A stretch of 64,000 nt of DNA from Candidatus Saccharimonadota bacterium (GTDB lineage: Bacteria; Patescibacteriota; Saccharimonadia; Saccharimonadales; JAGQMS01). Shown in pieces: positions 1 to 64,000 of the stretch. Position numbers and translations under genes: made by a program. The stretch spans positions 1 through 64,000 of the forward strand of contig JAGQMS010000001.1 in the NCBI GenBank assembly GCA_020428535.1, in the 5' to 3' direction. The notes under the pieces are model-generated. The model was given only the letters and a program-made list of their open reading frames with translations. It had not been told where the DNA came from and did no database searches. Every line of letters begins with the position of its first letter. The stretch's first letter is position 1.

Positions 1-96
1 GCCGTTGTCTTAGGCTTCGGTGCTGTAGCAGCTCTAACTACGCCTCCAGGACAATACACTGCACAGGCTGACTTTATAGCTGTCGCAACATATTAA
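1..96 (+). CDS. C-terminus of an exported surface protein (partial)
   Basis: Only the last 31 codons are inside the window; the frame is open from base 1 and stops at TAA 94-96. The end reads PPGQYTAQADFIAVATY and resembles the end of the next protein (HAGRYATTMTVIATTTF), so the two are probably tandem paralogs with the same C-terminal beta-sandwich-like domain. The C-terminal pattern recalls WxL domains of Gram-positive surface proteins (AGxYxxxL alternation), but the tryptophan motif is not visible. The function is unknown; attachment to the cell surface is inferred from the neighbours. Confidence 0.6.
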   Translation, partial: AVVLGFGAVAALTTPPGQYTAQADFIAVATY

Positions 97-121
97 TAAG
101 ATTTTAGTTGCCAAAATATAC

Positions 122-148
122 AATACCGCTCCCTATGGGGGCGGTATT
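122..148 (+). terminator. Hairpin after the first surface gene, possible terminator
   Basis: AATACCGC at 122-129 pairs with GCGGTATT at 141-148 across a 10-nt loop. There is only a weak T-rich tail, and the -10-like TACAAT of the next gene (153-158) follows directly. It would separate the two paralogous genes. Confidence 0.5.
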
Positions 149-165
149 TAGTGTACAATTATCAC

Positions 166-1263
166 ATGCAAGAGGTGGATAAAACTGCCAATATTGAACC
201 AGTGGGTAATTCACGTGGGCTGATATTGCACAGAATATTTCAACTGGTTCTCTCATTGGTGCTGGTATTGATAGTGGCAAATTCAATTACGAGCCCAATC
301 GGAGCATTTCTGGACAATAGGAGTGTAACTTCAGGATCATCCATCCCTGACGCCAATACCTATAATACTTTCACTTTTGATATTCTAGGTACGCCAACTA
401 TAGGCTCAATTGCTTTCGAATATTGCTCTAACTCACCACTCCCCACAATGTCATGCACGGCCCCTAGTGGTTTTGATTCATCGGCCGTAACATTGGCGTC
501 ACAGTCCGGAATAACAGATTTCTCAATACATCCAGACACAACCCTAACGCCAAATAAAATAATCTTAACCAGGACCCCCGGAGTTGTAGGTGCGGGGACC
601 GTAAGCTATCGATTTGATAATATTACTAATCCAGATGCGACGAATACAACTGTTTACGTCAGATTAGCAACATATAGCTCAACTGACGCTAGTGGAGTCT
701 ATGATGACTCCGGGGCCGTTACATTTAGCATCCAAAGTCCACTGACTATCACGCTTTACGTACCGCCGTTTCTGGCACTTTGTACTGGAGTGACAGTTGC
801 AAGTGATTGCGCCTCGGCTTCAGGGACCACAGTTGATCTGGGTGAATTATCGAAAACTAGCGCGAACAGTGGCACTACCCAGTTCGCAGTTGCCACAAAT
901 AGTATCAACGGTTATGTCGCCAGTATTCAAGGCAATACAATGACTGCCGGAAATCAGACTATTACAGCTTTACCCGTACAAACTGTTTCTCAGGCAGGAG
1001 TGAATCAATTTGGTATAAACCTGAGAGCAAATTCTTCTCCGGGTGTAGGTCATGACATAGAAGGTTCCGGGGCAGGCGTTGTTGCAACAAACTACAACAC
1101 TCCAAATCAATTTAAATTCGTGGATGGTGACGTTTTGGCTACGGCACCACTACCATCAGCCTGGAATCGCTACACAATTTCATATTTGGTTAATGTTGAC
1201 CCCAATCAGCATGCTGGCCGATATGCTACAACTATGACTGTAATTGCCACAACAACCTTTTAA
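166..1263 (+). CDS. Exported surface protein, WxL-like C-terminus, unknown function
   Basis: The frame is open from a GTG at 151, but I prefer ATG 166 because TACAAT (153-158) lies 7 nt before it, the leaderless spacing seen across this window. The product is 365 residues: a short basic N-terminus, one hydrophobic signal segment (around LVLSLVLVLIVANSI), then a Thr/Ser/Asn-rich beta-type region with few charged residues. It ends HAGRYATTMTVIATTTF, like the partial gene upstream. The following gene is DUF916-like, a family that accompanies WxL proteins in Firmicutes, so a cell-wall-bound surface complex is possible. That link is inference; no enzyme motif is visible. Confidence 0.7.
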   Translation: MQEVDKTANIEPVGNSRGLILHRIFQLVLSLVLVLIVANSITSPIGAFLDNRSVTSGSSIPDANTYNTFTFDILGTPTIGSIAFEYCSNSPLPTMSCTAPSGFDSSAVTLASQSGITDFSIHPDTTLTPNKIILTRTPGVVGAGTVSYRFDNITNPDATNTTVYVRLATYSSTDASGVYDDSGAVTFSIQSPLTITLYVPPFLALCTGVTVASDCASASGTTVDLGELSKTSANSGTTQFAVATNSINGYVASIQGNTMTAGNQTITALPVQTVSQAGVNQFGINLRANSSPGVGHDIEGSGAGVVATNYNTPNQFKFVDGDVLATAPLPSAWNRYTISYLVNVDPNQHAGRYATTMTVIATTTF

Positions 1264-1316
1264 TCATAAACATATTGTTTTATACTATGTACTAACAAAA
1301 TCTAAACGGAGGGTTT

Positions 1317-2279
1317 ATGACTGTTTTTCGTAAAGTAGTCGGTGCTGTATCTGCTTTGATGATACTTGCCGCTACAGCAGTTGCACCGGTGGGAGCGCAG
1401 GATGGTGGTTCTGCGAGTGGGCTAAGAATTTCGCCTACAAGAAATGAAGTAACGGTAGCTCCTGGTGAAACCGGGCAGGCTAAATTTAATATCAAGAACG
1501 TAACTAGTGGGCCAATTGTTGTTAAGTCACAATTAAACGACTTTGATCCACAAGAAGATGGCTCACCAAAGCCACTCAAAGACGGTGAATCAAACGCCGC
1601 ATCAATCAAGAGTTTTATCACTCTTCCATCTGATTTGAGCTTAACACCAGATCAAGATGACGATGTTGTTATCCCGATTTCAATACCTGACAATCAGGCT
1701 CCAGGGGCATACTATGGTGTTGTATTGTTCCAGGGTGTACCGGCAAATCAAACTGGTGGCGGACAGGTATCCTTGACTGGAAGTGTTGGCGGTATCATTT
1801 TGGTGAATGTGCCAGGAAACATCAAAGAAAGTATGCAACTAGTCTCCATCAGAGCTGGTCGAGCTACACCGGGGTCAAACAATGAGATCCGACTCAGCAA
1901 TGTTTTTGCTCAGCCATTTGATAGAGTTCAAATAAAGGTAAAGAATACTGGTAACAGTTTCTTGAAGCCATTTGGTAAGGTTACAATTACTAACTGGCGT
2001 GGTAGTGAAGTTGCATCATATGAGATGAATGACTCTGATCCGAGAGCAAATGTACTCCCAGATAGCCAGAGGGTTTTCACTAACAATATCGAAGGCGTGA
2101 AATTGCCAGGAAGATACACCATCACCGCTGGTATTTCATATGGTGATGGTGGTGATGTGCTTACTCAAAAGGTAAATGTCTGGTACTTGCCAATCTGGAC
2201 AGTGGTAGTCTCAGTCCTTGTGCTTGCTGCTATAGTATTCGCAATCCTAAGATTGCTAAAAAGGTCACCCAGAAAATAA
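1317..2279 (+). CDS. DUF916/WxLIP-like secreted protein with C-terminal membrane anchor
   Basis: A strong Shine-Dalgarno sequence (GGAGGG, 1308-1313) precedes ATG 1317, and TATACT sits at 1281-1286. The 320-residue product has a signal peptide ending near VGAQ, an Ig-like N-terminal region (RISPTRNEVTVAPGETGQ, the start pattern of DUF916/NEW3-type domains), a second beta-rich domain, and a C-terminal membrane helix (about 293-312) followed by a basic tail (KRSPRK). In Firmicutes, DUF916 proteins bind peptidoglycan and pair with WxL proteins. Here two surface proteins with similar tails lie just upstream, so a role in displaying them is possible. A generic Ig-like adhesin is the alternative. 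Confidence 0.65.
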   Translation: MTVFRKVVGAVSALMILAATAVAPVGAQDGGSASGLRISPTRNEVTVAPGETGQAKFNIKNVTSGPIVVKSQLNDFDPQEDGSPKPLKDGESNAASIKSFITLPSDLSLTPDQDDDVVIPISIPDNQAPGAYYGVVLFQGVPANQTGGGQVSLTGSVGGIILVNVPGNIKESMQLVSIRAGRATPGSNNEIRLSNVFAQPFDRVQIKVKNTGNSFLKPFGKVTITNWRGSEVASYEMNDSDPRANVLPDSQRVFTNNIEGVKLPGRYTITAGISYGDGGDVLTQKVNVWYLPIWTVVVSVLVLAAIVFAILRLLKRSPRK

Positions 2280-2297
2280 ATTAGTTAAATAGTCCTT

Positions 2298-2333
2298 AAC
2301 ACCCTCACCGTAAATCATGGTGGGGGTGTTTTT
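2298..2333 (+). terminator. Intrinsic terminator
   Basis: AACACCCTCACC (2298-2309) pairs with GGTGGGGGTGTT (2319-2330) with one mismatch, and a run of T follows (2329-2333). It ends the surface-protein transcription unit from 1317. Confidence 0.9.
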
Positions 2334-2375
2334 AAAGCTTGTGCTTACAGGGTGGAATGTGCTGTAATTACATGA

Positions 2376-3281
2376 GTGAACAAATTTAGAATTATTAAAG
2401 TTATCTTCAGTATGGCGCTGCTTATGGTGCTACCTTCAGCGGTCGCCAGTGCTCAATCTGCTAGCACAAATGGTTCGGTAGGGCTTCAGGGCACCGTAAC
2501 ACAGCCAGCACCTGCATTTGCTCCTGTTATTTCCATACCTGCCGATGGCGCTAGTATTAGTAAAATCCCGGTTACTGTTGGTGGTATATGTGATAGTGAT
2601 CTGCTGGTTAAGGTATTTAAAAATGGAGTCTTTGGTGGATCGGCACAGTGTCAAAGCGGTAGTTTTTCCATGAGTATGGATTTATTTAATGGTAGAAATG
2701 ATTTAGTAGCCAAACAATATGATAGCCTAGATCAAGAAAGTCCTACTTCAAATGTAGTGTCAGTCGTATATAACGGTGACTTAGGCTCGATTACAGCAGT
2801 TGAACGAGTGACCTTAACTACAAATTTCGCAAAAAAAGGAGCTAACCCAAATGAGAAACTCAGCTGGCCATTCGCAATTTCCGGTGGGGCTGGGCCATAT
2901 GCGATTACTGCTGAATGGGGTGATGGGGAGACAAGCCTGTTGAGCGTTGCTGCTCCTGGGGAATTTTATCTAGAACACACCTACACCAACCCTGGTGCAT
3001 ACACTGTGGTGGTAAAGGCGGTTGATAAGGATGGGAAATCTGCACTATTGCAAGTTGTAGCAATTTGCAATGGCGAGCTTAAGCAGACTGGTATTTCTAG
3101 CGGTACCGGAAGTGGGTCGGGGTCAAGTACTACATCCACTACCACGAGTACGAAGATCCTGTGGCAGCCCGCTGCAATCATGGTGCCTTTTATAATATCT
3201 ACATTTTGGCTGGGCAAAAGATATGCGATTTATCGGCTCCGCAAGAAGATCGAAGCTGGCGAGCGACCTTTTAATTATTAA
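2376..3281 (+). CDS. PKD-domain surface protein with C-terminal membrane helix
   Basis: The start is GTG 2376, just after a TGTAAT box at 2363-2368; the nearby ATG 2372 is in another frame and stops after five codons. The 301-residue product has a signal peptide (cleavage near ASAQ), an Ig-like segment at about 45-130, a PKD domain at about 150-235 with WGDGE and an HTYTNPGAYTV ending, a Gly/Ser/Thr linker, and a membrane helix at about 265-283 with a basic cytoplasmic tail. PKD domains mediate protein or carbohydrate contacts on cell surfaces. The ligand is unknown. Confidence 0.75.
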   Translation: MNKFRIIKVIFSMALLMVLPSAVASAQSASTNGSVGLQGTVTQPAPAFAPVISIPADGASISKIPVTVGGICDSDLLVKVFKNGVFGGSAQCQSGSFSMSMDLFNGRNDLVAKQYDSLDQESPTSNVVSVVYNGDLGSITAVERVTLTTNFAKKGANPNEKLSWPFAISGGAGPYAITAEWGDGETSLLSVAAPGEFYLEHTYTNPGAYTVVVKAVDKDGKSALLQVVAICNGELKQTGISSGTGSGSGSSTTSTTTSTKILWQPAAIMVPFIISTFWLGKRYAIYRLRKKIEAGERPFNY

Positions 3282-3331
3282 ACTGGCTCGCTTTTGCTTA
3301 AATTATAGATTTATATTAAAGTAGTTATCCG

Positions 3332-4384
3332 ATGAAGAAAGTGTTTGTTGGTTTGTCTGGGGGCGTTGATAGCGCCGTATCTGCCGCTCTTTTAAAAGAG
3401 CAAGGCTTCGACGTTACTGGTGTTTATATGAAGAACTGGTCAAAGGCAATCGGTACAATAGAATGCCCCTGGGAAGAAGATTACAAAGACGCTAAAAGGG
3501 TTGCTGTTCATCTAGATATTCCTTTCTTGATGCTTGATTTTGAAGATCAGTATTTTGAAAAGGTTGTTCAATATATGATTGACGCCTTCAAAAGCGGAAT
3601 AACGCCTAATCCAGATGTAATGTGTAACCAGGAGATTAAATTCAAGCTTTTTCTGGAGGCTTGCTTAGAAAAAGGTGCCAACATGATTGCTACTGGCCAC
3701 TATGCGAATACTAGTGACGGTAGACTTTTCAGGGCAAAAGATGAGCTAAAAGATCAGACATATTTTCTTTATAGAGTCACAGAAGAAGCCTTGAAAAAGA
3801 CCATCTTTCCTCTGGGTGATTTGCAAAAGACAGAGGTTCGGAAAATTGCTGAAAGATTTAAATTGCCGAATGCCAAGCGCAAAGAAAGTATGGGGATATG
3901 CTTTGTTGGTAAAGTTGGTATCAAAGATTTTCTTAAAATGTATGTCGATGACACAGTACCGGGCGCAATTATAGATCAAAATGGTCTTGTCGTTGGAGAG
4001 CACGAAGGTGCGTTATTTTATACCATTGGCCAAAGGCAGGGTCTAGGAGTAGGTGGTGGCTTACCTTACTATGTCACCGGGAAAAACATGGTAAAAAATG
4101 AGGTTTATGTAACAAGTGATATCGCCGATCCAAAACTATGGTCGGATGTTTTAGAGTTGACATCAGTGCACGTAATAACGCCAAACAAGGATCTTACTCG
4201 AATTGATGGACAACTTTATTTGCGCTCAAGACATCGAGCGCCTTTGATTGCGATAAAGAGCATTGAAAGCACTAAAAAAGGTCTCAGAATTACTCTAAAT
4301 GAGCCCATACGGGCAGTTACTCCAGGGCAATCGGCTGTTATCTATTCGGATAGGGAAGTTTTTGGCGGCGGGATAGTAGTTTGA
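3332..4384 (+). CDS. mnmA: tRNA-specific 2-thiouridylase MnmA
   Basis: MnmA installs the 2-thio group on the wobble uridine of tRNA Lys, Glu and Gln using ATP and a relayed sulfur. The 350-residue product has the PP-loop SGGVDS at about 9-14, the conserved VYMKNW, catalytic Cys98 in NPDVMCNQ, the partner Cys190 in SMGICFVG, and the C-terminal beta-barrel with TIGQRQGLGVGGG. Length and motif order match the family. ATG 3332 follows TATATT (3312-3317). It stands alone between the surface genes and the alaS leader, and its stop TGA is at 4382-4384. Confidence 0.96.
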   Translation: MKKVFVGLSGGVDSAVSAALLKEQGFDVTGVYMKNWSKAIGTIECPWEEDYKDAKRVAVHLDIPFLMLDFEDQYFEKVVQYMIDAFKSGITPNPDVMCNQEIKFKLFLEACLEKGANMIATGHYANTSDGRLFRAKDELKDQTYFLYRVTEEALKKTIFPLGDLQKTEVRKIAERFKLPNAKRKESMGICFVGKVGIKDFLKMYVDDTVPGAIIDQNGLVVGEHEGALFYTIGQRQGLGVGGGLPYYVTGKNMVKNEVYVTSDIADPKLWSDVLELTSVHVITPNKDLTRIDGQLYLRSRHRAPLIAIKSIESTKKGLRITLNEPIRAVTPGQSAVIYSDREVFGGGIVV

Positions 4385-4400
4385 CGGTATGTTGATCTGT

Positions 4401-4406
4401 TATAAT
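4401..4406 (+). promoter_or_regulatory. -10 box of the alaS leader transcript
   Basis: A perfect TATAAT lies 8 nt before the ATG of a 13-residue reading frame. A TTGACG at 4381-4386 could be the -35, but the 14-nt spacer is short. The transcript would carry the leader peptide, a GCCC/GGGC hairpin (4448-4459) and alaS. Confidence 0.6.
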
Positions 4407-4414
4407 TCGGTGTA

Positions 4415-4456
4415 ATGAAAATGTCTAAAGTTCTTGTCAGTTTTTGGGCCCTTTAG
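4415..4456 (+). CDS. Possible leader peptide upstream of alaS
   Basis: ATG 4415 opens a 13-codon frame reading MKMSKVLVSFWAL and stopping at TAG 4454. It sits 8 nt after TATAAT, the same spacing as normal genes here. Its last sense codons overlap a small hairpin, GCCC-TTTA-GGGC (4448-4459), which contains the single alanine codon GCC. A ribosome stalled at that codon would prevent the hairpin from forming, as in amino-acid attenuation. With only one Ala codon the control role is uncertain. The leuS leader later in the window strengthens the idea. Confidence 0.4.
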   Translation: MKMSKVLVSFWAL

Positions 4457-4508
4457 GGCATATTTCGTATACCCTTAGAATTTATCAAATTAACACAAGA
4501 ACAATCAT

Positions 4509-6395
4509 ATGAACGCACAAGAAATTAGAAATCAATACTTGAAATTTTTTAAAGAACGCGGGCACGCAGTTGTACCTCGGGCGCTTTTGGTCCCGCAAGA
4601 TGACCCGAGCACACTGTTTACTGGTTCTGGTATGCAGCCATTAATCCCATACCTTCTGGGGCAGGCTCACCCAAAGGGTGTCAGAATAGCTGACTCACAA
4701 ACCTGTCTTCGCGCCCAAGACATAGAAGAAGTTGGCGATAATCGGCATACAACATTTTTTGAAATGCTCGGCAACTGGAGTCTAGGTGACTATTTCAAGA
4801 AAGAACAACTACCTTGGTTTTTCGAGTTTTTAACTGAGACTGTGGGCTTAGATGCAAACAAACTATTTGTGACTTGCTTCATTGGTGATGAAGCAAGCGG
4901 TATCCCAAAAGATACTGAAGGCGCAGAAATTTGGTCAGAATTATTTAAGTCAAAAGGGGTTGAGCCAAATATTGTTGAGATTGGCAGTGAAGAAGAAGGT
5001 TACAAAAAAGGCATGCAGGGTGGGCGGATATTTTTCTATGACTCTTCTAAAAACTGGTGGAGCAGGAGCGGTAAACCTGAAAATATGCCAATCGGCGAAC
5101 CAGGTGGTGGCGACAGTGAAGTATTTTATGAATTTGATTTTATTGAACATGATAAAAAATGGGGTGAAAACTGTCATGTCAACTGTGACTGTGGAAGATA
5201 CATGGAGATTGGCAACTCTGTTTTTATGGAATATATCAAAACTGAGAAAGGTTTTGAGAAGCTACCTAAGCAAAATGTCGATTTTGGCGGTGGTATGGAA
5301 CGAATCGCGGCTGCAAAACTGAATACTCCCGATATCTTCAAAATTAGCGTGCTTAGGCCAATTATCGAAGCCCTTGAAAAACTTAGCGGAAAATCATATG
5401 AGTCACACACTGAAAGTATGAGGGTCATAGCCGACCATCTTCGTGCTGCAGTTTTTTTGGCTGTTGACGGCGTCGTGCCGAGTAATACAGCGCAAGGCTA
5501 TGTGATGCGCCGACTGATGCGCCGAGCAATTCGATTCGCCTTCGATCTTGGCGCTGAGCAGGATTTGTGTGAACAAATAGCGCCCGTAGTCTGTGAGCTC
5601 TATAAGAATGATTACCCCGAAGTGGCTGAGTCAGAAAACAGAGTACTTGATGTATTAAAAAGGGAAGAGCAACTATTCAGAAGAACACTACACAGTGGCT
5701 TAAGGGAACTTAACAAGTTAAGTAAGCAATCTAAAAACCTTACAGGCGAAGATATATTCACTCTGCACGACACCCATGGCTTCCCGTATGAACTTTCGCT
5801 GGAAGAGGCGTATAGCCAAAATATTGCGATCGCAGAAAACTGGCGAGAAGATTTCGATAAGCTGATGAATGAGCAGAGAGAGCGTTCTAGAACAGCCGCA
5901 GCTGGAACTTTTAAAGGTGGCTTAGCTGATCACAGCGACATCGTAGTCAAATATCACACTGCCACCCATCTAATGTATCGTGCTCTAAAAAACATATTAG
6001 GTGATCATGTTGTCCAACGAGGCAGTAACATAACTGCCGAAAGACTACGTTTTGACTTTAGTCACGACGAGAAAATGACTCCCGAACAGATCAAAGCAGT
6101 TGAAGATATGGTTAATGAGCAAATTGAAAAAGACTGGCCGGTTTCCTGGCGCGAAGAGAATACTAAAGAAGCTTTAGAATCTGGCGTAGCCGGAGCATTT
6201 GGGGATCGTTACGGAGAACAGGTTAAGGTTTACACGGTTGGAGACCCTGAAGGCGATAATTACAGTCGTGAAATATGCGGTGGACCTCATGTAGATCATA
6301 CCGGCCAACTAGGCGAGGACGGCAAAAGATTTAAAATCTTAAAAGAAGAAAGCTCTTCAGCAGGCGTCAGACGTATAAAAGCAGTGCTAGTTTAG
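4509..6395 (+). CDS. alaS: Alanyl-tRNA synthetase, short form without C-Ala domain
   Basis: This class II synthetase charges tRNA-Ala. The N-terminal catalytic domain has MNAQEIRNQYLKFF, the GSGMQPLIPYL motif region and a GGGMERI motif. The editing domain keeps all four metal ligands: HTATH at 483-487 and CGGPH with Cys590 and His594. The protein ends at residue 628 just after SSAGVRRIKAV, where typical bacterial AlaRS of about 870 residues would continue into the coiled-coil/DHHA1 C-Ala region. There is no frameshift or leftover C-Ala sequence, because the next gene starts 36 nt later. This looks like a true reduced form. Confidence 0.95.
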   Translation: MNAQEIRNQYLKFFKERGHAVVPRALLVPQDDPSTLFTGSGMQPLIPYLLGQAHPKGVRIADSQTCLRAQDIEEVGDNRHTTFFEMLGNWSLGDYFKKEQLPWFFEFLTETVGLDANKLFVTCFIGDEASGIPKDTEGAEIWSELFKSKGVEPNIVEIGSEEEGYKKGMQGGRIFFYDSSKNWWSRSGKPENMPIGEPGGGDSEVFYEFDFIEHDKKWGENCHVNCDCGRYMEIGNSVFMEYIKTEKGFEKLPKQNVDFGGGMERIAAAKLNTPDIFKISVLRPIIEALEKLSGKSYESHTESMRVIADHLRAAVFLAVDGVVPSNTAQGYVMRRLMRRAIRFAFDLGAEQDLCEQIAPVVCELYKNDYPEVAESENRVLDVLKREEQLFRRTLHSGLRELNKLSKQSKNLTGEDIFTLHDTHGFPYELSLEEAYSQNIAIAENWREDFDKLMNEQRERSRTAAAGTFKGGLADHSDIVVKYHTATHLMYRALKNILGDHVVQRGSNITAERLRFDFSHDEKMTPEQIKAVEDMVNEQIEKDWPVSWREENTKEALESGVAGAFGDRYGEQVKVYTVGDPEGDNYSREICGGPHVDHTGQLGEDGKRFKILKEESSSAGVRRIKAVLV

Positions 6396-6431
6396 TTAAA
6401 CTTATGCCGTTTATGCTAGAATATATCTGTT

Positions 6432-7724
6432 ATGATAGGCAAATTGACTGCCCTAAAAAATAAAGTTATCTCCAAAACAGCAGCCACAAAAGAGCAGCAC
6501 TCTCAACATCTGGTAGCTCTAGACATTGGCACGGAGTTTGTTAAAGCCCTAATCGCTAGAGTTCATGGTGATCAGTTGACAATCATTGGCACAGGTCGTG
6601 TTCGCCAGCATCTTGCGGATATGCAATCCGGGGCTATTGCGGATATATCGGCTGTTGTGACCAATTGCGAGCAGGCGTTATCGCAAGCCGAAACTATGGC
6701 TGGAGTTAGCGCTAGATCTGTTGTGATTGGAATTGCCGGGGAGTTAGTTCAGGGTCTCACCGTTACTGTTAAAGTGAACCGTAAAGATAGCCAAAAAGCT
6801 CTCGATATCGCGGAAATAGACCGAATAATTAAGCTGATTCAAGAAAAAGCATCAAGTCGTGCTGCTCAAAAACTACAGTCAGAAACTGGTGGTAAAGCAC
6901 CGGAGCTGAAATTAGTTAATAGTGCGCTAGTGTCAATTGATATTGATGGCTATAAGGTCACTAATCCTGTCGGTTTTCAAGGTAAGGAAGTCATGGTCCA
7001 GTTATTTACTGCCTTCGCTCCGCAAATCCATATTGGCGCCCTCGAGAAAACAGCACATGAGTTGGATGTTGACCTGGTTGCTGTTGCGGCAGAACCATTT
7101 GCGGTAGCAAGGTCAGTTATCGGTAATAACCCAAATGCTAATATGAGCGCTATACTTATCGACGTTGGTGGTGGGACTACCGATATCGCCGTTGTAAACG
7201 AGGGCGGAGTCGAAGGCACGAAGATGTTTGGCATAGGCGGTAGAGTATTTACGAAGTCAATTGAGCGAGAGCTTGGCCTCGACTATATCCAGGCTGAGGC
7301 ATTGAAACTTGGGCTTAGCGATGGTCGAACGCCTTCCACAAAACGACCACAAGTTGAAGATGCACTCCGTAAAACTTTAGATATTTGGCTGAGTGGAGTA
7401 GAACTAGCGTTGAGCGAGTTTAAAAATCTTGACCAACTCCCCAATCAGATACTTCTCTGTGGTGGTGGAGCTAGCTTATTGATGCTCAGAGAGGCATTGG
7501 CTGATAGCAATTGGTATGAAGAGTTGCCATTTACAAAAAAACCAATCATCAAACTAATCCAACCTAAGGAAGTAATCTCGATAGTTGACAGCACAGGTGA
7601 TATAGACGATCATACCTACATAACCGCAATGGGCCTTTTGCGTGTTGGCGCAGATACACTGGGATTGTTTGAACTACCTAGTGGCAGTATAAGAGAAAGG
7701 CTCAATAGGCTACTTAGCGTATGA
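6432..7724 (+). CDS. FtsA/PilM-family actin-like ATPase
   Basis: ATG 6432 follows TAGAAT (6417-6422) by 9 nt. The 430-residue product has an actin-fold phosphate-1 motif (ALDIGTEFVKALIA), an SHS2-like insert (LTVTVKVNRKDS), phosphate-2 (LIDVGGGTTDIAVV), and an adenosine motif (ILLCGGGASL). The family includes FtsA (division) and PilM (type IV pilus inner-membrane platform); sequence alone does not separate them here. The gene overlaps the next, a bitopic membrane protein, by 4 nt, so the two are translationally coupled. A cytoplasmic ATPase with a membrane partner fits a PilM/PilN-like or divisome-like pair. There is no FtsZ nearby. Confidence 0.75.
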   Translation: MIGKLTALKNKVISKTAATKEQHSQHLVALDIGTEFVKALIARVHGDQLTIIGTGRVRQHLADMQSGAIADISAVVTNCEQALSQAETMAGVSARSVVIGIAGELVQGLTVTVKVNRKDSQKALDIAEIDRIIKLIQEKASSRAAQKLQSETGGKAPELKLVNSALVSIDIDGYKVTNPVGFQGKEVMVQLFTAFAPQIHIGALEKTAHELDVDLVAVAAEPFAVARSVIGNNPNANMSAILIDVGGGTTDIAVVNEGGVEGTKMFGIGGRVFTKSIERELGLDYIQAEALKLGLSDGRTPSTKRPQVEDALRKTLDIWLSGVELALSEFKNLDQLPNQILLCGGGASLLMLREALADSNWYEELPFTKKPIIKLIQPKEVISIVDSTGDIDDHTYITAMGLLRVGADTLGLFELPSGSIRERLNRLLSV

Positions 7725-9382
7725 AAAAATCTACAATCTACATCGATATTGAAGATGACATAGCCGGCATTGCTGACAAGATAAAGGCATCTAATGAGAA
7801 AATCGTTGCTTTAGTGTTGCCAAAGCGGCCAAGCGTCCTGCAGGGTAGTGTAAATGTAAACCTATTAAAGCGCATCAGTGAGCAAGCCTCGAAAAATATT
7901 GTTTTGATAACTACTGACGAGCAGGTTATGACATTGGCAGCTCAAGCCGGGCTTTACGTTTCTAGTAGTCTTCAGTCAAAGCCAGCCATACCAAAAGTGA
8001 AGATCAGCAAAGAAGAAATCGAAGAGTCAGTCGAAGATGATGGAGTTGACCCAGCTCAGCCAGATGTTTATGTTGGCGATAAAAAAGTTGATCTATCTAC
8101 CCCAATCGGCAAATTAGCCGGCGCTGACGAAGGCGACGACGATGAAATCGAACTAGATAATTTAGATCAAGATGATGAGAAGAAAGAGGAAGATAGCAAA
8201 AAAGAATCAAAAGGTATCAAGGTGCCTAACTTCGGTAGCTTCCGTATTAGGTTGGTTCTTGCGGGGCTAGTAATTATTCTTTTGTCTGCAATAGGGTATT
8301 GGGCTTTCATGATTGCACCAAAAGCGAGCATAACAATTGATACCCAAAAAAGTGACGCCAATAGTAAGATTACGGTTATCGCAGATACGGCCCAGCAAGC
8401 CGTCGATTCGGTGAATATGCTTGTTCCCGCAAAGAAACTTGAAGATAAACAGACTCTGAGCGGATCATTTACGCCAACAGGCCAAAAAGACGTCGGGGAT
8501 AAGGCAAGTGGCACAGTGACTCTGAAGAATTGCGACTCTACTGACCCTATTACAGTCCCATCCGGAACAGGTGTTAGTAAAAGTTCATATACTTTTATCA
8601 CGCAAAAAGCCATAACCTTGCCCGGGGGGTCCTTTACTGGAGGTGGAAGTAACTGCACAACTCCTGACTCGAATAGTGTCGATGTTGCCGTAGTAGCCTC
8701 TAAATCTGGTGACCAATACAATCTTGCGGCAGGTGCTTATTCAGTAGCTGGGTACCCTAATATTACTGCGTATGGTGGGGTTATGGGTGGTGGAACATCT
8801 AAGCTAGTGAAAGTTGTTTCGGCTGACGACATTGAAGCGGCCAAGCTAAAGCTACTAGAAAACGCTGCAGATAATGTTCAGGGTAAGGTAGCTACCCTAC
8901 TAACTAATGACGGATATATACCAATTGCTGACACTTACTCAACCTCGCAGGGAGAGCCGAAGCCAGCTGTAGCAGTGGACGGCGAAGCTAGCGGAGATGT
9001 CGCTATAACCATGGATATTACATCCTCAATGTTGGGAGTTAAGAGACAAGACGTGGATCCGCTATTGAGTGCGGAAATAGCTAAAAACATTACTTTGGCC
9101 CAAACAGTTTCTACGACTGGTTCAGAATCGGCTGTTGTCGGTGTAATCGAAAAAACCAGCCCCGAAAAACTAAAGATTTCAATCTCTGCAACAGGAAAAG
9201 TTGGCCCAAATCTCAATGAAGAAAGCTTGAAAACTCAGATAGCTGGAGCAAGAGCAGGCGCAGCAAAGCAACAGCTAGAGGCACTACCCGGCGTTACAAA
9301 GGCAGACATTAGGCTTTCGCCTTTCTGGGTGTTTTCAATTCCTAAGAAAACTACTAAAATCACAATCACGATAAATGGTTGA
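7721..9382 (+). CDS. Baseplate J/gp47-like bitopic membrane protein
   Basis: The start overlaps the previous stop (ATGA). The 553-residue product has a cytoplasmic alpha/beta domain at about 1-90 (IVALVLPKRPSVLQGSVN, VLITTDEQVM), an acidic linker at about 95-162, one membrane helix at about 176-198, and a long outer region with repeated beta-type domains (GTVTLKNCDST, SSMLGVKRQDV, FWVFSIPKK ending). Proteins of this layout are common in Patescibacteria, where they are annotated as baseplate J-like. The function is unproven. Coupling to the actin-like ATPase suggests one envelope-spanning complex. Confidence 0.65.
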   Translation: MKKSTIYIDIEDDIAGIADKIKASNEKIVALVLPKRPSVLQGSVNVNLLKRISEQASKNIVLITTDEQVMTLAAQAGLYVSSSLQSKPAIPKVKISKEEIEESVEDDGVDPAQPDVYVGDKKVDLSTPIGKLAGADEGDDDEIELDNLDQDDEKKEEDSKKESKGIKVPNFGSFRIRLVLAGLVIILLSAIGYWAFMIAPKASITIDTQKSDANSKITVIADTAQQAVDSVNMLVPAKKLEDKQTLSGSFTPTGQKDVGDKASGTVTLKNCDSTDPITVPSGTGVSKSSYTFITQKAITLPGGSFTGGGSNCTTPDSNSVDVAVVASKSGDQYNLAAGAYSVAGYPNITAYGGVMGGGTSKLVKVVSADDIEAAKLKLLENAADNVQGKVATLLTNDGYIPIADTYSTSQGEPKPAVAVDGEASGDVAITMDITSSMLGVKRQDVDPLLSAEIAKNITLAQTVSTTGSESAVVGVIEKTSPEKLKISISATGKVGPNLNEESLKTQIAGARAGAAKQQLEALPGVTKADIRLSPFWVFSIPKKTTKITITING

Positions 9383-9770
9383 GTTCAAAAATGCCCTAGG
9401 TTTAGATATCGGTGCGGCTAGAATTGGCGTCGCTCGGGTTAACTCAATAGCAAAACTTCCTCAAGCGCTTAAAATATTAGATAATGACGAAAATTTTTTA
9501 AACAACCTTGTTAAATTAGTTGAAGAGTTTCAAATTGATCTCGTAGTTGTAGGACTGCCCAGAAACATGAACGGAGAAGAAACGGAGCAGTCTAAAGTCA
9601 TAGTAAGATTCTGCGATGAGAAGATAACTCCCCTAGGGATTAAATACATTTTTCAAGATGAAACACTATCTACAAATGAAGCTGAGGCTCGCAATTCGAA
9701 TAAATCTCGTCATGTAGACGACCTCGCTGCTGTGGTAATATTGGAAGACTTCATCAGGACAAATATATAA
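9375..9770 (+). CDS. ruvX: RuvX/YqgF-type Holliday junction resolvase or pre-16S rRNA nuclease
   Basis: The 131-residue product has the RNase H-like fold signatures of YqgF: GLDIGAARIGVA with the first acidic residue, VVGLPRNMNGEETEQS, QDETLSTNEAEAR, and the final DDLAAVVILEDF. The family acts on pre-16S rRNA 5' ends and may resolve Holliday junctions. ATG 9375 overlaps the previous gene by 8 nt, and mltG follows after 4 nt. The ruvX-mltG pairing is common in bacteria. Confidence 0.93.
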   Translation: MVEFKNALGLDIGAARIGVARVNSIAKLPQALKILDNDENFLNNLVKLVEEFQIDLVVVGLPRNMNGEETEQSKVIVRFCDEKITPLGIKYIFQDETLSTNEAEARNSNKSRHVDDLAAVVILEDFIRTNI

Positions 9771-9774
9771 GTAT

Positions 9775-10842
9775 ATGGATCAATTAAAGATAAAAAGAAA
9801 GCCTAGCAAACTGAAGATTAGTCTTATCATATTATTGAGCCTGATCCTAGTTGTTTTTAGTGGTGTATTATACGCACGTTTTTGGTATGTGAATTCTCTA
9901 AAACCAGTGTCCAATGACACTACCGTAGTAAGTGAAATCATTGCACCGGGTAGTAGCTTGGGCGATATATCATCACAGCTTAAAAACCATGGTTTGATCA
10001 AGAGCGCTCGTGCTTTTGAAGTTTATGTACGCATTCAAAAACAAGCATCAAAGCTAAAAGCCGGAACATACGAATTAAGCCCTTCAATGTCTACACAGCA
10101 AGTCTTAGATGTTCTGGTAGCGGGGAAAGAAGCTGCTAGTTTGTTCACCATTGGGCCTGGCCTAAGAGTGGATCAAATTAAACAAAGGTTTATCAAGGCT
10201 GGCTATTCTGAGGAAGATATTACCCTTGCCATGGATCCCGCTAACTATCTTGATATCCCAGTAGTGAACCAGATAAAGGACGGCGAGAGCCTAGAGGGCT
10301 TTATCTACCCTGAGTCATATCAAATAACCGAATCTACAACGCCAAAAGATATAATTCGGCTCTCTTTGGTGGAGCTAAATAAAGTCATAACTCCTGACAT
10401 GGTAGCGGCTTTTAGGTCGCATAATCTAAGTGTTTATGAGGCAGTCACGCTGGCATCCATTGTCGAGAAAGAAGTCCCAAGTGCAGAAGATCGAAAGGTA
10501 GTAGCGCAAATATTTGAGAAACGGCTCGACGAGGGAATTGATCTCGGCTCGGATGCTACATATTTTTACGCATCGGCTGTATTCGGTGGTGAGCCAACAC
10601 CATTTCTAGATTCACCGTACAACACTCGACTGTATTCAGGATTACCGCCGGGCCCCATAAATAATGTTGGAAAGACTGCTCTTGAAGCTGTTGCATACCC
10701 CGCAGACACGGATTACTTATTCTTCCTTACGGGCGATGACGGTATAAATTATTTCACTAGAACTCAAGCTGAGCATGAACAGGCGATTAGAGATCATTGC
10801 AAAATAACTTGCGCCAGTGACTATGTTCCAGTTGTGAACTGA
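9775..10842 (+). CDS. mltG: Endolytic murein transglycosylase MltG
   Basis: MltG cleaves nascent peptidoglycan strands at the membrane and sets strand length. The 355-residue product has a short cytoplasmic basic N-terminus, one membrane helix (about 15-36), a LysM-like region, and the YceG catalytic domain with EGFIYPESY, SIVEKEV (catalytic Glu231 by family alignment), GSDATYFYA and YNTRLYSGLPPGPINNVG. Size and order match the family. It follows ruvX by 4 nt. Downstream genes are two CHAP hydrolases and a FemAB enzyme, forming a wall-remodelling block. Confidence 0.95.
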   Translation: MDQLKIKRKPSKLKISLIILLSLILVVFSGVLYARFWYVNSLKPVSNDTTVVSEIIAPGSSLGDISSQLKNHGLIKSARAFEVYVRIQKQASKLKAGTYELSPSMSTQQVLDVLVAGKEAASLFTIGPGLRVDQIKQRFIKAGYSEEDITLAMDPANYLDIPVVNQIKDGESLEGFIYPESYQITESTTPKDIIRLSLVELNKVITPDMVAAFRSHNLSVYEAVTLASIVEKEVPSAEDRKVVAQIFEKRLDEGIDLGSDATYFYASAVFGGEPTPFLDSPYNTRLYSGLPPGPINNVGKTALEAVAYPADTDYLFFLTGDDGINYFTRTQAEHEQAIRDHCKITCASDYVPVVN

Positions 10843-10895
10843 TTTTGTGCTATAATATCTCTTAAGCTATCAATTTTTTGTTAGCTGAATAGAGA

Positions 10896-10930
10896 GGTGT
10901 TGCTGTCCCTGTTAGGACGACGACGCCTTT
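10896..10930 (+). promoter_or_regulatory. Strong leader hairpin before the LysM-CHAP hydrolase
   Basis: GGTGTTGCTGTCC (10896-10908) pairs with GGACGACGACGCC (10915-10927) in 12 of 13 positions, counting G-U pairs, across a 6-nt loop, and is followed by TTT. A TATAAT at 10851-10856 would start an 80-nt leader. The hairpin ends 12 nt before ATG 10940, so it could act as an attenuator or hide the ribosome site. It does not match the c-di-AMP (ydaO) riboswitch consensus as far as I can tell. Confidence 0.5.
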
Positions 10931-10939
10931 AAAATTACT

Positions 10940-12046
10940 ATGAATCTTAGCAATCTTTCTATAAGGAAGAAGAGCGCAAAGCGCTCAAAAAGTATAATTC
11001 GTACTCTCAAAAAGCCGTTTACGAAGTACGGTCTTTTGATTGTTAATACACTGCTAGTTGCCGGTGTTGCTGTCTTTTTAGTTACAAATTCAAGAACATC
11101 AGCGGTACCTAGCGCCCAAACTAATAATCAATCAAATTCTACAGAGGTTGTTGCTCTAGATGAGATATCCTCAGCGGACATCGCTGTTAATATAGCTCAA
11201 GCGGCAAGATTACCAGAAATTGATCAAGTGCGAAACCAGGCCGATTCCAGAGATACTCTGATAAGTATTCCCGTCTCTGAAGATGTTGTTGTTGCTAAAC
11301 CACAAATTGTAGCCGATGAAACTACTGGTACGCAGAGTAGAAAAGACATCCTACAATACGTTGTCCTAGACGGTGAAAGTGTATCTTCAATCGCACAGAA
11401 ATTTAGCGTTAGCGCTGAAAGCATTAAGTGGTCCAACAATCTTGGTGGTGACAGTGTACGTGCCGGCACTACGATTGTTCTACCACCAAAAAACAGGACA
11501 GGTTTGGTGTATAAGCCAAATGCCGGCGATACAATCGAAAAGTTAGCCGAAAAATATAAGACTACAGCAGATAAAATTGTGGCATTCAATGATCTTGAGC
11601 TGACCGGATCACTACCTGTAAATGAATATATTTTCATTCCTGATGGCGAGAAACCACCAGAGGTTAAATATGCCGGTGTTTCATATATTGGTAACTTTAC
11701 CCCAAGATTTGGTGGGAATGGATACGCGGCAGGATTTTGTACTTGGTGGGCCGCTGAAAGACGTGCCCAACTTGGCCATCCAGTACCTAGCAATCTTGGG
11801 AATGCCATCACATGGTTGGCTGCCGCGCAAGCAATCGGTATGGAAACTGGTACTGAGCCACGCGCAGGTGCAGTAGTCTGGTATCGATTCCCAGCTACAA
11901 GTGCTGGGCACGTCACAATAGTAGAATCAGTTAACGCCGATGGCTCAATAAATATTAGCGGTATGAATGACCGAGATGGCTGGGGCAGAGTCAGCTACTA
12001 TACTATTCCGGCATCAGACATGGATAATTACCGATTTATATACTAA
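10940..12046 (+). CDS. Peptidoglycan hydrolase with two LysM and a CHAP domain
   Basis: The 368-residue product has a cytoplasmic basic N-terminus, a membrane segment at about 33-50 (LLIVNTLLVAGVAVFLV), LysM 1 at about 140-182 (VVLDGESVSSIAQKF), LysM 2 at about 189-235 (YKPNAGDTIEKLAEKY) and a C-terminal CHAP amidase/endopeptidase domain. Catalytic Cys267 lies in GFCTWWAAERR and His324 in AGHVTIVES. LysM binds N-acetylglucosamine chains and CHAP cuts peptide cross-links or the amide bond. It lies between mltG and a PcsB-like hydrolase. A long structured leader precedes it. Confidence 0.93.
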   Translation: MNLSNLSIRKKSAKRSKSIIRTLKKPFTKYGLLIVNTLLVAGVAVFLVTNSRTSAVPSAQTNNQSNSTEVVALDEISSADIAVNIAQAARLPEIDQVRNQADSRDTLISIPVSEDVVVAKPQIVADETTGTQSRKDILQYVVLDGESVSSIAQKFSVSAESIKWSNNLGGDSVRAGTTIVLPPKNRTGLVYKPNAGDTIEKLAEKYKTTADKIVAFNDLELTGSLPVNEYIFIPDGEKPPEVKYAGVSYIGNFTPRFGGNGYAAGFCTWWAAERRAQLGHPVPSNLGNAITWLAAAQAIGMETGTEPRAGAVVWYRFPATSAGHVTIVESVNADGSINISGMNDRDGWGRVSYYTIPASDMDNYRFIY

Positions 12047-12104
12047 AAACTCTGGTTGAGACGACTTAACATATCATTAAGTTTATGGTAAAATAAGAGG
12101 TACC

Positions 12105-13244
12105 ATGGGCAAAATAAAAAATACTTTCAAACTAAAATTCCCATCAGTTATAGCAGCTCTGGTTATGATAATCAGTCCGGCTATTGCTCCCGTATATTCA
12201 TCAATATTAGTTGGTGCTGAAAGTGTTTCAGATCTTCAGAATCAGTCCAATTCACTTCAATCTCAGATCGATGCCAATAAGGCGAATGCAGACAACCTAG
12301 CAGTTCAAGTCGACAGTTTGCAAAACAAGATCGCAGAGCTTGATAATCAATTGGCATCAACACAAACTAAAATCGACGAAACTGAGCAAAAGATAAAAGA
12401 CCTAGAGGCAGAGCTAATAAAAACCGAAAACGAACTTGAACGGCAAAAGGGCATTCTAAGAACAAATCTCAAGGAACTTTATAAAACTACAGGCGCAAGC
12501 TCTGTAGAACTACTTTTCTCAAGTGACAATTTCAGCACCTTTGTTAATAAACAGCAATATCTTGAGCAACTAAAAAACAGTGTAAAAACCTCGCTAGACA
12601 ATGTTGTCGCTCTTAAAAAAGACTTAGAAGCCAAAAAAGCTGAACAAGAACAGCTAAAAACAAGTTTACAGGCACAGAAAGACGCTCTAGAAGCAACCAG
12701 AAAAGAACGTGCAGATTTGTTAGCTCAGACTCAAGGTGAAGAGCAAAAATATCGTGCCATGGTAGAAGAGTTGCAGAATCAACAAAAAGCGATTAATCAA
12801 AAAATTGCCGCGCTATCCCGCTCAACAAGCTATGTTGGTGACGGTTCATACCCCTGGGCGCATGTTGCAGAAGGCTACTGGACCGCATGGGATTGTTACG
12901 GCAATGACCCTTGGGGAATGTGCTATAGGCAGTGTGTAAGTTACACGGCATGGAAAGTTGCAAGCACTGGGCGTTACATGCCCACTACTTGGGTGAATGG
13001 TATGGGCAATGCTCGAAATTGGGTAACGAGTGCACAAAGCTACGGTATTCCTGTCGACCGAAACCCAACTCCAGGCTCAGTGGCTATTTGGGCGAGCGGT
13101 TACTACGGTCATGCAATGTACGTTGAAGACGTCTACTCCGATGGCACTATGCTAATTAGCCAATATAACTTCAATTATGACGGTAGATACAGCACCATGA
13201 TCCTTCCGTCTTCACGCTGGGACTTGTATTTCATACATTTTTAG
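12105..13244 (+). CDS. PcsB/CwlO-like hydrolase: coiled coil plus CHAP
   Basis: ATG 12105 follows TAAAAT (12089-12094) and AGAGG. The 379-residue product has a signal peptide (SVIAALVMIISPAIAPVYS), a long coiled coil at about 45-240 with regular heptads (SLQNKIAELDNQLAS), and a CHAP domain with Cys277 in MCYRQCVSYTAWK and His336 in GHAMYVED. This is the layout of PcsB, which is held inactive by its coiled coil and switched on by FtsEX. An FtsX-type permease in this window (60439) belongs to another operon, so a partnership is not implied. Confidence 0.92.
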   Translation: MGKIKNTFKLKFPSVIAALVMIISPAIAPVYSSILVGAESVSDLQNQSNSLQSQIDANKANADNLAVQVDSLQNKIAELDNQLASTQTKIDETEQKIKDLEAELIKTENELERQKGILRTNLKELYKTTGASSVELLFSSDNFSTFVNKQQYLEQLKNSVKTSLDNVVALKKDLEAKKAEQEQLKTSLQAQKDALEATRKERADLLAQTQGEEQKYRAMVEELQNQQKAINQKIAALSRSTSYVGDGSYPWAHVAEGYWTAWDCYGNDPWGMCYRQCVSYTAWKVASTGRYMPTTWVNGMGNARNWVTSAQSYGIPVDRNPTPGSVAIWASGYYGHAMYVEDVYSDGTMLISQYNFNYDGRYSTMILPSSRWDLYFIHF

Positions 13245-13289
13245 CCAAAATTACAAATATTTTTCGCATATAACAGGTATAATTAAGGG

Positions 13290-14231
13290 ATGACACCACC
13301 TTATGAGCGACATCTATTGCAAAGTAGAGTATGGTTTGAGTTCCAAAAAGTACTCGGAAATGATGTTATTGAAATTAGTTCAGAAGCGATGTCGGCCTAT
13401 GGTGTGGTAGAAAAATCAGATGGAAAATTTGGAAAGTTTTTTAAGCGACTTTACTTTCCTTATGGTCCAACGTTAGATTCTAAGAACAAGAACAAGATAC
13501 TTGAACTAATTGATGAAAAAGCCAGATCTATCGGCGTTGATTATGTTAGGATTGAGCCAATTTCGGGAGCTACCAGTAAATGGCTTTCTGAAAAAGGCTA
13601 CAAGAAAATGTCCAAAAGTTTTCAGCCGTCGAATACGTCGGTAATAGATTTAGGCAGTGGTTGGGATAAATTACTTATGGAATTTCGCACTTCAAACCGC
13701 CAGGGTTGGCGCAAAGCAGAGGCTGGAGCATTGATATTCGAGAAATCTCAAAACATTAAAGATGTTGATGATTTCTGGAAAATGCTAAAAGATACCGAAA
13801 GCCGTACGAGCACTCACATGAAGTCAAAAGATTACTTCGTGACAATGGTAGAGTTTATACTAAAAAATCGTTGTGGAGAGCTTATATTCGCCGTACACGA
13901 GGGGAAGAGAATTGCCTCAACAATAGTTTTTGATGATGTCGAACAAAGGTGCCGGTATTATCTCTATGCGGCATCTTACCCGGAAGCTAGAAAACTTGAT
14001 GCCGGAGCCAGTCTAGTTTCTTTTACTATAAAAGACGCAATTGATTCGGGCCTTGCTTACTATGATTTATTCGGGGTTAGTCCGCCGGATGCGCCACAAG
14101 ACCATCGATGGTATGGTTTTTCGAAATTTAAGAGATCGTTTGCTGGAAATGATGTTGAGTTTCTGGGTGACTGGGAAAAGACGGTGACGTATCGGCACAA
14201 AGTTCTGAATGTTTTAAGGAAATTGAGGTAG
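13290..14231 (+). CDS. FemAB/FemX-family peptidoglycan interpeptide transferase
   Basis: TATAAT (13278-13283) lies 6 nt before ATG 13290, a clear leaderless arrangement. The 313-residue product shows the double-GNAT FemAB layout: N-terminal QSRVWFEFQKVLG, a central FRTSNRQGWRKAEAGA, and C-terminal YDLFGVSPPDAPQDHRWYGF with KFKRSFAGN. The family uses aminoacyl-tRNA to add amino acids to the lipid II stem peptide. The residue added cannot be read from sequence. It shares a block with two CHAP hydrolases that would act on the cross-bridge. Confidence 0.9.
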   Translation: MTPPYERHLLQSRVWFEFQKVLGNDVIEISSEAMSAYGVVEKSDGKFGKFFKRLYFPYGPTLDSKNKNKILELIDEKARSIGVDYVRIEPISGATSKWLSEKGYKKMSKSFQPSNTSVIDLGSGWDKLLMEFRTSNRQGWRKAEAGALIFEKSQNIKDVDDFWKMLKDTESRTSTHMKSKDYFVTMVEFILKNRCGELIFAVHEGKRIASTIVFDDVEQRCRYYLYAASYPEARKLDAGASLVSFTIKDAIDSGLAYYDLFGVSPPDAPQDHRWYGFSKFKRSFAGNDVEFLGDWEKTVTYRHKVLNVLRKLR

Positions 14232-14236
14232 TTAAA

Positions 14237-15514
14237 ATGTTTGTAGATAAAGTTAAGGTTCAAGTTTCGGCTGGAAAAGGTGGTGATGGCTATATCAGCT
14301 TTAGAAATGAGAAATTTGTTGACCATGGTGGCCCTGACGGCGGTGACGGCGGTGACGGCGGTGATGTAATTGTTGAGGCTAGTAATAACCAAAACACCCT
14401 GGCGGCGTTTCGATACAATAAACTAATAACAGCCGATGAAGGAGCAAAAGGTTTTAAGCAAAAAAAGCATGGTAAATCCGCCGATGATCTGATAGTGAAA
14501 CTACCACTCGGTACTATTGTCTATGATTCAGATGGGCACGTGCGGGCCGATCTCCAAACTGTCGGTCAAAGAGCGGTAATAGCTTACGGAGGCAAGGGTG
14601 GTTTCGGCAATGCCCATTTCACATCTAGCACAAGGCAGGCGCCGAAATTCGCTGAAAAGGGTGAGGAAGGTGAAGCATACGAAGCCGTTTTTGAGATAAA
14701 ATTAATTGCTGAAGTCGGTTTAGTTGGCCTGCCAAATGCCGGAAAATCTACCTTGCTAAGCGTAGTCACGAATGCCCGTCCCGAGATTGCAAACTATCCA
14801 TTCACGACCTTAACACCAAACCTTGGAGTAGTTGATTTGGATGAAGGAAGAAGTATGCTGCTGGCCGATATCCCAGGTTTGATAGAGGGAGCATCGGAAG
14901 GGAAGGGTCTTGGCGACGACTTTTTAAGACACATTGAGCGTACAAAAGTTCTAGCGCATCTTGTCGACGCCTACAGTGATCATGTAGCAGAGGACTATAG
15001 GGTAATTCGAAAAGAACTAGAACTCTATTCAAAGAAAATAGCCAAGCTACCAGAAGTAGTTTTATTGACAAAAATAGATGGCCTAGATCAAGAAATTATA
15101 GATATGCAGACTGAAGAGCTACGTAAGGTAGTTAAGAAAAATACAAAGATTATGTGTTTATCTTCAATCGCAAAAGTGGGCCTAAAAGAAGCAATGAATG
15201 AAATATATTCGATCGTACATAAAGTCCGTCAAAAAGCAAAGAAGCAAGAAGAAGATTCAGTGCCTGTTATTTCTCCGAATTTTGGAGAGCTAGAGTGGAG
15301 CGTATCAGAAATCGAAGCAGGAAAATATCTTGTGAAGGGGCGAAAGCTTGAGCGATTTGCTATGCGCACCGATACGGAAAATGACGAAGCTGTGAGACGT
15401 TTGCGTGACATTTTGAGAAAAAAGGGTGTTATGCACGAACTCAAGAAACTTGGTGCCACTAGCGGAAGTGAAATATTTTTTGGGGTTGGCAGGAAAACTA
15501 AAATAACTCTTTAG
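14237..15514 (+). CDS. obgE: Obg-family GTPase
   Basis: Obg is a large-subunit assembly and stress GTPase. The 425-residue product has the glycine-rich Obg fold at about 1-158 (including GGDGGDGGDGGDVIVE), the G domain with G1 GLPNAGKST, switch YPFTTLTPNLG, G3 DIPGLIEGASEGKGLGD and G4 LTKID, and a C-terminal OCT domain (about 345-425). Start ATG 14237 lies 5 nt after the FemAB stop. A simple GGCGGTGAC repeat lies in the DNA near 14338-14365. Confidence 0.96.
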   Translation: MFVDKVKVQVSAGKGGDGYISFRNEKFVDHGGPDGGDGGDGGDVIVEASNNQNTLAAFRYNKLITADEGAKGFKQKKHGKSADDLIVKLPLGTIVYDSDGHVRADLQTVGQRAVIAYGGKGGFGNAHFTSSTRQAPKFAEKGEEGEAYEAVFEIKLIAEVGLVGLPNAGKSTLLSVVTNARPEIANYPFTTLTPNLGVVDLDEGRSMLLADIPGLIEGASEGKGLGDDFLRHIERTKVLAHLVDAYSDHVAEDYRVIRKELELYSKKIAKLPEVVLLTKIDGLDQEIIDMQTEELRKVVKKNTKIMCLSSIAKVGLKEAMNEIYSIVHKVRQKAKKQEEDSVPVISPNFGELEWSVSEIEAGKYLVKGRKLERFAMRTDTENDEAVRRLRDILRKKGVMHELKKLGATSGSEIFFGVGRKTKITL

Positions 15515-15515
15515 T

Positions 15516-16919
15516 ATGACAAGTTTTTTCTTTTACGATCTAGAGACTTCAGGGTTCAACCCAAGAAGCCAGCGAATTATGCAATTTGCCGGACAAAGGA
15601 CGGATTTAGATCTACAGCCTGTCGGTGAGCCATTCAATATACTTATAAAATTAACTGACGATATTTTGCCAGACCCTGACGCTCTACTGGTCACAAAAAT
15701 TACTCCTCAAAAAACTCGCTCTGATGGCCTGTCGGAAAAAGAATTTTTAGAAGTATTCCACCGAGACATTGCTACACCAGATACTGTCTTTGTCGGCTTC
15801 AACTCGATTCGTTTTGATGATGAGTTTATGCGGTCGATAAATTACCGTAATCTGTATGATCCCTACGAGTGGCAGTGGAAGGACGGCAGGAGTAAGTGGG
15901 ATATGCTCGACGTAGTCAGGATGACCAGGGCATTGAGGCCAGACGGTATAAAATGGCCAGTTTCTTCGGATGGAGTTGCGGTTAATCGACTTGAAAATAT
16001 CGCTGCCCTCAACGACCTAGAACACGAACAAGCACACGATGCGTTGAGTGATGTTTTTGCTACGATCGGCGTTGCTAAGCTAATTCAAACTATGCAACCA
16101 AAGCTATTTTCATACCTTTTTGATTTACGCCAAAAGAATAAGATCAAAGAATTATTGTCCGGTGGTGTTCCAATTGTATATACATCGGGTAGGTACCAAT
16201 CAGAATTCGAGAAAACCACCGTGGTCGCGCCTCTCGGAGAAGATAAGACTGGTAGTGGAATGTATGTTTATGATTTGCGCTATGATCCAGAAAGTTGGAA
16301 GCCCCACAGTGGCGATAAGGACGAATACAACCCCGTTAAATTGATGAAATATAATCATTGCCCAGCTCTTGCGCCAATTTCTGTACTAGACAGTGAAAGT
16401 TGGGCAAGAATCGGCTTGAACCTAGAGACAGTCAACAACCATTTCCATAATCTAGATTCTAAAAAAGATACGATTTTAGATGCACAGATTGCTGTAGAAA
16501 AACCAATCGCTGAATCGATCTTAGATCTTCCGCTCGAACAAGTCGATGAACGAATTTACGATGGTTTTTATGGCGATCAAGACAAAAGGCTCTGCTCCCG
16601 CATTAGGCAAATGCAACCCGACGAATTGGTAGAATTTAACCCAGAATTTGTAGATAAACGACTTAGCGGCTTATATTTTCTATATAAAGCTCGGCAGTTT
16701 CCAAAAAGCCTTTTAGCTGAAGATCGGGAAAAATGGGAACAGTACATCGCTAATAGGCTACTGGGCGGCGGGGACAACTCTCGTTACGCAAAATACATGA
16801 AAAGACTCCAAGAGCTTGCAGCTTTGGAGTATCTAGATGCAGATAAACGCTATGTCTTAGAAGAACTTGCACTTTACGCACAGTCGGTGGTGCCGCTAGA
16901 CAGTTATAGCGTCAATTGA
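15516..16919 (+). CDS. sbcB: Exodeoxyribonuclease I
   Basis: SbcB degrades single-stranded DNA from the 3' end. The 467-residue product begins with the DEDDh motif I (FFFYDLETSGFNPRSQRIM), followed by VFVGFNSIRFDDEFMR, a third motif HEQAHDALSDV, and the ExoI SH3-like and C-terminal regions. Length and order match E. coli exonuclease I. ATG 15516 follows the obg stop by 1 nt. The 3' end overlaps the end of a small minus-strand gene by 24 nt. Confidence 0.93.
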   Translation: MTSFFFYDLETSGFNPRSQRIMQFAGQRTDLDLQPVGEPFNILIKLTDDILPDPDALLVTKITPQKTRSDGLSEKEFLEVFHRDIATPDTVFVGFNSIRFDDEFMRSINYRNLYDPYEWQWKDGRSKWDMLDVVRMTRALRPDGIKWPVSSDGVAVNRLENIAALNDLEHEQAHDALSDVFATIGVAKLIQTMQPKLFSYLFDLRQKNKIKELLSGGVPIVYTSGRYQSEFEKTTVVAPLGEDKTGSGMYVYDLRYDPESWKPHSGDKDEYNPVKLMKYNHCPALAPISVLDSESWARIGLNLETVNNHFHNLDSKKDTILDAQIAVEKPIAESILDLPLEQVDERIYDGFYGDQDKRLCSRIRQMQPDELVEFNPEFVDKRLSGLYFLYKARQFPKSLLAEDREKWEQYIANRLLGGGDNSRYAKYMKRLQELAALEYLDADKRYVLEELALYAQSVVPLDSYSVN

Positions 16920-17138
16920 GTTCTGAAGTTCGTTTTGTAATTTGAGTAACCTTTTACGATATATTCCGAAAAGGTGAATGATGTACCAGGCAATAAAAAG
17001 CACAGAGAGCCCAGCAATGACAATAGATGTGTAATAGCCTAGCTCGAAATCTAGACCCGGGATTTTACCGGAAATAATAAATTCTAATAGAACATCTCCC
17101 ATGGCGAAGATATTAACATAAGATGGCGGTATAAGCAA
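16896..17138 (-). CDS. Small single-span membrane protein, unknown
   Basis: The 80-residue product has one clear membrane helix (about 38-57, VIAGLSVLFIAWYIIHLFG) then a basic segment (IYRKRLLKLQNELQN) that could form a short coiled coil. It runs tail-to-tail with sbcB, overlapping by 24 nt, and lies 20 nt after another minus-strand membrane gene, so the two may be co-transcribed. No family was recognised. The helix and charge pattern make a real gene more likely than chance. Confidence 0.5.
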   Translation of the reverse strand: MLIPPSYVNIFAMGDVLLEFIISGKIPGLDFELGYYTSIVIAGLSVLFIAWYIIHLFGIYRKRLLKLQNELQNSIDAITV

Positions 17139-17158
17139 TATGAGTATAGAGTATATGC

Positions 17159-17566
17159 TTATTTCTTTTTTATATTTCGGGTAAGCATATCAATCCTGGA
17201 ACGATTAAATAAAACTATCGACATTCCCAGCGCCACCGGTGTAATAGCTAAGAAGGTGCGTAACCAGCCATTCAGATATATCCCGCAGTATATGCCGATA
17301 ACTATCAGCAGTGCGGCTACACCGTCCCATGCCAGTTGTATTGCTGGTTTTTCAGGGAATATAATCTTGCCCAGCTTATCACCTGAGTTCTTGACGTATT
17401 CCAGTAGTCTGTTAGCCCAAGAATTGTTTTTTGCTAGCAGGCTCAAACCGAGTATTAATAATGGTATACCGCCAGGCCCGGGTAGTGGCCCAACAAATGG
17501 AATCGCCACGATACACGCAATACCAGCTAAATCAGTCAGAATACGTTTCAAAAGACGTTTATTCAT
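17159..17566 (-). CDS. PGPGW-like small membrane protein
   Basis: The frame is open to 17758, but that would cross the uvrA promoter and coding start. I place the start at ATG 17566, with TATACT 8 nt before it on the minus strand, giving 135 residues. The product has two hydrophobic hairpins, the first with [17 protein letters not shown], matching the PGPGW family of putative membrane proteins. It is divergent from uvrA with a roughly 58-nt shared promoter region. The function is unknown. Confidence 0.75.
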
Positions 17567-17624
17567 ATCTCTATAGTATATGGTACTGACTAAAGTCATA
17601 AAAAATGATATAATCGGCGTTTGT

Positions 17625-20432
17625 ATGAGCGACCAAATCACAGTCAAGGGTGCCCGAGAGCATAACCTAAAAAACATTGATGTCACCATCCCTAGAGATA
17701 AATTAGTCGTCATCACTGGGCTGTCTGGTTCTGGAAAGTCTTCTCTGGCTTTTGACACTATCTACGCCGAAGGTCAGCGACGGTATGTTGAGAGTTTGAG
17801 CTCTTATGCGCGTCAGTTTTTGGGGATGATGGAGAAACCTGACGTTGATCAAATCGATGGTTTGAGCCCAGCAATTTCTATAGACCAAAAATCTACATCT
17901 CGAAATCCTCGCTCAACAGTTGCTACTGTTACAGAGATTTATGATTATCTTCGTTTAATGTTTGCGAGAATTGGTATCCCGCATTGTCCGATTTGTGGTC
18001 AAGAAGTCGCTAGAACAACAGCACAGCACATCATAGACAGCGTTTCTGAAATATACAAAGGCCGAAAAATTCTACTGCTTTCGCCGATTGTTCATGAGAA
18101 AAAAGGCGAGTTTCAGCATATTTCAGAACAATATTCTCGACTAGGTTATGCCAGAGTTCGGGTCGATGGGATCATTTATGCACTAGATGAGTTTCCAGAT
18201 CTAGACAAGCAGAAAAAACATACCATTGAAATAGTAGTCGACCGTCTTGTTGGGGGCGAAGAGAACATCTCAAGATTGAGCCAATCTATCGAACAGGCCT
18301 TCTCAATTGGCGATGATAAGATCTTGGTAGTAGATGCAGATACTAACGAAGAACAGCTTTTTTCACTCAAATATGCCTGCACAAATCACCCTGAAGTTAA
18401 TATTCCAGAACTTGAACCAAGAACTTTTAGCTTTAACAATCCTCAAGGGGCTTGCCCTGTTTGCACAGGTTTAGGCAATCGTCTCGAAGTGGATCCAGAT
18501 TTGCTACTAAATCGCAATTTAACTATTGCTGAAGGTGCTATCAGGCCATGGAATAGATTTGCAATCGATGCTTGGTATATGAAAAAGGTTGCCGCAGTTG
18601 CGGAAGAGAGTGGCTTTTCTGTTCATGTCCCAATCAAAGACTTAGAAGATGATCAACTTAACTTGCTACTTTACGGAACAGGCTCAAAGCGTTTTGATAT
18701 TGAAATCTCCAAAGGAAGAAGTTTTGAAGCTACCTATGAAGGGATAATCCCAAATCTGGAGCGCAGGCATAAAGAGACCGAGAGTGAATTTATGCGAAAA
18801 GATATCGAAAAGTTTATGGTTGAACGCCCATGCCATTCTTGCAATGGGAAACGCTTGAAGGCTGAAGTTTTAGCTATCACGGTTGGCGATAAATCTATTA
18901 TCGATGTCTGTGAGATGAATATTGATGAGGCATTTGGTTATGTAGAAAACTTGCCATTGAGTGGGAACGATGCACAAATCGCCAATATGATTTTAAAAGA
19001 AATAAAAAATCGACTTGGATTTCTAATTGATGTTGGTCTGAACTATTTGAGTCTTGCCAGAAGCGCAACAACACTTTCTGGTGGCGAGGCACAGCGAATT
19101 CGTTTAGCAACACAGATTGGTTCGGGTTTAATGGGTGTTTTGTATGTTTTGGACGAACCTTCTATTGGCTTGCACCAAAGAGACAATGAAAGGCTGATAA
19201 AGACTCTCAAGCACATGAGAGATTTGGGCAATACTGTTTTGGTGGTCGAACATGATGAAGACACTATCCGGACGGCGGACTATCTAATCGACATCGGCCC
19301 AGGTGCTGGCGTTCATGGTGGGCAAGTTGTATCAGCCGGAACACCCGATGAGGTTGCAAAAGACAAAGCCAGCATTACTGGCCAATATTTAGTTGGTGCC
19401 ATGCAAATCGAAACGCCAAAAAAACGTCGAAAGGGGAATGGCAAGGCCCTGAAGATTATCGGTGCAACCGAGAATAATCTGCGCGATATCACAGTTGAGA
19501 TTCCTCTGGGTAAACTAGTTGTAGTAAGTGGAGTTAGTGGTTCAGGTAAATCTAGCTTGATAAATGATATCTTGGCTAGCGAACTTTCCAGTCGGCTTCA
19601 TAGAGCACACGTTGTGCCAGGTAAGCATAAGGCTATTGATGGAATCGACCACCTAGATAAGGCAATTATCATTGATCAGTCGCCAATCGGTCGAACTCCA
19701 CGCTCTAACCCAGCAACTTACACCGGGCTCTTCACGCCCATTCGTGATCTTTTTGCATCCCTCCCAGAAGCTAAAATCAGAGGCTATAAGTCGGGTCGCT
19801 TTAGCTTCAATGTTAAGGGTGGTCGATGCGAGAACTGTCAGGGTGATGGAATCATCAAGATTGAAATGCACTTTTTGCCAGACGTTTATGTACAGTGCGA
19901 GATTTGTAAAGGTCGTCGTTATAACCGAGAAGCCTTAGAAATAACCTACAAAGGTAAATCAATTGCTGATGTGCTTGAAATGACTTGTGAGGATGCTGCA
20001 GGTTTCTTCGAGAACCAGCCAGGAATTGCGAAAAAGTTGCAAACTTTGGTAGATGTCGGGCTTGGTTATATAAGCTTAGGCCAATCTGCGACGACACTCT
20101 CTGGCGGTGAGGCACAGAGGGTAAAACTCGCAACCGAATTGAGCCGAAGACCAACAGGGCGAACGCTGTATATTTTGGATGAACCAACTACAGGTTTGCA
20201 CATTCACGATGTTAAGAAGTTGCTAGAAGTACTACAAGCGCTTGTTGATGCGGGAAACAGTATGATTATCATCGAACACAATCTTGACGTAGTAAAGTCA
20301 GCTGATCACATTATCGACATGGGCCCAGAAGGTGGCTCTGGCGGTGGTCTAGTTATAGCTGAGGGAACGCCTGAACAAGTATCTAAGGTGAGAGAATCTT
20401 ACACCGGTCAGTTCCTTAGAGAGTTAATGTAA
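17625..20432 (+). CDS. uvrA: Excinuclease ABC subunit A
   Basis: UvrA finds bulky DNA lesions and loads UvrB. I choose ATG 17625 ([18 protein letters not shown], the usual family start); TATAAT at 17609-17614 is 10 nt before it, while the upstream start at 17580 would include the promoter. The 935-residue product has two ABC ATPase modules: Walker [10 protein letters not shown] and GVSGSGKSS, and two LSGGEAQR signatures. Three zinc modules keep their cysteines (CPICG; CTNHP with CPVC; CENC with CEIC). uvrC lies further on at 24340; uvrB is not in the window. Confidence 0.97.
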
Positions 20433-20433
20433 T

Positions 20434-20940
20434 ATGCCTTTAACTACACCGAATGTAGCGATAGGACGAGCCAACTTTGAGACATACCTGTCGGTAGTAT
20501 CTTTTCTTCACAGACCAGATAGTGCAAATATTGAGCAGCCAGACGAAGAATTTATTCTGTCATGCTTGGCGCAAGGGTACAAAGCGCTACGAGGTATCTT
20601 GGAGGAAGCTGGGGCTAAAAGCGCTCGAGATACAAGGAATAAGCTTGTAGCTCCAGATGGGTGGCAAGAGTTCGTTGCCTCCGTGCACGATCTTGCGTAC
20701 AGCCCCGCCAGAGTTGAAGAATGTAGGTACCCTCTTGATATCGTCGTGCTGAAGCCAGATCCTTTACTGCGACCAGATCCATTAGGAACGTTCGGCAGAA
20801 AGCAGGGTTTTAGCTTTGGGGTAATGATGGACGGGGTACGTATTCACGAGGCATATCGACCTACCGTGGAGCGTGTAGACGCATCTCTGAGGGCAGCACG
20901 CCGACACGGCAGTGCTACACTGCACGCCGTTAACTCTTAG
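20434..20940 (+). CDS. Hypothetical protein, 168 residues
   Basis: ATG 20434 lies 1 nt after the uvrA stop, so it is probably read with uvrA. The product is soluble, with a helical N-terminal half (FILSCLAQGYKALRGILEEAG) and a DIVVLKPDPLLRPDPLG segment. No family is recognised and there is no signal or membrane helix. The last 11 nt overlap the end of the convergent DedA gene. Coding is supported by the tight junction and normal composition, not by homology. Confidence 0.6.
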   Translation: MPLTTPNVAIGRANFETYLSVVSFLHRPDSANIEQPDEEFILSCLAQGYKALRGILEEAGAKSARDTRNKLVAPDGWQEFVASVHDLAYSPARVEECRYPLDIVVLKPDPLLRPDPLGTFGRKQGFSFGVMMDGVRIHEAYRPTVERVDASLRAARRHGSATLHAVNS

Positions 20941-21562
20941 CGCCATTCCTACGAAGCTTCTTCTTCAGGCGTGCCCGAGACTCACGATCCTTCAGAACAT
21001 GCCATGCAACCGGCGACCAAGTGAGAATGTTTGCCAGAATAAATACCGGGATTACTAACTTCTCAATGTTTGGAATCTTTGTTCCTAAGTAATAACCCAA
21101 AAGTGTAATCCCTGCACCCCAAATAATTCCTCCGAAGATATTGTAAAAGAAAAACCTTTCACGCTTCATGTTGCCTACACCCGCAACAACTGGCGCGAAT
21201 GTTCTGACAATCGGCACAAATCTCGCTAGTACGATTGTTTTCCCACCGTGGGCTTCATAAAACTTTTGAGCTTTTTCAATGTATTCAGCACGAAAGAAAA
21301 TGCCTTCCTTTTTCTTAAAGATCAGATGACCAGTCTTTTTACCAATTTGGTACCCAACATTGTCACCAATTATTGCAGACAAAATCACGGTAATTAGTAG
21401 AGCGATGATATTTAACTTACCAGTTGCAGCGAATAAGCCAGCTGTGAAAAGTAGTGTATCACCGGGCAAAAAGAACCCAGCTAAAAGACCGGTTTCAGCA
21501 AAAATTATCAAAGCGATAGCAAGCAGACCACCACTCTGAATAATTGCATCAATATTAAACAT
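20930..21562 (-). CDS. DedA-family membrane protein
   Basis: The frame extends to 21616, but ATG 21562 is preferred: TACAAT lies 12 nt before it on the minus strand and the upstream start would overlap the ABC exporter. The 210-residue product has the DedA/SNARE-associated pattern: FAETGLLAGFFLPGDTLLF, GDNVGYQIGKKTGH, and the RFVPIVRTFAPVVAGVGNM signature. DedA proteins are polytopic and act as lipid flippases, for example recycling undecaprenyl phosphate or moving phosphatidylethanolamine. Substrate is not predictable here. Confidence 0.93.
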   Translation of the reverse strand: MFNIDAIIQSGGLLAIALIIFAETGLLAGFFLPGDTLLFTAGLFAATGKLNIIALLITVILSAIIGDNVGYQIGKKTGHLIFKKKEGIFFRAEYIEKAQKFYEAHGGKTIVLARFVPIVRTFAPVVAGVGNMKRERFFFYNIFGGIIWGAGITLLGYYLGTKIPNIEKLVIPVFILANILTWSPVAWHVLKDRESRARLKKKLRRNGAKS

Positions 21563-21582
21563 CGTTTTCTTATTGTACAGGA

Positions 21583-23343
21583 CTACTCGATGAAGCCGCC
21601 ACTCTGGTGAGACCAAAGTCTTGCATATGTACCATTCTTCATTGCAATAAGCTCTTCGTGGCTACCATCTTCTGTGACTTTTCCATTCTCTAGCACCAAA
21701 ATTCGATCGAGGTGTTTTATGGTGCTTAGCCGGTGGGCGATTACAAGCGTCGTCCGACCTTCCATCAATGTAAACAAAGCTTGCTGGATCAACTGCTCAC
21801 TTTCGCTATCAAGCGCACTCGTAGCTTCGTCTAGCACGACAATTGGTGAATTCTTCAAGATTGCCCTTGCAATAGCCACCCTTTGTCTTTGGCCGCCAGA
21901 AAGTTTTACACCCCGTTCACCAACAAGAGTGTCATAGCCATCCTTCAGGTTTTCAATAAACTCGTGAGCATGTGCTTTTTTTGCCGCCTCAATTATCTCC
22001 TTCATTGTTGCGGTTGGTTTTCCGTAGGCTATATTTTCTTTCAAGCTTCTGTGGAACAGCAAAGGTTCCTGCGGTACGTATGTGATGGCATCGCGAAGAG
22101 ATCTTTGAGTGACCTCTGATATATCTTGGCCGTCAATCTTGATGCTACCGTCTCGGACATCCATAAATCTCAAGAGTAGTTTGGTGATAGTAGTCTTGCC
22201 GCCGCCACTTGGGCCAACCAGACCAACAGTCTGACCGCTCGGGATCTCTAGAGAAAAATCTTCAAATAATCGACTTTTTTGCTTTTCGTCACCATAAGTA
22301 AACCCAACAGAAGTAAACCGTATATTACCACTTTTTACTTTCAGAGACTTAGCATCTATTTTGTCTAAAACCTCGGCATCTTTATCTAGAATGTTCATCA
22401 TTTCTACTGCATTGCTAAGATTGTTCTCAACAGTTCTCATGATTCTGGACATATCCCAGAAATTTCTTGTAAGGCTCCTAACGTATAACAAAATGACCAC
22501 TAAGGTTCCAACTTGCGCTATCCCATGTCTGACTGCCAATATGCCTGCGATCAATGCAATAGTGTTTAGTGTGATTACTGTATTGGTCGTAATTAGATCC
22601 ATTGGCATATTCTGGTAATCCCACGCCCTTCTTCGCCTTATCCGCACCTCTTTTGTAATGTCTCTAAACAATTTTTCTTCGTAAATTTCTTTGGCAAACG
22701 TCTTCACGCTAATCGCATTAGTAAGCGAGTCTGCGAGTTGGGCGGTTTGAAGGCTTTCTTTTTCGGCTCTAATTTTATTTAGTCTGAATTTCTTTCTGGT
22801 TAACTTAGTTACTACAAAGGCGAAAATAGCGAATACGATCAGCACTGCTATACCTGAAGGTCTTGATATTTTTAATAACACAACCACTGCAAATATAAGG
22901 CCAACAAACGTACCGGCTATGTCCATTACCAGAGTGTCATACAAAGGTTCGTAGGCATTAATAAATCTTCCGGTTTTTGCCACTAGAGCACCCGCAAAAT
23001 TATTTATATGAAAATCATAGGAACGACCGATTAGATCGGCAAATGTTCTGTTTGCTATTTTCTCCATACCCAAAGAATCATTGTAGTTAACTGACCAGAG
23101 CATGTACCTCCATAACAATTCAGAGAAAAAAGGCACAGCGAAGAAACCAATTATTGGCCAGACATAATCAGACATTGAAGTAGACGTTGACTGGCCTAAT
23201 TTATTTATTATCGCGGCTGTAAATAAGGGCTGTATGTAGTCGGTGCCAATTCTAGCAATCGGCGCCATCAACAGAGGCGGTATAGAATAACGCTTTTGTG
23301 ACATAGCGATGTCAAAATAATATTTTAGTACCTTTCGGACCAT
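21583..23343 (-). CDS. ABC exporter, fused membrane and ATPase domains
   Basis: The 586-residue half-transporter has a six-helix membrane domain at about 20-310 and an ATPase domain at about 345-580 with Walker A GPSGGGKTT, signature LSGGQRQR, Walker B IVVLDEATSALD and a switch His (VIAHRLST). Two such chains form a working exporter of the MsbA/multidrug type for lipids, peptides or drugs. Start 23343 has TATAATAGGAGAAG just upstream on the minus strand, combining a -10 and an SD. The DedA gene lies 20 nt downstream with its own -10 box. Confidence 0.93.
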   Translation of the reverse strand: MVRKVLKYYFDIAMSQKRYSIPPLLMAPIARIGTDYIQPLFTAAIINKLGQSTSTSMSDYVWPIIGFFAVPFFSELLWRYMLWSVNYNDSLGMEKIANRTFADLIGRSYDFHINNFAGALVAKTGRFINAYEPLYDTLVMDIAGTFVGLIFAVVVLLKISRPSGIAVLIVFAIFAFVVTKLTRKKFRLNKIRAEKESLQTAQLADSLTNAISVKTFAKEIYEEKLFRDITKEVRIRRRRAWDYQNMPMDLITTNTVITLNTIALIAGILAVRHGIAQVGTLVVILLYVRSLTRNFWDMSRIMRTVENNLSNAVEMMNILDKDAEVLDKIDAKSLKVKSGNIRFTSVGFTYGDEKQKSRLFEDFSLEIPSGQTVGLVGPSGGGKTTITKLLLRFMDVRDGSIKIDGQDISEVTQRSLRDAITYVPQEPLLFHRSLKENIAYGKPTATMKEIIEAAKKAHAHEFIENLKDGYDTLVGERGVKLSGGQRQRVAIARAILKNSPIVVLDEATSALDSESEQLIQQALFTLMEGRTTLVIAHRLSTIKHLDRILVLENGKVTEDGSHEELIAMKNGTYARLWSHQSGGFIE

Positions 23344-23434
23344 AAACTTCTCCTATTATACGTGTTTGTGAGGTAGAGGACATGGCTTGGGTTGCATGTC
23401 TTACATGTTTTTGTGTGTGAAAGCGGGGCGGGCG

Positions 23435-23484
23435 TCTAAACCGTCCATATCTTAGAAGATAGTTTAGATAAATTACGGTATAAT
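23435..23484 (+). promoter_or_regulatory. trhO promoter with overlapping inverted repeat
   Basis: TATAAT at 23479-23484 lies 10 nt before the trhO ATG. Just upstream, TCTAAAC (23435-23441) pairs with GTTTAGA (23462-23468), with an inner TATCTT-AG-AAGATA. This palindrome covers the expected -35 position and could be an operator. The remaining spacer back to 23344 shows nothing else clear. Confidence 0.45.
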
Positions 23485-23494
23485 TACAAGAATT

Positions 23495-24343
23495 ATGAAG
23501 AAGGTTTTACTCTATTATAAATTTGTTCCAATTTCAGACCCTACAACAGTAATGTATTGGCAAAGAGCTTTATGTGAAAGACTTGGTCTCAAGGGCCGGA
23601 TTTTGATTAGCGTTCATGGCATCAACGGCACCTTGGGTGGCGAGCTAGATTCATTGAAGAGCTACACCAAAGAGATGAAATCACACCCGCTTTTCAAAGA
23701 TATTGTTTGGAAGTGGAGCGATGGAACTGGAGAAGATTTCCCCAAACTCAAAGTAAAGGTCAAACCAGAAATTGTTGCTTTCGATGCACCTGATGAAATT
23801 GAAATTTCAGACAAAGGCATCACAAATGGCGGGAAACATCTCAAACCGGAGGCCGTCAATAGGCTGGTCGAAGAACGTGGCGATGAAGTCATTTTTTATG
23901 ACGGGCGGAATGCCTATGAAGCCAAAATTGGCAAATTTAAAAATACGATTGTTCCAGATGTAAAAACTTCCAGAGACTTCAAAAAAGATATTGAAGAAGG
24001 CGAAATCAGCAAACACAAAGATAAGCCAATAGTGACTTACTGCACAGGTGGAATTCGCTGCGAGATTTTAAGTGCCATGATGAAAAAACGTGGTTACAAA
24101 GAGGTCTATCAGATAGATGGTGGAATCGTAAAATACGGTGAAAGGTTCAAAGACGACGGGCTCTGGGAGGGCAAACTTTTTGTATTTGATGATCGTATGA
24201 AAATGGGCTTTTCAGAAAATTCTAAAGACATTGCCGATTGCGAAAAATGCGGAAAGAAAACGTCCAACATGGTTAATGCCACTGATGTCCGAAGAGAGCT
24301 ACACATAGTCTGCGAAGACTGCGCATCCGCACTTGTAAAATGA
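23495..24343 (+). CDS. trhO: tRNA uridine(34) hydroxylase TrhO (YceA)
   Basis: TrhO makes 5-hydroxyuridine at the tRNA wobble position. The 282-residue product has the N-terminal acylphosphatase-like domain (GRILISVHGINGTLGG), a rhodanese domain with active Cys183 in YCTGGIRCE, and a C-terminal zinc-ribbon-like part (CEKCGKKTSN with CEDC). All are standard for the family. It overlaps uvrC by 4 nt (ATGA), so the two are translationally coupled. A second wobble enzyme, mnmA, also lies in the window. Confidence 0.94.
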   Translation: MKKVLLYYKFVPISDPTTVMYWQRALCERLGLKGRILISVHGINGTLGGELDSLKSYTKEMKSHPLFKDIVWKWSDGTGEDFPKLKVKVKPEIVAFDAPDEIEISDKGITNGGKHLKPEAVNRLVEERGDEVIFYDGRNAYEAKIGKFKNTIVPDVKTSRDFKKDIEEGEISKHKDKPIVTYCTGGIRCEILSAMMKKRGYKEVYQIDGGIVKYGERFKDDGLWEGKLFVFDDRMKMGFSENSKDIADCEKCGKKTSNMVNATDVRRELHIVCEDCASALVK

Positions 24344-25842
24344 ACGCTCCGCTTCAAGAAAAACTAAAGACTTTGCCAGCAGAACCCGGTGTTTATTTTC
24401 ACAAAAACACCAAGGGTGAAATTATCTATATTGGTAAGGCCGCCGTGTTGAAAAACCGCGTACGGCAATATTTTCAAAAATCTCGATTGCGCGATCCAAA
24501 AACTGATGCTTTGGTAGCTGAAATAGCAGACACCGATTGGGTGACTGTAGATAGTGAAATCGACGCATTGTTCCTCGAAGCCGAGATGATTCGGCGCTAT
24601 TTACCACCATATAACATACTACTTCGTGACGATAAAAGCCTGAGCTATGTCAGGATAGATATCAATTCTAATCAGCCTACAGTGACGATGGTCCGTAGGC
24701 CTCTTGATGATGGAGCTAAATATTTTGGCCCGTATTTAAATTCTTTTGCAGTAAAAAAATCTCTCAGACTACTGAGAAGAATCTTCCCCTTTGCAACTAA
24801 AGATTCTGAAGCAACGATGGGCAGTAAACTATATGAACAAATGGGCCTCGACCCTGGGGTAAATAGCGGTAAAACATCCATAAATACCTATCGCAATTCG
24901 TTGCGGCAATTGATGAAGTATCTTTCTGGTGAAAAACAAGCAATCATCAACGAAATAGAAAAGAAGATGAAACGAGCAGCCAAGTCTCAGGCTTTTGAAG
25001 AAGCGGCAAGACTTCGAAACCAACTTCTAAATTTACGAGGTTTGAAAAAGCAGATAATTTTCTCTGATCGAGAATTCATGGATCTTTCAAAAGACCTAGG
25101 TCTTCAGGAGCTAAGCGATCTGCTTGGTCTAGAAAAAATACCTAAAAGAATCGAGGGCTACGATATCTCACACATGCAGGGGAGTGACACAGTTTCTAGC
25201 ATGGTTGTCTTCGAAAGCGGTATGCCCGCCAAAGATGAATACCGAAAATTTAAGATGAGAATTGCAGGAAACGACGATTTTGTACATATGTACGAAACTG
25301 CTGTAAGAAGGCTAAGCGAGAAGAATATTAAGGCCTGGGGATTACCAGATCTATTCTTGATTGACGGCGGTAAGGGGCAATTAGCGGCTTTCCAAAAAGC
25401 TATGAAAGAAAAGGGTATTAACCGACCATCGATTGGTCTTGCAAAGCAATACGAACAGATTGTGATCAGCGAAGAGTCGTTAGTTGCGAGACGAGATCAA
25501 ATTAAAGAATCATCAAAAAAACTGAAAGCTACATTGAGCGAAACAGATGAATTTCTATTGGTTGAACTTCCAGATCAGTCACATGCCATTAAGTTACTGC
25601 AGAGAATTCGTGACGAATCGCATCGGTTTGCTGTTAGTTATCACAGTGTTCTGAAAGGCAAGCGCCAAACTAAAAGCTGGCTAGATGAAGTCCCGGGTAT
25701 CGGCCCCGCTACAAAGCGACTCCTAATTAGATCTTTCGGTTCAGCGCGGGGGGTAAAGTTGGCAAGTAGCTCAGAAATTTCCAAAGTAATCGGCCCTGCC
25801 AAGTCAGAATTTTTAGCAAAGTTTCTTTCAGAAAATAGCTGA
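24340..25842 (+). CDS. uvrC: Excinuclease ABC subunit C, cysteine-free short form
   Basis: UvrC makes both incisions in nucleotide excision repair. The 500-residue product has the N-terminal GIY-YIG-type domain (EPGVYFHKN, EIIYIGKA), a UVR motif near 205-240 (IEKKMKRAAKSQAFEEAARL), the RNase H-like nuclease (IEGYDISHMQG, LFLIDGGKGQL) and a final helix-hairpin-helix (VPGIGPATKRLL). The segment that usually holds four iron-sulfur cysteines is present (FPFATKDSEATMGSKLYEQ) but has none, and the whole protein contains no cysteine. Typical UvrC is about 600 residues. It is otherwise intact and probably functional. Confidence 0.95.
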   Translation: MNAPLQEKLKTLPAEPGVYFHKNTKGEIIYIGKAAVLKNRVRQYFQKSRLRDPKTDALVAEIADTDWVTVDSEIDALFLEAEMIRRYLPPYNILLRDDKSLSYVRIDINSNQPTVTMVRRPLDDGAKYFGPYLNSFAVKKSLRLLRRIFPFATKDSEATMGSKLYEQMGLDPGVNSGKTSINTYRNSLRQLMKYLSGEKQAIINEIEKKMKRAAKSQAFEEAARLRNQLLNLRGLKKQIIFSDREFMDLSKDLGLQELSDLLGLEKIPKRIEGYDISHMQGSDTVSSMVVFESGMPAKDEYRKFKMRIAGNDDFVHMYETAVRRLSEKNIKAWGLPDLFLIDGGKGQLAAFQKAMKEKGINRPSIGLAKQYEQIVISEESLVARRDQIKESSKKLKATLSETDEFLLVELPDQSHAIKLLQRIRDESHRFAVSYHSVLKGKRQTKSWLDEVPGIGPATKRLLIRSFGSARGVKLASSSEISKVIGPAKSEFLAKFLSENS

Positions 25843-25896
25843 AAAATCAGTGGCTAACCTTAGTCGCGATATGCTAAAATAGGTACAAGTAAAGCT

Positions 25897-26286
25897 ATGA
25901 AGCAACAATTCCAACAGTTTCTTTTACGCTGGGCAGTATGCAGCGCGGGTCTATGGATCTCGTCTCTGTTATTCAGCACAGTCGAACTAGGTGACAAAAA
26001 AGCAGCCGCCGTAGTCTTGGGCGGACTCAGTTTAGCGCTAGCAAATGCAGTCCTAAAGCCACTCGTGATATTACTTTCGTTGCCTGCGATAATGCTCAGC
26101 CTAGGGCTATTTACGGTGATCATTAACGGATTGATGGTGGTTATTGCTAGCTGGCTATACGGGCCACTGGAAGTTGAGACATTTGGTGCTGCAGTATTGA
26201 CCGGAGTGGTGATTGGTCTGCTAAACTTCATAATAACTAAACTATTGGAAGGACGGAGTATTAAGCTACATGAAAAGCATATATGA
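25897..26286 (+). CDS. Phage holin superfamily IV-like membrane protein (YvlD type)
   Basis: The 129-residue product has four hydrophobic helices, including LGGLSLALANAVLKPLVILLSLPA and LFTVIINGLMVVIASWLYG. This matches the Pfam 4-TM phage holin IV family (PF04020), which is mostly chromosomal and of unclear role. It overlaps secG by 17 nt, so it is translationally linked to it. Nothing indicates a prophage. A TAAAAT box lies about 18-23 nt before ATG 25897. Confidence 0.85.
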   Translation: MKQQFQQFLLRWAVCSAGLWISSLLFSTVELGDKKAAAVVLGGLSLALANAVLKPLVILLSLPAIMLSLGLFTVIINGLMVVIASWLYGPLEVETFGAAVLTGVVIGLLNFIITKLLEGRSIKLHEKHI

Positions 26287-26488
26287 TTGGGCGGTGATCT
26301 TCGAAGCGGTGATAATTTCACTTCTTATTTTGGTGCAAGTACGTGGTGCTTCACTTGGAGCTGGAATGGGCGGCGGTGGTGGAGATATCAACACAGTTCG
26401 AAGAGGCTCAGACAAAACACTTCATCAATTCACAGTAATTTGCGTTATCATTTTTGTTGCATCAATTTTGGCAAGTATCTTAGCTTAA
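26270..26488 (+). CDS. secG: Protein translocase subunit SecG
   Basis: The 72-residue product has two membrane helices (about 7-23 and 52-70) separated by a glycine-rich loop with the SecG hallmark VQVRGASLGAGMGGGGG and RRGSDKTLHQFT. SecG assists SecYE and SecA in protein export. ATG 26270 lies inside the end of the upstream holin-like gene. The peptide-binding protein downstream begins 35 nt later. Confidence 0.93.
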   Translation: MKSIYDWAVIFEAVIISLLILVQVRGASLGAGMGGGGGDINTVRRGSDKTLHQFTVICVIIFVASILASILA

Positions 26489-26522
26489 CGCTAATTGAAG
26501 GTGGGGCTACAAATAATTTATA

Positions 26523-28310
26523 ATGGCTAAATTTCACGGTGTTTCAAGGGTAAAGGCAAGGCGAATATTTCGCAGTCGTCGACGTCAGGTCGACGAACTT
26601 GCTGAAACTGCTACTCAGCACATTGACCGCCATGTTTTTCGGCGGCTCAATAACTTTGCGAGTGTGAGTAGGTTTATGATTGCCTGGCTTCTTTTGATTG
26701 GTCTGCTAATCTCTGGAGTTATCTATCAAACCCGTAGTCTTGCGCAATATTATTTGACAACAAAACCGATAGACGGTGGCATATTGAGCGAGGCAATGAT
26801 CGGCACCTACACGAACCCCAACCCATTATTCGCGAGCTCCACCATCGACTTGAGCATTTCAAAGCTATTATTTAATTCTATTCTTACTTATGACACCAAT
26901 GGCCAATTAGTAAACGATCTCGCTACTTCAATCATACGTTCTGAAAACGGTCTTTCGTATGATGTCACAATCCGAAGTGACTGCCTCTGGCAAGACGGTC
27001 AGCCTCTGACGGCTGATGACGTTGTATACACCTACCAGGCAATAAAAAATCCAGATACAAAATCACCATATAGCGTGACATGGCAGCCGGTAAAAATCAC
27101 CAGAATTAATGCATATCAGGTTAGGTTTGAATTACCGAGTCCTCTCAACTCTTTCCCGATATCTCTCACCGGAGGAATCTTACCTAAACATATTCTCGAA
27201 AACACACCACTTGTTCAATTGCGTAGCTCAGATTTCAACAATCACCCGATTGGGAGTGGGCCATTCAAATTTTCTAAAGTCATCCGAATTGATGATATTC
27301 AAAATGTGGTAAAGAAACAGCGCATCGAACTGGTGAAAAACGATACATATTTTAAAGGCGCCCCAAAACTCGACGCCTATGTTCTTTATGCTCTCTCAAG
27401 CGATGAGGAGCTAAAATCGTATCTGAATTCACGCCAAGTTGATTCGGCAATCTTCAACAGTAATCCAAAAATTGAAGACGGTCAAAAAGGCTTAACCACC
27501 ACGTCCATACCACTCCTGGCTGGTACTTATATTTTCTTTAATACTTCGCAAAGCCCGCTTGACTCAAAAGAAATTAGACAAGCGCTTCTTCTTGGTACCG
27601 ACACCAACGGTCTTCTTGCAAGTTTGGGCTACCCAACCCAAAGTGTGAAGTCACCACTCCTAAATACCGATATTGGCTTTGATCCTACGCTGATCCAGCA
27701 AAGCTATGACAAAGACAAAGCGAATCAGATTTTAGATAGTCTTGGCTGGGAAAAATCGACAGACGGTGGGCCACGCCACAACGGAGATAAAGTTCTAGAG
27801 GTTTCTATCACAACTTTGGATAACAGCGACTTTGCGCTTCTTGCGAGCTTGCTCCAACAATCCTGGGCACAAGATTTGGGTATCAAAGTCTCTGTAGTGA
27901 CGAAATCACCGTCAGACATTCAATCTTACCTACTCCAGCACAACTACAGTGTTTTGCTTTATGGGATAAGCATGGGCTCAGACCCTGATGTCTACGCCTA
28001 TTGGCATTCCTCACAGGCTGTAGAAGATAGGTATAACCTGTCGTTGTATAAATCAGAAATAGCGGATCAGTCCCTTGAAGCTGGTAGGAGCCGGCCAGAT
28101 ATTGCATTACGTGCAGTTAAATACAAGCCATTCTTGGAAAGTTGGCGCAATGATGTGCCCGCAATTGGTTTGTACCAACCACCAATCTTCTATGTTTCAA
28201 ATGTGAAAATACACAACTTCAACCCACATAAACTAAACACAACAGCCGAGCGGTTTTATAACGTAAACACTTGGCAGGTTCAAACCTCAAAGCAACCGAT
28301 AATCGAATAA
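26523..28310 (+). CDS. Family 5 peptide/solute-binding protein with N-terminal membrane anchor
   Basis: The 595-residue product has a basic N-terminus (about 1-50, many Arg), one membrane helix (about 52-73), then a full SBP_bac_5 domain (LFNSILTYDTNGQLVNDLA, DGQPLTADDVVYTYQAIKN, NHPIGSGPFKF, ending near the C-terminus). Such proteins normally bind oligopeptides for an ABC importer and are lipoproteins; here a membrane anchor without a lipobox replaces that. No permease or ATPase partner is adjacent. ATG 26523 lies just after the secG unit. Confidence 0.88.
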   Translation: MAKFHGVSRVKARRIFRSRRRQVDELAETATQHIDRHVFRRLNNFASVSRFMIAWLLLIGLLISGVIYQTRSLAQYYLTTKPIDGGILSEAMIGTYTNPNPLFASSTIDLSISKLLFNSILTYDTNGQLVNDLATSIIRSENGLSYDVTIRSDCLWQDGQPLTADDVVYTYQAIKNPDTKSPYSVTWQPVKITRINAYQVRFELPSPLNSFPISLTGGILPKHILENTPLVQLRSSDFNNHPIGSGPFKFSKVIRIDDIQNVVKKQRIELVKNDTYFKGAPKLDAYVLYALSSDEELKSYLNSRQVDSAIFNSNPKIEDGQKGLTTTSIPLLAGTYIFFNTSQSPLDSKEIRQALLLGTDTNGLLASLGYPTQSVKSPLLNTDIGFDPTLIQQSYDKDKANQILDSLGWEKSTDGGPRHNGDKVLEVSITTLDNSDFALLASLLQQSWAQDLGIKVSVVTKSPSDIQSYLLQHNYSVLLYGISMGSDPDVYAYWHSSQAVEDRYNLSLYKSEIADQSLEAGRSRPDIALRAVKYKPFLESWRNDVPAIGLYQPPIFYVSNVKIHNFNPHKLNTTAERFYNVNTWQVQTSKQPIIE

Positions 28311-28343
28311 TACTTGAAGATTCGCGGTATCTCGACTTATTTA

Positions 28344-28430
<87 letters not shown>

Positions 28431-28545
28431 AGGCACCATATTTTGTCAATACGACAGAAGTCATTTTACCTCAATGTTGTTCACCTTCACAGTGGTTTTA
28501 TGATATGCTTACGTTTAGTATTTCTAAAAAAGGAAAAAATTTTTC

Positions 28546-30165
28546 GTGGGCAAGATAGCGGAGTATCTACGGTCGCACTTAGATGGGGAAATAACAGATG
28601 CCAGTGATGTTCGAGAACACTTCTCGACCGATGCAGGTTTGATGAGGATTTTGCCATCAGCAGTTGTTTATCCTATTAATGATCAAGACGTTCGAAAGGT
28701 AGCGCGATTTGCTTGGCAATTGGCCGAAAAAGGTCGAAAAGTGTCTGTCACCTCAAGAGGTCTTGGTTCTGATTGGACAGGCGGTGCAGTTGGCGACTCT
28801 TTGATATTGGCGATGCCTTCGCACATGAATAAAATCCTCGAGCTAGATTCACGAAAGGGGTTCCTAACCGTTGAGGCGGGTGCAGTCATCGGCAAGATTA
28901 ATCAAACACTGATAACCCACGGTCTATTCATGCCCTGCGAGCCAATGTCGAGCGAATTCTCAACCGTTGGTGGGGCAGTTGCTACTAATGCGCGGGGCCT
29001 AAGAAGCGCAAAATACGGTACATTTGGCGACAACACAACAACTTTGAAGGTGGTTCTCAGCAATGGCGATACCATCCAAACCAAACGTCTCTCAAAACGC
29101 GAAATGAGCAAAAAGATGGGTCTGGCAACCTTTGAAGGCGAAATTTACCGAGGCCTAGACGCTATCCTAAACGAAAACCAGGAGCTACTAAATTCATTTA
29201 GCGGTATTGCCCAAAACATGCCCCTAAACATCTTTGATATTCGTCATAAAGACGGTTCTGTCGACTTAACTCCGCTATTTGTTGGCTCACAAGGCACAAT
29301 GGGCATTGTCACACAGGCGACGATTAATATTACTGGTTACAACCCATCGCTCACCCAAGTGGTTATCGGTTTCTACAAACCAGATGAGCTCGGTACGGTG
29401 ATCGAAGAGATCAAGGCTCTCAAACCAAGTATTTTCACAGTTGTTCCAAAATCTGCATTCCAGCTATTTGCCAGCTTAAACCCTCTCTATGTTGAGAAAA
29501 AGTTTGGTGAATCTCTGCCAGAATTTATTGTTTTGTTGGAGTTTGACGAATTCTCAGCAAGAATTCAAAAGCGCCACAAAAAGAAGCTAAAGAAACTTTG
29601 CTCAAAGCTTGATGTAAAGTTGATCTTTGGTGAAAACGAAAAGGTGAAGGAAGACCTCTCCAAACTGTATCGTATGCCGAATATTCTTGTGCAATCAGAA
29701 ATTGATCAAGCCAAAGCCGTCCCGGCAATTGAGTCTTGCTACATACCCAATGATCAATATCAAACAGTAATGAGCGAACTCGATCATGTTTTTACTCAGC
29801 TATCATGCAGATATGTTTCCTGGTATGAAGTCGTAACAGGTACTGCTAGGTTCTTGCCATACCTCGATCTTCGCCAACTAGGTCAGCGCCAAAAATTAAC
29901 TCGGCTAATAGAGCAGATCAAAAACACTGTCGTAAAACATGGCGGAAGTGTCGGTATTCAAGGTGGTGGTCGGCAAACAGCCAAGTATCACCGCGAAGCT
30001 CATGGCGATGTTTTGTTTGAAGTGATGGAAAAACTCAAGAAGCTATTTGACCCGTATAACATCTTGAACCCAGGTGTAAAGTTTGGTGTTGATGAAAAAG
30101 CACTCGCATCAAAGATGATTCAGGGCTACAGCCACGGCCATCGCCACAACCACTTACCAAAGTAA
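28546..30165 (+). CDS. FAD-linked oxidoreductase, GlcD/D-lactate dehydrogenase type
   Basis: The start is GTG 28546, with AAAGGA about 14 nt before it. The 539-residue product has an FAD-binding type 4 (PCMH) domain at about 35-210 (TSRGLGSDWTGGAVGDS, FSTVGGAVATNARGLRSAKYG) and a C-terminal cap ending in a typical YNILNPGVKFG. Relatives oxidise D-lactate or glycolate at the membrane and pass electrons onward; the substrate is not certain. No iron-sulfur partner subunit is adjacent. The C-terminal His-rich tail (GYSHGHRHNH) is unusual and could bind metal. Confidence 0.88.
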   Translation: MGKIAEYLRSHLDGEITDASDVREHFSTDAGLMRILPSAVVYPINDQDVRKVARFAWQLAEKGRKVSVTSRGLGSDWTGGAVGDSLILAMPSHMNKILELDSRKGFLTVEAGAVIGKINQTLITHGLFMPCEPMSSEFSTVGGAVATNARGLRSAKYGTFGDNTTTLKVVLSNGDTIQTKRLSKREMSKKMGLATFEGEIYRGLDAILNENQELLNSFSGIAQNMPLNIFDIRHKDGSVDLTPLFVGSQGTMGIVTQATINITGYNPSLTQVVIGFYKPDELGTVIEEIKALKPSIFTVVPKSAFQLFASLNPLYVEKKFGESLPEFIVLLEFDEFSARIQKRHKKKLKKLCSKLDVKLIFGENEKVKEDLSKLYRMPNILVQSEIDQAKAVPAIESCYIPNDQYQTVMSELDHVFTQLSCRYVSWYEVVTGTARFLPYLDLRQLGQRQKLTRLIEQIKNTVVKHGGSVGIQGGGRQTAKYHREAHGDVLFEVMEKLKKLFDPYNILNPGVKFGVDEKALASKMIQGYSHGHRHNHLPK

Positions 30166-30211
30166 AAAGCTCTAGCTTGCAAAATATCATCGATCGGTAT
30201 TAAATCGATTT

Positions 30212-30871
30212 ATGAAAGCCACACGTCGAAACCGCAGGCGAACAATTGGGACCGCTTTAGGTTTTGAAGTTCGACAAGCCGAAGTGCTTCGTGTTAGGGC
30301 AGATATACGAAGAAGTAAACCGGTTACTACCGGCGGTGCCGTATTGCTCGATATGCTAAGTAACTGTAATGTTCCTGGTTTTTACCCTCATGCAACAAAC
30401 ATTTTCGGTCGCCATGTTCCAGCCAATATCGAAGGCTACGAACAGGTGCAAAAAGTGTTGAAGCAAATTCTATCTGAGAATGACCGTACTAGTTCTGCAG
30501 AGTTACAAAAACTTGCGGATGCTTATCTCTATATGGGGTATATGTTTGGCAATGGGATTCGAAGAGCCAAAAGCCAACAAGTGCATGTCAGAGACATGAT
30601 CTATTATGTGCATAGCAAGCGAGGACGAGGAATTAATTTATATGAAAAGCCTGAGGAGTCTCCAGCTTCAAGGTATGATCCAATCGTTGCACTCTTAAAC
30701 CGAAGAAGTCTTTTCCCTGCAACGGCCGAACAATCTGTAGCTATCATGGTAGGTGAAGGTGCCGGATATGAAGCAACGGCGTCAGTAAGAAATTTTGGAG
30801 AACGTGTAAGCGAGTTTGGCTCAGATATGCTTCGGCTGTGTAAAGCGGTTCCATCTGATAGAAATAAGTAA
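30212..30871 (+). CDS. Hypothetical protein, 219 residues
   Basis: It starts at ATG 30212, 46 nt after the FAD gene, with a very basic N-terminus (MKATRRNRRRTIG). The rest is soluble and mostly helical (QVQKVLKQILSEND, LQKLADAYLYMGYMFGNG). No family is recognised. A bidirectional terminator follows at 30911. It may share a transcript with the FAD gene. Confidence 0.6.
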   Translation: MKATRRNRRRTIGTALGFEVRQAEVLRVRADIRRSKPVTTGGAVLLDMLSNCNVPGFYPHATNIFGRHVPANIEGYEQVQKVLKQILSENDRTSSAELQKLADAYLYMGYMFGNGIRRAKSQQVHVRDMIYYVHSKRGRGINLYEKPEESPASRYDPIVALLNRRSLFPATAEQSVAIMVGEGAGYEATASVRNFGERVSEFGSDMLRLCKAVPSDRNK

Positions 30872-30910
30872 TTTACAGTACTACTCTGTAATCAGATACA
30901 AAAACAACAA

Positions 30911-30940
30911 TCCGACCACTAAAGGGTCGGATAATTGTTT
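30911..30940. terminator. Bidirectional intrinsic terminator
   Basis: TCCGACC (30911-30917) pairs with GGTCGGA (30925-30931). On the plus strand TAATTGTTTT follows. On the minus strand TTGTTGTTTTTG follows, which would end the tRNA-Leu(GAG) transcript. Confidence 0.8.
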
Positions 30941-31025
30941 TGGTGCGCGGGAGAGGACTTGAACCTCCACACCTTGCGGCACATGCACCTCAAGCATGCC
31001 TGGCTACCAATTACAGCACCCGCGC
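30941..31025 (-). tRNA. tRNA-Leu (GAG)
   Basis: The minus strand starts GCGCGGG, pairing with CCCGCGC before an A discriminator and encoded CCA. The anticodon arm CATGC-TTGAGGT-GCATG gives GAG. The T-arm is GGTTCAAGTCC and there is a class II variable arm. It lies between a terminator and the tRNA-Val promoter region. Confidence 0.95.
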
Positions 31026-31110
31026 AGGAATTATGCCTAGTTATCATAGCTTTAAGGGGCTTTATTTTCAAGGGGTAGTATGGTATATTCTATCTGTTAG
31101 GAATAGTTGT

Positions 31111-31187
31111 GGGCGCTTAGCTCAGTTGGCTAGAGCACCTCGTTTACACCGAGGGGGTCGGGGGTTCGAATCCCTCAGCGCCCACCA
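31111..31187 (+). tRNA. tRNA-Val (TAC)
   Basis: The gene starts GGGCGCT, pairing with AGCGCCC, discriminator A and encoded CCA. The anticodon arm CCTCG-TTTACAC-CGAGG gives TAC. D-arm TAGCTCAGTTGG and T-arm GGGTTCGAATCCC are standard. A hairpin resembling an inverted copy of its T-arm lies directly downstream. Confidence 0.97.
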
Positions 31188-31198
31188 TCAATGTCATG

Positions 31199-31233
31199 TT
31201 CGAACCCCCGACTACTGCAAGGTATCGGGGGTT
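31199..31233 (+). terminator. Hairpin after tRNA-Val, T-arm-like
   Basis: AACCCCCGA (31203-31211) pairs with TCGGGGGTT (31225-31233); the T-tail is weak. The left arm with its flank (31199-31213) is the reverse complement of the tRNA-Val T-arm region (31157-31171) at nearly every position. It probably ends the tRNA transcript and could also misfold with it. Confidence 0.6.
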
Positions 31234-31317
31234 TAAATATAAATAAAATAATCTCTACTGCTCGACCCTAACATTATCAATCGCTACGTTGTTCCTGGCT
31301 TGATATAATATAAAAAT

Positions 31318-32307
31318 ATGGCGACGAAAACTTCTGCAAGACGCACAAAGGCTGAAAGAGAAAAGGCAAAAAAATTCGACAGGTTCAAAACCGCGGTACC
31401 TTTGGTATTAACTCTGTTGCTACTTGGGCTTGTCTATTTCTTCGTACTCAAACCAGATAGCCCGGCAACGATATTCAAGAATGCTGTATACAACTCTCTA
31501 GAAAACGCAGGGCAAAAGAGCTGGCGCTACGATGGTTCTTTTGGAGACCAAGATAGTGATATTGCTGCTGAATATAATGGCCAACATGCTCAAAATGGCG
31601 ACCAAGACTTTAACCTGACTATCACCTCAAAGCAAAAAACCTTTTCATATAGTTTCAAGAGAATTGGCTCAGATAATTATTACCGGGTCGGTGGGATTGA
31701 TGCTATTCCGGGTATTGTCGAAAATATCCCGGGCCTCACTAGCCCAGATCAAGCAACCATGTCGCTTTTGAATTCGGCTGAAGGCAAATGGCTGAAGTTA
31801 AGTCAGTCTCAAGAGTCAGCCACTAAAGCAATTGTGCCGTGCACAGATATAGGACTAGATTTTCCAAATAGTGCACAACTAAAAAGTCTAACTAACGACA
31901 TGCCAATCTATATTTCGGCTGGGCCTTTTGTACCAAATGACGGAAGCCAAACGAGGATCTATGAAGTCGCGATCAAAAAAGACCACAAATCATCTGAATA
32001 TGAAACAAATCTAATTAGCCTAGTTAACTGCATTGGTAATTTACGCGGCGATGACTACAGACTACGAAATATAAATCAAAAGGACATTTTAGCCATGCGG
32101 GCGTCGATTACTGTCGATATCCCCACCACTACTGTGCGCAAAGTTGTTTTCAAGCAATATTCTCAGTATTTTCAGTTCAATATCCATGACTACAATAAAG
32201 ACGTGAATATCTCCGCCCCTGATGGATCAACTCGCTTCAGCGATTTTATTAACAGTCTAGACAACGAGAGCAAGTTAGATTTGGTGAAAAAGCTAGGTAC
32301 TTTCTAG
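31318..32307 (+). CDS. Single-span membrane protein, unknown
   Basis: TATAAT (31304-31309) is 8 nt before ATG 31318. The 329-residue product has a basic cytoplasmic start (SARRTKAEREKAKKFDRFK), one membrane helix (about 25-45) and a roughly 280-residue outer domain with a likely disulfide pair (Cys in IVPCTDIG and LVNCIGN). No family is recognised. It resembles the many bitopic exported proteins of Patescibacteria. The alpha/beta hydrolase follows closely but has its own -10 box. Confidence 0.7.
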   Translation: MATKTSARRTKAEREKAKKFDRFKTAVPLVLTLLLLGLVYFFVLKPDSPATIFKNAVYNSLENAGQKSWRYDGSFGDQDSDIAAEYNGQHAQNGDQDFNLTITSKQKTFSYSFKRIGSDNYYRVGGIDAIPGIVENIPGLTSPDQATMSLLNSAEGKWLKLSQSQESATKAIVPCTDIGLDFPNSAQLKSLTNDMPIYISAGPFVPNDGSQTRIYEVAIKKDHKSSEYETNLISLVNCIGNLRGDDYRLRNINQKDILAMRASITVDIPTTTVRKVVFKQYSQYFQFNIHDYNKDVNISAPDGSTRFSDFINSLDNESKLDLVKKLGTF

Positions 32308-32334
32308 CTAATATTGGTCTATAATAGAGTTATT

Positions 32335-33084
32335 ATGCAGTGCATAGTTGATGGGTTGGTCGTTGGCTACGATGTGCTCGGCAAGGGTAAAACTATTGTC
32401 ATGCTTCATGGCTGGGGGGCTAGCCGTCAATCACTTTCTGCGCTGGCAAAGGAATTGAGCAAAAAATACCAAGTTGTTTTAGTTGATGTCCCTGGTTTCG
32501 GCGAGTCGGCAAAACCAACAAAAAGTTGGGGTCTATCAGAATACGCAGAGTGGGTGCAGAGTTTTTTGCAAAAGATAAAAATCAAAAACGTATACGCACT
32601 GCTTGGGCACTCCAATGGCGGGGCTATTGCTATAAAGCTCACAAGCCTTGGCTTTCAATCTGAAAAATTAATTCTACTGGGCGCGGCAGGTATCAGAAAG
32701 CGCAATCGTGGCCGAAAACTACTTTTCAAAGCAGTTGCAAAAACAGGGAAGGCGGCAACAATTGTTTTGCCAAAAAAGGTCAAAAAGGCAATCCGCAATA
32801 AATGGTACAAAACCATTGGTAGTGAACTCTATCACGCCCCCGGCATGGAAGCTACTTTCAAAAAGATTGCCGCCGAAGATATGCAACTTGAGGCTGCTAT
32901 GATCTGCACGCCCACACTTTTAATTTATGGTGCTGAGGATGAGGCAACTCCGCCTCTGTTCGGTAGAATCTACCATGAAGCAATAGAGGGCAGTGAGCTA
33001 GATATCGTCGAGGGAGCTGGGCACTACTCGTTTGTGGACAGACCAGAAGTCGTATTTGCCCGAGTCAGGGCATTTCTCGGATGA
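32335..33084 (+). CDS. Alpha/beta hydrolase
   Basis: I choose ATG 32335, 9 nt after TATAAT (32320-32325), over an upstream TTG at 32314. The 249-residue product has the oxyanion HGWGASR, nucleophile Ser93 in GHSNGGA, an acid in GAEDEATPP and catalytic His in GAGHYSFVDRPE. The substrate is unknown; the closest general type is small esterase/hydrolases of the MhpC kind. It overlaps the following Mur-ligase-like gene by 4 nt, so the two are coupled. Confidence 0.88.
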   Translation: MQCIVDGLVVGYDVLGKGKTIVMLHGWGASRQSLSALAKELSKKYQVVLVDVPGFGESAKPTKSWGLSEYAEWVQSFLQKIKIKNVYALLGHSNGGAIAIKLTSLGFQSEKLILLGAAGIRKRNRGRKLLFKAVAKTGKAATIVLPKKVKKAIRNKWYKTIGSELYHAPGMEATFKKIAAEDMQLEAAMICTPTLLIYGAEDEATPPLFGRIYHEAIEGSELDIVEGAGHYSFVDRPEVVFARVRAFLG

Positions 33085-34529
33085 ATAAACTTCTCAAGAA
33101 ACTCTTTAGCGCTTACCTGACTAATTATCCACTGACCATAGCGTATATGTGGCAGGCAAGTGAGTACCGATATTATGGTTTCCTGAAATGGTGGGCGCGG
33201 GTAGAAGATTTTAGAACTGTCTCTGTTCGAGGAAAGTTGGTTCACACAAAGATCGGCAATCTAGTTTATCTTCTAAGTGTGCTGACATCATTCGCCTACT
33301 GGGTACTTAACATGTTAATTATCTGGTATCTTAGGCACCATTTGGTAGTCATATCGGTATACGCAATTTTTGTAGTACTCGCCTACTCATTATATGTTGC
33401 GATATTTACAGCGATACCAATATATTTTATGTATGGGCTGTGGTTCTTGCCAAAAGAGGATCGAGCAATCGCAAAGTCTAAGGCCATCTTTGCTGGCCAT
33501 CGTGGCACGATCATCGCCGTTGCTGGGAGCTACGGCAAGACAACGATGAAAGAATTATTGCTCGCAGTTCTTTCTACGGAAAATGAAGTCGTTGCGACTG
33601 AAGGTAATCGAAACACGGTTCTCTCAATCAGCAAGTTCGCTTCAAAGCTGACCGGCAAAGAAGACTATGTGATTGTCGAGTTTGGCGAAGCCCGGAAGGA
33701 CGACATCGCACGACTGACAAATATGGTCCAGCCCGACTTTGCCGTGATAACTGGCCTGGCGCCAAATCATCTTGATGGCTATGAGACAATCGACGAAATT
33801 GCCAATGATCTAATGGTTTTAGTAGCGCACACGGGTAAAGAAAATACATTCATAAATATCGATTCACCTGATCTTTCTGCACGTCTCTCAGAGTTTGGTA
33901 AGGGTTATAGCCAAAAAGGTTGCTTAGAATGGAGCGTAGAAGGTGTTAAGGTAGCCATTGATCGTACAGAATTTAAGCTAAAAGGTTATGACGAAGAACT
34001 GAAAGTATCTACGAAGCTTATTGGACGACACAATATTGGAGTAGTCAGTTTTGTGGTTGCTTTCGCCAGAGAAGCAGATTGCGGGGCGAAGAGTATTGAA
34101 AAAGCACTGGCTTCACAAGAGCCACATGAGCATCGCATGCATCCAAAGAAGCTCCACGGAGCGTGGTTGATTGATGATACCTATAATGGCAATATTGAGG
34201 GCATGAAGGCGGGCCTGGCGCTTCTAAAGGAGCTAAAAACAAAAGGCCAAAAACGTTATGCCACACCCGGTCTAGTTGACCAAGGTGCTGAAACAGTCAG
34301 GGTCCATGTGGAGCTTGGCAAAGCAATTGCTCAGGCAAAACCCGATTATGTATATCTGATGAATAATTCGGTGACTGAAATTATCAAGAATACTCTTCAG
34401 TCTGAAAAGTTTAAAGGCAAAGTCCAGATCGTTGATGAGCCACTGAGCTTCTATCAAAATATCGAATCAGTTCTTGCAAAAGGCGATATTATTCTGTGCC
34501 AAAACGATTGGCCAGACTACTACGCCTAG
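33081..34529 (+). CDS. Membrane-anchored MurF-like ligase
   Basis: The 482-residue product replaces the usual MurF N-terminal substrate domain with a region holding about three membrane helices (residues about 50-130, for example SVLTSFAYWVLNMLIIWYL). The Mur ligase ATPase core follows: P-loop AGSYGKTTMKE near 147-157, EFGEARKDDI, TGLAPNHLDGY, and a C-terminal domain with LIDDTYNGNIEGMKA. Mur ligases join amino acids or dipeptides to UDP-muramyl precursors. A second MurF-like gene lies at 36307, after ddl. Which of the two is the true MurF is unclear. Confidence 0.85.
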   Translation: MNKLLKKLFSAYLTNYPLTIAYMWQASEYRYYGFLKWWARVEDFRTVSVRGKLVHTKIGNLVYLLSVLTSFAYWVLNMLIIWYLRHHLVVISVYAIFVVLAYSLYVAIFTAIPIYFMYGLWFLPKEDRAIAKSKAIFAGHRGTIIAVAGSYGKTTMKELLLAVLSTENEVVATEGNRNTVLSISKFASKLTGKEDYVIVEFGEARKDDIARLTNMVQPDFAVITGLAPNHLDGYETIDEIANDLMVLVAHTGKENTFINIDSPDLSARLSEFGKGYSQKGCLEWSVEGVKVAIDRTEFKLKGYDEELKVSTKLIGRHNIGVVSFVVAFAREADCGAKSIEKALASQEPHEHRMHPKKLHGAWLIDDTYNGNIEGMKAGLALLKELKTKGQKRYATPGLVDQGAETVRVHVELGKAIAQAKPDYVYLMNNSVTEIIKNTLQSEKFKGKVQIVDEPLSFYQNIESVLAKGDIILCQNDWPDYYA

Positions 34530-35044
34530 GCGGCACTTTCATCAATTCCGTACACACTGGGAGGAAGTACTGATGAGTCTGAGCTATGGGTGTGAACTGA
34601 AGGCAGTGTGGGTCCCTTGGGTGATGGCTGGCGTAGTGGCGATGGTGGTGTAGGGTCTGGGTCTACAACATCATCGTCTGTCGCCCAGTCGTATAATTTA
34701 GGCCTGTCTTTTGACCTATCGCGTTCAATTGTTCTGACTTTTTCTCGCTCTTCGAGCCAAAACCGTGGGATCAATTCCTCAAAAAACGGCTCGAATCCAT
34801 CGAATACAACGGCATAACGGTAGGCGTCCTCTTCTTCTTGAAGATAATTTAATACGAAGGATGCTACTTCTTTCGCGACTTCTTCGTAGGAGTCGCGACC
34901 ACGCATTCTATCTCTAATTTCCCTACCATAGGGGATATACGATCTGCAGTATAACATTCTGCCAAGCTCAACGTATCTAGCTTCTGGATCTAGATCGACA
35001 GAATTGCCATATTCTCTCGCCATTTGGCTTCGGGGCTTCTTCAT
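34526..35044 (-). CDS. Hypothetical protein with proline-rich tail
   Basis: I place the start at ATG 35044, with TATACT about 10 nt before it on the minus strand, giving 172 residues. The first 110 or so residues are charged and helical (YEEVAKEVASFVLNYLQEEE); the rest is Pro/Ser-rich and disordered (DPDPTPPSPLRQPSPKGP). No family is recognised. It converges with the Mur-ligase gene, overlapping by 4 nt. Confidence 0.6.
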   Translation of the reverse strand: MKKPRSQMAREYGNSVDLDPEARYVELGRMLYCRSYIPYGREIRDRMRGRDSYEEVAKEVASFVLNYLQEEEDAYRYAVVFDGFEPFFEELIPRFWLEEREKVRTIERDRSKDRPKLYDWATDDDVVDPDPTPPSPLRQPSPKGPTLPSVHTHSSDSSVLPPSVYGIDESAA

Positions 35045-35125
35045 AATCTGACAGTATATTAACATAAAACGTACAAAATGTCTATGGTTAAATTGATATA
35101 AGTAATTGTATGTTAGAATTGTAAT

Positions 35126-36292
35126 ATGAAAACAATTGCGGTTATTTTTGGTGGCGTTTCAACAGAACATGATGTTTCGATCATCACGGCGCTAACAAGT
35201 GTCATAACACCTTTAAAATTAGCTGGTGGTTTTGAAGTTGAGCCAGTATATATCTCTAAAGACGGCCGATGGTTCTGGGATCAAAGATTGGCCGATGTGA
35301 AGCTCTATCAATCTGGAGAAATCGAAGAATTTATGCGTAGAGCTCCCAAAGTTCACCTTTCGTTCGACGGCGGTTTGACGCTGGTCAAATCTAGCCAATT
35401 TGCTGGTCGAAAGGCATACAAAAAAATTGATGTTGTCTTCCCGGCGCTCCACGGTACGCACGGTGAAGATGGGGAGTTGATGGGTCTGCTAGAGATGGCA
35501 AACGTGCCGTATGTTGGTTGTTCTATGCCTGCAAGCGCCGTAGCGATGGATAAAGTTCTGGCTAAACAAATAGCCAGTTCGAATTTAATTCCAACACCCA
35601 AATATACTTACTTGTTTCGTGACACATATATCCAAAAAACTTCAGATTGCCTGAAGAATATTGAAAACGAACTAAACTACCCAATGTTTGTAAAGCCAGC
35701 ACATTTGGGCTCAAGTATTGGCGTGACAAGGGCAACAACAAGAGATGAGCTCCAAAACGCCATCGAAGTTGCCACCTATTATGACGATAAGGTCATCATC
35801 GAAGAAGAGGTACAAAACTTAATCGAAGTGACCCTGCCGATCGTGGGTAATGAAGAGATAAAAGTTGCATGCCTAGAAAGGCCGTTGAAATCGACTGCTG
35901 AGTTCTTTGATTTTGACACTAAATACATGCGTGGCGGGAAAAAGGGCGGTAAGACTGGGTCGGGGCGTGATTCGCAAGGTTACAGCGAATTGCCGGCTAA
36001 ACTACCAAAGAAGCTATACGATAAGGCCGAAAACCTTGGAAAGCAAGTATACAGAGTTCTCGAATGTAGCGGTATCGCCCGTGTTGATATGTTGATAGAC
36101 GAGAAAACTAACGAAGTTTATTTCAATGAAGTAAACCCATTGCCGGGCAGTCTCTATGCGCACAATTGGCGTGAAGCGGGTGTTAGTAATACTCAACTAG
36201 TTGAAGATTTAGTCTACTTGGCTGAGCAACGCTTCAAAAAGAAGTCGCGAAGTGTAACGACTTTTGATACCAACTTTCTGAAGCAATTCTGA
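35126..36292 (+). CDS. ddl: D-alanine--D-alanine ligase
   Basis: Ddl joins two D-Ala for the peptidoglycan stem. TAGAAT (35114-35119) is 6 nt before ATG 35126. The 388-residue product has VIFGGVSTEHDVSIIT, the ATP-grasp core (LHGTHGEDGELMGLLEM, PMFVKPAHLGSSIGVTRA, VIIEEEV) and the Mg-binding end YFNEVNPLPGSL. It lies between two MurF-like ligase genes, which would use its D-Ala-D-Ala product. Confidence 0.96.
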   Translation: MKTIAVIFGGVSTEHDVSIITALTSVITPLKLAGGFEVEPVYISKDGRWFWDQRLADVKLYQSGEIEEFMRRAPKVHLSFDGGLTLVKSSQFAGRKAYKKIDVVFPALHGTHGEDGELMGLLEMANVPYVGCSMPASAVAMDKVLAKQIASSNLIPTPKYTYLFRDTYIQKTSDCLKNIENELNYPMFVKPAHLGSSIGVTRATTRDELQNAIEVATYYDDKVIIEEEVQNLIEVTLPIVGNEEIKVACLERPLKSTAEFFDFDTKYMRGGKKGGKTGSGRDSQGYSELPAKLPKKLYDKAENLGKQVYRVLECSGIARVDMLIDEKTNEVYFNEVNPLPGSLYAHNWREAGVSNTQLVEDLVYLAEQRFKKKSRSVTTFDTNFLKQF

Positions 36293-36306
36293 GATAATGT
36301 TTGCAG

Positions 36307-37503
36307 ATGAAACGACTTCTCGAGAAATACGCGCTTTTTCTATCTAGAATTTATCTATCAAAACATAAGGGGCAGATTTTAGCCGTTGTTGGTAGTATTG
36401 GCAAGACCTCAACTACTCAAGCATTGATTAGTGTTTTGGGGCAAAAGTTTGATGTTATAGGCACTAAAAAGAACTACAACACGCCCGCCGGGCTAGCGAT
36501 GACTCTGTTTGACCAGCAAATTCCAGAGAGCACCGTCGGCTGGCTAAAAGTAATGCTAGTTAGTACGCTAAAAAGCCTGTTCACAAAACCAAAGTGCGAA
36601 ATAATCGTTTTAGAACTAAGTACAGACAAACCTGGAGACATCGAGCAGTTTTCGTTTATTAATGCAGACTTAGCAGTTGTAACGGCCATTACTCCAGAGC
36701 ATATGGAGAACTTTGGCGATCTTGAGAATGTTGCAAAAGAAGAACTCTACGTATCATCATTTTCAAAGAAGCTTTTGGTGAATGCGGATTTGGTTAGTCA
36801 AGAATATCTCGATAAATATGCTGGCAACTCTCTTATTGAAAAATATGGTCAAGGCCAGAAATATTCCGTTCATCGAGCTAGTGAATATAAATTGGTTGGT
36901 CGGAGCGGTGAATCGATCTTGTGTGCATCTAATGCGGTGGCAAGTTTGCTGGGTATGAGCGCGGAAGAAACCAACCTTGCTCTGCATAAACTCGAACCAC
37001 TGCCGGGCAGGATGAATATACTGAAAGGTAAAAATGGTTCGATAATCATTGACGACACCTACAACTCTAGCCCAGAGGCAGTGAGATCAGCCCTAGATTA
37101 CTTGTATACTCAAGACTCAAAGCAGAAGATTGCAATCTTAGGGAACATGAATGAGATGGGTGATAAAAGCCAGGAGCTTCACGAACTTGTTGGGTCTTGG
37201 TGTGACCCAGAGAAACTAGATTTGGTAGTGACTTTAGGGCCTGATGCAAATGAATATCTTGCGACCACTGCTGAAAAGCGGGGCTGTAAAGTTTTTAGGG
37301 CCAACAACCCAAGAGAAGCCGGTGAACACGTACTTAGCATGTTAAGTAATGGTGCAATAGTCCTTGCAAAAGGTTCACAAAACGGTGTATACGCAGAAGA
37401 AGCGGTTAAGCTACTTCTTGCCGACCCAGCAGATGCTTCAAAGCTCGTTCGACAAGATACATATTGGCCAAAGAAAAAATCAAAATACTGGGTGAATCTT
37501 TAA
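36307..37503 (+). CDS. MurF-like ligase lacking the N-terminal domain
   Basis: I use ATG 36307 rather than the upstream TTG at 36301. The 399-residue product starts almost directly with the ATP-binding core: P-loop VVGSIGKTSTTQ near 28-38, then YNTPAGLAMTLF, ELSTDKPGDIEQF, ITPEHMENFG and the C-terminal IIDDTYNSSPEAVRSAL. The MurF N-terminal UDP-binding domain is missing. It lies 14 nt after ddl, so it likely uses D-Ala-D-Ala. It could be MurF or a related amide ligase. Confidence 0.87.
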   Translation: MKRLLEKYALFLSRIYLSKHKGQILAVVGSIGKTSTTQALISVLGQKFDVIGTKKNYNTPAGLAMTLFDQQIPESTVGWLKVMLVSTLKSLFTKPKCEIIVLELSTDKPGDIEQFSFINADLAVVTAITPEHMENFGDLENVAKEELYVSSFSKKLLVNADLVSQEYLDKYAGNSLIEKYGQGQKYSVHRASEYKLVGRSGESILCASNAVASLLGMSAEETNLALHKLEPLPGRMNILKGKNGSIIIDDTYNSSPEAVRSALDYLYTQDSKQKIAILGNMNEMGDKSQELHELVGSWCDPEKLDLVVTLGPDANEYLATTAEKRGCKVFRANNPREAGEHVLSMLSNGAIVLAKGSQNGVYAEEAVKLLLADPADASKLVRQDTYWPKKKSKYWVNL

Positions 37504-37549
37504 AACCCATATGCTTGCGGTGTGGCTGACCAGATGATAAGTTAGCCCT

Positions 37550-38272
37550 ATGCCTAAACTATTCACGCCGGAATTAGTTGTACCCAATTTCGAGAATCTG
37601 GGTGGTGCTCAGTCTCAAGTTTTAGGTGACCCAGATTGCGATCGGCTTCAGTTCGTTCTTGTAGCCGGTATGTGGAGACTTAGTCAATTAGCGACTACAA
37701 TTCATGCCGAAATCAGCGGTATATCTAAAAATAGCTCATCGTTAAGAACTTCACGCATCAAGCTTGATAAAATAAGTTCTAGCAACGGCCTTGCTAAAGC
37801 CTTTGCGCCTAAAGATGACAAATCAGCGCCCGTAGCCACAACTTTCACTGGTGATGCTTTATGGTGGATGTGTAATAATTATGAAATAGGTCGCACACCC
37901 AATCCCGAAACTTCTGTTGCTCAAGCTTTAATGGCGAGATATTTGCTACATGGTGAGCTCCCAGATCCAGAAGGAATTCAGTTTACCCAGACATATTTTG
38001 AAGGGCTTGAATCTGCGGTCGCAGAGATCATTGATCAGCATCACAATAGAAAACTTGGGTGGTCTTTACCGGAAGCCGCGATAAAACGAACAGCGATAGT
38101 TCAGTCTTTATTTGGTAGGAAAGTATTAGATCTTCTCCCTAAAGAAGATGTTTGCACCGAAAGTAGTGTGCCAGAAGTTACAGAGCCTGTTGAAATGACC
38201 ACGTCAGATAAGGTTAATGTGTTATTTACAGATTCAAATGGTGGTCTAGAATTGCGTATTTGGGATTTTTAA
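37550..38272 (+). CDS. Hypothetical protein, 240 residues
   Basis: The product is soluble and helical (TSVAQALMARYLLHG, FEGLESAVAEIIDQHHNRK), with no signal, membrane helix or known motif. The last part (SVPEVTEPVEMTTSDK) looks like a linker. A second frame overlaps its end (38260-38445), so the gene may be broken by a frameshift or coupled to a small neighbour. It precedes the WhiB-like gene on the same strand. Confidence 0.55.
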   Translation: MPKLFTPELVVPNFENLGGAQSQVLGDPDCDRLQFVLVAGMWRLSQLATTIHAEISGISKNSSSLRTSRIKLDKISSSNGLAKAFAPKDDKSAPVATTFTGDALWWMCNNYEIGRTPNPETSVAQALMARYLLHGELPDPEGIQFTQTYFEGLESAVAEIIDQHHNRKLGWSLPEAAIKRTAIVQSLFGRKVLDLLPKEDVCTESSVPEVTEPVEMTTSDKVNVLFTDSNGGLELRIWDF

Positions 38273-38445
38273 TTAGAAGTCAAAATTTCAGTGATTGGGA
38301 TTTGCTCGAAACTGCAGATGCACAAACCGCTTTAAATGAGGCCAGGAAGATTATTGAAAATTCTGGTGATGAGCAACTAAGAAATCGTTATAACATGCTA
38401 GCTGAAGATGCCCATATGCCAAATATCCCGAAATTCAAGAAATAG
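38260..38445 (+). CDS. Small overlapping frame, possible frameshifted tail
   Basis: A 61-codon frame from TTG 38260 overlaps the previous gene by 13 nt in another frame and stops at 38445. It reads as a normal helical protein (ADAQTALNEARKIIENSG, QLRNRYNMLAEDAH). No ribosome site is visible. It may be the displaced C-terminus of the 240-residue protein or a small coupled gene. Confidence 0.35.
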   Translation: MGFLIRSQNFSDWDLLETADAQTALNEARKIIENSGDEQLRNRYNMLAEDAHMPNIPKFKK

Positions 38446-38510
38446 TACGTTGTAGTTTTTTATTTTTCTTGCACTCAGTTATTGAGGGGCGTAGTATTTT
38501 CTGAAAAGAA

Positions 38511-39827
38511 ATGGAGACACGCATGTCTGATTTGCGTCGATGCATGGTTGACGGACAGCTAAGCCCAGAATTTAATCTAACACCAGACCGATCTGTCGAT
38601 CGGCGTGTCATTCCTTTGGGGCGCCTTAGTGCTATTTGCCAGACAGAATGCCCAGTTTTTGAGCAATGCATGTCAGATGTACTCAAGTGGAAGGACGCAC
38701 GGAAAGGCCCGACTAAGCTTTGGAAAACGCCTTTAGATCGGCATCTACCACTGTTCCGAGCAGGGGGAATTATGGGATCATTCGGCGACAGTAGGGCACA
38801 CATAAAAGTATCTTTGGAATCTAAAGGCTGCCTTGATAATGAAGGCATCGGTATATGCGAGGAACTCGGAGATGATTGGGGGTCGTATATCTCATTTATG
38901 GACGCTCGTGATTTGGCTGACTTTGGTGTAGTAAGTCAAGATGGTTTGATAGAGGTGGTCGATAGTGCCGACGGAGGAGTGATGGCTTTTCCCAGCCACT
39001 TTTTGGCCAGAATCGTAAATGTTTTAACGGGATATGTTTTAGACGATGGGGGTGCATTAACGAAGGCGCAATTAAAAGAGTTGGGGTTAAGTTCTAACAA
39101 CGTACTTTATTTAAATGATAGAGTACAGTGGATGGTAGGCGAAAGGCTGTTTAATGTTTCGATAACTGATAACGCAGGAAAACCGCTGAATAAGTATGTC
39201 CCGAATAGGGACGTTCTGAAAAGATTGGCTGACTTTTCAAAGGAAGTATACGCACTGCCAGCTACAAATATTAATGCAGATAAAGTTGGCGAATATAAAA
39301 AGGCAAAACGGGATTGTAATAGTTTTCTGCAGTCGACAGAAGGGAGATATGTAGATTTTGTATTCCGAATGGAAATATCCACTACATTAGTTATGCGTAC
39401 TTTGTTAGAGAATTATGAACATAGTGACGCGGGAGTAGACGCCAGGCGAAGACAGCTAATTTATTGTATCGACCGGCACTTATCTGCTTGGGGATTAACG
39501 ACAAAGGCAAGCCGTGCAAGATCAGATTTTGTTGAACTTGTTTTCGGCAATCGCGACAACTCAACTTCTCGTCCAAAAGGTGGTGCATGTGCAGGAGTAG
39601 ATCCAGAATTATTTTACCCAGATCGCGGGGAAAGCACGCAAGAACCTAAAGGGGTTTGCGGTGGTTGTAAACTGAGAACGGGGTGCCTCGAATATGCTAT
39701 AGCGAACAGAGAAAGATATGGGGTATGGGGGGGCACTTCACAAAGGGAGCGCAGAGCACTTATTGCCGAACGAAATAAGGCAGAAAATCAGGCTAAAGAG
39801 ACTGATGGGAAAAACATAGCGTCGTAA
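38511..39827 (+). CDS. Protein with two WhiB-like iron-sulfur domains
   Basis: The start is ATG 38511 (a second ATG at 38523 is possible). The 438-residue product ends in a clear WhiB domain: Cys360, Cys383-x2-Cys386-x5-Cys392, then GVWGG at 404-408 and TSQRERR. The N-terminus shows a looser copy: Cys11, Cys43-x3-Cys47-x5-Cys53, then GIMGS at 86-90 with a basic stretch. The middle 250 residues are unrecognised. WhiB proteins bind a 4Fe-4S cluster and the primary sigma factor; the family is known from Actinobacteria and their phages. Its presence here suggests transfer, perhaps from an actinobacterial host. Confidence 0.8.
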   Translation: METRMSDLRRCMVDGQLSPEFNLTPDRSVDRRVIPLGRLSAICQTECPVFEQCMSDVLKWKDARKGPTKLWKTPLDRHLPLFRAGGIMGSFGDSRAHIKVSLESKGCLDNEGIGICEELGDDWGSYISFMDARDLADFGVVSQDGLIEVVDSADGGVMAFPSHFLARIVNVLTGYVLDDGGALTKAQLKELGLSSNNVLYLNDRVQWMVGERLFNVSITDNAGKPLNKYVPNRDVLKRLADFSKEVYALPATNINADKVGEYKKAKRDCNSFLQSTEGRYVDFVFRMEISTTLVMRTLLENYEHSDAGVDARRRQLIYCIDRHLSAWGLTTKASRARSDFVELVFGNRDNSTSRPKGGACAGVDPELFYPDRGESTQEPKGVCGGCKLRTGCLEYAIANRERYGVWGGTSQRERRALIAERNKAENQAKETDGKNIAS

Positions 39828-39835
39828 CAGTAGGA

Positions 39836-40429
39836 TTAGAAATAGCTCCCTCTTGCGCTGAGGAGGTCGGCTGCGTGGCAAAGCGCAGCCAACGGTGTCA
39901 TGCCGCGTTCATTTGGTGAATATTCATCATCAGGTATGCCTTCAACGTATTTCATGGCTAGCTCTTGGGCGGGGCTGAGGTCTATGCCATATTGTTCCAA
40001 AATTTGCACTTTTAGCGCATCTTCTGCAGGTTTTGTCGCGAATGAAGGGTCGGCCACAATATTGCCATTTTCATCAAACCATCTTGAAAAAGGCTTTTCG
40101 ATGTCGTGCAGAACTGCGACTGTTAGAGCTTCATCGACACCGAACTTTTCTTCTTCTGGTAAGCTAGCCAGAACACCAGATTCCACCCAAAAATCATATA
40201 GATATTGTACGTAACCAACTACTTGTCTAATATGCTCAAGATAGCCACCAGGCCAGCAATGATGATTTGCTCTTGAGCCTGGCGCTCTTGAAAAGACTTC
40301 CCAATTGAAGTGATAAAGAAACCGTATCGCATCACGGTTGAACGGATCCACACGGTCCAGCATTAGCTTAGAGATCCAATCAATCTCTGTTCTTGATACT
40401 CTCGGTTCAAGTTCATATTTTGTTGCCAT
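39836..40429 (-). CDS. HD-domain hydrolase
   Basis: An AGGAGG lies 5 nt before ATG 40429 on the minus strand. The 197-residue product carries an HD-type metal site: HHCWPGGYLEHI and VAVLHDIEKPF, with a later Asp (CHAADLLSA). HD hydrolases cleave phosphomonoesters, nucleotides or cyclic nucleotides; the substrate is not known. It converges with the WhiB-like gene, 8 nt apart. Confidence 0.8.
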   Translation of the reverse strand: MATKYELEPRVSRTEIDWISKLMLDRVDPFNRDAIRFLYHFNWEVFSRAPGSRANHHCWPGGYLEHIRQVVGYVQYLYDFWVESGVLASLPEEEKFGVDEALTVAVLHDIEKPFSRWFDENGNIVADPSFATKPAEDALKVQILEQYGIDLSPAQELAMKYVEGIPDDEYSPNERGMTPLAALCHAADLLSARGSYF

Positions 40430-40527
40430 ATTACCTCCTATTTGTTTTTTAAGTCTGACTCAGATACCAGAAATAATATAGCCAGGAAAGTTTGCGTCAA
40501 AGATTGTTGACTTGCTAAAGTAGAAAT

Positions 40528-41217
40528 ATGATTGTGGAGCATCATATTCAAAGGCAAATCCTTCGTGAGCTTGTGAAGGGCGAGGCCAAGCGATTTAGTG
40601 AGATTAAACCAAAAGCTGTTGAGTCTAATCTATTTATGTATCATCTCAGGCAACTCATCCGCGGTGGATTGGTGGCCAAAGATAACGAATCGTCGAAGTA
40701 CACCCTCACAAAAGAAGGTCGTCTTTATGCCGACAGAAGCAATTTGCCGACCATGAAGCTAAGGTTGCAACCCAAGCAAATTACCGTTTTGGTAGTGAGG
40801 AACAAAAAAGGTCAGTATATTCTACTCAAACGAACGCACGTACCGTATTTTGACTTTGTTGGTTTTCCGTCTGGGAAGATTCACTACGGCGAAAAACTAG
40901 AAGAATCAGCAACCAGAGAACTAAAAGAAAAATCTGGGATCGAAGATGTAAAGCTAAAGCTAGGCGGTAACATCTTGATGCGATTTTATGATGAATCAGG
41001 CGAGCTCGTTAGCCATGTGAATGCATATGTCTTCAGCGGAGAATCTGGACTAGAAGAACTAGTTTTCGAGAATGAATTTTTTGAATCATATCTTGGCGAA
41101 GCAGACCAACTCTACACTGAAAAGACTTTCAAGGGTCACAAAGAAATCATTGAACTAATAAGCCAAAGCAACGGTGAGATATTTGTTAAAGAATTTGACT
41201 TTGTATCTGACTTCTAA
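40528..41217 (+). CDS. Nudix hydrolase with N-terminal winged-helix domain
   Basis: The 229-residue product starts with a winged-helix-like region (RQILRELVKGEAKRFSEI, HLRQLIRGGLVAKD) and then a Nudix domain. The Nudix box GKIHYGEKLEESATRELKEK is nearly canonical, but the second Glu of the REUXEE core is Lys, so hydrolase activity may be altered. Such fusions (NrtR-like) can be regulators that sense nucleotides. It is divergent from the HD gene with a 98-nt gap. Confidence 0.78.
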   Translation: MIVEHHIQRQILRELVKGEAKRFSEIKPKAVESNLFMYHLRQLIRGGLVAKDNESSKYTLTKEGRLYADRSNLPTMKLRLQPKQITVLVVRNKKGQYILLKRTHVPYFDFVGFPSGKIHYGEKLEESATRELKEKSGIEDVKLKLGGNILMRFYDESGELVSHVNAYVFSGESGLEELVFENEFFESYLGEADQLYTEKTFKGHKEIIELISQSNGEIFVKEFDFVSDF

Positions 41218-41221
41218 AATA

Positions 41222-41743
41222 TCAGAGCATGATAATTCTCAAGAACTGCTTTATGTAATGCGACCCAGTTCTGGAATAGTAATCAAGTAAGTAATCTCGC
41301 ATGGCTGTAGCAGGGAATCGATAGGCTTCAATACTTGCATCATGGAGATGATGCCAATAGTGAGTAAGAGTCTCGGGTTTCAAAGGCTCTGGCAAACCTG
41401 GAACGCCGTCTCGGAGAACGACCTTCTCGATAAGCTCATCCAAGGGCTTGGCTCTGAACCTGACGATTGTTTTTTGTTTTGACAAGAAATAGAACACCTC
41501 AGTGAACGTTTCTCCTGTAATTGGGTCGTGGTCCACCCCTATGAAACGACAGCCATCAAGCCAGCCCGCATATCCGTCGTCATCTGGTTGGTAAGCGACA
41601 AGAACTTGGTGACCATGAATTGTTGCAGTAGCTTTTTCTCCGCGTCGGGCCTCTCTTTCGGTGGGTGCGAAAAGTATCTCATTCATCTCCTCAAAATTTT
41701 CTTTTGTTGCAGGGTGAATTGCGTCTGGTGCTCTTTTTTTCAT
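41222..41743 (-). CDS. Hypothetical protein, 173 residues
   Basis: AAGGAAG lies 4 nt before ATG 41743 on the minus strand. The product is soluble, with a beta-rich core (ATATIHGHQVLVAYQPDDDG, YFLSKQKTIVRF) and a helical end. No family is recognised. It converges with the Nudix gene (4-nt gap) and is divergent from leuS, sharing the upstream region with its operator-like palindrome. Confidence 0.6.
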   Translation of the reverse strand: MKKRAPDAIHPATKENFEEMNEILFAPTEREARRGEKATATIHGHQVLVAYQPDDDGYAGWLDGCRFIGVDHDPITGETFTEVFYFLSKQKTIVRFRAKPLDELIEKVVLRDGVPGLPEPLKPETLTHYWHHLHDASIEAYRFPATAMRDYLLDYYSRTGSHYIKQFLRIIML

Positions 41744-41807
41744 TTGTCTTCCTTTCTGAGAAGAGAATATCTCTAGGAGTAACTTAGGATCTAGACAACA
41801 AAACTTT

Positions 41808-41837
41808 ACTCAAAATTTGTTGAGTGAATGTTATACT
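41808..41837 (+). promoter_or_regulatory. leuS leader promoter with operator-like palindrome
   Basis: TATACT (41832-41837) is 6 nt before the leader-peptide ATG. ACTCAA (41808-41813) and TTGAGT (41820-41825) form a perfect inverted repeat with a 6-nt centre across the expected -35. A repressor or activator could bind here and affect both leuS and the divergent gene at 41743. Confidence 0.5.
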
Positions 41838-41843
41838 TTTGGC

Positions 41844-41894
41844 ATGACAAGGTTGCAAACAACCAAAACTCTCTTGCTCCCCTCGGGGGAATAA
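41844..41894 (+). CDS. Leucine-rich leader peptide of leuS
   Basis: ATG 41844 opens a 16-codon frame, MTRLQTTKTLLLPSGE, ending at TAA 41892. It has four leucines, three of them consecutive (CTC TTG CTC at 41871-41879), right before a hairpin TCCCC-TCG-GGGGA (41878-41890) followed by ATAATTTT. Another hairpin, GGTTG-CAAA-CAACC (41851-41864), lies ahead of the Leu codons. Promoter, leader peptide, regulatory codons and mutually influenced hairpins match classical ribosome-mediated attenuation by scarce charged tRNA-Leu. Confidence 0.65.
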   Translation: MTRLQTTKTLLLPSGE

Positions 41895-41954
41895 TTTTCA
41901 TTCTCTGTTGATTCAGATTACAATAACGTTATAACAATGAGCTTTCTTGTGTCC

Positions 41955-42022
41955 CGGCTGTAATGAGGCGAAGCCGAGAAGCGGAGCAAGACGTACATGA
42001 TGGTACGGCGAACGAGCATCGC
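41955..42022 (+). promoter_or_regulatory. Structured part of the leuS leader
   Basis: Three small hairpins follow one another: CGGCT (41955-41959)/AGCCG (41972-41976), CGTAC (41992-41996)/GTACG (42003-42007) and GCGA (42008-42011)/TCGC (42019-42022). A short frame (ATG 41937, 8 codons, MSFLVSRL) overlaps the first. The stretch TGGTACGGCG resembles a T-box core at 9 of 10 positions, but no specifier stem is clear. Together with the leader peptide this fills the 321 nt before leuS. Confidence 0.4.
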
Positions 42023-42064
42023 AAGCTACAACAAAATTACAGACGAGGAAATAAGGAAGATCAC

Positions 42065-44548
42065 ATGAAACGATATGAACCAAATATTATAGAGCCAAAA
42101 TGGCAAGCCAAATGGGCCGAAGACAATACATATGGAGTCACTGAAGACACTTCAAAACAAAAGATCTATGCTAGCCCGATGCTCCCTTACCCAAGTGGTA
42201 CTGGTTTACACACTGGCCATGTAAGGAACTACTCGATCACCGATGCTGTAGCCAGATTCTACCGCCAAAAAGGCTTTAACACGATGAGTAATATCGCTTG
42301 GGATGCCTTTGGTCTGCCAGCTGAGAACTTTGCTATCAAAACTGGCACTCCTCCAGCAGTTTCAACGGCAAACAATATTGCATACTTCAAAAAACAACTA
42401 CTTCGTTTGGGCATGAGTTACGATTGGAGCAGAGAATTCGATACTTCCGACCCAGAATATTACCGCTGGACTCAGTGGGTGTTTAGCTTGATGTACAAAC
42501 GAGGTCTAGCCTACAAAGCCGAAAAACAACAGTGGTGGTGCGATAAGTGCAATACGGTTTTGGCTGACGAGCAGGTCAATGCATCTGGTAAATGTTGGCG
42601 CCACGAAGGTGCAGACGACCCAGAAGTTACCAAGAAAAGTGTTAACCAGTGGTTCTTCAAAATCACCGACTATGCTGACGAAATATTGGAATCGACGGAC
42701 GCATTAAACTGGCCTGAGAAAATCAAAACCATGCAAAAAAACTGGATCGGTCGTAGCGAAGGGACGGTTGTTGAATTTGATCTCAAAGGTCTGGGTGCTG
42801 ACAAGGTCAAACTAGATGTTTTCACGACAGCAGTTGAAACTATTTTTGGGGTGACTTTTATGGTTTTGGCGCCAGAACACCCACTGGTTGCAGAATATGG
42901 TCAATTAGCAGAAAACTCTGAAGAAATAGACGCATATGTTCAAAAAGCCATCCGTAAAAGCGAGCTTGATAGAGAGATGGAAAAAGTCAAAACCGGTGTG
43001 AAGATTGAAGGTCTTTCAGCCATTAACCCTATGAATGGCAACGAAATTGAAGTCTGGGTGGCCGACTATGTAATGATGGGCTACGGGAGTGGCGCGATAA
43101 TGGCAGTCCCGGGCGAAGATCAGCGCGATTTTGACTTTGCAACGAAATACAACATCCCTGTGGTTTTCACGACCGACAGGGGCGAGTTCACAAATTACCA
43201 AGAAGAGATCAAGCCAAACAAGAAAGCGTTTATGCTTGCAAACTCAGGTGAATTTGATGGAATGAATTTTGAAGATGGCCGAAAAGCAATCATCGAAAAA
43301 ATAGTTTCGATTGGTAAGGGCGAAGCCCGAGTGCAATACAAAATTCGAGACTGGCTGATCAGCCGTCAGAGATATTGGGGCGCGCCGGTGCCAATTGTCT
43401 ATTGTGAAGAACATGGTGAAAAATTGGTCCCAGAAGATCAGCTACCAGTTCGCTTGCCCGAAGTTGACAACTACGTTCCAGATGGCAAAAACTCTTCAGT
43501 TCTCGCTGGCGTTGAAGAATGGGTGAATACGACCTGCCCAGTGTGTGGCAAACCAGCCAAAAGAGAAACCGACACCATGGATGGCTACGTTTGTAGTACA
43601 TGGTATTTGCACCGCTACACTGATGCTCATAATGACAAACAGGCATTTGACCCTGAAAAAGCCAATTACTGGTTCCCAGTAGATTTTTACTTCGGTGGCG
43701 ACCATGCTGTAGCGCACTTGCTTTACATCCGCTTTTTCCAAAAAGTACTTTGCGACGCTGGTCTTGCCAAGGACCGTGAGCCAATCAAGCAACTAGTTTA
43801 TAACGGCTACATCAATGCTGAGGATGGTCGAAAGATGAGCAAATCCTTGGGAAACACTGTTGACCCAATGGACATCATCGAGTCTGGCTACGGAGCAGAC
43901 GCTTTGCGTGTTTTTGAACTTTTCATCGCACCATATGACCAAGACACCAGCTGGAATAGCAAAGGTGTACCTGGTACGTACAGGTTTCTGAACCGATTGT
44001 GGACGCTTACTCAGGAGTTTATTGAGCAGCCAAAAGTCGAAAGTAGTAAGCCAAAAGATCAGTTCCGAGATATCTATAAGGTGGCACATACAGCTATCAA
44101 GAAGGTGACTCAAGATCTTGAGAGTTTGAGTTTTAACACTGCTGTAGCCGCGATGATGGGTGCTGTCAACGATCTATATCTTATCAAAGTCAAAGATAGC
44201 TACTCTAATACAGATGCTTGGCGGTTTGCTCTTGAAAGCCTCGCTCAACTGATCGGGCCATTTGCACCGCATATTGCCGAAGAGCTATGGCATGAACTAG
44301 GGCATAAGGATTCTGTTCATCTTGGCCATTGGCCTGAGTGGGACGAAAAATATTTGGTCAAGAACTCAGTCGTTTACGCTGTTCAAGTCAATGGTAAAGT
44401 GCGTGGTGAAGTTGAAGTCCCAGCAGGTGCTGATCAAAAAACCGTCGAAGAAGCTGCCCGCGCTAACGGAAAAGTCGCCAGCTACATAACTGGCGACCCA
44501 AAGAAAGTTATCTTCGTTCCAAACAAGCTGATCAGCTTCGTTGTTTAG
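42065..44548 (+). CDS. leuS: Leucyl-tRNA synthetase
   Basis: I choose ATG 42065 (MKRYEPNIIEPKWQAKW), with AAGGAAG 6 nt before it; the frame is open further up, but that part is the leader RNA. The 827-residue product has the class I HIGH-type site (PYPSGTGLHTGHVRNY), the CP1 editing domain (TTAVETIFGVTFMVLAPEHP, GAIMAVPGEDQRDFDF), a zinc-type CPVCGKP, and KMSKSLGNTV. It charges tRNA-Leu; two tRNA-Leu genes lie at 28344 and 30941. Control by the leucine leader is likely. Confidence 0.97.
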   Translation: MKRYEPNIIEPKWQAKWAEDNTYGVTEDTSKQKIYASPMLPYPSGTGLHTGHVRNYSITDAVARFYRQKGFNTMSNIAWDAFGLPAENFAIKTGTPPAVSTANNIAYFKKQLLRLGMSYDWSREFDTSDPEYYRWTQWVFSLMYKRGLAYKAEKQQWWCDKCNTVLADEQVNASGKCWRHEGADDPEVTKKSVNQWFFKITDYADEILESTDALNWPEKIKTMQKNWIGRSEGTVVEFDLKGLGADKVKLDVFTTAVETIFGVTFMVLAPEHPLVAEYGQLAENSEEIDAYVQKAIRKSELDREMEKVKTGVKIEGLSAINPMNGNEIEVWVADYVMMGYGSGAIMAVPGEDQRDFDFATKYNIPVVFTTDRGEFTNYQEEIKPNKKAFMLANSGEFDGMNFEDGRKAIIEKIVSIGKGEARVQYKIRDWLISRQRYWGAPVPIVYCEEHGEKLVPEDQLPVRLPEVDNYVPDGKNSSVLAGVEEWVNTTCPVCGKPAKRETDTMDGYVCSTWYLHRYTDAHNDKQAFDPEKANYWFPVDFYFGGDHAVAHLLYIRFFQKVLCDAGLAKDREPIKQLVYNGYINAEDGRKMSKSLGNTVDPMDIIESGYGADALRVFELFIAPYDQDTSWNSKGVPGTYRFLNRLWTLTQEFIEQPKVESSKPKDQFRDIYKVAHTAIKKVTQDLESLSFNTAVAAMMGAVNDLYLIKVKDSYSNTDAWRFALESLAQLIGPFAPHIAEELWHELGHKDSVHLGHWPEWDEKYLVKNSVVYAVQVNGKVRGEVEVPAGADQKTVEEAARANGKVASYITGDPKKVIFVPNKLISFVV

Positions 44549-45036
44549 GCATTAATACCTGAAGGAAGTGAACCATTGGCTACTGCTTCTGGCACTATAA
44601 CTACCAAATCGTTCCCCTCACTGTCAGTAAAGGTAAAATCAAGATCCCCCGGATTTAGATCAACTATGAGTTGGCCATTTGTGTCGGGTAAAATAGGCGC
44701 ACAATTGGAAAGGACAATGTTGGGGTAATTGGAGCGAAGCCATCCAAGCGCAAAACTTTCGAGTGAATCGTAAGAATCTGGCAACCCGCTATTTGCATTT
44801 TCTGCAACAGAACCGCTCTGCGTTTCGCATTCATATACGGCAGGAATCGCGCCTCGCAATCGATCTTTATCAAACAAATCTATAGTTGCTTCACTTAATA
44901 CAATACCCGCACAGATGCTTACTAACCATGGCAATACTTCTGAACCAATTTTCAATAAATTTTTTCCTAACCTCTTTGCATTAATTTTTTTTGGGTGAGG
45001 GAATTCTTCTGGGTTCCAGTCGTAGTATTCAGTCAT
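44545..45036 (-). CDS. Single-span membrane protein, unknown
   Basis: The 163-residue product has a basic cytoplasmic start (HPKKINAKRLGKNLLK), one membrane helix (about 34-50, VLPWLVSICAGIVLSE) and an outer domain with two or more cysteines (YECETQSG, LSNCAPILP) and an acidic beta-type end (DLDFTFTDSEGNDL). It converges with leuS, overlapping by 4 nt. No family is recognised. Confidence 0.65.
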   Translation of the reverse strand: MTEYYDWNPEEFPHPKKINAKRLGKNLLKIGSEVLPWLVSICAGIVLSEATIDLFDKDRLRGAIPAVYECETQSGSVAENANSGLPDSYDSLESFALGWLRSNYPNIVLSNCAPILPDTNGQLIVDLNPGDLDFTFTDSEGNDLVVIVPEAVANGSLPSGINA

Positions 45037-45125
45037 ACGAATACAATACGAGAAAAATCGGTGTTGTCAAGGTTTATATACAATTTGGGAATGAAGGAAC
45101 ACTTGGTTTTGGAATCTGGCCGAAG

Positions 45126-45154
45126 CCAGGGCGGGTCACACGGACCCGCCCTGG
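45126..45154 (-). terminator. Strong GC-rich hairpin ending the foreign-looking gene
   Basis: CCAGGGCGGGTC (45126-45137) pairs perfectly with GACCCGCCCTGG (45143-45154), loop 5 nt. It overlaps the last codons and stop of the minus-strand gene. The T-tail after it is weak. The GC content differs sharply from other terminators here. Confidence 0.65.
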
Positions 45155-45471
45155 TTCAGCTCCGTCACCGAGCCGAGATTCAGCTCGATGGGCATGGCAT
45201 CGGGTCGAGCCTTGGGATCGGCGCGACACCATCGACTGGTGGCGGCAATCGCCGCCACAAAAAGAGTTTTGAAACTCCAGTACGCGATCAACATCGCGAT
45301 CGCTCCAACAGCGATATTCGGCCCCCACATGCAGACCACTGTGAAGAACCACTGTGGGCCCCCATGGGGGTTCCTCGTGATTCTTGCCCATACCGGGAAG
45401 GTATGGGCAAGCAAGTAGATCGCGGTGGTGGATGGGAAAATCCACATCCAGGCTCGAGTGGTGTCTTTCAC
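45136..45471 (-). CDS. Small membrane protein in GC-rich foreign-looking cassette
   Basis: The start is GTG 45471 with a textbook AGGAGG 8 nt before it on the minus strand. The 111-residue product has two membrane helices (about 14-30 and 48-75) and a hydrophilic tail. Codons are clearly GC-rich compared with neighbours, and the Shine-Dalgarno use also differs. No family is recognised. It has its own TGCTATAAT promoter and long hairpin-rich leader. Recent transfer, for example from a high-GC actinobacterium, is likely. Confidence 0.65.
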   Translation of the reverse strand: MKDTTRAWMWIFPSTTAIYLLAHTFPVWARITRNPHGGPQWFFTVVCMWGPNIAVGAIAMLIAYWSFKTLFVAAIAATSRWCRADPKARPDAMPIELNLGSVTELNQGGSV

Positions 45472-45634
45472 TTCTGTTTCCTCCTGCCCCTTTCCGGGGC
45501 GGTCGTTGGTTGCAACGATGCCTTGGCGGTCGGTCGACCGCTATGACAGAGGAAACTTGCAAGTGTTCCCCCAAACTGTATGTAAACTGTAAAAATTCGC
45601 GTGGAGTCAATTCCACGTGAAGCATATTATAGCA
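45472..45634 (-). promoter_or_regulatory. Promoter and hairpin-rich 5' leader of the GC-rich gene
   Basis: On the minus strand TGCTATAAT covers 45626-45634. The roughly 148-nt leader holds three perfect hairpins: CGTGGA/TCCACG (45599-45616), GCGGTCG/CGACCGC (about 45527-45542) and GCCCC/GGGGC (45488-45502), the last just before AGGAGG. Such folding near the ribosome site suggests RNA-level control. The remaining 99 nt to rpmF carry its TACAAT promoter. Confidence 0.5.
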
Positions 45635-45733
45635 AAAAGTGTATGTTTTGTCAATACTGGCACCCCTGTTGCTTAAGTTTGTGCAATATGCTACAATTGG
45701 CCTAATTTATCACTAGATTAAAGGAGTTAAGAC

Positions 45734-45964
45734 GTGGGTAAACCAAAGAAACGCACCAGTGCGCGTAAAACTGGCTTGCGCCGTAGTCATTTGGTGCTGA
45801 AACTAGCACGGATGGTTAATGGCAAATCACCAGTGAAGGTTCGCACAACTAAGAATGAATCAGGAAAACGCAAGAGCGTAAGTAGTAAGACAGAAGTTGT
45901 AAGTACTAAAGAAGCTGCAAAGACGACAAAGAAAGCAGCACCTAAGAAAACAACCAAAAAGTAG
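45734..45964 (+). CDS. rpmF: Ribosomal protein bL32 with a basic C-terminal tail
   Basis: GTG 45734 follows GGAG. The 76-residue product begins GKPKKRTSARKTGLRRSH, the bL32 signature (PKKRTS...RRSH). It is longer than many bL32 proteins by a Lys/Ala/Thr-rich tail (EAAKTTKKAAPKKTTKK) and lacks the zinc cysteines of some forms. It is a structural protein of the large subunit near the peptidyl transferase region. nusB follows after 89 nt. Confidence 0.85.
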   Translation: MGKPKKRTSARKTGLRRSHLVLKLARMVNGKSPVKVRTTKNESGKRKSVSSKTEVVSTKEAAKTTKKAAPKKTTKK

Positions 45965-46053
45965 TTTCTGCTCATTAAGAGTTAGGAAATTACGTAAGCA
46001 ATTTGCTATTATAGGTAGTAGATAGCTTGGAATAAAGAGGAAGATTTAACAAA

Positions 46054-46512
46054 ATGGCATCCAATCGACACTTAGGCCGAATCGTTGCTCTACAGACTGT
46101 GTATGAGTATGTCTTTCGGGCTGATTGCGAAGATAGCGCCAATGATTTATCGGAGATCCTGGAGCGCAATATTAAGCGCTACAGCGAGACTATCGATGAT
46201 AAAGACTTTATAGTTGAACTCACAAATGGTGTGGTGAACACCCGTGAAGAGTTGGACAAAGAGCTCCAACCTCTTGCGCCGGAGTGGCCCCTAAACCAGA
46301 TTTCGCGTATTGACCATGCTGTTCTCTGGATAGGCCTATATGAACTAATCAATCACAGTGATGTCCCACCAAAAGTCGTTATCAACGAAGCAGTTGAACT
46401 GGCAAAAGGTTTTGGCAGTGATTCATCTAGTAAATTCATCAATGGCGTACTAGGCACAGCCTATCGCAATCGTAGTGGAGATGATGCTTCTAAAGAAGAG
46501 AAGCAAGCATGA
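46054..46512 (+). CDS. nusB: Transcription antitermination factor NusB
   Basis: The 152-residue all-helical product shows the NusB pattern: N-terminal [37 protein letters not shown], and [29 protein letters not shown]. NusB with NusE (S10) binds boxA RNA for rRNA antitermination. It overlaps the next Nudix gene by 4 nt. The gene set rpmF-nusB-Nudix-rnc-rpsP makes an RNA/ribosome cluster. Confidence 0.94.
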   Translation: [152 protein letters not shown]

Positions 46513-47009
46513 AGCGACCAAGACCCATCAAAGGTCTGAAACAATTTGTTCGTTCCCGCAGGCGACCGCCAATCCAAGAAGTAGTTCGCGAGACTACCGC
46601 AGGTGGAATTATTTACCGCCGGGCAAAGAATTCTAAAGAGATTGAGATCTTGCTTGTTCAAGATGCCCGTGACAGGTGGACTATTCCAAAAGGGCACGTT
46701 GAAGAGGGCGAAACCACCCAAGAGACGGCTCTTAGAGAAATCGGTGAGGAAACAGGCTTAAAAGATATCAAAATTATGGGCTGGATCGGCAAAACGAACT
46801 TCCGCTACCGCCGAGAAAATAGCCTTGTTTTGATGGTCACTCACGTATATTTAGCTAAATCACTGAATTACAACGAAGTTCCCCAAAGAGAAGACTGGAT
46901 GAACGGTATCAAATGGTTCCCGGCGAGCGAAGCAATTGACGCCGTAGCCTATGAACAGTTGAATAAATTGATGCTGGTCGGCATGAAGAAAATGCGTGAA
47001 ACAGCGTAG
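46509..47009 (+). CDS. Nudix hydrolase
   Basis: The 166-residue product has a full Nudix box (GHVEEGETTQETALREIGEE then TGL). The N-terminus is basic (MKRPRPIKGLKQFVRSRRR). The substrate is not predictable; diadenosine polyphosphates, oxidised nucleotides and RNA caps are options. Overlap with nusB (ATGA) and closeness to rnc suggest a link with RNA metabolism, which is inference from context. Confidence 0.88.
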   Translation: MKRPRPIKGLKQFVRSRRRPPIQEVVRETTAGGIIYRRAKNSKEIEILLVQDARDRWTIPKGHVEEGETTQETALREIGEETGLKDIKIMGWIGKTNFRYRRENSLVLMVTHVYLAKSLNYNEVPQREDWMNGIKWFPASEAIDAVAYEQLNKLMLVGMKKMRETA

Positions 47010-47067
47010 CTTGGCAACAAGTATATAGTAGAAGTATAAAGAATAAAGGAAGGAAAATAAGACTTTA

Positions 47068-47874
47068 ATGCAACCAAAAGTAAATATAGACGCGACGCCG
47101 TATGTGGATTTAGCAAAAAATGTACTGGGCGTAACGTTTAACGACATAAGCTTTCTCGTGACAGCTTTTACACACAGATCGTACCTCAACGAGCACAAAA
47201 AGACGGTCTCCGAGCACAACGAGAGATTAGAATTTTTAGGTGATGCTGTTCTTGAGTTAGCAGTCACTAGGTTTTTGTATCTGAACTACTCTGAGCCAGA
47301 AGGAATCTTAACTAATTGGCGCAGTGCGCTTGTGCGAACAGAGAGCATTTCTGCCGCTGGGAGCCGACTTGGTTTTGAGCAGTATCTCAGACTCTCAAGA
47401 GGTGAAAAAAGAGGTAGTGATCGAGCCAGAGAACAAATCTTGGCAAACTGCTTCGAGGCAGTTATCGGCGCCATATACCTAGACCAAGGTTATGACGAAG
47501 CTGAAAAATTCATTCAAAGAAATATTACCTCAACTTTTGACGCGATTTTGGAATCTGGTTCGTGGATGGACCCAAAGTCTAGACTGCAAGAAATTGTCCA
47601 GGCCGAAGTTGGCTTTACGCCTCAATATCGTGTGTTAGGTGAAGAAGGCCCTGATCACGAAAAAATCTTCACGATTGGGGTATTTGTCGGTGATGAACTA
47701 AAAGGCAAGGGCGAAGGTCACTCCAAACAAATCGCTCAAGCCCGGGCTGCTGAGCGCGCTTTAGGGGTATATGTTTCGGCAAAAAAACTTTCATCTGAAC
47801 CACCGCTGTTGACAGAAGATGATAAATCAGGTAAAATCACCAGGAGTAAAAAATCAGGGAAAGAAACTAAATAA
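47068..47874 (+). CDS. rnc: Ribonuclease III
   Basis: RNase III cuts double-stranded RNA, including rRNA precursors. The 268-residue product has the catalytic signature HNERLEFLGDAVLEL, the second acidic cluster (NCFEAVIGAIYLDQGY) and a C-terminal double-stranded RNA-binding domain (SRLQEIVQAEVGFTPQY, GKGEGHSKQIAQARAAERAL). A charged tail follows. Its stop overlaps the rpsP start by 1 nt. Confidence 0.96.
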   Translation: MQPKVNIDATPYVDLAKNVLGVTFNDISFLVTAFTHRSYLNEHKKTVSEHNERLEFLGDAVLELAVTRFLYLNYSEPEGILTNWRSALVRTESISAAGSRLGFEQYLRLSRGEKRGSDRAREQILANCFEAVIGAIYLDQGYDEAEKFIQRNITSTFDAILESGSWMDPKSRLQEIVQAEVGFTPQYRVLGEEGPDHEKIFTIGVFVGDELKGKGEGHSKQIAQARAAERALGVYVSAKKLSSEPPLLTEDDKSGKITRSKKSGKETK

Positions 47875-48293
47875 TGCTGACAATCCGCTTGCAACGCGGT
47901 GGTCGAAAAGGCCTTCCGCAATATCGAGTCGTCGTACAAGACTCACGATTCTCGCCAACATCTGGGCGCATAGTATCTGTTATTGGTACTTATAATCCAC
48001 ATAGCAAAGAAGTAACTGTTGATAAAGAAGCAGCTACCAAGTTTATGAGCAATGGCGCACAGCCATCACCTCGAGTTGCTTCAATCCTAAGAGCACAAGG
48101 TGTAGCTCTACCATCATGGGTCAAGCAAGCTGACAAAAAGTCAAAAGCTATCCGAAATGTTGGCAAATTGAAGCGCAATACCCCAGAAGCGCCTGCCGAG
48201 GAAGCAGCACCAGACGCTGAAGCTCCAGCAGAAGTACCTGCAGAAGTTGAGGCGGACGAAGAAGCTGTAGCTACTGAAACTACTGAAGAATAG
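47874..48293 (+). CDS. rpsP: Ribosomal protein bS16 with an acidic tail
   Basis: The 139-residue product begins MLTIRLQRGGRKGLPQYRVV, typical bS16, through about residue 85. A roughly 55-residue extension follows, with a basic part (KKSKAIRNVGKLKRN) and a strongly acidic Ala/Glu/Pro tail (APAEVPAEVEADEEAV). It is a small-subunit assembly protein. A terminator lies 22 nt after the stop, and khpA has its own ribosome site. Confidence 0.95.
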   Translation: MLTIRLQRGGRKGLPQYRVVVQDSRFSPTSGRIVSVIGTYNPHSKEVTVDKEAATKFMSNGAQPSPRVASILRAQGVALPSWVKQADKKSKAIRNVGKLKRNTPEAPAEEAAPDAEAPAEVPAEVEADEEAVATETTEE

Positions 48294-48314
48294 ATAAAGC
48301 AGAATTTGTGTATG

Positions 48315-48342
48315 AATGCAGGCTATAATCGCCTGCATTTTT
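48315..48342 (+). terminator. Intrinsic terminator after rpsP
   Basis: AATGCAGGC (48315-48323) pairs perfectly with GCCTGCATT (48331-48339), loop 7 nt, followed by TTTTT overlapping the stem end. The loop contains TATAATC, which might also serve as a -10 for khpA. Confidence 0.88.
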
Positions 48343-48380
48343 CGTGATAAACTAAAAACATACTAATTGGAGGAACTTTG

Positions 48381-48818
48381 ATGTCAACTGTAAGTATAGA
48401 CCAGCAATTTGTGGAATATGTAGTTAAGTCCATAGTCGGGAATCAAGACGCAGTAAAAGTCGACCGCTCGGTAGACGAAAAAGGGGTTCTTTTAGAGCTG
48501 ACTGTTGACCCAGAAGACTTAGGACGTGTCATTGGCAAACGAGGGGCTACAGCTCAAAGCCTCAGGACGCTTCTGCGTGCTCTAGGCACAAAGAATGAAG
48601 CCCGCTACAACCTAAAGATTGTCGACAACGGTGCGCCAAGGCCAGCACGGAGCGATGATAGTCCAGCCACAAGTACATCTGACGATGACGATGTGGTAAG
48701 CAATGACGATGTTGCCGATGAAGCGGAAGTAGAAGCTCCAAAAGAAACCAAGAGTAGCGAATCAATGGCAAGCAAAGCTCGAAAAGAGCTAGACGATCTT
48801 GATGATCTAGATATTTAG
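48381..48818 (+). CDS. khpA: KhpA-type KH-domain RNA-binding protein with an acidic tail
   Basis: ATG 48381 follows GGAGG (48369-48373) by 7 nt. The 145-residue product has one KH domain with DLGRVIGKRGATAQSLRTL. Normal KhpA is about 80 residues; here a roughly 60-residue acidic tail follows (DDDDVVSNDDVADEAE) and ends ARKELDDLDDLDI. KhpA binds many RNAs and acts in division control and translation. The usual rpsP-khpA-rimM-trmD order is kept except that rimM is missing. Confidence 0.88.
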   Translation: MSTVSIDQQFVEYVVKSIVGNQDAVKVDRSVDEKGVLLELTVDPEDLGRVIGKRGATAQSLRTLLRALGTKNEARYNLKIVDNGAPRPARSDDSPATSTSDDDDVVSNDDVADEAEVEAPKETKSSESMASKARKELDDLDDLDI

Positions 48819-48835
48819 TTTTTTACAGAGGGCAG

Positions 48836-49040
48836 CAAATTTATTATTTGCATGTAGTGAAAAGCTTTGATTAAATAAACGTAGCCTTTATTTTTTGAGG
48901 GCTAAAAGCTAAACAAACACACATAAGGTAACAAAAAAGTTGGCTCATGCGAGCCCTTCAAAGTGGAGTCGTTGATCGTAGCGATTTCGAGGGAGAGCCT
49001 TATGTGAAAGCACCGCCCAAATCGAGGCGGTGCATTTTTT
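48836..49040 (+). ncRNA. Possible structured RNA with terminator between khpA and trmD
   Basis: The 247-nt gap where rimM would be expected has no good frame but many hairpins: GCAAAT/ATTTGC (about 48836-48852), TAGCC/GGGCTA (about 48881-48903), GGCTC-ATGC-GAGCC (about 48943-48956), ATCG/CGAT (about 48975-48985), and a strong terminator GCACCGCC (49010-49017)/GGCGGTGC (49026-49033) with ATTTTTT. No known RNA family was recognised. It could be a small RNA or the 3' UTR of khpA. Confidence 0.4.
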
Positions 49041-49065
49041 ATAATATTGTTGTATAATAAACTTA

Positions 49066-49737
49066 ATGAAAATTCAAATTATTACTCTTTTTCCTGAGGC
49101 GGTAGAGCCTTATTTGAAAGCTTCAATGCTTTGGAAGGCCTCTGATCGAGGTCTTGTAGAGTTTTCGCTGATTAATTTGCGAGACTTTGGGATCGGCCCA
49201 AGAAAAACGGTTGATGATACGCCATACGGCGGTGGCGATGGCATGCTTTTGAAGCCTGAACCCTTGGTAGCGGCGATAGAGTACGCAATTGAACAGAATA
49301 TAGAATATAGAAGAAAGAATAAAGAAAAGCCACAAAGACCTATAGTATTACTCCCAACACCGAGGGGTACGATTTATAAGCAATCAGACGCAAAGAGGTT
49401 GGCAGCATCAAATCGAGATCTGATTATTGTATGCCCTCGGTATGAAGGTTATGACGAGAGAGTCACCAAGTGGGTAGACGAACAAATTTGTATTGGGAAT
49501 TATGTGCTAACAGGCGGGGAGTTGCCAGCAATGATTATCGCCGACAGTGTAGTGAGGCTAATCCCTGGAGTATTGGGTGGCGAGAAATCAGCTGAAATTG
49601 AGAGTTTTCAAATTGATGACCAAAACATCGAGTTCCCTCAATACACCAGACCAGAGAAGTTTAAGGGCCTGAAGGTGCCGGACGTGTTATTGAGTGGACA
49701 TCATGCGGAGATAGAGAAATGGCGAAAAAACCAGTAG
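49066..49737 (+). CDS. trmD: tRNA (guanine37-N1) methyltransferase TrmD
   Basis: TATAAT (49053-49058) lies 7 nt before ATG 49066. The 223-residue product has MKIQIITLFPEAVEPYL, DDTPYGGGDGMLLKPEP, CPRYEGYDERV and the knot IGNYVLTGGELPAMIIADSV, all TrmD signatures. It methylates G37 next to the anticodon and prevents frameshifting. Its 3' end overlaps an unknown gene by 19 nt. Confidence 0.96.
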   Translation: MKIQIITLFPEAVEPYLKASMLWKASDRGLVEFSLINLRDFGIGPRKTVDDTPYGGGDGMLLKPEPLVAAIEYAIEQNIEYRRKNKEKPQRPIVLLPTPRGTIYKQSDAKRLAASNRDLIIVCPRYEGYDERVTKWVDEQICIGNYVLTGGELPAMIIADSVVRLIPGVLGGEKSAEIESFQIDDQNIEFPQYTRPEKFKGLKVPDVLLSGHHAEIEKWRKNQ

Positions 49738-50528
49738 TTCCCCCACCAAGTCTTCAAGAGGCCTATTTAGCGGCAAGAGCTGAATTATGTTATTCGGACC
49801 AGGGACCGTTAATTGATGAGGTTGAGTTGTATCAGCTATTAAGTTATCCGGGCCAGCGTGTACCTAGTAATGCTTACGTAGGCGAATTACTCAAAGATTT
49901 GTTTGGCGAGTATTCTGATACCAATAGTAGGGTTGAAGACTTTTTAGCCAATGGATTCTCATGGCAGGTTAGAGAAAATGGTGGCCCTACGGCTCATTTA
50001 ATGATTCCCCAAAATACCGAACCATTTTATATTATGGTCGCTCTATCCCCAGTTGTTGTCGATATGTTGGCGAATATGATCATGATTCACACATCACCAG
50101 CAAGCGATAAAGATGTTCCGGGCGCAGTATGGGAGGCAACAAGATGGTACTATGAGACATGCATGATCTGGGCTGGGTTAAGCTATTTACGGCTAAAAGG
50201 TTTCGGAGTCACGCAAGATGTCAGCGAAGGACTGGCACGTTACAATAGATCTTCTAAGTTTCTAGAGAGCGCTAAAATAGGACCAATTGCATTTGCAGAC
50301 TTGTGTTTGGCGGCAGATCTTAGTACAAAATCAGCAATTGATAGGATGACAAGGCGTGGAAGTGGGTATCATGGTGATGGTGTTTTCAATGAGCTTATAG
50401 AACGATTGTCTCACTTTGCTGAAAAAGGCTTACACGCTACTAATGATCCGTTCTTCGCGGCACTTTCGGAAGTAGATACATCAGCACTATTAGATACTCC
50501 AGAAAGTGTTGTGCAGATTTTTGGCTAG
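49719..50528 (+). CDS. Hypothetical protein, 269 residues
   Basis: ATG 49719 lies inside the trmD end, so it is probably coupled. The product is soluble and helical (SLQEAYLAARAELCYSD, DVSEGLARYNRSSKFLES) with a hydrophobic middle (PFYIMVALSPVVVDMLANMIMI). No family is recognised. A new unit with a strong Shine-Dalgarno sequence begins right after. Confidence 0.6.
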   Translation: MAKKPVVPPPSLQEAYLAARAELCYSDQGPLIDEVELYQLLSYPGQRVPSNAYVGELLKDLFGEYSDTNSRVEDFLANGFSWQVRENGGPTAHLMIPQNTEPFYIMVALSPVVVDMLANMIMIHTSPASDKDVPGAVWEATRWYYETCMIWAGLSYLRLKGFGVTQDVSEGLARYNRSSKFLESAKIGPIAFADLCLAADLSTKSAIDRMTRRGSGYHGDGVFNELIERLSHFAEKGLHATNDPFFAALSEVDTSALLDTPESVVQIFG

Positions 50529-50563
50529 TTCAACTTGCTATACTAGAAGTATAAGGAGGGGTT

Positions 50564-50929
50564 ATGAAATTCAATGGAATAATGATTGGCACAGAAGATG
50601 TGAGCAAGCTTGCTGATTTTTATACTAAAGTTCTGGGCGAGCCAACTTGGAATATGGATGGATTCTATGGCTGGGCTACTGATGGCGCAAATTTGATGCT
50701 CGGGGCTCATAGTGAAGTTAAGGGCGAGTCAGTGAATCCTCAAAGAATGTTGATGCAGTTTGAAGCGAGTGACGTAAAAGCGGAATTTGAAAGAATCAAA
50801 GAATGTGGTGCAAGCGTGGTTGCAGAGCCATACCAACCAGATAGCGAAAATAGCCCAAATGTTTGGCTGGCGACTGTTGCCGATGTTGATGGCAATTATA
50901 TTCAATTAGCAACACCATGGGAGGGTTAG
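50564..50929 (+). CDS. VOC-family (glyoxalase-like) protein
   Basis: AAGGAGGGG lies 3 nt before ATG 50564. The 121-residue product has the paired beta-alpha-beta VOC fold: KFNGIMIGTEDVSKLADFY, FYGWATDGANLMLG, and the end VADVDGNYIQLATPW. Members include glyoxalases, dioxygenases and antibiotic-binding proteins; the substrate is unknown. Its stop is directly followed by the sod start, suggesting a stress-related pair. Confidence 0.85.
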   Translation: MKFNGIMIGTEDVSKLADFYTKVLGEPTWNMDGFYGWATDGANLMLGAHSEVKGESVNPQRMLMQFEASDVKAEFERIKECGASVVAEPYQPDSENSPNVWLATVADVDGNYIQLATPWEG

Positions 50930-51553
50930 ATGGCAGAATTTAAGTTACCAGAACTACCTTATGGCCTAGATGATCTAGCGCCGGTTTTGAGCAGGGAGAC
51001 ACTAGAATTTCATTACGGCAAACATCATCAAGCCTACATCACCAATCTCAACGGGCTGATAGCGGGCACTGAGAATGAAAGCAAATCGGTTGAAGAAATT
51101 ATCAAATCAGCAGAGCCAGGCGGGCTTTTTAATAATTCCGCACAGGCGTATAACCATACTTTCTACTGGTTTGGCTTAGCACCCAGCAAAGGTGAGAGCA
51201 ACGCTCCGAGCGGGTCTATAGCGGACGCGATAAACACTAAATTTGGAGATTTTGAAACTTTCAAGAGTCAGTTTAGCGATTTAGGAGTTAAACATTTTGG
51301 TAGTGGATGGGCTTGGCTAGTAAAGAACATCTCTGGAGAGTTGGAGATGAAGGGCATGCATGATGCAGATACCCCGATCAAAACTGGTGACACACCACTG
51401 CTTGCACTTGATGTTTGGGAACATGCCTACTACATTGACTATCGCAATAAACGACCCGACTATATATCTGCCTTCTGGCAACTTGTGAATTGGGATTTTG
51501 TAGAACAGCGGTTCGTTGCTGATTCTTACGAATCTTTGATGATGCCTAGCTAG
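50930..51553 (+). CDS. sodA: Superoxide dismutase (Fe/Mn)
   Basis: The 207-residue product has the Fe/Mn-SOD layout: metal His28 in FHYGKHHQAY, a second His in QAYNHTFYW, and Asp/His in LDVWEHAYYIDYRN. It converts superoxide to hydrogen peroxide and oxygen. Sequence does not firmly separate Fe from Mn use, so the symbol could also be sodB. It is joined end-to-start with the VOC gene. Confidence 0.95.
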   Translation: MAEFKLPELPYGLDDLAPVLSRETLEFHYGKHHQAYITNLNGLIAGTENESKSVEEIIKSAEPGGLFNNSAQAYNHTFYWFGLAPSKGESNAPSGSIADAINTKFGDFETFKSQFSDLGVKHFGSGWAWLVKNISGELEMKGMHDADTPIKTGDTPLLALDVWEHAYYIDYRNKRPDYISAFWQLVNWDFVEQRFVADSYESLMMPS

Positions 51554-51554
51554 G

Positions 51555-52745
51555 CTAGCGCATCCGTCGGCCGTTATTGAGATCTACACCAAAACTAAGT
51601 TCGGCGGTGTTGATGAAGGTGTCTTTGTCGTTGATGATAGCTTGTGGAGGCAACTGATCAGATTTAGTCTTGAGACCGCTGACTCGTTTGACGGCTGTGC
51701 CGATTGCCAAGAATTCTATAAGCCCATTACCAAGTTGGTAGACATAGGTTTTGATACCCAAAACATCGTCAGCGCCAATTGCGGTTGCTTGAGCCTGAAC
51801 TTTCTTCAAAGACTCTTCTCGGGCGCCGTATATTAGCTCGGTCATTGCAGTGACCTCACCGCGAACTAGGCTTTGCAGGGCAGAAGTGATCCCACCAACT
51901 ACACCAAGAGAGTAAACCGAAGTCCCAAGCACGAGTTGCAGGGGCATGTAGCCAAGGCGAGTGACGTTCCACATTTCTTCGCAAGTAAGGTCGGAGGTGA
52001 TGACATCCACTTTGTCGCTGATTTCACTAACTTTGGGGTGATTAGCGGCGGTGCCGATCATCATCATTTCTTGCACGCCAGTTGTACCAAAAGGCAAGAT
52101 GCTTGTTTGGATGCCAACAACTGAATTGGCGTTGACGCTTCTCGCCTCAGCCATGATTCTTTCAAGAGCAAGGTGTCTTGTTGCTGTGAAGACATCGCTA
52201 TATTCTTTGACCTCACCCTTTGCTAGGGCACGAAAGCCACCCAAAATACCGCGCGCAATACCGACAGAATAGGCAACATTGCCGAATACAAAGCTCACAG
52301 GGTCGTAGCCGGCATCTATTTGACAAAAAAGTTCTTGGCCGTCAGATGAGGTAGTGAAGGGTGTTCGGCCACCGGGGTTATCTTTGTGATGGATGGCGGA
52401 ACCTACAGACAAAAATTCAATGTTATTGCCATGAAAAACAATTTCGCTGTTGACGCTTGTTGCGCCGTCACCGCTGTGCTGGGCCAGCTCATTAATTAGC
52501 CTTTCAAGCGAAAGCCTTCGGCCTTCATAAATCATGTGGGTGAATTGAGTGACCTCACCGCCGAGAGCACTCCTAAAACCAGAGGTAAGACTGCCCACCA
52601 AACCAAGCGCAAAGACTGAGTTCCCAACAACCATGTTGCCTGGGCGATAACCGATCGCATCCGCACAATACATCTCGTTGCCAGATAGCCCGGTAAAAAC
52701 TGCATCATGTGTTGGTACTTGTTGATTTTCTGTTTGTTCGCTCAT
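51555..52745 (-). CDS. Triple YbjQ/UPF0145-domain protein
   Basis: AGGAGG lies 9 nt before ATG 52745 on the minus strand. The 396-residue product holds three copies of a roughly 110-residue YbjQ-like unit (about 20-125, 133-245, 250-362). Each has the pattern GYRPGN/GYDPVS/GYMPLQ, LGLVGSLTSGFRSALGGEV-type glycine helix, a Glu-rich helix with R.LALERI, and a later I.FHG/I.PFG/TYVYQLG strand. YbjQ is normally a single-domain pentamer of unknown role. The fusion is unusual. Confidence 0.85.
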   Translation of the reverse strand: MSEQTENQQVPTHDAVFTGLSGNEMYCADAIGYRPGNMVVGNSVFALGLVGSLTSGFRSALGGEVTQFTHMIYEGRRLSLERLINELAQHSGDGATSVNSEIVFHGNNIEFLSVGSAIHHKDNPGGRTPFTTSSDGQELFCQIDAGYDPVSFVFGNVAYSVGIARGILGGFRALAKGEVKEYSDVFTATRHLALERIMAEARSVNANSVVGIQTSILPFGTTGVQEMMMIGTAANHPKVSEISDKVDVITSDLTCEEMWNVTRLGYMPLQLVLGTSVYSLGVVGGITSALQSLVRGEVTAMTELIYGAREESLKKVQAQATAIGADDVLGIKTYVYQLGNGLIEFLAIGTAVKRVSGLKTKSDQLPPQAIINDKDTFINTAELSFGVDLNNGRRMR

Positions 52746-52910
52746 GAAATTGTTGCCTCCTAAAGAAAAAGTTCGTTCCTTTCGATTATCTCACTAAGAA
52801 ACAAAAAATGACAGGGGTGGAAGAATCCTCAAAACTGTTATACAATAACAAAGCACTTCAGGCATTCTAATCCAACTATGTTCTAAATTCTAAGTCCTAT
52901 GTGCTAATTT
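52746..52910. other. Intergenic stretch without clear genes
   Basis: Apart from the minus-strand ribosome site and a GATAAT-like -10 for the YbjQ gene, I see nothing clear in this AT-rich stretch. Confidence 0.5.
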
Positions 52911-53062
52911 ATGGCGAGTGCCAAGTGTGAGACGAGCCAGTGGCTCGTTGCAAGAGAATCTTTCAGGATCAAACTTGTTTGATGCATGAAAGTTCTGTGG
53001 GCAGGCGGAGCTTGCCAAGGCGCACCTTACCGCTTGATAGTAAGGTAATAATATATAGGTTG
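52911..53062 (+). repeat. Structured repeat unit A, tRNA-Gln-like start
   Basis: It begins ATGGCGAGTGCCAAG, like tRNA-Gln. A hairpin ACGAGCC-AGT-GGCTCGT (52932-52948) is followed by a second, ATCAAA-CTTG-TTTGAT (52968-52983), within CTTTCA/TGAAAG. Unit B has the same plan with different stem bases. No coding frame fits. It may be a structured RNA or a mobile palindromic unit. Confidence 0.55.
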
Positions 53063-53237
53063 ATGGCGAGTGGCCATGTGTGAGAAATGCCAGTGGCATT
53101 TCGCAAGGGAGTCAACACTTCAAAACTTGTTTTGAAAGAAGTTGCGACGGGGTCGCGGAACGTGACAAGAGCGCCTGCAGGCCCTGAGAATTTCCTCCCA
53201 CAACGGACCAACTTCGTGCTAAAGTAACAATCAGTTA
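53063..53237 (+). repeat. Structured repeat unit B, tRNA-Gln-like start
   Basis: It begins ATGGCGAGTGGCCATG. Hairpin one is AAATGCC-AGT-GGCATTT (53085-53101); hairpin two is TTCAAAA-CTTG-TTTTGAA (53119-53136). Loops AGT and CTTG and the core GCC-AGT-GGC match unit A, while outer pairs differ but still pair. GCGAC-GGG-GTCGC follows. It ends where tRNA-Gln begins. Confidence 0.55.
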
Positions 53238-53238
53238 A

Positions 53239-53313
53239 TGGCGAGTGGCCAAGCGGTAAGGCGCCTGTCTCTGGAACAGGAGATCGTAGGTTCGAATCCT
53301 ACCTCGCCAGCCA
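53239..53313 (+). tRNA. tRNA-Gln (CTG)
   Basis: The acceptor TGGCGAG pairs with CTCGCCA, discriminator G and encoded CCA. The anticodon arm CCTGT-CTCTGGA-ACAGG gives CTG. The T-arm is GTAGGTTCGAATCCTAC. The last 18 nt (53296-53313) recur exactly at 61981 and 63021, marking this gene as the likely integration site of the downstream island. Confidence 0.96.
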
Positions 53314-53569
53314 AATTTGTTTTATTATATTTTCATCTGTTGAATTGGTTTGGTTATTCTTATCATTTTGAAATGAATTTTTCATTTGTAAAATCCTAAT
53401 CTGTTAATTAAAGTTCGGATCCTATTTGCCGTTTTCGTTCCTCAGAAGAATATTCATTATTAATGTGACTCAGAAGAGAGGGATTGTACAGATGTGACTT
53501 CAGTACTGATGGTGAGCTTTGAGCCCATCTATGGCATTGGATAAGCGTATACGGTATAATTTGTCAAAG

Positions 53570-56500
53570 ATGCGAGGGTACCATATTAAGAGACTATATT
53601 CTGGTCTAAGTGCGCTTTTTTTTGGGTTTCTAAGAACGGCAAAAAGAACAGTCGTATTTATCTATGTAATCATAAAGCAATTTGTAGTCCTAGTTGTAAA
53701 GTCCGCTAAGCCAGTAGTCAACCGTTCTTATAGGTTTTTCATGAAGTCCAAGAGCCGACTCTCTAGAAAACTCGTTTCGAGGTATCCTCAACTGTCCAGT
53801 CCCAAGATGAGGAGAGTTGCAATGCTAGCCAGTAGAGCTGGTATTTTGTCGGTTGTTGCGGTCATGTTGTTGCAGACTGTCAGCTTTGCAGCCCCAGATT
53901 TGAATGATGACTGGGACCTATCCGTTCCTGGCGACTACAGTTATGACAGTGGTATAGAAGTGACAAGTGGTGTCGCCCGATTAAAGGCTCAGAACTACTC
54001 AAACGACGCATCAACAGCTGCGCTCTACCACTTCGACGAATCTGGAGGCTCTAACGTAACAGATAGTTCCTCAAACGGAAATGACGGCACGTTGGACGGA
54101 GGTAGTTTTGTGATTGGCAACCTCAACAACGCTGTTTCTCTTAATGGGACAACCGACTCAATTTCGGCGCCGGATAGTTCAAGTTTGCGGCTCGGCCAAC
54201 AGCAAACAATTGAAGCTTGGACAAAATTCAGTAGTGCCTTCAGCTCAACCAGTCACGATAAACGACAGGAAATTATTGATAAGGGTGACTACCAGCTGTA
54301 TTTTGACAATGAAACGGGTAAACTGACCTATGAGCTGGCCGACTCCAACGCAACAACCTGGAGCCAAGTAGCCGGAGACGACATCAACGGCAGTTGGGAC
54401 CGAGATGGCAACTTGACCATTGAGTCAGTTAATATCATCGGCACCAATCTTTATGTAGGACTAGGATCTGGCACTGGAGATGCAGAGGTGTGGCGCTGGA
54501 ATGGAACAAGTTGGACGCAGATAGGTGGCGACGGGCTAAACAACTGCTGGCCAACCAACACCTTCGAGACGGTTTCTTCCATGGCAAACGACGGCACGAA
54601 CTTATACGTGGGGCTAGGATCTGGTGCCGGTGACGGTGAAGTATGGATGTGGAATGGTACGACATGGACTAAACTTGGCGGTGATGCCATTAATGGTAGC
54701 TGGCAAGTTAGCGCATTTGAGTATGTATTTTCGCTTAACTATTTTGGCGGCACTTTGTATGCCGGCCTAGGAGCAAGCGCTAACGATGCCGAAGTCTGGA
54801 GCTGGAACGGCACGAGCTGGACGAAAATAGGTGGTGATAGCCTCAATAGTGGTTGGACGACGAACTATGAAACCGTCGCGTCTCTTTCTAATGATGGCAC
54901 TAATTTGTATGCCGGGCTGAGTGCAACAGCAGGTGACGCCGAGGTGTGGAGCTGGAACGGCACGAGCTGGACGAAAATAGGTGGTGACGCGGTAAACAGT
55001 AGTTGGGCGGACACGACATACGAGTACGTACTCAGCATGAATTATTTCGGTGGAAACCTGTATGCCGGCTTGGGCACAACCGCTGGAGATGGTGAAGTGT
55101 GGAGCTGGAATGGAACAAGCTGGACACAGATCGGTGGTGATAGCCTCAATAGCGGCTGGGGTGCAGGCTATGAGGGCGTCTATAGCATGACGAATGATAG
55201 CATCAACCTGTACGCCGGACTCGGAAATAACGCCGGCGACAATGAGGTGTGGCGCTGGAATGGAACAAGCTGGACACAGATCGGTGGTGACGGACTGAAT
55301 AGCGGTTTTTCGAACACGCACATATCGGTCAATTCAATGATTTACGGCAACGGTACGCTATATGGGGGCTTGAATAGCTCAAGCGCCACGTTGTCCGGTC
55401 AAGTTTGGTCCTGGAACGGCGCCAGCTGGACACGCATCGGCGGCGACTACGTCAACTTCAGCTGGGGTTTTCGCGGCGTAAGAAGCGTAGAAGTCCTACA
55501 AGTTGCTGGTGACTATTTGTACGCCGGCATGGGCGTGAGTACCGCTGGCAATGCGCTCATTTGGCGTTTTGACGGCAATTCGTGGCAATTCATAGGCGGG
55601 CAAGGAGTCAATGGGAGCTGGGCGTACGACACCTATGAGACGGTCACCTCGATGAGTAGTCTAAACGGCACTCTCTACGTTGGGCTAGGTTCAACCGCGA
55701 ATGACGCGGAGGTATGGAGCTGGAACGGAAGTACCTGGACACAGATCGGTGGTGATAGCCTCAACAGTGGTTGGACGACGAACTTTGAAGAAATTAACTC
55801 TATGGCTGCCTTTAACGGCATGCTCTATGCGGGACTCGGCAACTCTGCCAATGACGCCGAAGTATGGCGCTGGAATGGCACCAACTGGACGAAAATCGGT
55901 GGTGATAGCCTCAACAGTGGTTGGACGACAAATTTTGAGCGTGTTACGAGCCTGGCCGTTTATAACGACAAACTTGTAGCTGGCCTCGGTTCAAGCGCTA
56001 ATGACGCTGAAGTGTGGCAATGGAATGGCACCAGCTGGACGAAAATCGGTGGTGATAGCCTCAACAGTGGTTGGACGACGAACTACGAGCAAGTAGATTC
56101 GCTGACATCTTATGGCTCGTACTTGGCTGCTGGGCTAGGAACAACTGCCGGCGATGCTGAGGTGTGGCTCTGGAACGGTTCGACCTGGGCCATGATTGGC
56201 GGTGACGGGGTAAATAGCAGCTGGATTGATGGCACTTACGAGCGAGCACGAACCCTGACAGTATTTAATGGTAAACTCTACGCCGGTCTCGGTAATTCAC
56301 CGGGTGACGGAGAGGTATGGGAGTACAATGATTCGACCTGGATAAAAATAGCTGGCAATAGTATAAACGGTGGCTGGGGCAACAGTATTGAGGAAGTGGG
56401 TGCCTTCAGTCCGTATAAAGGTCGTCTCTACGCTGGTACCGGCAACACAGCCAACGCTGATGCAGCCGTTTGGGCATATGGCGATAATGGCTATCTACAG

Positions 56501-59500
56501 TCTTCTATGAGCAGCTTTGACACTAATTGGCATCACATTGCCGCAACGTATGACGGTACATCCATGAAAGTCTATATCGACGGGACACTGGACGGTGCAC
56601 TTACAAAGTCGGTCACTGTCAGCTCTAGCACTAAGGCTTTACTCATTGGCAGCGGCTATGGGGGTCGGGAATTTGGTAAGCCCCGCGCTCGTTTTACCGG
56701 CCAGATCGATGAGTTGCGATTAAGTAACGTGGCGCGCTCCAGTTTCACGACTAAGCCATATGCCACGACCAACCAGCTGATAAGCCCCGCTAGTAGCGTC
56801 CGGCAAACAGGGGTCTGGCACTGGGATACGTTTACCCACACCCAAGCCCCAAGCGGTGGCACCATCACCTATCGGCTATCCAACGACGATGGCGCCAGTT
56901 GGCTGTATTGGGACGGCAGCAGCTGGTCAACATCAGGTGATCCAAACCAAGCAAACACACCAGCGGTTATTGATGCCAACTTTGCAAATTTCCCCGTTAC
57001 ATTTGACGGTATGAAGTGGCAAGCAGTCCTTAAAGGCAGCGGCGACGAGCAAGTGGCACTTGATGGAGTCAGCGCACAGGCTACTTCAGATACGACCGTG
57101 CCGTCAGCCAACCCGACCAACATTGTTGCCTACAAAGCATTCGGCGGCAGTACGATTACCTCTGGGGCCTGGACTAATGGCTCGTCGCCATACTTTACCT
57201 GGGATGCAGGCACCGATGCGGATGCTGGTATATACGGGTACTGCGCGTACCTTGGTACTGACCAGACTGCTGACCCGACCACAACCAAGGGTCTGCTTGG
57301 CACCAGCCCATTGAACACTGGGGGGCAGTGCGCCTTTGTGGTCGGTGGCACGTCCCTCGATTTAGCAACTGCAGGTTATCTGGCGAGCCCCCTGACCAGC
57401 AGCAACAGCAACTACTACCTAAATTTGCGGTCGATCGATAAAGCCGGCAACGTCACTGCTAGTTCGTTTCAATTTACTTTCAAGTTTGATAACACACCGC
57501 CAGATAATCCAGGCTTTATTACGGCTCCTTCTGGCTTTATCAATACAAAACTGGTTGAGATGACCTGGCCTACCAGTGGGGGTAGCGTGGCAAGTGATAC
57601 AAACTCCGGTGTAGCTGGTATGCAGTATCGAATAGGTAGCGGTGGTGTTTGGTATGGAGATAGTCATAGCGGCACCGGCGACATATCCGACCTCCTAGTA
57701 AATGACGGAAGTTATACGACACAAGACCCCATCGACTTTGATGCGTTAGTCGAAGGCATTAATACGGTGTACTTCCGTACTTGGGATGTCGCTGGCAACT
57801 ACACGACCACCTATGTAACCGCAACACTCAAGATAAACACCAGCGGCGCACCAAGCGAACCGAATAATCTGATTGCTTCACCAACCTCAAACACCACTAA
57901 CTCATTCGGCTTTGACTGGGACGCACCAACCACATATGTTGGCGATGTCGATAACATTACGTATTGCTACACCGTAAACACACTTCCATCTGTTGCTACT
58001 TGTAGTTATACTGGAGCTGGTTCCACAGAATTAACGGTCGGGCCGTATGCGACTCAACCTGGCATCAATACACTCTACGTTGTCGCTCGTGATGAGTCGA
58101 GTAACATAAATTATGCAAACTATGCTTCAGCTACTTTCACCGCCAACACCGTCGCGCCCGGCATCCCGCTCAACACCGACATAGTTGATGTGTCAATAAA
58201 GAATACCAGTAATTGGCGATTGGCAATTACATGGGATCCGCCGTCAAGCGTGGGCGAAGGCATATCCAGCTATCGAATTTATCGCTCGACGGATAATGCT
58301 ACCTTCAGTCAGGTTGGTACGAGTTCCAGCACGACCTACATCGATGCTGGCCTATCGCAACAAACCTACTACTACCAAGTTGCCGCGTGCGACAGTACTA
58401 ACAACTGTGGTGCTGTCGGCACCACCGTGAGCGAGTACCCAACCGGTAAGTTTACGAGCCCTGCAACGCTTGTCAGCGGACCGTCTGTTGGCGGAGTTAC
58501 CACCAGACGTTCAACCATCAACTGGAGTACTGATCGAGCCAGTGATTCAAAGATTGCTATTGGTACAAAAAGTGGCCAGTATAGTGCCACCGAAATAGGT
58601 AATTCCAACCAAGTATCCGCCCACGAAATTGAACTAGATAATTTATCTCCCGGAACAACTTATTATTACCGTGCAAAATGGACGGATGAAGATGGAAATA
58701 CTGGAACAAGCCAAGAGCAAACCTTCACCACCTCGCCAGCTCCTGTCATTAAAGAAGCGAGCGTGAGTGACGTTGGTCTAAGTGGCGGGACGATTAGCTT
58801 TACCACCAAAGGCGCTACCAAAGCAATTATTTACTACGGCGCCAGTGAGTCATTTGGCGGTTATAAAGAAATTAACACTTCCGTTGAAGAATCACGATAT
58901 GAAGTAAGGCTAGATGGGCTCAGTGATGGTACAAAGTATTTTTACATGATTTCTGCTATCGATGCCGAAGAAGCAGAATATCGCGGAAACATCGATTCGT
59001 TTAGCACGCCTCCAAGCCCACGAATCTTTAACTTGCGCTTCCAGCCAGTAGACGGTGAACCAACCAGCACCCAGCGTGTTACTTGGCAAACAAATGTACC
59101 GGCTACCAGTCAGATATCATACGCAATTGTTAACGGCTCTCCACAGGAAATTCAAAATTCTGAGCTAAAAGTTGAACACGAGATTATCATACAAGATCTT
59201 CTTGATGATAGCGAATACGCTCTGACAGCCCAAAGCCGTGACGCTGATGGAAATTTGGCTACATCTGATCGACAGGCGTTCCGCACAGCTCTGGATACAA
59301 GACCACCTAAAATTAGTGATATTGTTGTCGAATCTTCTGTTCGTGGATCTGGATCGGAGGCGAGGGGGCAAATAGTGGTTTCCTGGCGCACTGATGAACC
59401 GTCCACAAGTCAAGTTGCTTATACCGAAGGTTCGGACGCGCAGGTGTTTAACAGTAAAACAGCTGAAGACAGCCGCTTGACTACAGAACATATTGTGATA

Positions 59501-59665
59501 ATTTCTTCTCTTCCGACTTCTCGGGTATTCAGCGTGCAACCACTGTCTTCAGACGCTGCTGCCAATGAAGGAGTAGGAGAAACGCAGACAGTCATTATTG
59601 GCCGTGCTTCCGATAGTGCCCTTACGGTCGTATTCAACACACTTAAATCATTGTTTGGGTTCTAA
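53570..59665 (+). CDS. Giant surface protein: LamG split by 14 propeller-like repeats, then FN3/Ig domains
   Basis: I choose ATG 53570, 9 nt after TATAAT (53555-53560), over upstream TTG/ATG starts that would contain that box, giving 2031 residues. A basic N-terminus with a hydrophobic stretch precedes a signal-type helix (SVVAVMLLQTVSFA). A LamG domain begins near 148 (AALYHFDESGG), is interrupted at about 261-970 by 14 repeats of about 50 residues (NGTSWTKIGGDSLNSGW, LYAGLG, DAEVWSW), and resumes near 981 (NWHHIAATYDG) to 1060. Ig-like and fibronectin III domains fill 1170-2000. It is probably a surface adhesin. ABC genes follow 3 nt later. Confidence 0.88.
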   Translation: MRGYHIKRLYSGLSALFFGFLRTAKRTVVFIYVIIKQFVVLVVKSAKPVVNRSYRFFMKSKSRLSRKLVSRYPQLSSPKMRRVAMLASRAGILSVVAVMLLQTVSFAAPDLNDDWDLSVPGDYSYDSGIEVTSGVARLKAQNYSNDASTAALYHFDESGGSNVTDSSSNGNDGTLDGGSFVIGNLNNAVSLNGTTDSISAPDSSSLRLGQQQTIEAWTKFSSAFSSTSHDKRQEIIDKGDYQLYFDNETGKLTYELADSNATTWSQVAGDDINGSWDRDGNLTIESVNIIGTNLYVGLGSGTGDAEVWRWNGTSWTQIGGDGLNNCWPTNTFETVSSMANDGTNLYVGLGSGAGDGEVWMWNGTTWTKLGGDAINGSWQVSAFEYVFSLNYFGGTLYAGLGASANDAEVWSWNGTSWTKIGGDSLNSGWTTNYETVASLSNDGTNLYAGLSATAGDAEVWSWNGTSWTKIGGDAVNSSWADTTYEYVLSMNYFGGNLYAGLGTTAGDGEVWSWNGTSWTQIGGDSLNSGWGAGYEGVYSMTNDSINLYAGLGNNAGDNEVWRWNGTSWTQIGGDGLNSGFSNTHISVNSMIYGNGTLYGGLNSSSATLSGQVWSWNGASWTRIGGDYVNFSWGFRGVRSVEVLQVAGDYLYAGMGVSTAGNALIWRFDGNSWQFIGGQGVNGSWAYDTYETVTSMSSLNGTLYVGLGSTANDAEVWSWNGSTWTQIGGDSLNSGWTTNFEEINSMAAFNGMLYAGLGNSANDAEVWRWNGTNWTKIGGDSLNSGWTTNFERVTSLAVYNDKLVAGLGSSANDAEVWQWNGTSWTKIGGDSLNSGWTTNYEQVDSLTSYGSYLAAGLGTTAGDAEVWLWNGSTWAMIGGDGVNSSWIDGTYERARTLTVFNGKLYAGLGNSPGDGEVWEYNDSTWIKIAGNSINGGWGNSIEEVGAFSPYKGRLYAGTGNTANADAAVWAYGDNGYLQSSMSSFDTNWHHIAATYDGTSMKVYIDGTLDGALTKSVTVSSSTKALLIGSGYGGREFGKPRARFTGQIDELRLSNVARSSFTTKPYATTNQLISPASSVRQTGVWHWDTFTHTQAPSGGTITYRLSNDDGASWLYWDGSSWSTSGDPNQANTPAVIDANFANFPVTFDGMKWQAVLKGSGDEQVALDGVSAQATSDTTVPSANPTNIVAYKAFGGSTITSGAWTNGSSPYFTWDAGTDADAGIYGYCAYLGTDQTADPTTTKGLLGTSPLNTGGQCAFVVGGTSLDLATAGYLASPLTSSNSNYYLNLRSIDKAGNVTASSFQFTFKFDNTPPDNPGFITAPSGFINTKLVEMTWPTSGGSVASDTNSGVAGMQYRIGSGGVWYGDSHSGTGDISDLLVNDGSYTTQDPIDFDALVEGINTVYFRTWDVAGNYTTTYVTATLKINTSGAPSEPNNLIASPTSNTTNSFGFDWDAPTTYVGDVDNITYCYTVNTLPSVATCSYTGAGSTELTVGPYATQPGINTLYVVARDESSNINYANYASATFTANTVAPGIPLNTDIVDVSIKNTSNWRLAITWDPPSSVGEGISSYRIYRSTDNATFSQVGTSSSTTYIDAGLSQQTYYYQVAACDSTNNCGAVGTTVSEYPTGKFTSPATLVSGPSVGGVTTRRSTINWSTDRASDSKIAIGTKSGQYSATEIGNSNQVSAHEIELDNLSPGTTYYYRAKWTDEDGNTGTSQEQTFTTSPAPVIKEASVSDVGLSGGTISFTTKGATKAIIYYGASESFGGYKEINTSVEESRYEVRLDGLSDGTKYFYMISAIDAEEAEYRGNIDSFSTPPSPRIFNLRFQPVDGEPTSTQRVTWQTNVPATSQISYAIVNGSPQEIQNSELKVEHEIIIQDLLDDSEYALTAQSRDADGNLATSDRQAFRTALDTRPPKISDIVVESSVRGSGSEARGQIVVSWRTDEPSTSQVAYTEGSDAQVFNSKTAEDSRLTTEHIVIISSLPTSRVFSVQPLSSDAAANEGVGETQTVIIGRASDSALTVVFNTLKSLFGF
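54352..56480 (+). repeat. Fourteen tandem about 150-bp coding repeats
   Basis: These encode the propeller-like units of the giant protein. Some copies are nearly identical in DNA: the stretch around GGTGGTGATAGCCTCAACAG followed by TGGTTGGACGACGAACT recurs near 54830, 55750, 55900 and 56050, while others have diverged. This indicates recent duplication or exchange among units, and copy-number change is likely between strains. Confidence 0.9.
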
Positions 59666-59668
59666 CTA

Positions 59669-60442
59669 ATGAAGCGAGAGATACTATATGAAGTTGATGG
59701 CGTGGCCCTAGACTTCAGTGTAGGCGAGCAGCATGTTACCGCTGTCCAAAAAGGCAGTATATTCATCCCGAAAAGTGAGATTACTATTATTTTCGGCCCT
59801 TCAGGTAGTGGCAAATCGAGCTTGCTTAATATTCTTTCCGGTCTTCAAAAGCCAACTTCAGGCAGTATGAAATATAAATCTGAAAATATATACACCAGTA
59901 ACCAAGATAGTCTTGCATATTACCGCGCCCACGAACTTGGCATAATCTATCAGACAAACTACTGGGTCAAAAGTCTAGATGTTCTCGACAATGTTGCACT
60001 TCCCCTTTATTTTCTTGGCTACTCAAGAGCTGATGCGCACGACAAGGCTCGTAGTGCTCTTGAGCGGGTAAATATGCAGAGCTACACCCACAAATACCCG
60101 TATCTGCTTTCTGGTGGTGAGCAGCAACGCATCGCCTTTGCACGAGCAATAGTTAACGATGCTCCTGTGATAATTGCAGATGAACCAACGGGTAATCTGG
60201 ACAGCAAAAACGGCGACCGAGTTATCGAATTATTTACCGAGTTTCAACAAAACGAAGGCAAAACTATTATCCTGGTAACGCACAACCTAGAGTATCTGCC
60301 CATAGCCCAGCATCTAGTACAGATACAAGACGGAAAAATGACTCAAATTGAGCACAAAGACATAACGCCAACGGTGAAACAGCTGCTCAGTGACGTACAA
60401 AACCGCATTAGCACTCTTGCTGCGAAAGGTGCAAAGAAATGA
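59669..60442 (+). CDS. ABC transporter ATPase, LolD/MacB type
   Basis: The 257-residue product has Walker [12 protein letters not shown]-loop [11 protein letters not shown], signature LSGGEQQR and Walker [14 protein letters not shown]. The sequence is of the LolD/MacB/FtsE class that works with FtsX-type permeases. It begins 3 nt after the giant protein stop and overlaps the permease by 4 nt, so the three form one operon. It may power movement or signalling for surface or exported substrates; the exact role is unknown. Confidence 0.93.
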
Positions 60443-61656
60443 TGCGAAATACCCGCGGCGTTGACCGAAAAATCCTGCTGATGATAGCTTATCGTAACCT
60501 CGTAAGCAAAAAACTGCGTACCGCACTCACTCTTTTTGGCATAGCAATCGGCATTGGGTCAATATATTTTTTGCTTTCATTTGGACTAGGTTTACAAAAT
60601 ATCGTCACCAACGAAGTGATTGGAAATCAATCCATAAAAACTATCGACGTTACAACACCAAATTCTCGTATCATTAAGCTTGATGACATCACCAACCAGC
60701 GTGTCGGTGACATAGCTGAAGTCACAACACTTGGCAAGGCATACTTTTATCCCGGAAGTTTTCGGCTCAGCAATTCAGAATCTGATGCAATTGTCTACGG
60801 CATAGATGAAGGCTACGAACAGTTAACTTACCTTGATGTCATTGAAGGGGTATTGCCTACTCAAGCAGGCGATATTAAAAACCCGATAATAATAAACATT
60901 GCCGCGCTCGAATCAATCGGGTTATCCAGTAACCCGAGCGCAGTCTTGGGTCAAACGCTTTCCATCCAGGTTCCTCTCGAAAAAGTAAGCGATAATCTGG
61001 AAGCATTGAAGCAAGAATTCACCGTAGCTGGCATAATTAGCTCTGGAGGAGGTCCTGAAGTGTTTGTGCTGAGCAATGTATTTCGAGAGCTAGGTGTTGA
61101 CGCTGCGACACAGCTAAAAGTAGGCGTCAAAGATGTTGCCAGTATTGAAATGGTTCGCTCACAAATTGAAAGTTTTGGGCTAGAGACACAATCTCCAGCT
61201 GATACGGTCGAAGAAATCAACACTATTTTTCGCTACTTTAACTTTATGCTGCTTGGTTTCGGTGGTATCGGCATGATTATTGCAGTATTGGGCATGTTCA
61301 ATACCTTGACCATATCGCTGCTTGAGCGCACCAAAGAAATTGGTCTGATGGTGTCCCTGGGCGCCCGCTCGATTGATATGCGACTTTTGTTTGTGTTTGA
61401 GGCCGTGTTGTTGTCATTGTTCGGCGCCGTACTGGGTATTGTTGGGGCTACAGTGCTTAGTGCACTTGTCAACTGGCTGCTTAACCTGCTAGCCGGAACG
61501 CGTGGTGTCGATGGTACCTTTTGGCTGTTTTCATATCCGTGGTGGTTGTTCGTGGGCGCGATCTTGTTTATGCTTTTTGTTGGATTCGTTGTAGTATGGT
61601 TGCCAGCCCGCCGAGCAGAAAAAATCAACCCAATAGACGCGCTACGCAGAGAATAA
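60439..61656 (+). CDS. MacB/FtsX-family ABC permease
   Basis: The 405-residue product has one N-terminal helix (about 28-50, TLFGIAIGIGSIYFLLSFGLG), a large outer MacB-PCD-like domain (about 55-265) and three C-terminal helices with the FtsX core (MLLGFGGIGMIIAVLGMFN, SLGARSIDMRLLFVFEAVLLS, PARRAEKINPIDALR). This class moves substrates from the outer leaflet or transmits force rather than pumping across the membrane. No MacA-like adaptor is adjacent. It is the last gene before repeat R1. Confidence 0.92.
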   Translation: MMRNTRGVDRKILLMIAYRNLVSKKLRTALTLFGIAIGIGSIYFLLSFGLGLQNIVTNEVIGNQSIKTIDVTTPNSRIIKLDDITNQRVGDIAEVTTLGKAYFYPGSFRLSNSESDAIVYGIDEGYEQLTYLDVIEGVLPTQAGDIKNPIIINIAALESIGLSSNPSAVLGQTLSIQVPLEKVSDNLEALKQEFTVAGIISSGGGPEVFVLSNVFRELGVDAATQLKVGVKDVASIEMVRSQIESFGLETQSPADTVEEINTIFRYFNFMLLGFGGIGMIIAVLGMFNTLTISLLERTKEIGLMVSLGARSIDMRLLFVFEAVLLSLFGAVLGIVGATVLSALVNWLLNLLAGTRGVDGTFWLFSYPWWLFVGAILFMLFVGFVVVWLPARRAEKINPIDALRRE

Positions 61657-61826
61657 TAAAATCTAGTTGAGCCGTATAAAGCTCCTATTTTCAATAACAC
61701 AACGAACACTGAGCTGATAAAAATAGCCAAAAAGCGAATCCACTGTTTTATCTCCTGTCTCCTAACATCTAGCACTTCTTCAACCTCATTAGAGTCGAAT
61801 TCAGTTATATTAACGTCCTTGATGCC
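61657..61826. other. Gap between permease gene and repeat R1
   Basis: No convincing gene. The minus strand has a roughly 60-codon open stretch encoding one hydrophobic helix, but without a usable start codon; it may be a gene remnant or chance. Confidence 0.4.
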
Positions 61827-61998
61827 CAGCCAAGAAAATGCGGTTAGGTCTGCAAGACCTAGCCGCATTTTCTTAGTTAGCGTAGCTAACGGATTCGAAC
61901 CGTACGGCAAAGCCGAGGTTCGCATTCCAGTCACAGCCCCTAGCTACATTGTAGCGGGCGGCTGGATTGGAATTACTTTTATCCTACCTCGCCAGCCA
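61827..61998 (+). repeat. Palindromic repeat R1 ending in the tRNA-Gln 3' sequence
   Basis: About 95% identical to R2. It starts with a near-perfect terminator-like palindrome (AAGAAAATGCGG at 61832-61843 with CCGCATTTTCTT at 61863-61874, inner AGGTC/GACCT). A second palindrome follows (GGATTCGAACC ... GGTTCGCATTCC, 61891-61928), then a third (CAGCC/GGCTG around GCTAC-ATT-GTAGC, 61934-61964). It ends with the 18-nt tRNA-Gln end. It likely combines a terminator with a recombination site. Confidence 0.8.
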
Positions 61999-62041
61999 CG
62001 CTAAATTCGAACTTAAGTCAAATATGTATTTACGTTATTGT

Positions 62042-62047
62042 TATAAT
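62042..62047 (+). promoter_or_regulatory. -10 box of the island small RNA
   Basis: TATAAT at 62042-62047 is placed to start a transcript near 62053, which ends at the terminator at 62188-62231. Confidence 0.55.
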
Positions 62048-62052
62048 TAGTA

Positions 62053-62235
62053 TGCCTGGTTGTCCGTAAAACTATGGTCAGGCTAATATCTTAATTATAT
62101 TGAGCTATTAGCCCGGCCATAGAAACCAGCTTATTGCAAGGAAGGTTGGGCAACGGTATCCAAGGTTTTAGACCTGTATGCTCAGCCAAAATAAATGTAC
62201 CACGTCCAATAGGATGTGGTACATTTATTTTAAGG
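62053..62235 (+). ncRNA. Small structured RNA in the island
   Basis: A TATAAT promoter, a long hairpin (CTATGG 62072-62077 with CCATAG 62117-62122; GGCTAATA 62081-62088 with TATTAGCC 62106-62113), smaller stems, and a perfect 16-bp terminator-type palindrome (62188-62203 with 62216-62231) define a roughly 180-nt unit. The only frames inside are a few codons long. It fills the place a gene holds in the other units. No known family was recognised. Confidence 0.6.
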
Positions 62236-62354
62236 TTCTGGCCAGGCTAGGATTTGAACCGTATTTTATCGAAGATAAAAAGGTTTGGTGAAGCGTAGCG
62301 CAGAAAAGAAAGCACTATAAGTATTTTCTTTTCAAGCAAGCGGAAAGGGGAAAC
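62236..62354 (+). other. Hairpin-rich spacer with inverted tRNA-Gln-like end
   Basis: On the minus strand, GGTTCAAATCCTAGCC then TGGCCAG resembles the tRNA-Gln 3' end in inverted, degenerate form. Palindromes TTTTATC-GAA-GATAAAA and GAAAAGAAA/TTTTCTTTTC follow. This stretch corresponds in position to the palindromic part of R1/R2 but has diverged. Confidence 0.4.
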
Positions 62355-62392
62355 CGCCAGCCAAGCATAAGCACTATGGTTTTCCATGGTGT
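62355..62392 (+). repeat. Partial junction repeat before the C39 unit
   Basis: CGCCAGCCA plus 29 nt matches 63030-63067 at 34 of 38 positions. The two copies flank the C39-peptidase unit as direct repeats. CGCCAGCCA is the last 9 nt of tRNA-Gln. Confidence 0.7.
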
Positions 62393-62432
62393 TTTTGCTT
62401 GTATATAAAAATATAAAAGTTACACTTTTCGC

Positions 62433-62843
62433 ATGAAGAAGAGTATTACTCAAGAATTTGAATATGGGTGTGGTATCGCATGTTTTGCCTTTGTCCTAGG
62501 AGTTTCATACAAAGATGCGCTAGGTTTATTAAGTAGTAAGCAAGCCACCAGTGATAGGTTCTGGGTTAAAGATCTGAACAAGGCATTAGTAGATCAGGGA
62601 CTCTTATACGAACGCAAATACGTGAAACCGCATATTTTCCCTTACTTACTGAAGGAGGGTGCGATCGTACTGATCGGACGGTCAAAAAAGTACCCTTCAG
62701 GACATTATTTGGTAAGACACAAAAATACATGGATGGATCCATGGATTAATCTTCCAAGGAGTAAGAATATTCTTGCGGCAAAATCAGGATTCAGAAAACG
62801 ACTTCCTGGAATCCCAAAATATGTGATTTATCCACTTGCATAG
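62433..62843 (+). CDS. C39-like cysteine peptidase
   Basis: TACACT (62421-62426) is 6 nt before ATG 62433. The 136-residue product matches a small C39/papain-like fold: Gln7 and Cys13/Cys17 in QEFEYGCGIACFAF, His in SGHYLVRHKN and an Asp in WMDPW. C39 peptidases process double-glycine leaders of bacteriocins and are usually fused to ABC exporters; here the domain stands alone without a signal peptide. It lies within an island unit bounded by repeats. Substrate unknown. Confidence 0.72.
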   Translation: MKKSITQEFEYGCGIACFAFVLGVSYKDALGLLSSKQATSDRFWVKDLNKALVDQGLLYERKYVKPHIFPYLLKEGAIVLIGRSKKYPSGHYLVRHKNTWMDPWINLPRSKNILAAKSGFRKRLPGIPKYVIYPLA

Positions 62844-62865
62844 TTCTAAAATCATCCAATAAGGT

Positions 62866-63038
62866 CAGCCAAGAAAATGCGGTTAGGTCAGAAAGACCTG
62901 GCCGCATTTTCTTATTTAGCGTAGCTAACGGATTCGAACCGTACGGCAAGGCCGAGGTTCGTATTCCAGTCACAGCCCCCCGGCTACATTGTAGCGGGCG
63001 GCTGGATTGGAATTACTTTTATCCTACCTCGCCAGCCA
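62866..63038 (+). repeat. Palindromic repeat R2 ending in the tRNA-Gln 3' sequence
   Basis: It matches R1 across 172-173 bp with about eight substitutions and one indel. It keeps the terminator palindrome (62871-62882 with 62902-62913, loop bases changed), the second and third palindromes and the exact 18-nt tRNA-Gln end (63021-63038). It serves as the 3' border of the C39 unit. Confidence 0.8.
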
Positions 63039-63096
63039 GGCATAAGTACTATTGTTTTCCTTGGTGTATATGTTGCAAGTATTTCTGAAATTGAAG

Positions 63097-63145
63097 AACC
63101 CCGCCTGAGCGTGATCCTTCGTGATGTCGCTCGATCGACGGGGTT
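63097..63145 (-). terminator. GC-rich hairpin after the second foreign-looking gene
   Basis: AACCCCG (63097-63103) pairs with CGGGGTT (63139-63145), with inner GAGCG/CGCTC. It lies directly after the minus-strand stop; the tail reads TTCTTCAATTTC. Confidence 0.65.
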
Positions 63146-63147
63146 GG

Positions 63148-63711
63148 TCAGCGTGCGGCTCGCTCACTGCACTTCAGCATCCGTTCCTCGCTGGTGAGCT
63201 CGGCCCAGGTGCTGTTGAGCTCATTGAAGAGGTCGCTCATCATGACGGTCCGGGCTTCAGCCCAGGCTCGGTCATCCTCGTCGTGGTACCAGTCGGGAAC
63301 AAGGGCGATCTTGGCGTGGAGTTCGGTCAGGAACTGAACGTAGATACTGCCATATCGTTCGCGGTTTGTGGGTCCACGGAGGTTGAAGGCGATTCCCTGG
63401 TCGCGGCTGTTGGTCGACATCGGTTTGCGAGTGTCGACACTCCAGCGGAGTGCGGTGTCGGCATTGCCGACGCAGAGAGGCCAGAGGCCACCCGTGTCGA
63501 TGATGCTCTGAGCTTCCTCGGCGCTCGAGAAGAAGATCTTGCCATCGATGGCGTGGAGGATTGGGGCATGGTAACCCTCGACCACACGCTTCTTGATGAT
63601 GTAGACCTTGCTTCCACGGAGCCTGGAGACCTCCCAGTAGGGTGCCGGTACCGCTACCGGTGTCTCCTTGGCTTGACGACGCAACCTCAGGAATTTGAAC
63701 GGATTGAACAT
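63148..63711 (-). CDS. GC-rich foreign-looking gene, unknown function
   Basis: The 187-residue product starts at ATG 63711, with AAAGG about 10 nt before it on the minus strand. It is soluble, with a basic start (FNPFKFLRLRRQAK), and is rich in Trp, Arg and Glu. No family is recognised. Base and codon use are clearly GC-rich relative to neighbours, as in the gene at 45136, and both have a TGCTATAAT promoter, hairpins before the start and a GC-rich hairpin terminator. Lateral transfer is likely. Confidence 0.62.
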   Translation of the reverse strand: MFNPFKFLRLRRQAKETPVAVPAPYWEVSRLRGSKVYIIKKRVVEGYHAPILHAIDGKIFFSSAEEAQSIIDTGGLWPLCVGNADTALRWSVDTRKPMSTNSRDQGIAFNLRGPTNRERYGSIYVQFLTELHAKIALVPDWYHDEDDRAWAEARTVMMSDLFNELNSTWAELTSEERMLKCSERAAR

Positions 63712-63734
63712 GAATGTGCTGCCTTTCGGCCTAG

Positions 63735-63771
63735 TGACGGTGGATTACCGTCAGGTGTATATATTATAGCA
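63735..63771 (-). promoter_or_regulatory. Promoter and hairpin of the second GC-rich gene
   Basis: On the minus strand TGCTATAAT covers 63763-63771. The leader has a hairpin TGACGG/CCGTCA (63735-63753) and a small GCC-GAAA-GGC close to the start codon. The layout matches the leader of the gene at 45136. Confidence 0.55.
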
Positions 63772-63849
63772 TAAGTATACTATTTTGTACATAGCTAGTG
63801 TTATCTAGCTCATCTCCCCGAATTTCGTTGAGATAGGAAGCCAAACTAT

Positions 63850-64000
63850 CTAATATGGATAAACAGACCCGTCAAAATTCAGGAAAGAGCCGGTAGCTTT
63901 TCTATCTAAGCCATATAGCACGTCGAGCATTTTCTGTACATTTTCTTTAGGGTCATCGCTACCTTCAGGGTTCATGTCCGTTTTTACATCTCCTGGGTGG
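63850..64000 (-). CDS. Short-chain dehydrogenase, C-terminal part (partial)
   Basis: The minus strand is open from the window edge to TAG 63850-63852. The translation starts HPGDVKTDMNPEGS and ends SFLNFDGSVYPY, the usual end of SDR family oxidoreductases (HPGWVxTDM ... DGxxxPW). The catalytic and cofactor motifs lie outside the window. It is probably core chromosome beyond the island. Confidence 0.75.
   Translation of the reverse strand, partial: HPGDVKTDMNPEGSDDPKENVQKMLDVLYGLDRKATGSFLNFDGSVYPY

Follow-up and report, generated by a model that had tools for sequence, protein, structure and literature searches.

Our analyses indicate that leuS, the gene for leucyl-tRNA synthetase (LeuRS) in a 64-kb stretch of DNA from an uncultured Saccharibacterium (the window), is probably controlled by a leucine-responsive leader-peptide attenuator of minimal, one-hairpin form. 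A short frame, its run of leucine codons, the abutment of this run on a terminator-like hairpin, the spacing of a -10 box and the recurrence of the arrangement before leuS in several families can be read from the sequences compared; from them we infer transcription termination, the stalling of a ribosome, a response to leucine as its signal and the direction of this response, i.e. more LeuRS on leucine shortage. Because a leucine leader with a terminator-like hairpin recurs before leuS in other families, the tuning of LeuRS to leucine through ribosome-sensed attenuation is probable.

Saccharibacteria have small genomes and depend on a host, and to our knowledge their gene regulation is nearly unknown. 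If true, the proposed device would show how a host-dependent cell senses an amino acid that it must obtain from outside, would imply coupling of transcription and translation on leaderless messages in Saccharibacteria, and would rank among the smallest known attenuator designs.

A leucine-coded leader upstream of leuS

The spacer between leuS and a divergent gene (41222-41743) measures 321 nt (41744-42064). We placed the true start of leuS at 42065 (MKRYEPN), in agreement with its relatives, and rejected the start at 41963 of a longer open reading frame (ORF). The encoded LeuRS has its nearest named relatives in Candidatus Saccharibacteria or Saccharimonas. Within the spacer, all the elements described in an earlier note on this DNA were recovered at their positions, namely the TATACT box, the 6-nt gap, the frame of 16 codons with three leucine codons, and both hairpins (Table 1). 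The leucine run directly abuts the small terminator-like hairpin, which overlaps the leader frame itself, and 170 nt separate the stop of the frame from the start of leuS. A gene for tRNA-Leu(GAG), which decodes CTC, lies at 30941-31025.

Table 1. Features of the leuS upstream region and their positions in the window
Feature	Position	Strand	Basis or remark
-10 box TATACT of promoter P1	41832-41837	+	Sequence; leader ATG 6 nt downstream, leaderless geometry
Leader ORF MTRLQTTKTLLLPSGE, 16 codons	41844-41894	+	TAA at 41892-41894, inside the U-tract
Early hairpin GGTTG-CAAA-CAACC	41851-41864	+	RNA folds
Putative regulatory codon run Leu-Leu-Leu (CTC TTG CTC)	41871-41879	+	Sequence and comparison
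Terminator-like hairpin TCCCC-TCG-GGGGA	41878-41890	+	Fold of about -6.4 kcal/mol
Short U-tract ATAATTTTC	41891-41899	+	Weak: single run of four T
-10 box TACAAT of candidate second promoter P2	41919-41924	+	Scan; 24 nt past the leader stop
GGAGCAAGA, possible sequestered ribosome-binding site	41983-41991	+	Perfect complement of leader TCTTGCTCC (41872-41880)
Possible 23-codon ORF MMVRRTSIASYNKITDEEIRKIT	41997-42068	+	Its TGA overlaps the leuS ATG (ATGA)
Shine-Dalgarno sequence of leuS, AAGGA	42053-42057	+	Expected of a non-leaderless message
leuS, leucyl-tRNA synthetase, 827 aa	42065-44548	+	TIGR00396, E 1e-280

Three further observations concern the surroundings of the leader. The possible 23-codon ORF shares nucleotides of its stop with the leuS start, a layout that would permit translational coupling; no conservation of this ORF was found. 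Between the attenuator and leuS, at 41955-42045, an outer stem CGGCTGTAAT/ATTACAGACG encloses a structured insert, and 37 nt of this region (41975-42011) are similar to the sequence upstream of another leuS gene (L165; E 0.03). Further upstream, 38511-39827 encodes a protein of 438 aa that carries a WhiB domain at its C terminus (Pfam PF02467, E 1e-21), WhiB being a family of transcription factors known best from Actinobacteria; judged by eye, a WhiB-like end also lies directly 5' of a leaderless leuS (L089).

Distribution of the leader among Saccharibacteria

LeuRS was searched for in 295 genomes of the order, and upstream regions were compared for 115 leuS genes. This sample is not random: the first 90 genes were taken in order of similarity to the window protein (7 with the leader) and 19 in order of similarity to the protein of genome G151 (3 with the leader), while 6 of the 16 leader-bearing genes entered through the motif search. 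A leader ending in leucine codons against a terminator-like hairpin precedes these 16 of the 115 genes, which belong to families f1, f4, f25, f30 and f31, the first being the window's own family, represented by a single genome in the collection. The comparison of related upstream regions suggested in the earlier note thus recovered the layout well beyond the window, and bore out its reading of a leucine-coded leader with a terminator-like hairpin before leuS. The gene itself also varies: a LeuRS variant found in part of family f30 (L263, G151:C1:507034-509904) has about 957 aa and is some 130 aa longer than that of the window, and leuS is present twice in G202, in both cases behind a leader of its own.

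Genes with and without the leader differ in what adjoins their start codon. A -10 box matching in at least five of six positions lies 4-12 nt 5' of the leuS ATG in 73 of the 99 genes without the leader, so that leuS is normally leaderless, as against none of the 16 genes with it (P 1e-8). Conversely, a Shine-Dalgarno (SD) sequence precedes leuS in 12/16 genes with the leader and in 10/99 without it (P 1e-7). Given these differences in adjacent -10 box and SD, the two states probably mark different transcript starts.

The closest relatives of the window LeuRS lack the leader frame (G005, 73% identical; L010, 70%). Relatives that keep the promoter and lose the frame had been named beforehand as evidence against the proposal; the frame is indeed absent from both, but G005 does not represent this case, because its -10 box directly precedes leuS and the same promoter is therefore not kept. 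The leader label switches at least 10-11 times over the LeuRS tree, where the window LeuRS groups with leaderless relatives, far from that of G048, which carries the most similar leader. This patchy distribution may result from many losses, from transfer or from convergence.

Anatomy and subtypes of the leaders

In the 16 leaders the start is followed by 13-17 sense codons, and all have a GC hairpin 4-6 pairs long and a U-rich tail. Their hairpins are small, with energies of -4.7 to -9.7 kcal/mol. In 13 of them (12 of the 15 besides the window), a -10 match in at least five of six positions stands 6-10 nt ahead of the start codon, a spacing which implies a start codon at or near the 5' end of the putative transcript; the apparently leaderless leader of the earlier note may thus be described as one beginning at or near this end, 6 nt past its -10 box. 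At least two leucine codons end no more than 3 nt from the hairpin arm in 15/16 leaders, the exception (L092) having one at the arm and three earlier. Leucine accounts for 63 of the 221 leader codons (28%), and CTC for 39 of these 63, compared with 10.8% of the leucine codons in the window's genome. The N-terminal parts of the peptides vary, as do the leucine codons used (CTC, CTT, TTG, CTA, CTG); the frame, its start and the leucine run are kept.

Three subtypes can be distinguished. In the main one, subtype A (12 leaders), the frame ends in Leu-Ala-X-stop with the stop codon in the hairpin loop (CTC GCC CNN TAG GGC; TAA in G253). Subtype B (G096 and G231) ends in Leu-Leu-Pro-stop and likewise has its stop codon in the loop. 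The window leader and the sister leader MFVFNCSVVALLLPAGM, which precedes leuS of G048 (family f25), make up subtype C; both terminate in LLLPxGx, a sense codon occupies the loop, the TAA falls within the U-tract, and the end CTY-TTG-CTC-CCC-KCG-GGG-NNN-TAA is common to the two. A second -10 match (at least 5/6) occurs 21-25 nt past the leader stop in ten leaders, those of the window and nine others. The early GGTTG/CAACC hairpin was considered as a conserved part and rejected, being absent from the other leaders and probably incidental.

Specificity of the motif and the role of chance

Under a detection rule asking for a short ORF that ends at a terminator-like hairpin, with at least three identical residues adjoining the arm, the window leader is the sole match within the 64 kb. 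In the window's own genome, of which 478 kb (61%) were scanned, it alone combines a -10 box with a gene downstream. A strict pattern for subtype A, CTYCTYGCCCNNTAGGG, gave 11 matches in 393 genomes and none in the reversed control. Nine of these have leuS downstream; of the other two, that in G151 is followed by an alaX-like gene and that in G366 by a DUF2000 gene; alaX directly precedes leuS in G125, and a DUF2000 gene does so in G028. The subtype C motif TGCTCCCCNCGGGGNNNTAATTTT has exactly two zero-mismatch places in the same number of genomes, the window and G048, both before leuS. Outside the class, CTYCTYGCCCNNTAGGG matched once in 380 genomes drawn across the phylum, in a locus holding no leuS.

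It is this concentration of both motifs before leuS that makes a chance or non-regulatory origin, whether as a spurious short frame in the spacer or as the terminator of an upstream gene, very unlikely. Such an origin would agree with the absence of the frame in the closest relatives and with the fold energy of the leader stretch, which taken alone is ordinary (z -0.61). Against it, a leucine leader with a terminator arose in 1 of 3000 dinucleotide shuffles of the spacer 41744-42064, and in none of 3000 once a -10 box was demanded as well. Nor is the hairpin at 41878-41890 the terminator of an upstream gene, since the nearest upstream gene on the + strand ends at 41217 and a - strand gene lies between.

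The stop-in-loop leucine leaders before the alaX-like editing gene (L188, G151) and the DUF2000 gene (L180, G366) could point to a small leucine regulon. When the closed genome of G151 (1.45 Mb) was scanned without bias for other genes with a similar device, none was convincing besides leuS and alaX.

Separately, the window's genome holds a second leucine-rich short ORF, MTKNSIILSLVLLAQ (G000:C22 ~30087-30238; L333:10087-10238), the stop-proximal TAGCGAGTG of which is complementary to CACTCGCTA inside the strong terminator that follows (CCGGAC...GTCCGG TTTTTT), a layout closer to that of a more classical attenuator. It precedes a 75-aa ORF for which no relatives were found in 60 other genomes, and a search with its pattern returned matches only at control level.

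Mode of action and alternative explanations

According to the proposed mechanism, P1 would direct RNA polymerase to start on the A of the leader ATG or close to it, and a ribosome would initiate on the leaderless 5' end. About 35 nt further on the terminator-like hairpin would fold, its 5' arm lying directly after the leucine codons. When charged leucyl-tRNA is short, the ribosome would be held in the leucine run and would cover this arm, so that no terminator forms and the polymerase reads through into leuS; when leucyl-tRNA is sufficient, the hairpin would form and transcription would end after some 55 nt. P2, located past the terminator, probably gives a basal leuS message.

The dimensions of the element can be compared with those of coupled transcription and translation. 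In the numbering of a leaderless message, the leucine run spans nt 28-36, the hairpin extends over nt 35-47, and release of the polymerase would be expected around nt 53-57. The ribosomal P-site and the polymerase active site come no closer than 28 nt (PMC11711091). With the polymerase at nt ~55 and this minimum spacing, the A-site of the foremost ribosome falls on codon 10, the first leucine of the run; as this ribosome would also cover the 5' arm, we propose a masking of the terminator that depends on the stall. More tentatively, the element might be understood as an attenuator of about 55 nt in which the leader is leaderless, the regulatory codons coincide exactly with the place at which the leading ribosome reaches the polymerase at the termination point, the stop codon lies in the terminator loop (in the main subtype), and one hairpin and one ribosome make up the whole switch with no antiterminator.

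Several features speak against the attenuator reading: the hairpins are small, the U-tract of the window is weak, the closest relatives have no leader, and no mutually exclusive antiterminator was seen, folds of the 16 leaders giving no consistent alternative pairing with the terminator. The earlier description of the layout as textbook attenuation is consequently not upheld, given the missing antiterminator, the single hairpin overlapping the leader and the lack of conservation of GGTTG/CAACC. In such an arrangement, termination ahead of a ribosome that follows closely and is not stalled must depend on the kinetics of ribosome loading at the leaderless 5' end, and the sign of the response is not fixed, for which reason we kept as a rival a coupling-type switch of opposite sign (pyrBI-like). 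There, a close ribosome would block the terminator, and slow decoding of leucine would let the polymerase run ahead and terminate, giving less leuS when leucine is scarce. The missing antiterminator fits this rival, as does a leader that runs through the hairpin, which a close ribosome would mask whether stalled or not. We nonetheless regard it as quite unlikely, since the conserved leucine codons, two or three in number, come immediately ahead of the 5' arm, a position at which a stall hides the arm instead of exposing it, and since a synthetase gene is generally induced when its own amino acid runs short.

The leucine run is also CU-rich and SD-complementary, and might act by translational attenuation. 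It would then pair with a ribosome-binding site, either that of leuS or that of the coupled ORF at 41997-42068, until a ribosome stalled on the leucine codons frees the site, a mode of action also proposed for part of the actinobacterial LEU element. The perfect pairing of TCTTGCTCC with GGAGCAAGA in the window, a 9-bp match reached in 1.7% of shuffles (P 0.017), would suit this explanation, and minimum-energy folds pair the leucine region with the SD in five leaders (L103, L178, L179, L181 and L185); pairing of a leucine codon run with the SD of leuA has been described (PMC1262725). The predicted fold in the window, however, does not contain the TCTTGCTCC-GGAGCAAGA pairing, no SD precedes leuS in the closest sister element (G048), and cognate leader-SD pairs (-10.1 kcal/mol) were not significantly more stable than swapped ones (-9.6 kcal/mol; P 0.18). 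SD sequestration was accordingly rejected as a general mechanism over the set. As an account of the element, translational attenuation is unlikely; it could operate jointly with the terminator and is possibly an extra layer in the window. A tRNA-sensing T-box or another known riboswitch would be a natural candidate in view of the frequency of T-boxes before synthetase genes in Firmicutes, but is extremely improbable here, no Rfam family matching 41222-42400 even at E 10.

Comparison with known systems

Our search of the literature, with preprints and subscription papers outside its range, found no report of leader peptides or attenuation in Saccharibacteria or Patescibacteria, in accordance with what had been noted earlier. 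In a different phylum, leuS attenuators have been predicted in Streptomyces (Seliverstov et al. 2005, PMC1262725). These candidates are alike in combining a leucine-rich leader peptide with a terminator before leuS; they differ in that antiterminator and terminator hairpins are described, whereas the Saccharibacteria leaders show one hairpin that overlaps the leader and no antiterminator.

The closest parallels in the leader itself come from Actinobacteria. The ilvB leaders, including that of Mycobacterium tuberculosis ilvB1, likewise have branched-chain codons in a short ORF that overlaps a terminator formed by a hairpin and a U-run (PMC1262725, PMC13236596). They serve a biosynthesis operon and are longer, while in Saccharibacteria the target is a synthetase and the predicted leader transcript has only about 55 nt; for M. 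tuberculosis ilvB1, unlike Saccharibacteria leuS, an antiterminator has been proposed (PMC13236596). In mycobacteria, leaderless short ORFs coding for poly-cysteine (Canestrari et al. 2020), as they are presented in PMC13236596, are similar in that the ORF functions as an attenuator, is leaderless and is rich in the amino acid that it senses; as presented there, they belong to cysteine operons and work by translational attenuation, whereas a terminator-like hairpin follows the Saccharibacteria leader. The actinobacterial LEU element before leuA (PMC1262725) also places a run of leucine codons upstream of a leucine gene and can pair with an SD, but it has a conserved pseudoknot, and SD pairing is not supported as general in the Saccharibacteria leaders.

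With classical trp-type attenuators the proposed device would share the principle that the position of a ribosome on cognate codons decides termination; it differs in being much shorter and in having no mutually exclusive antiterminator. Leader-peptide attenuation is thus already known, and what would be new is its single-hairpin leaderless form in the phylum Patescibacteria.
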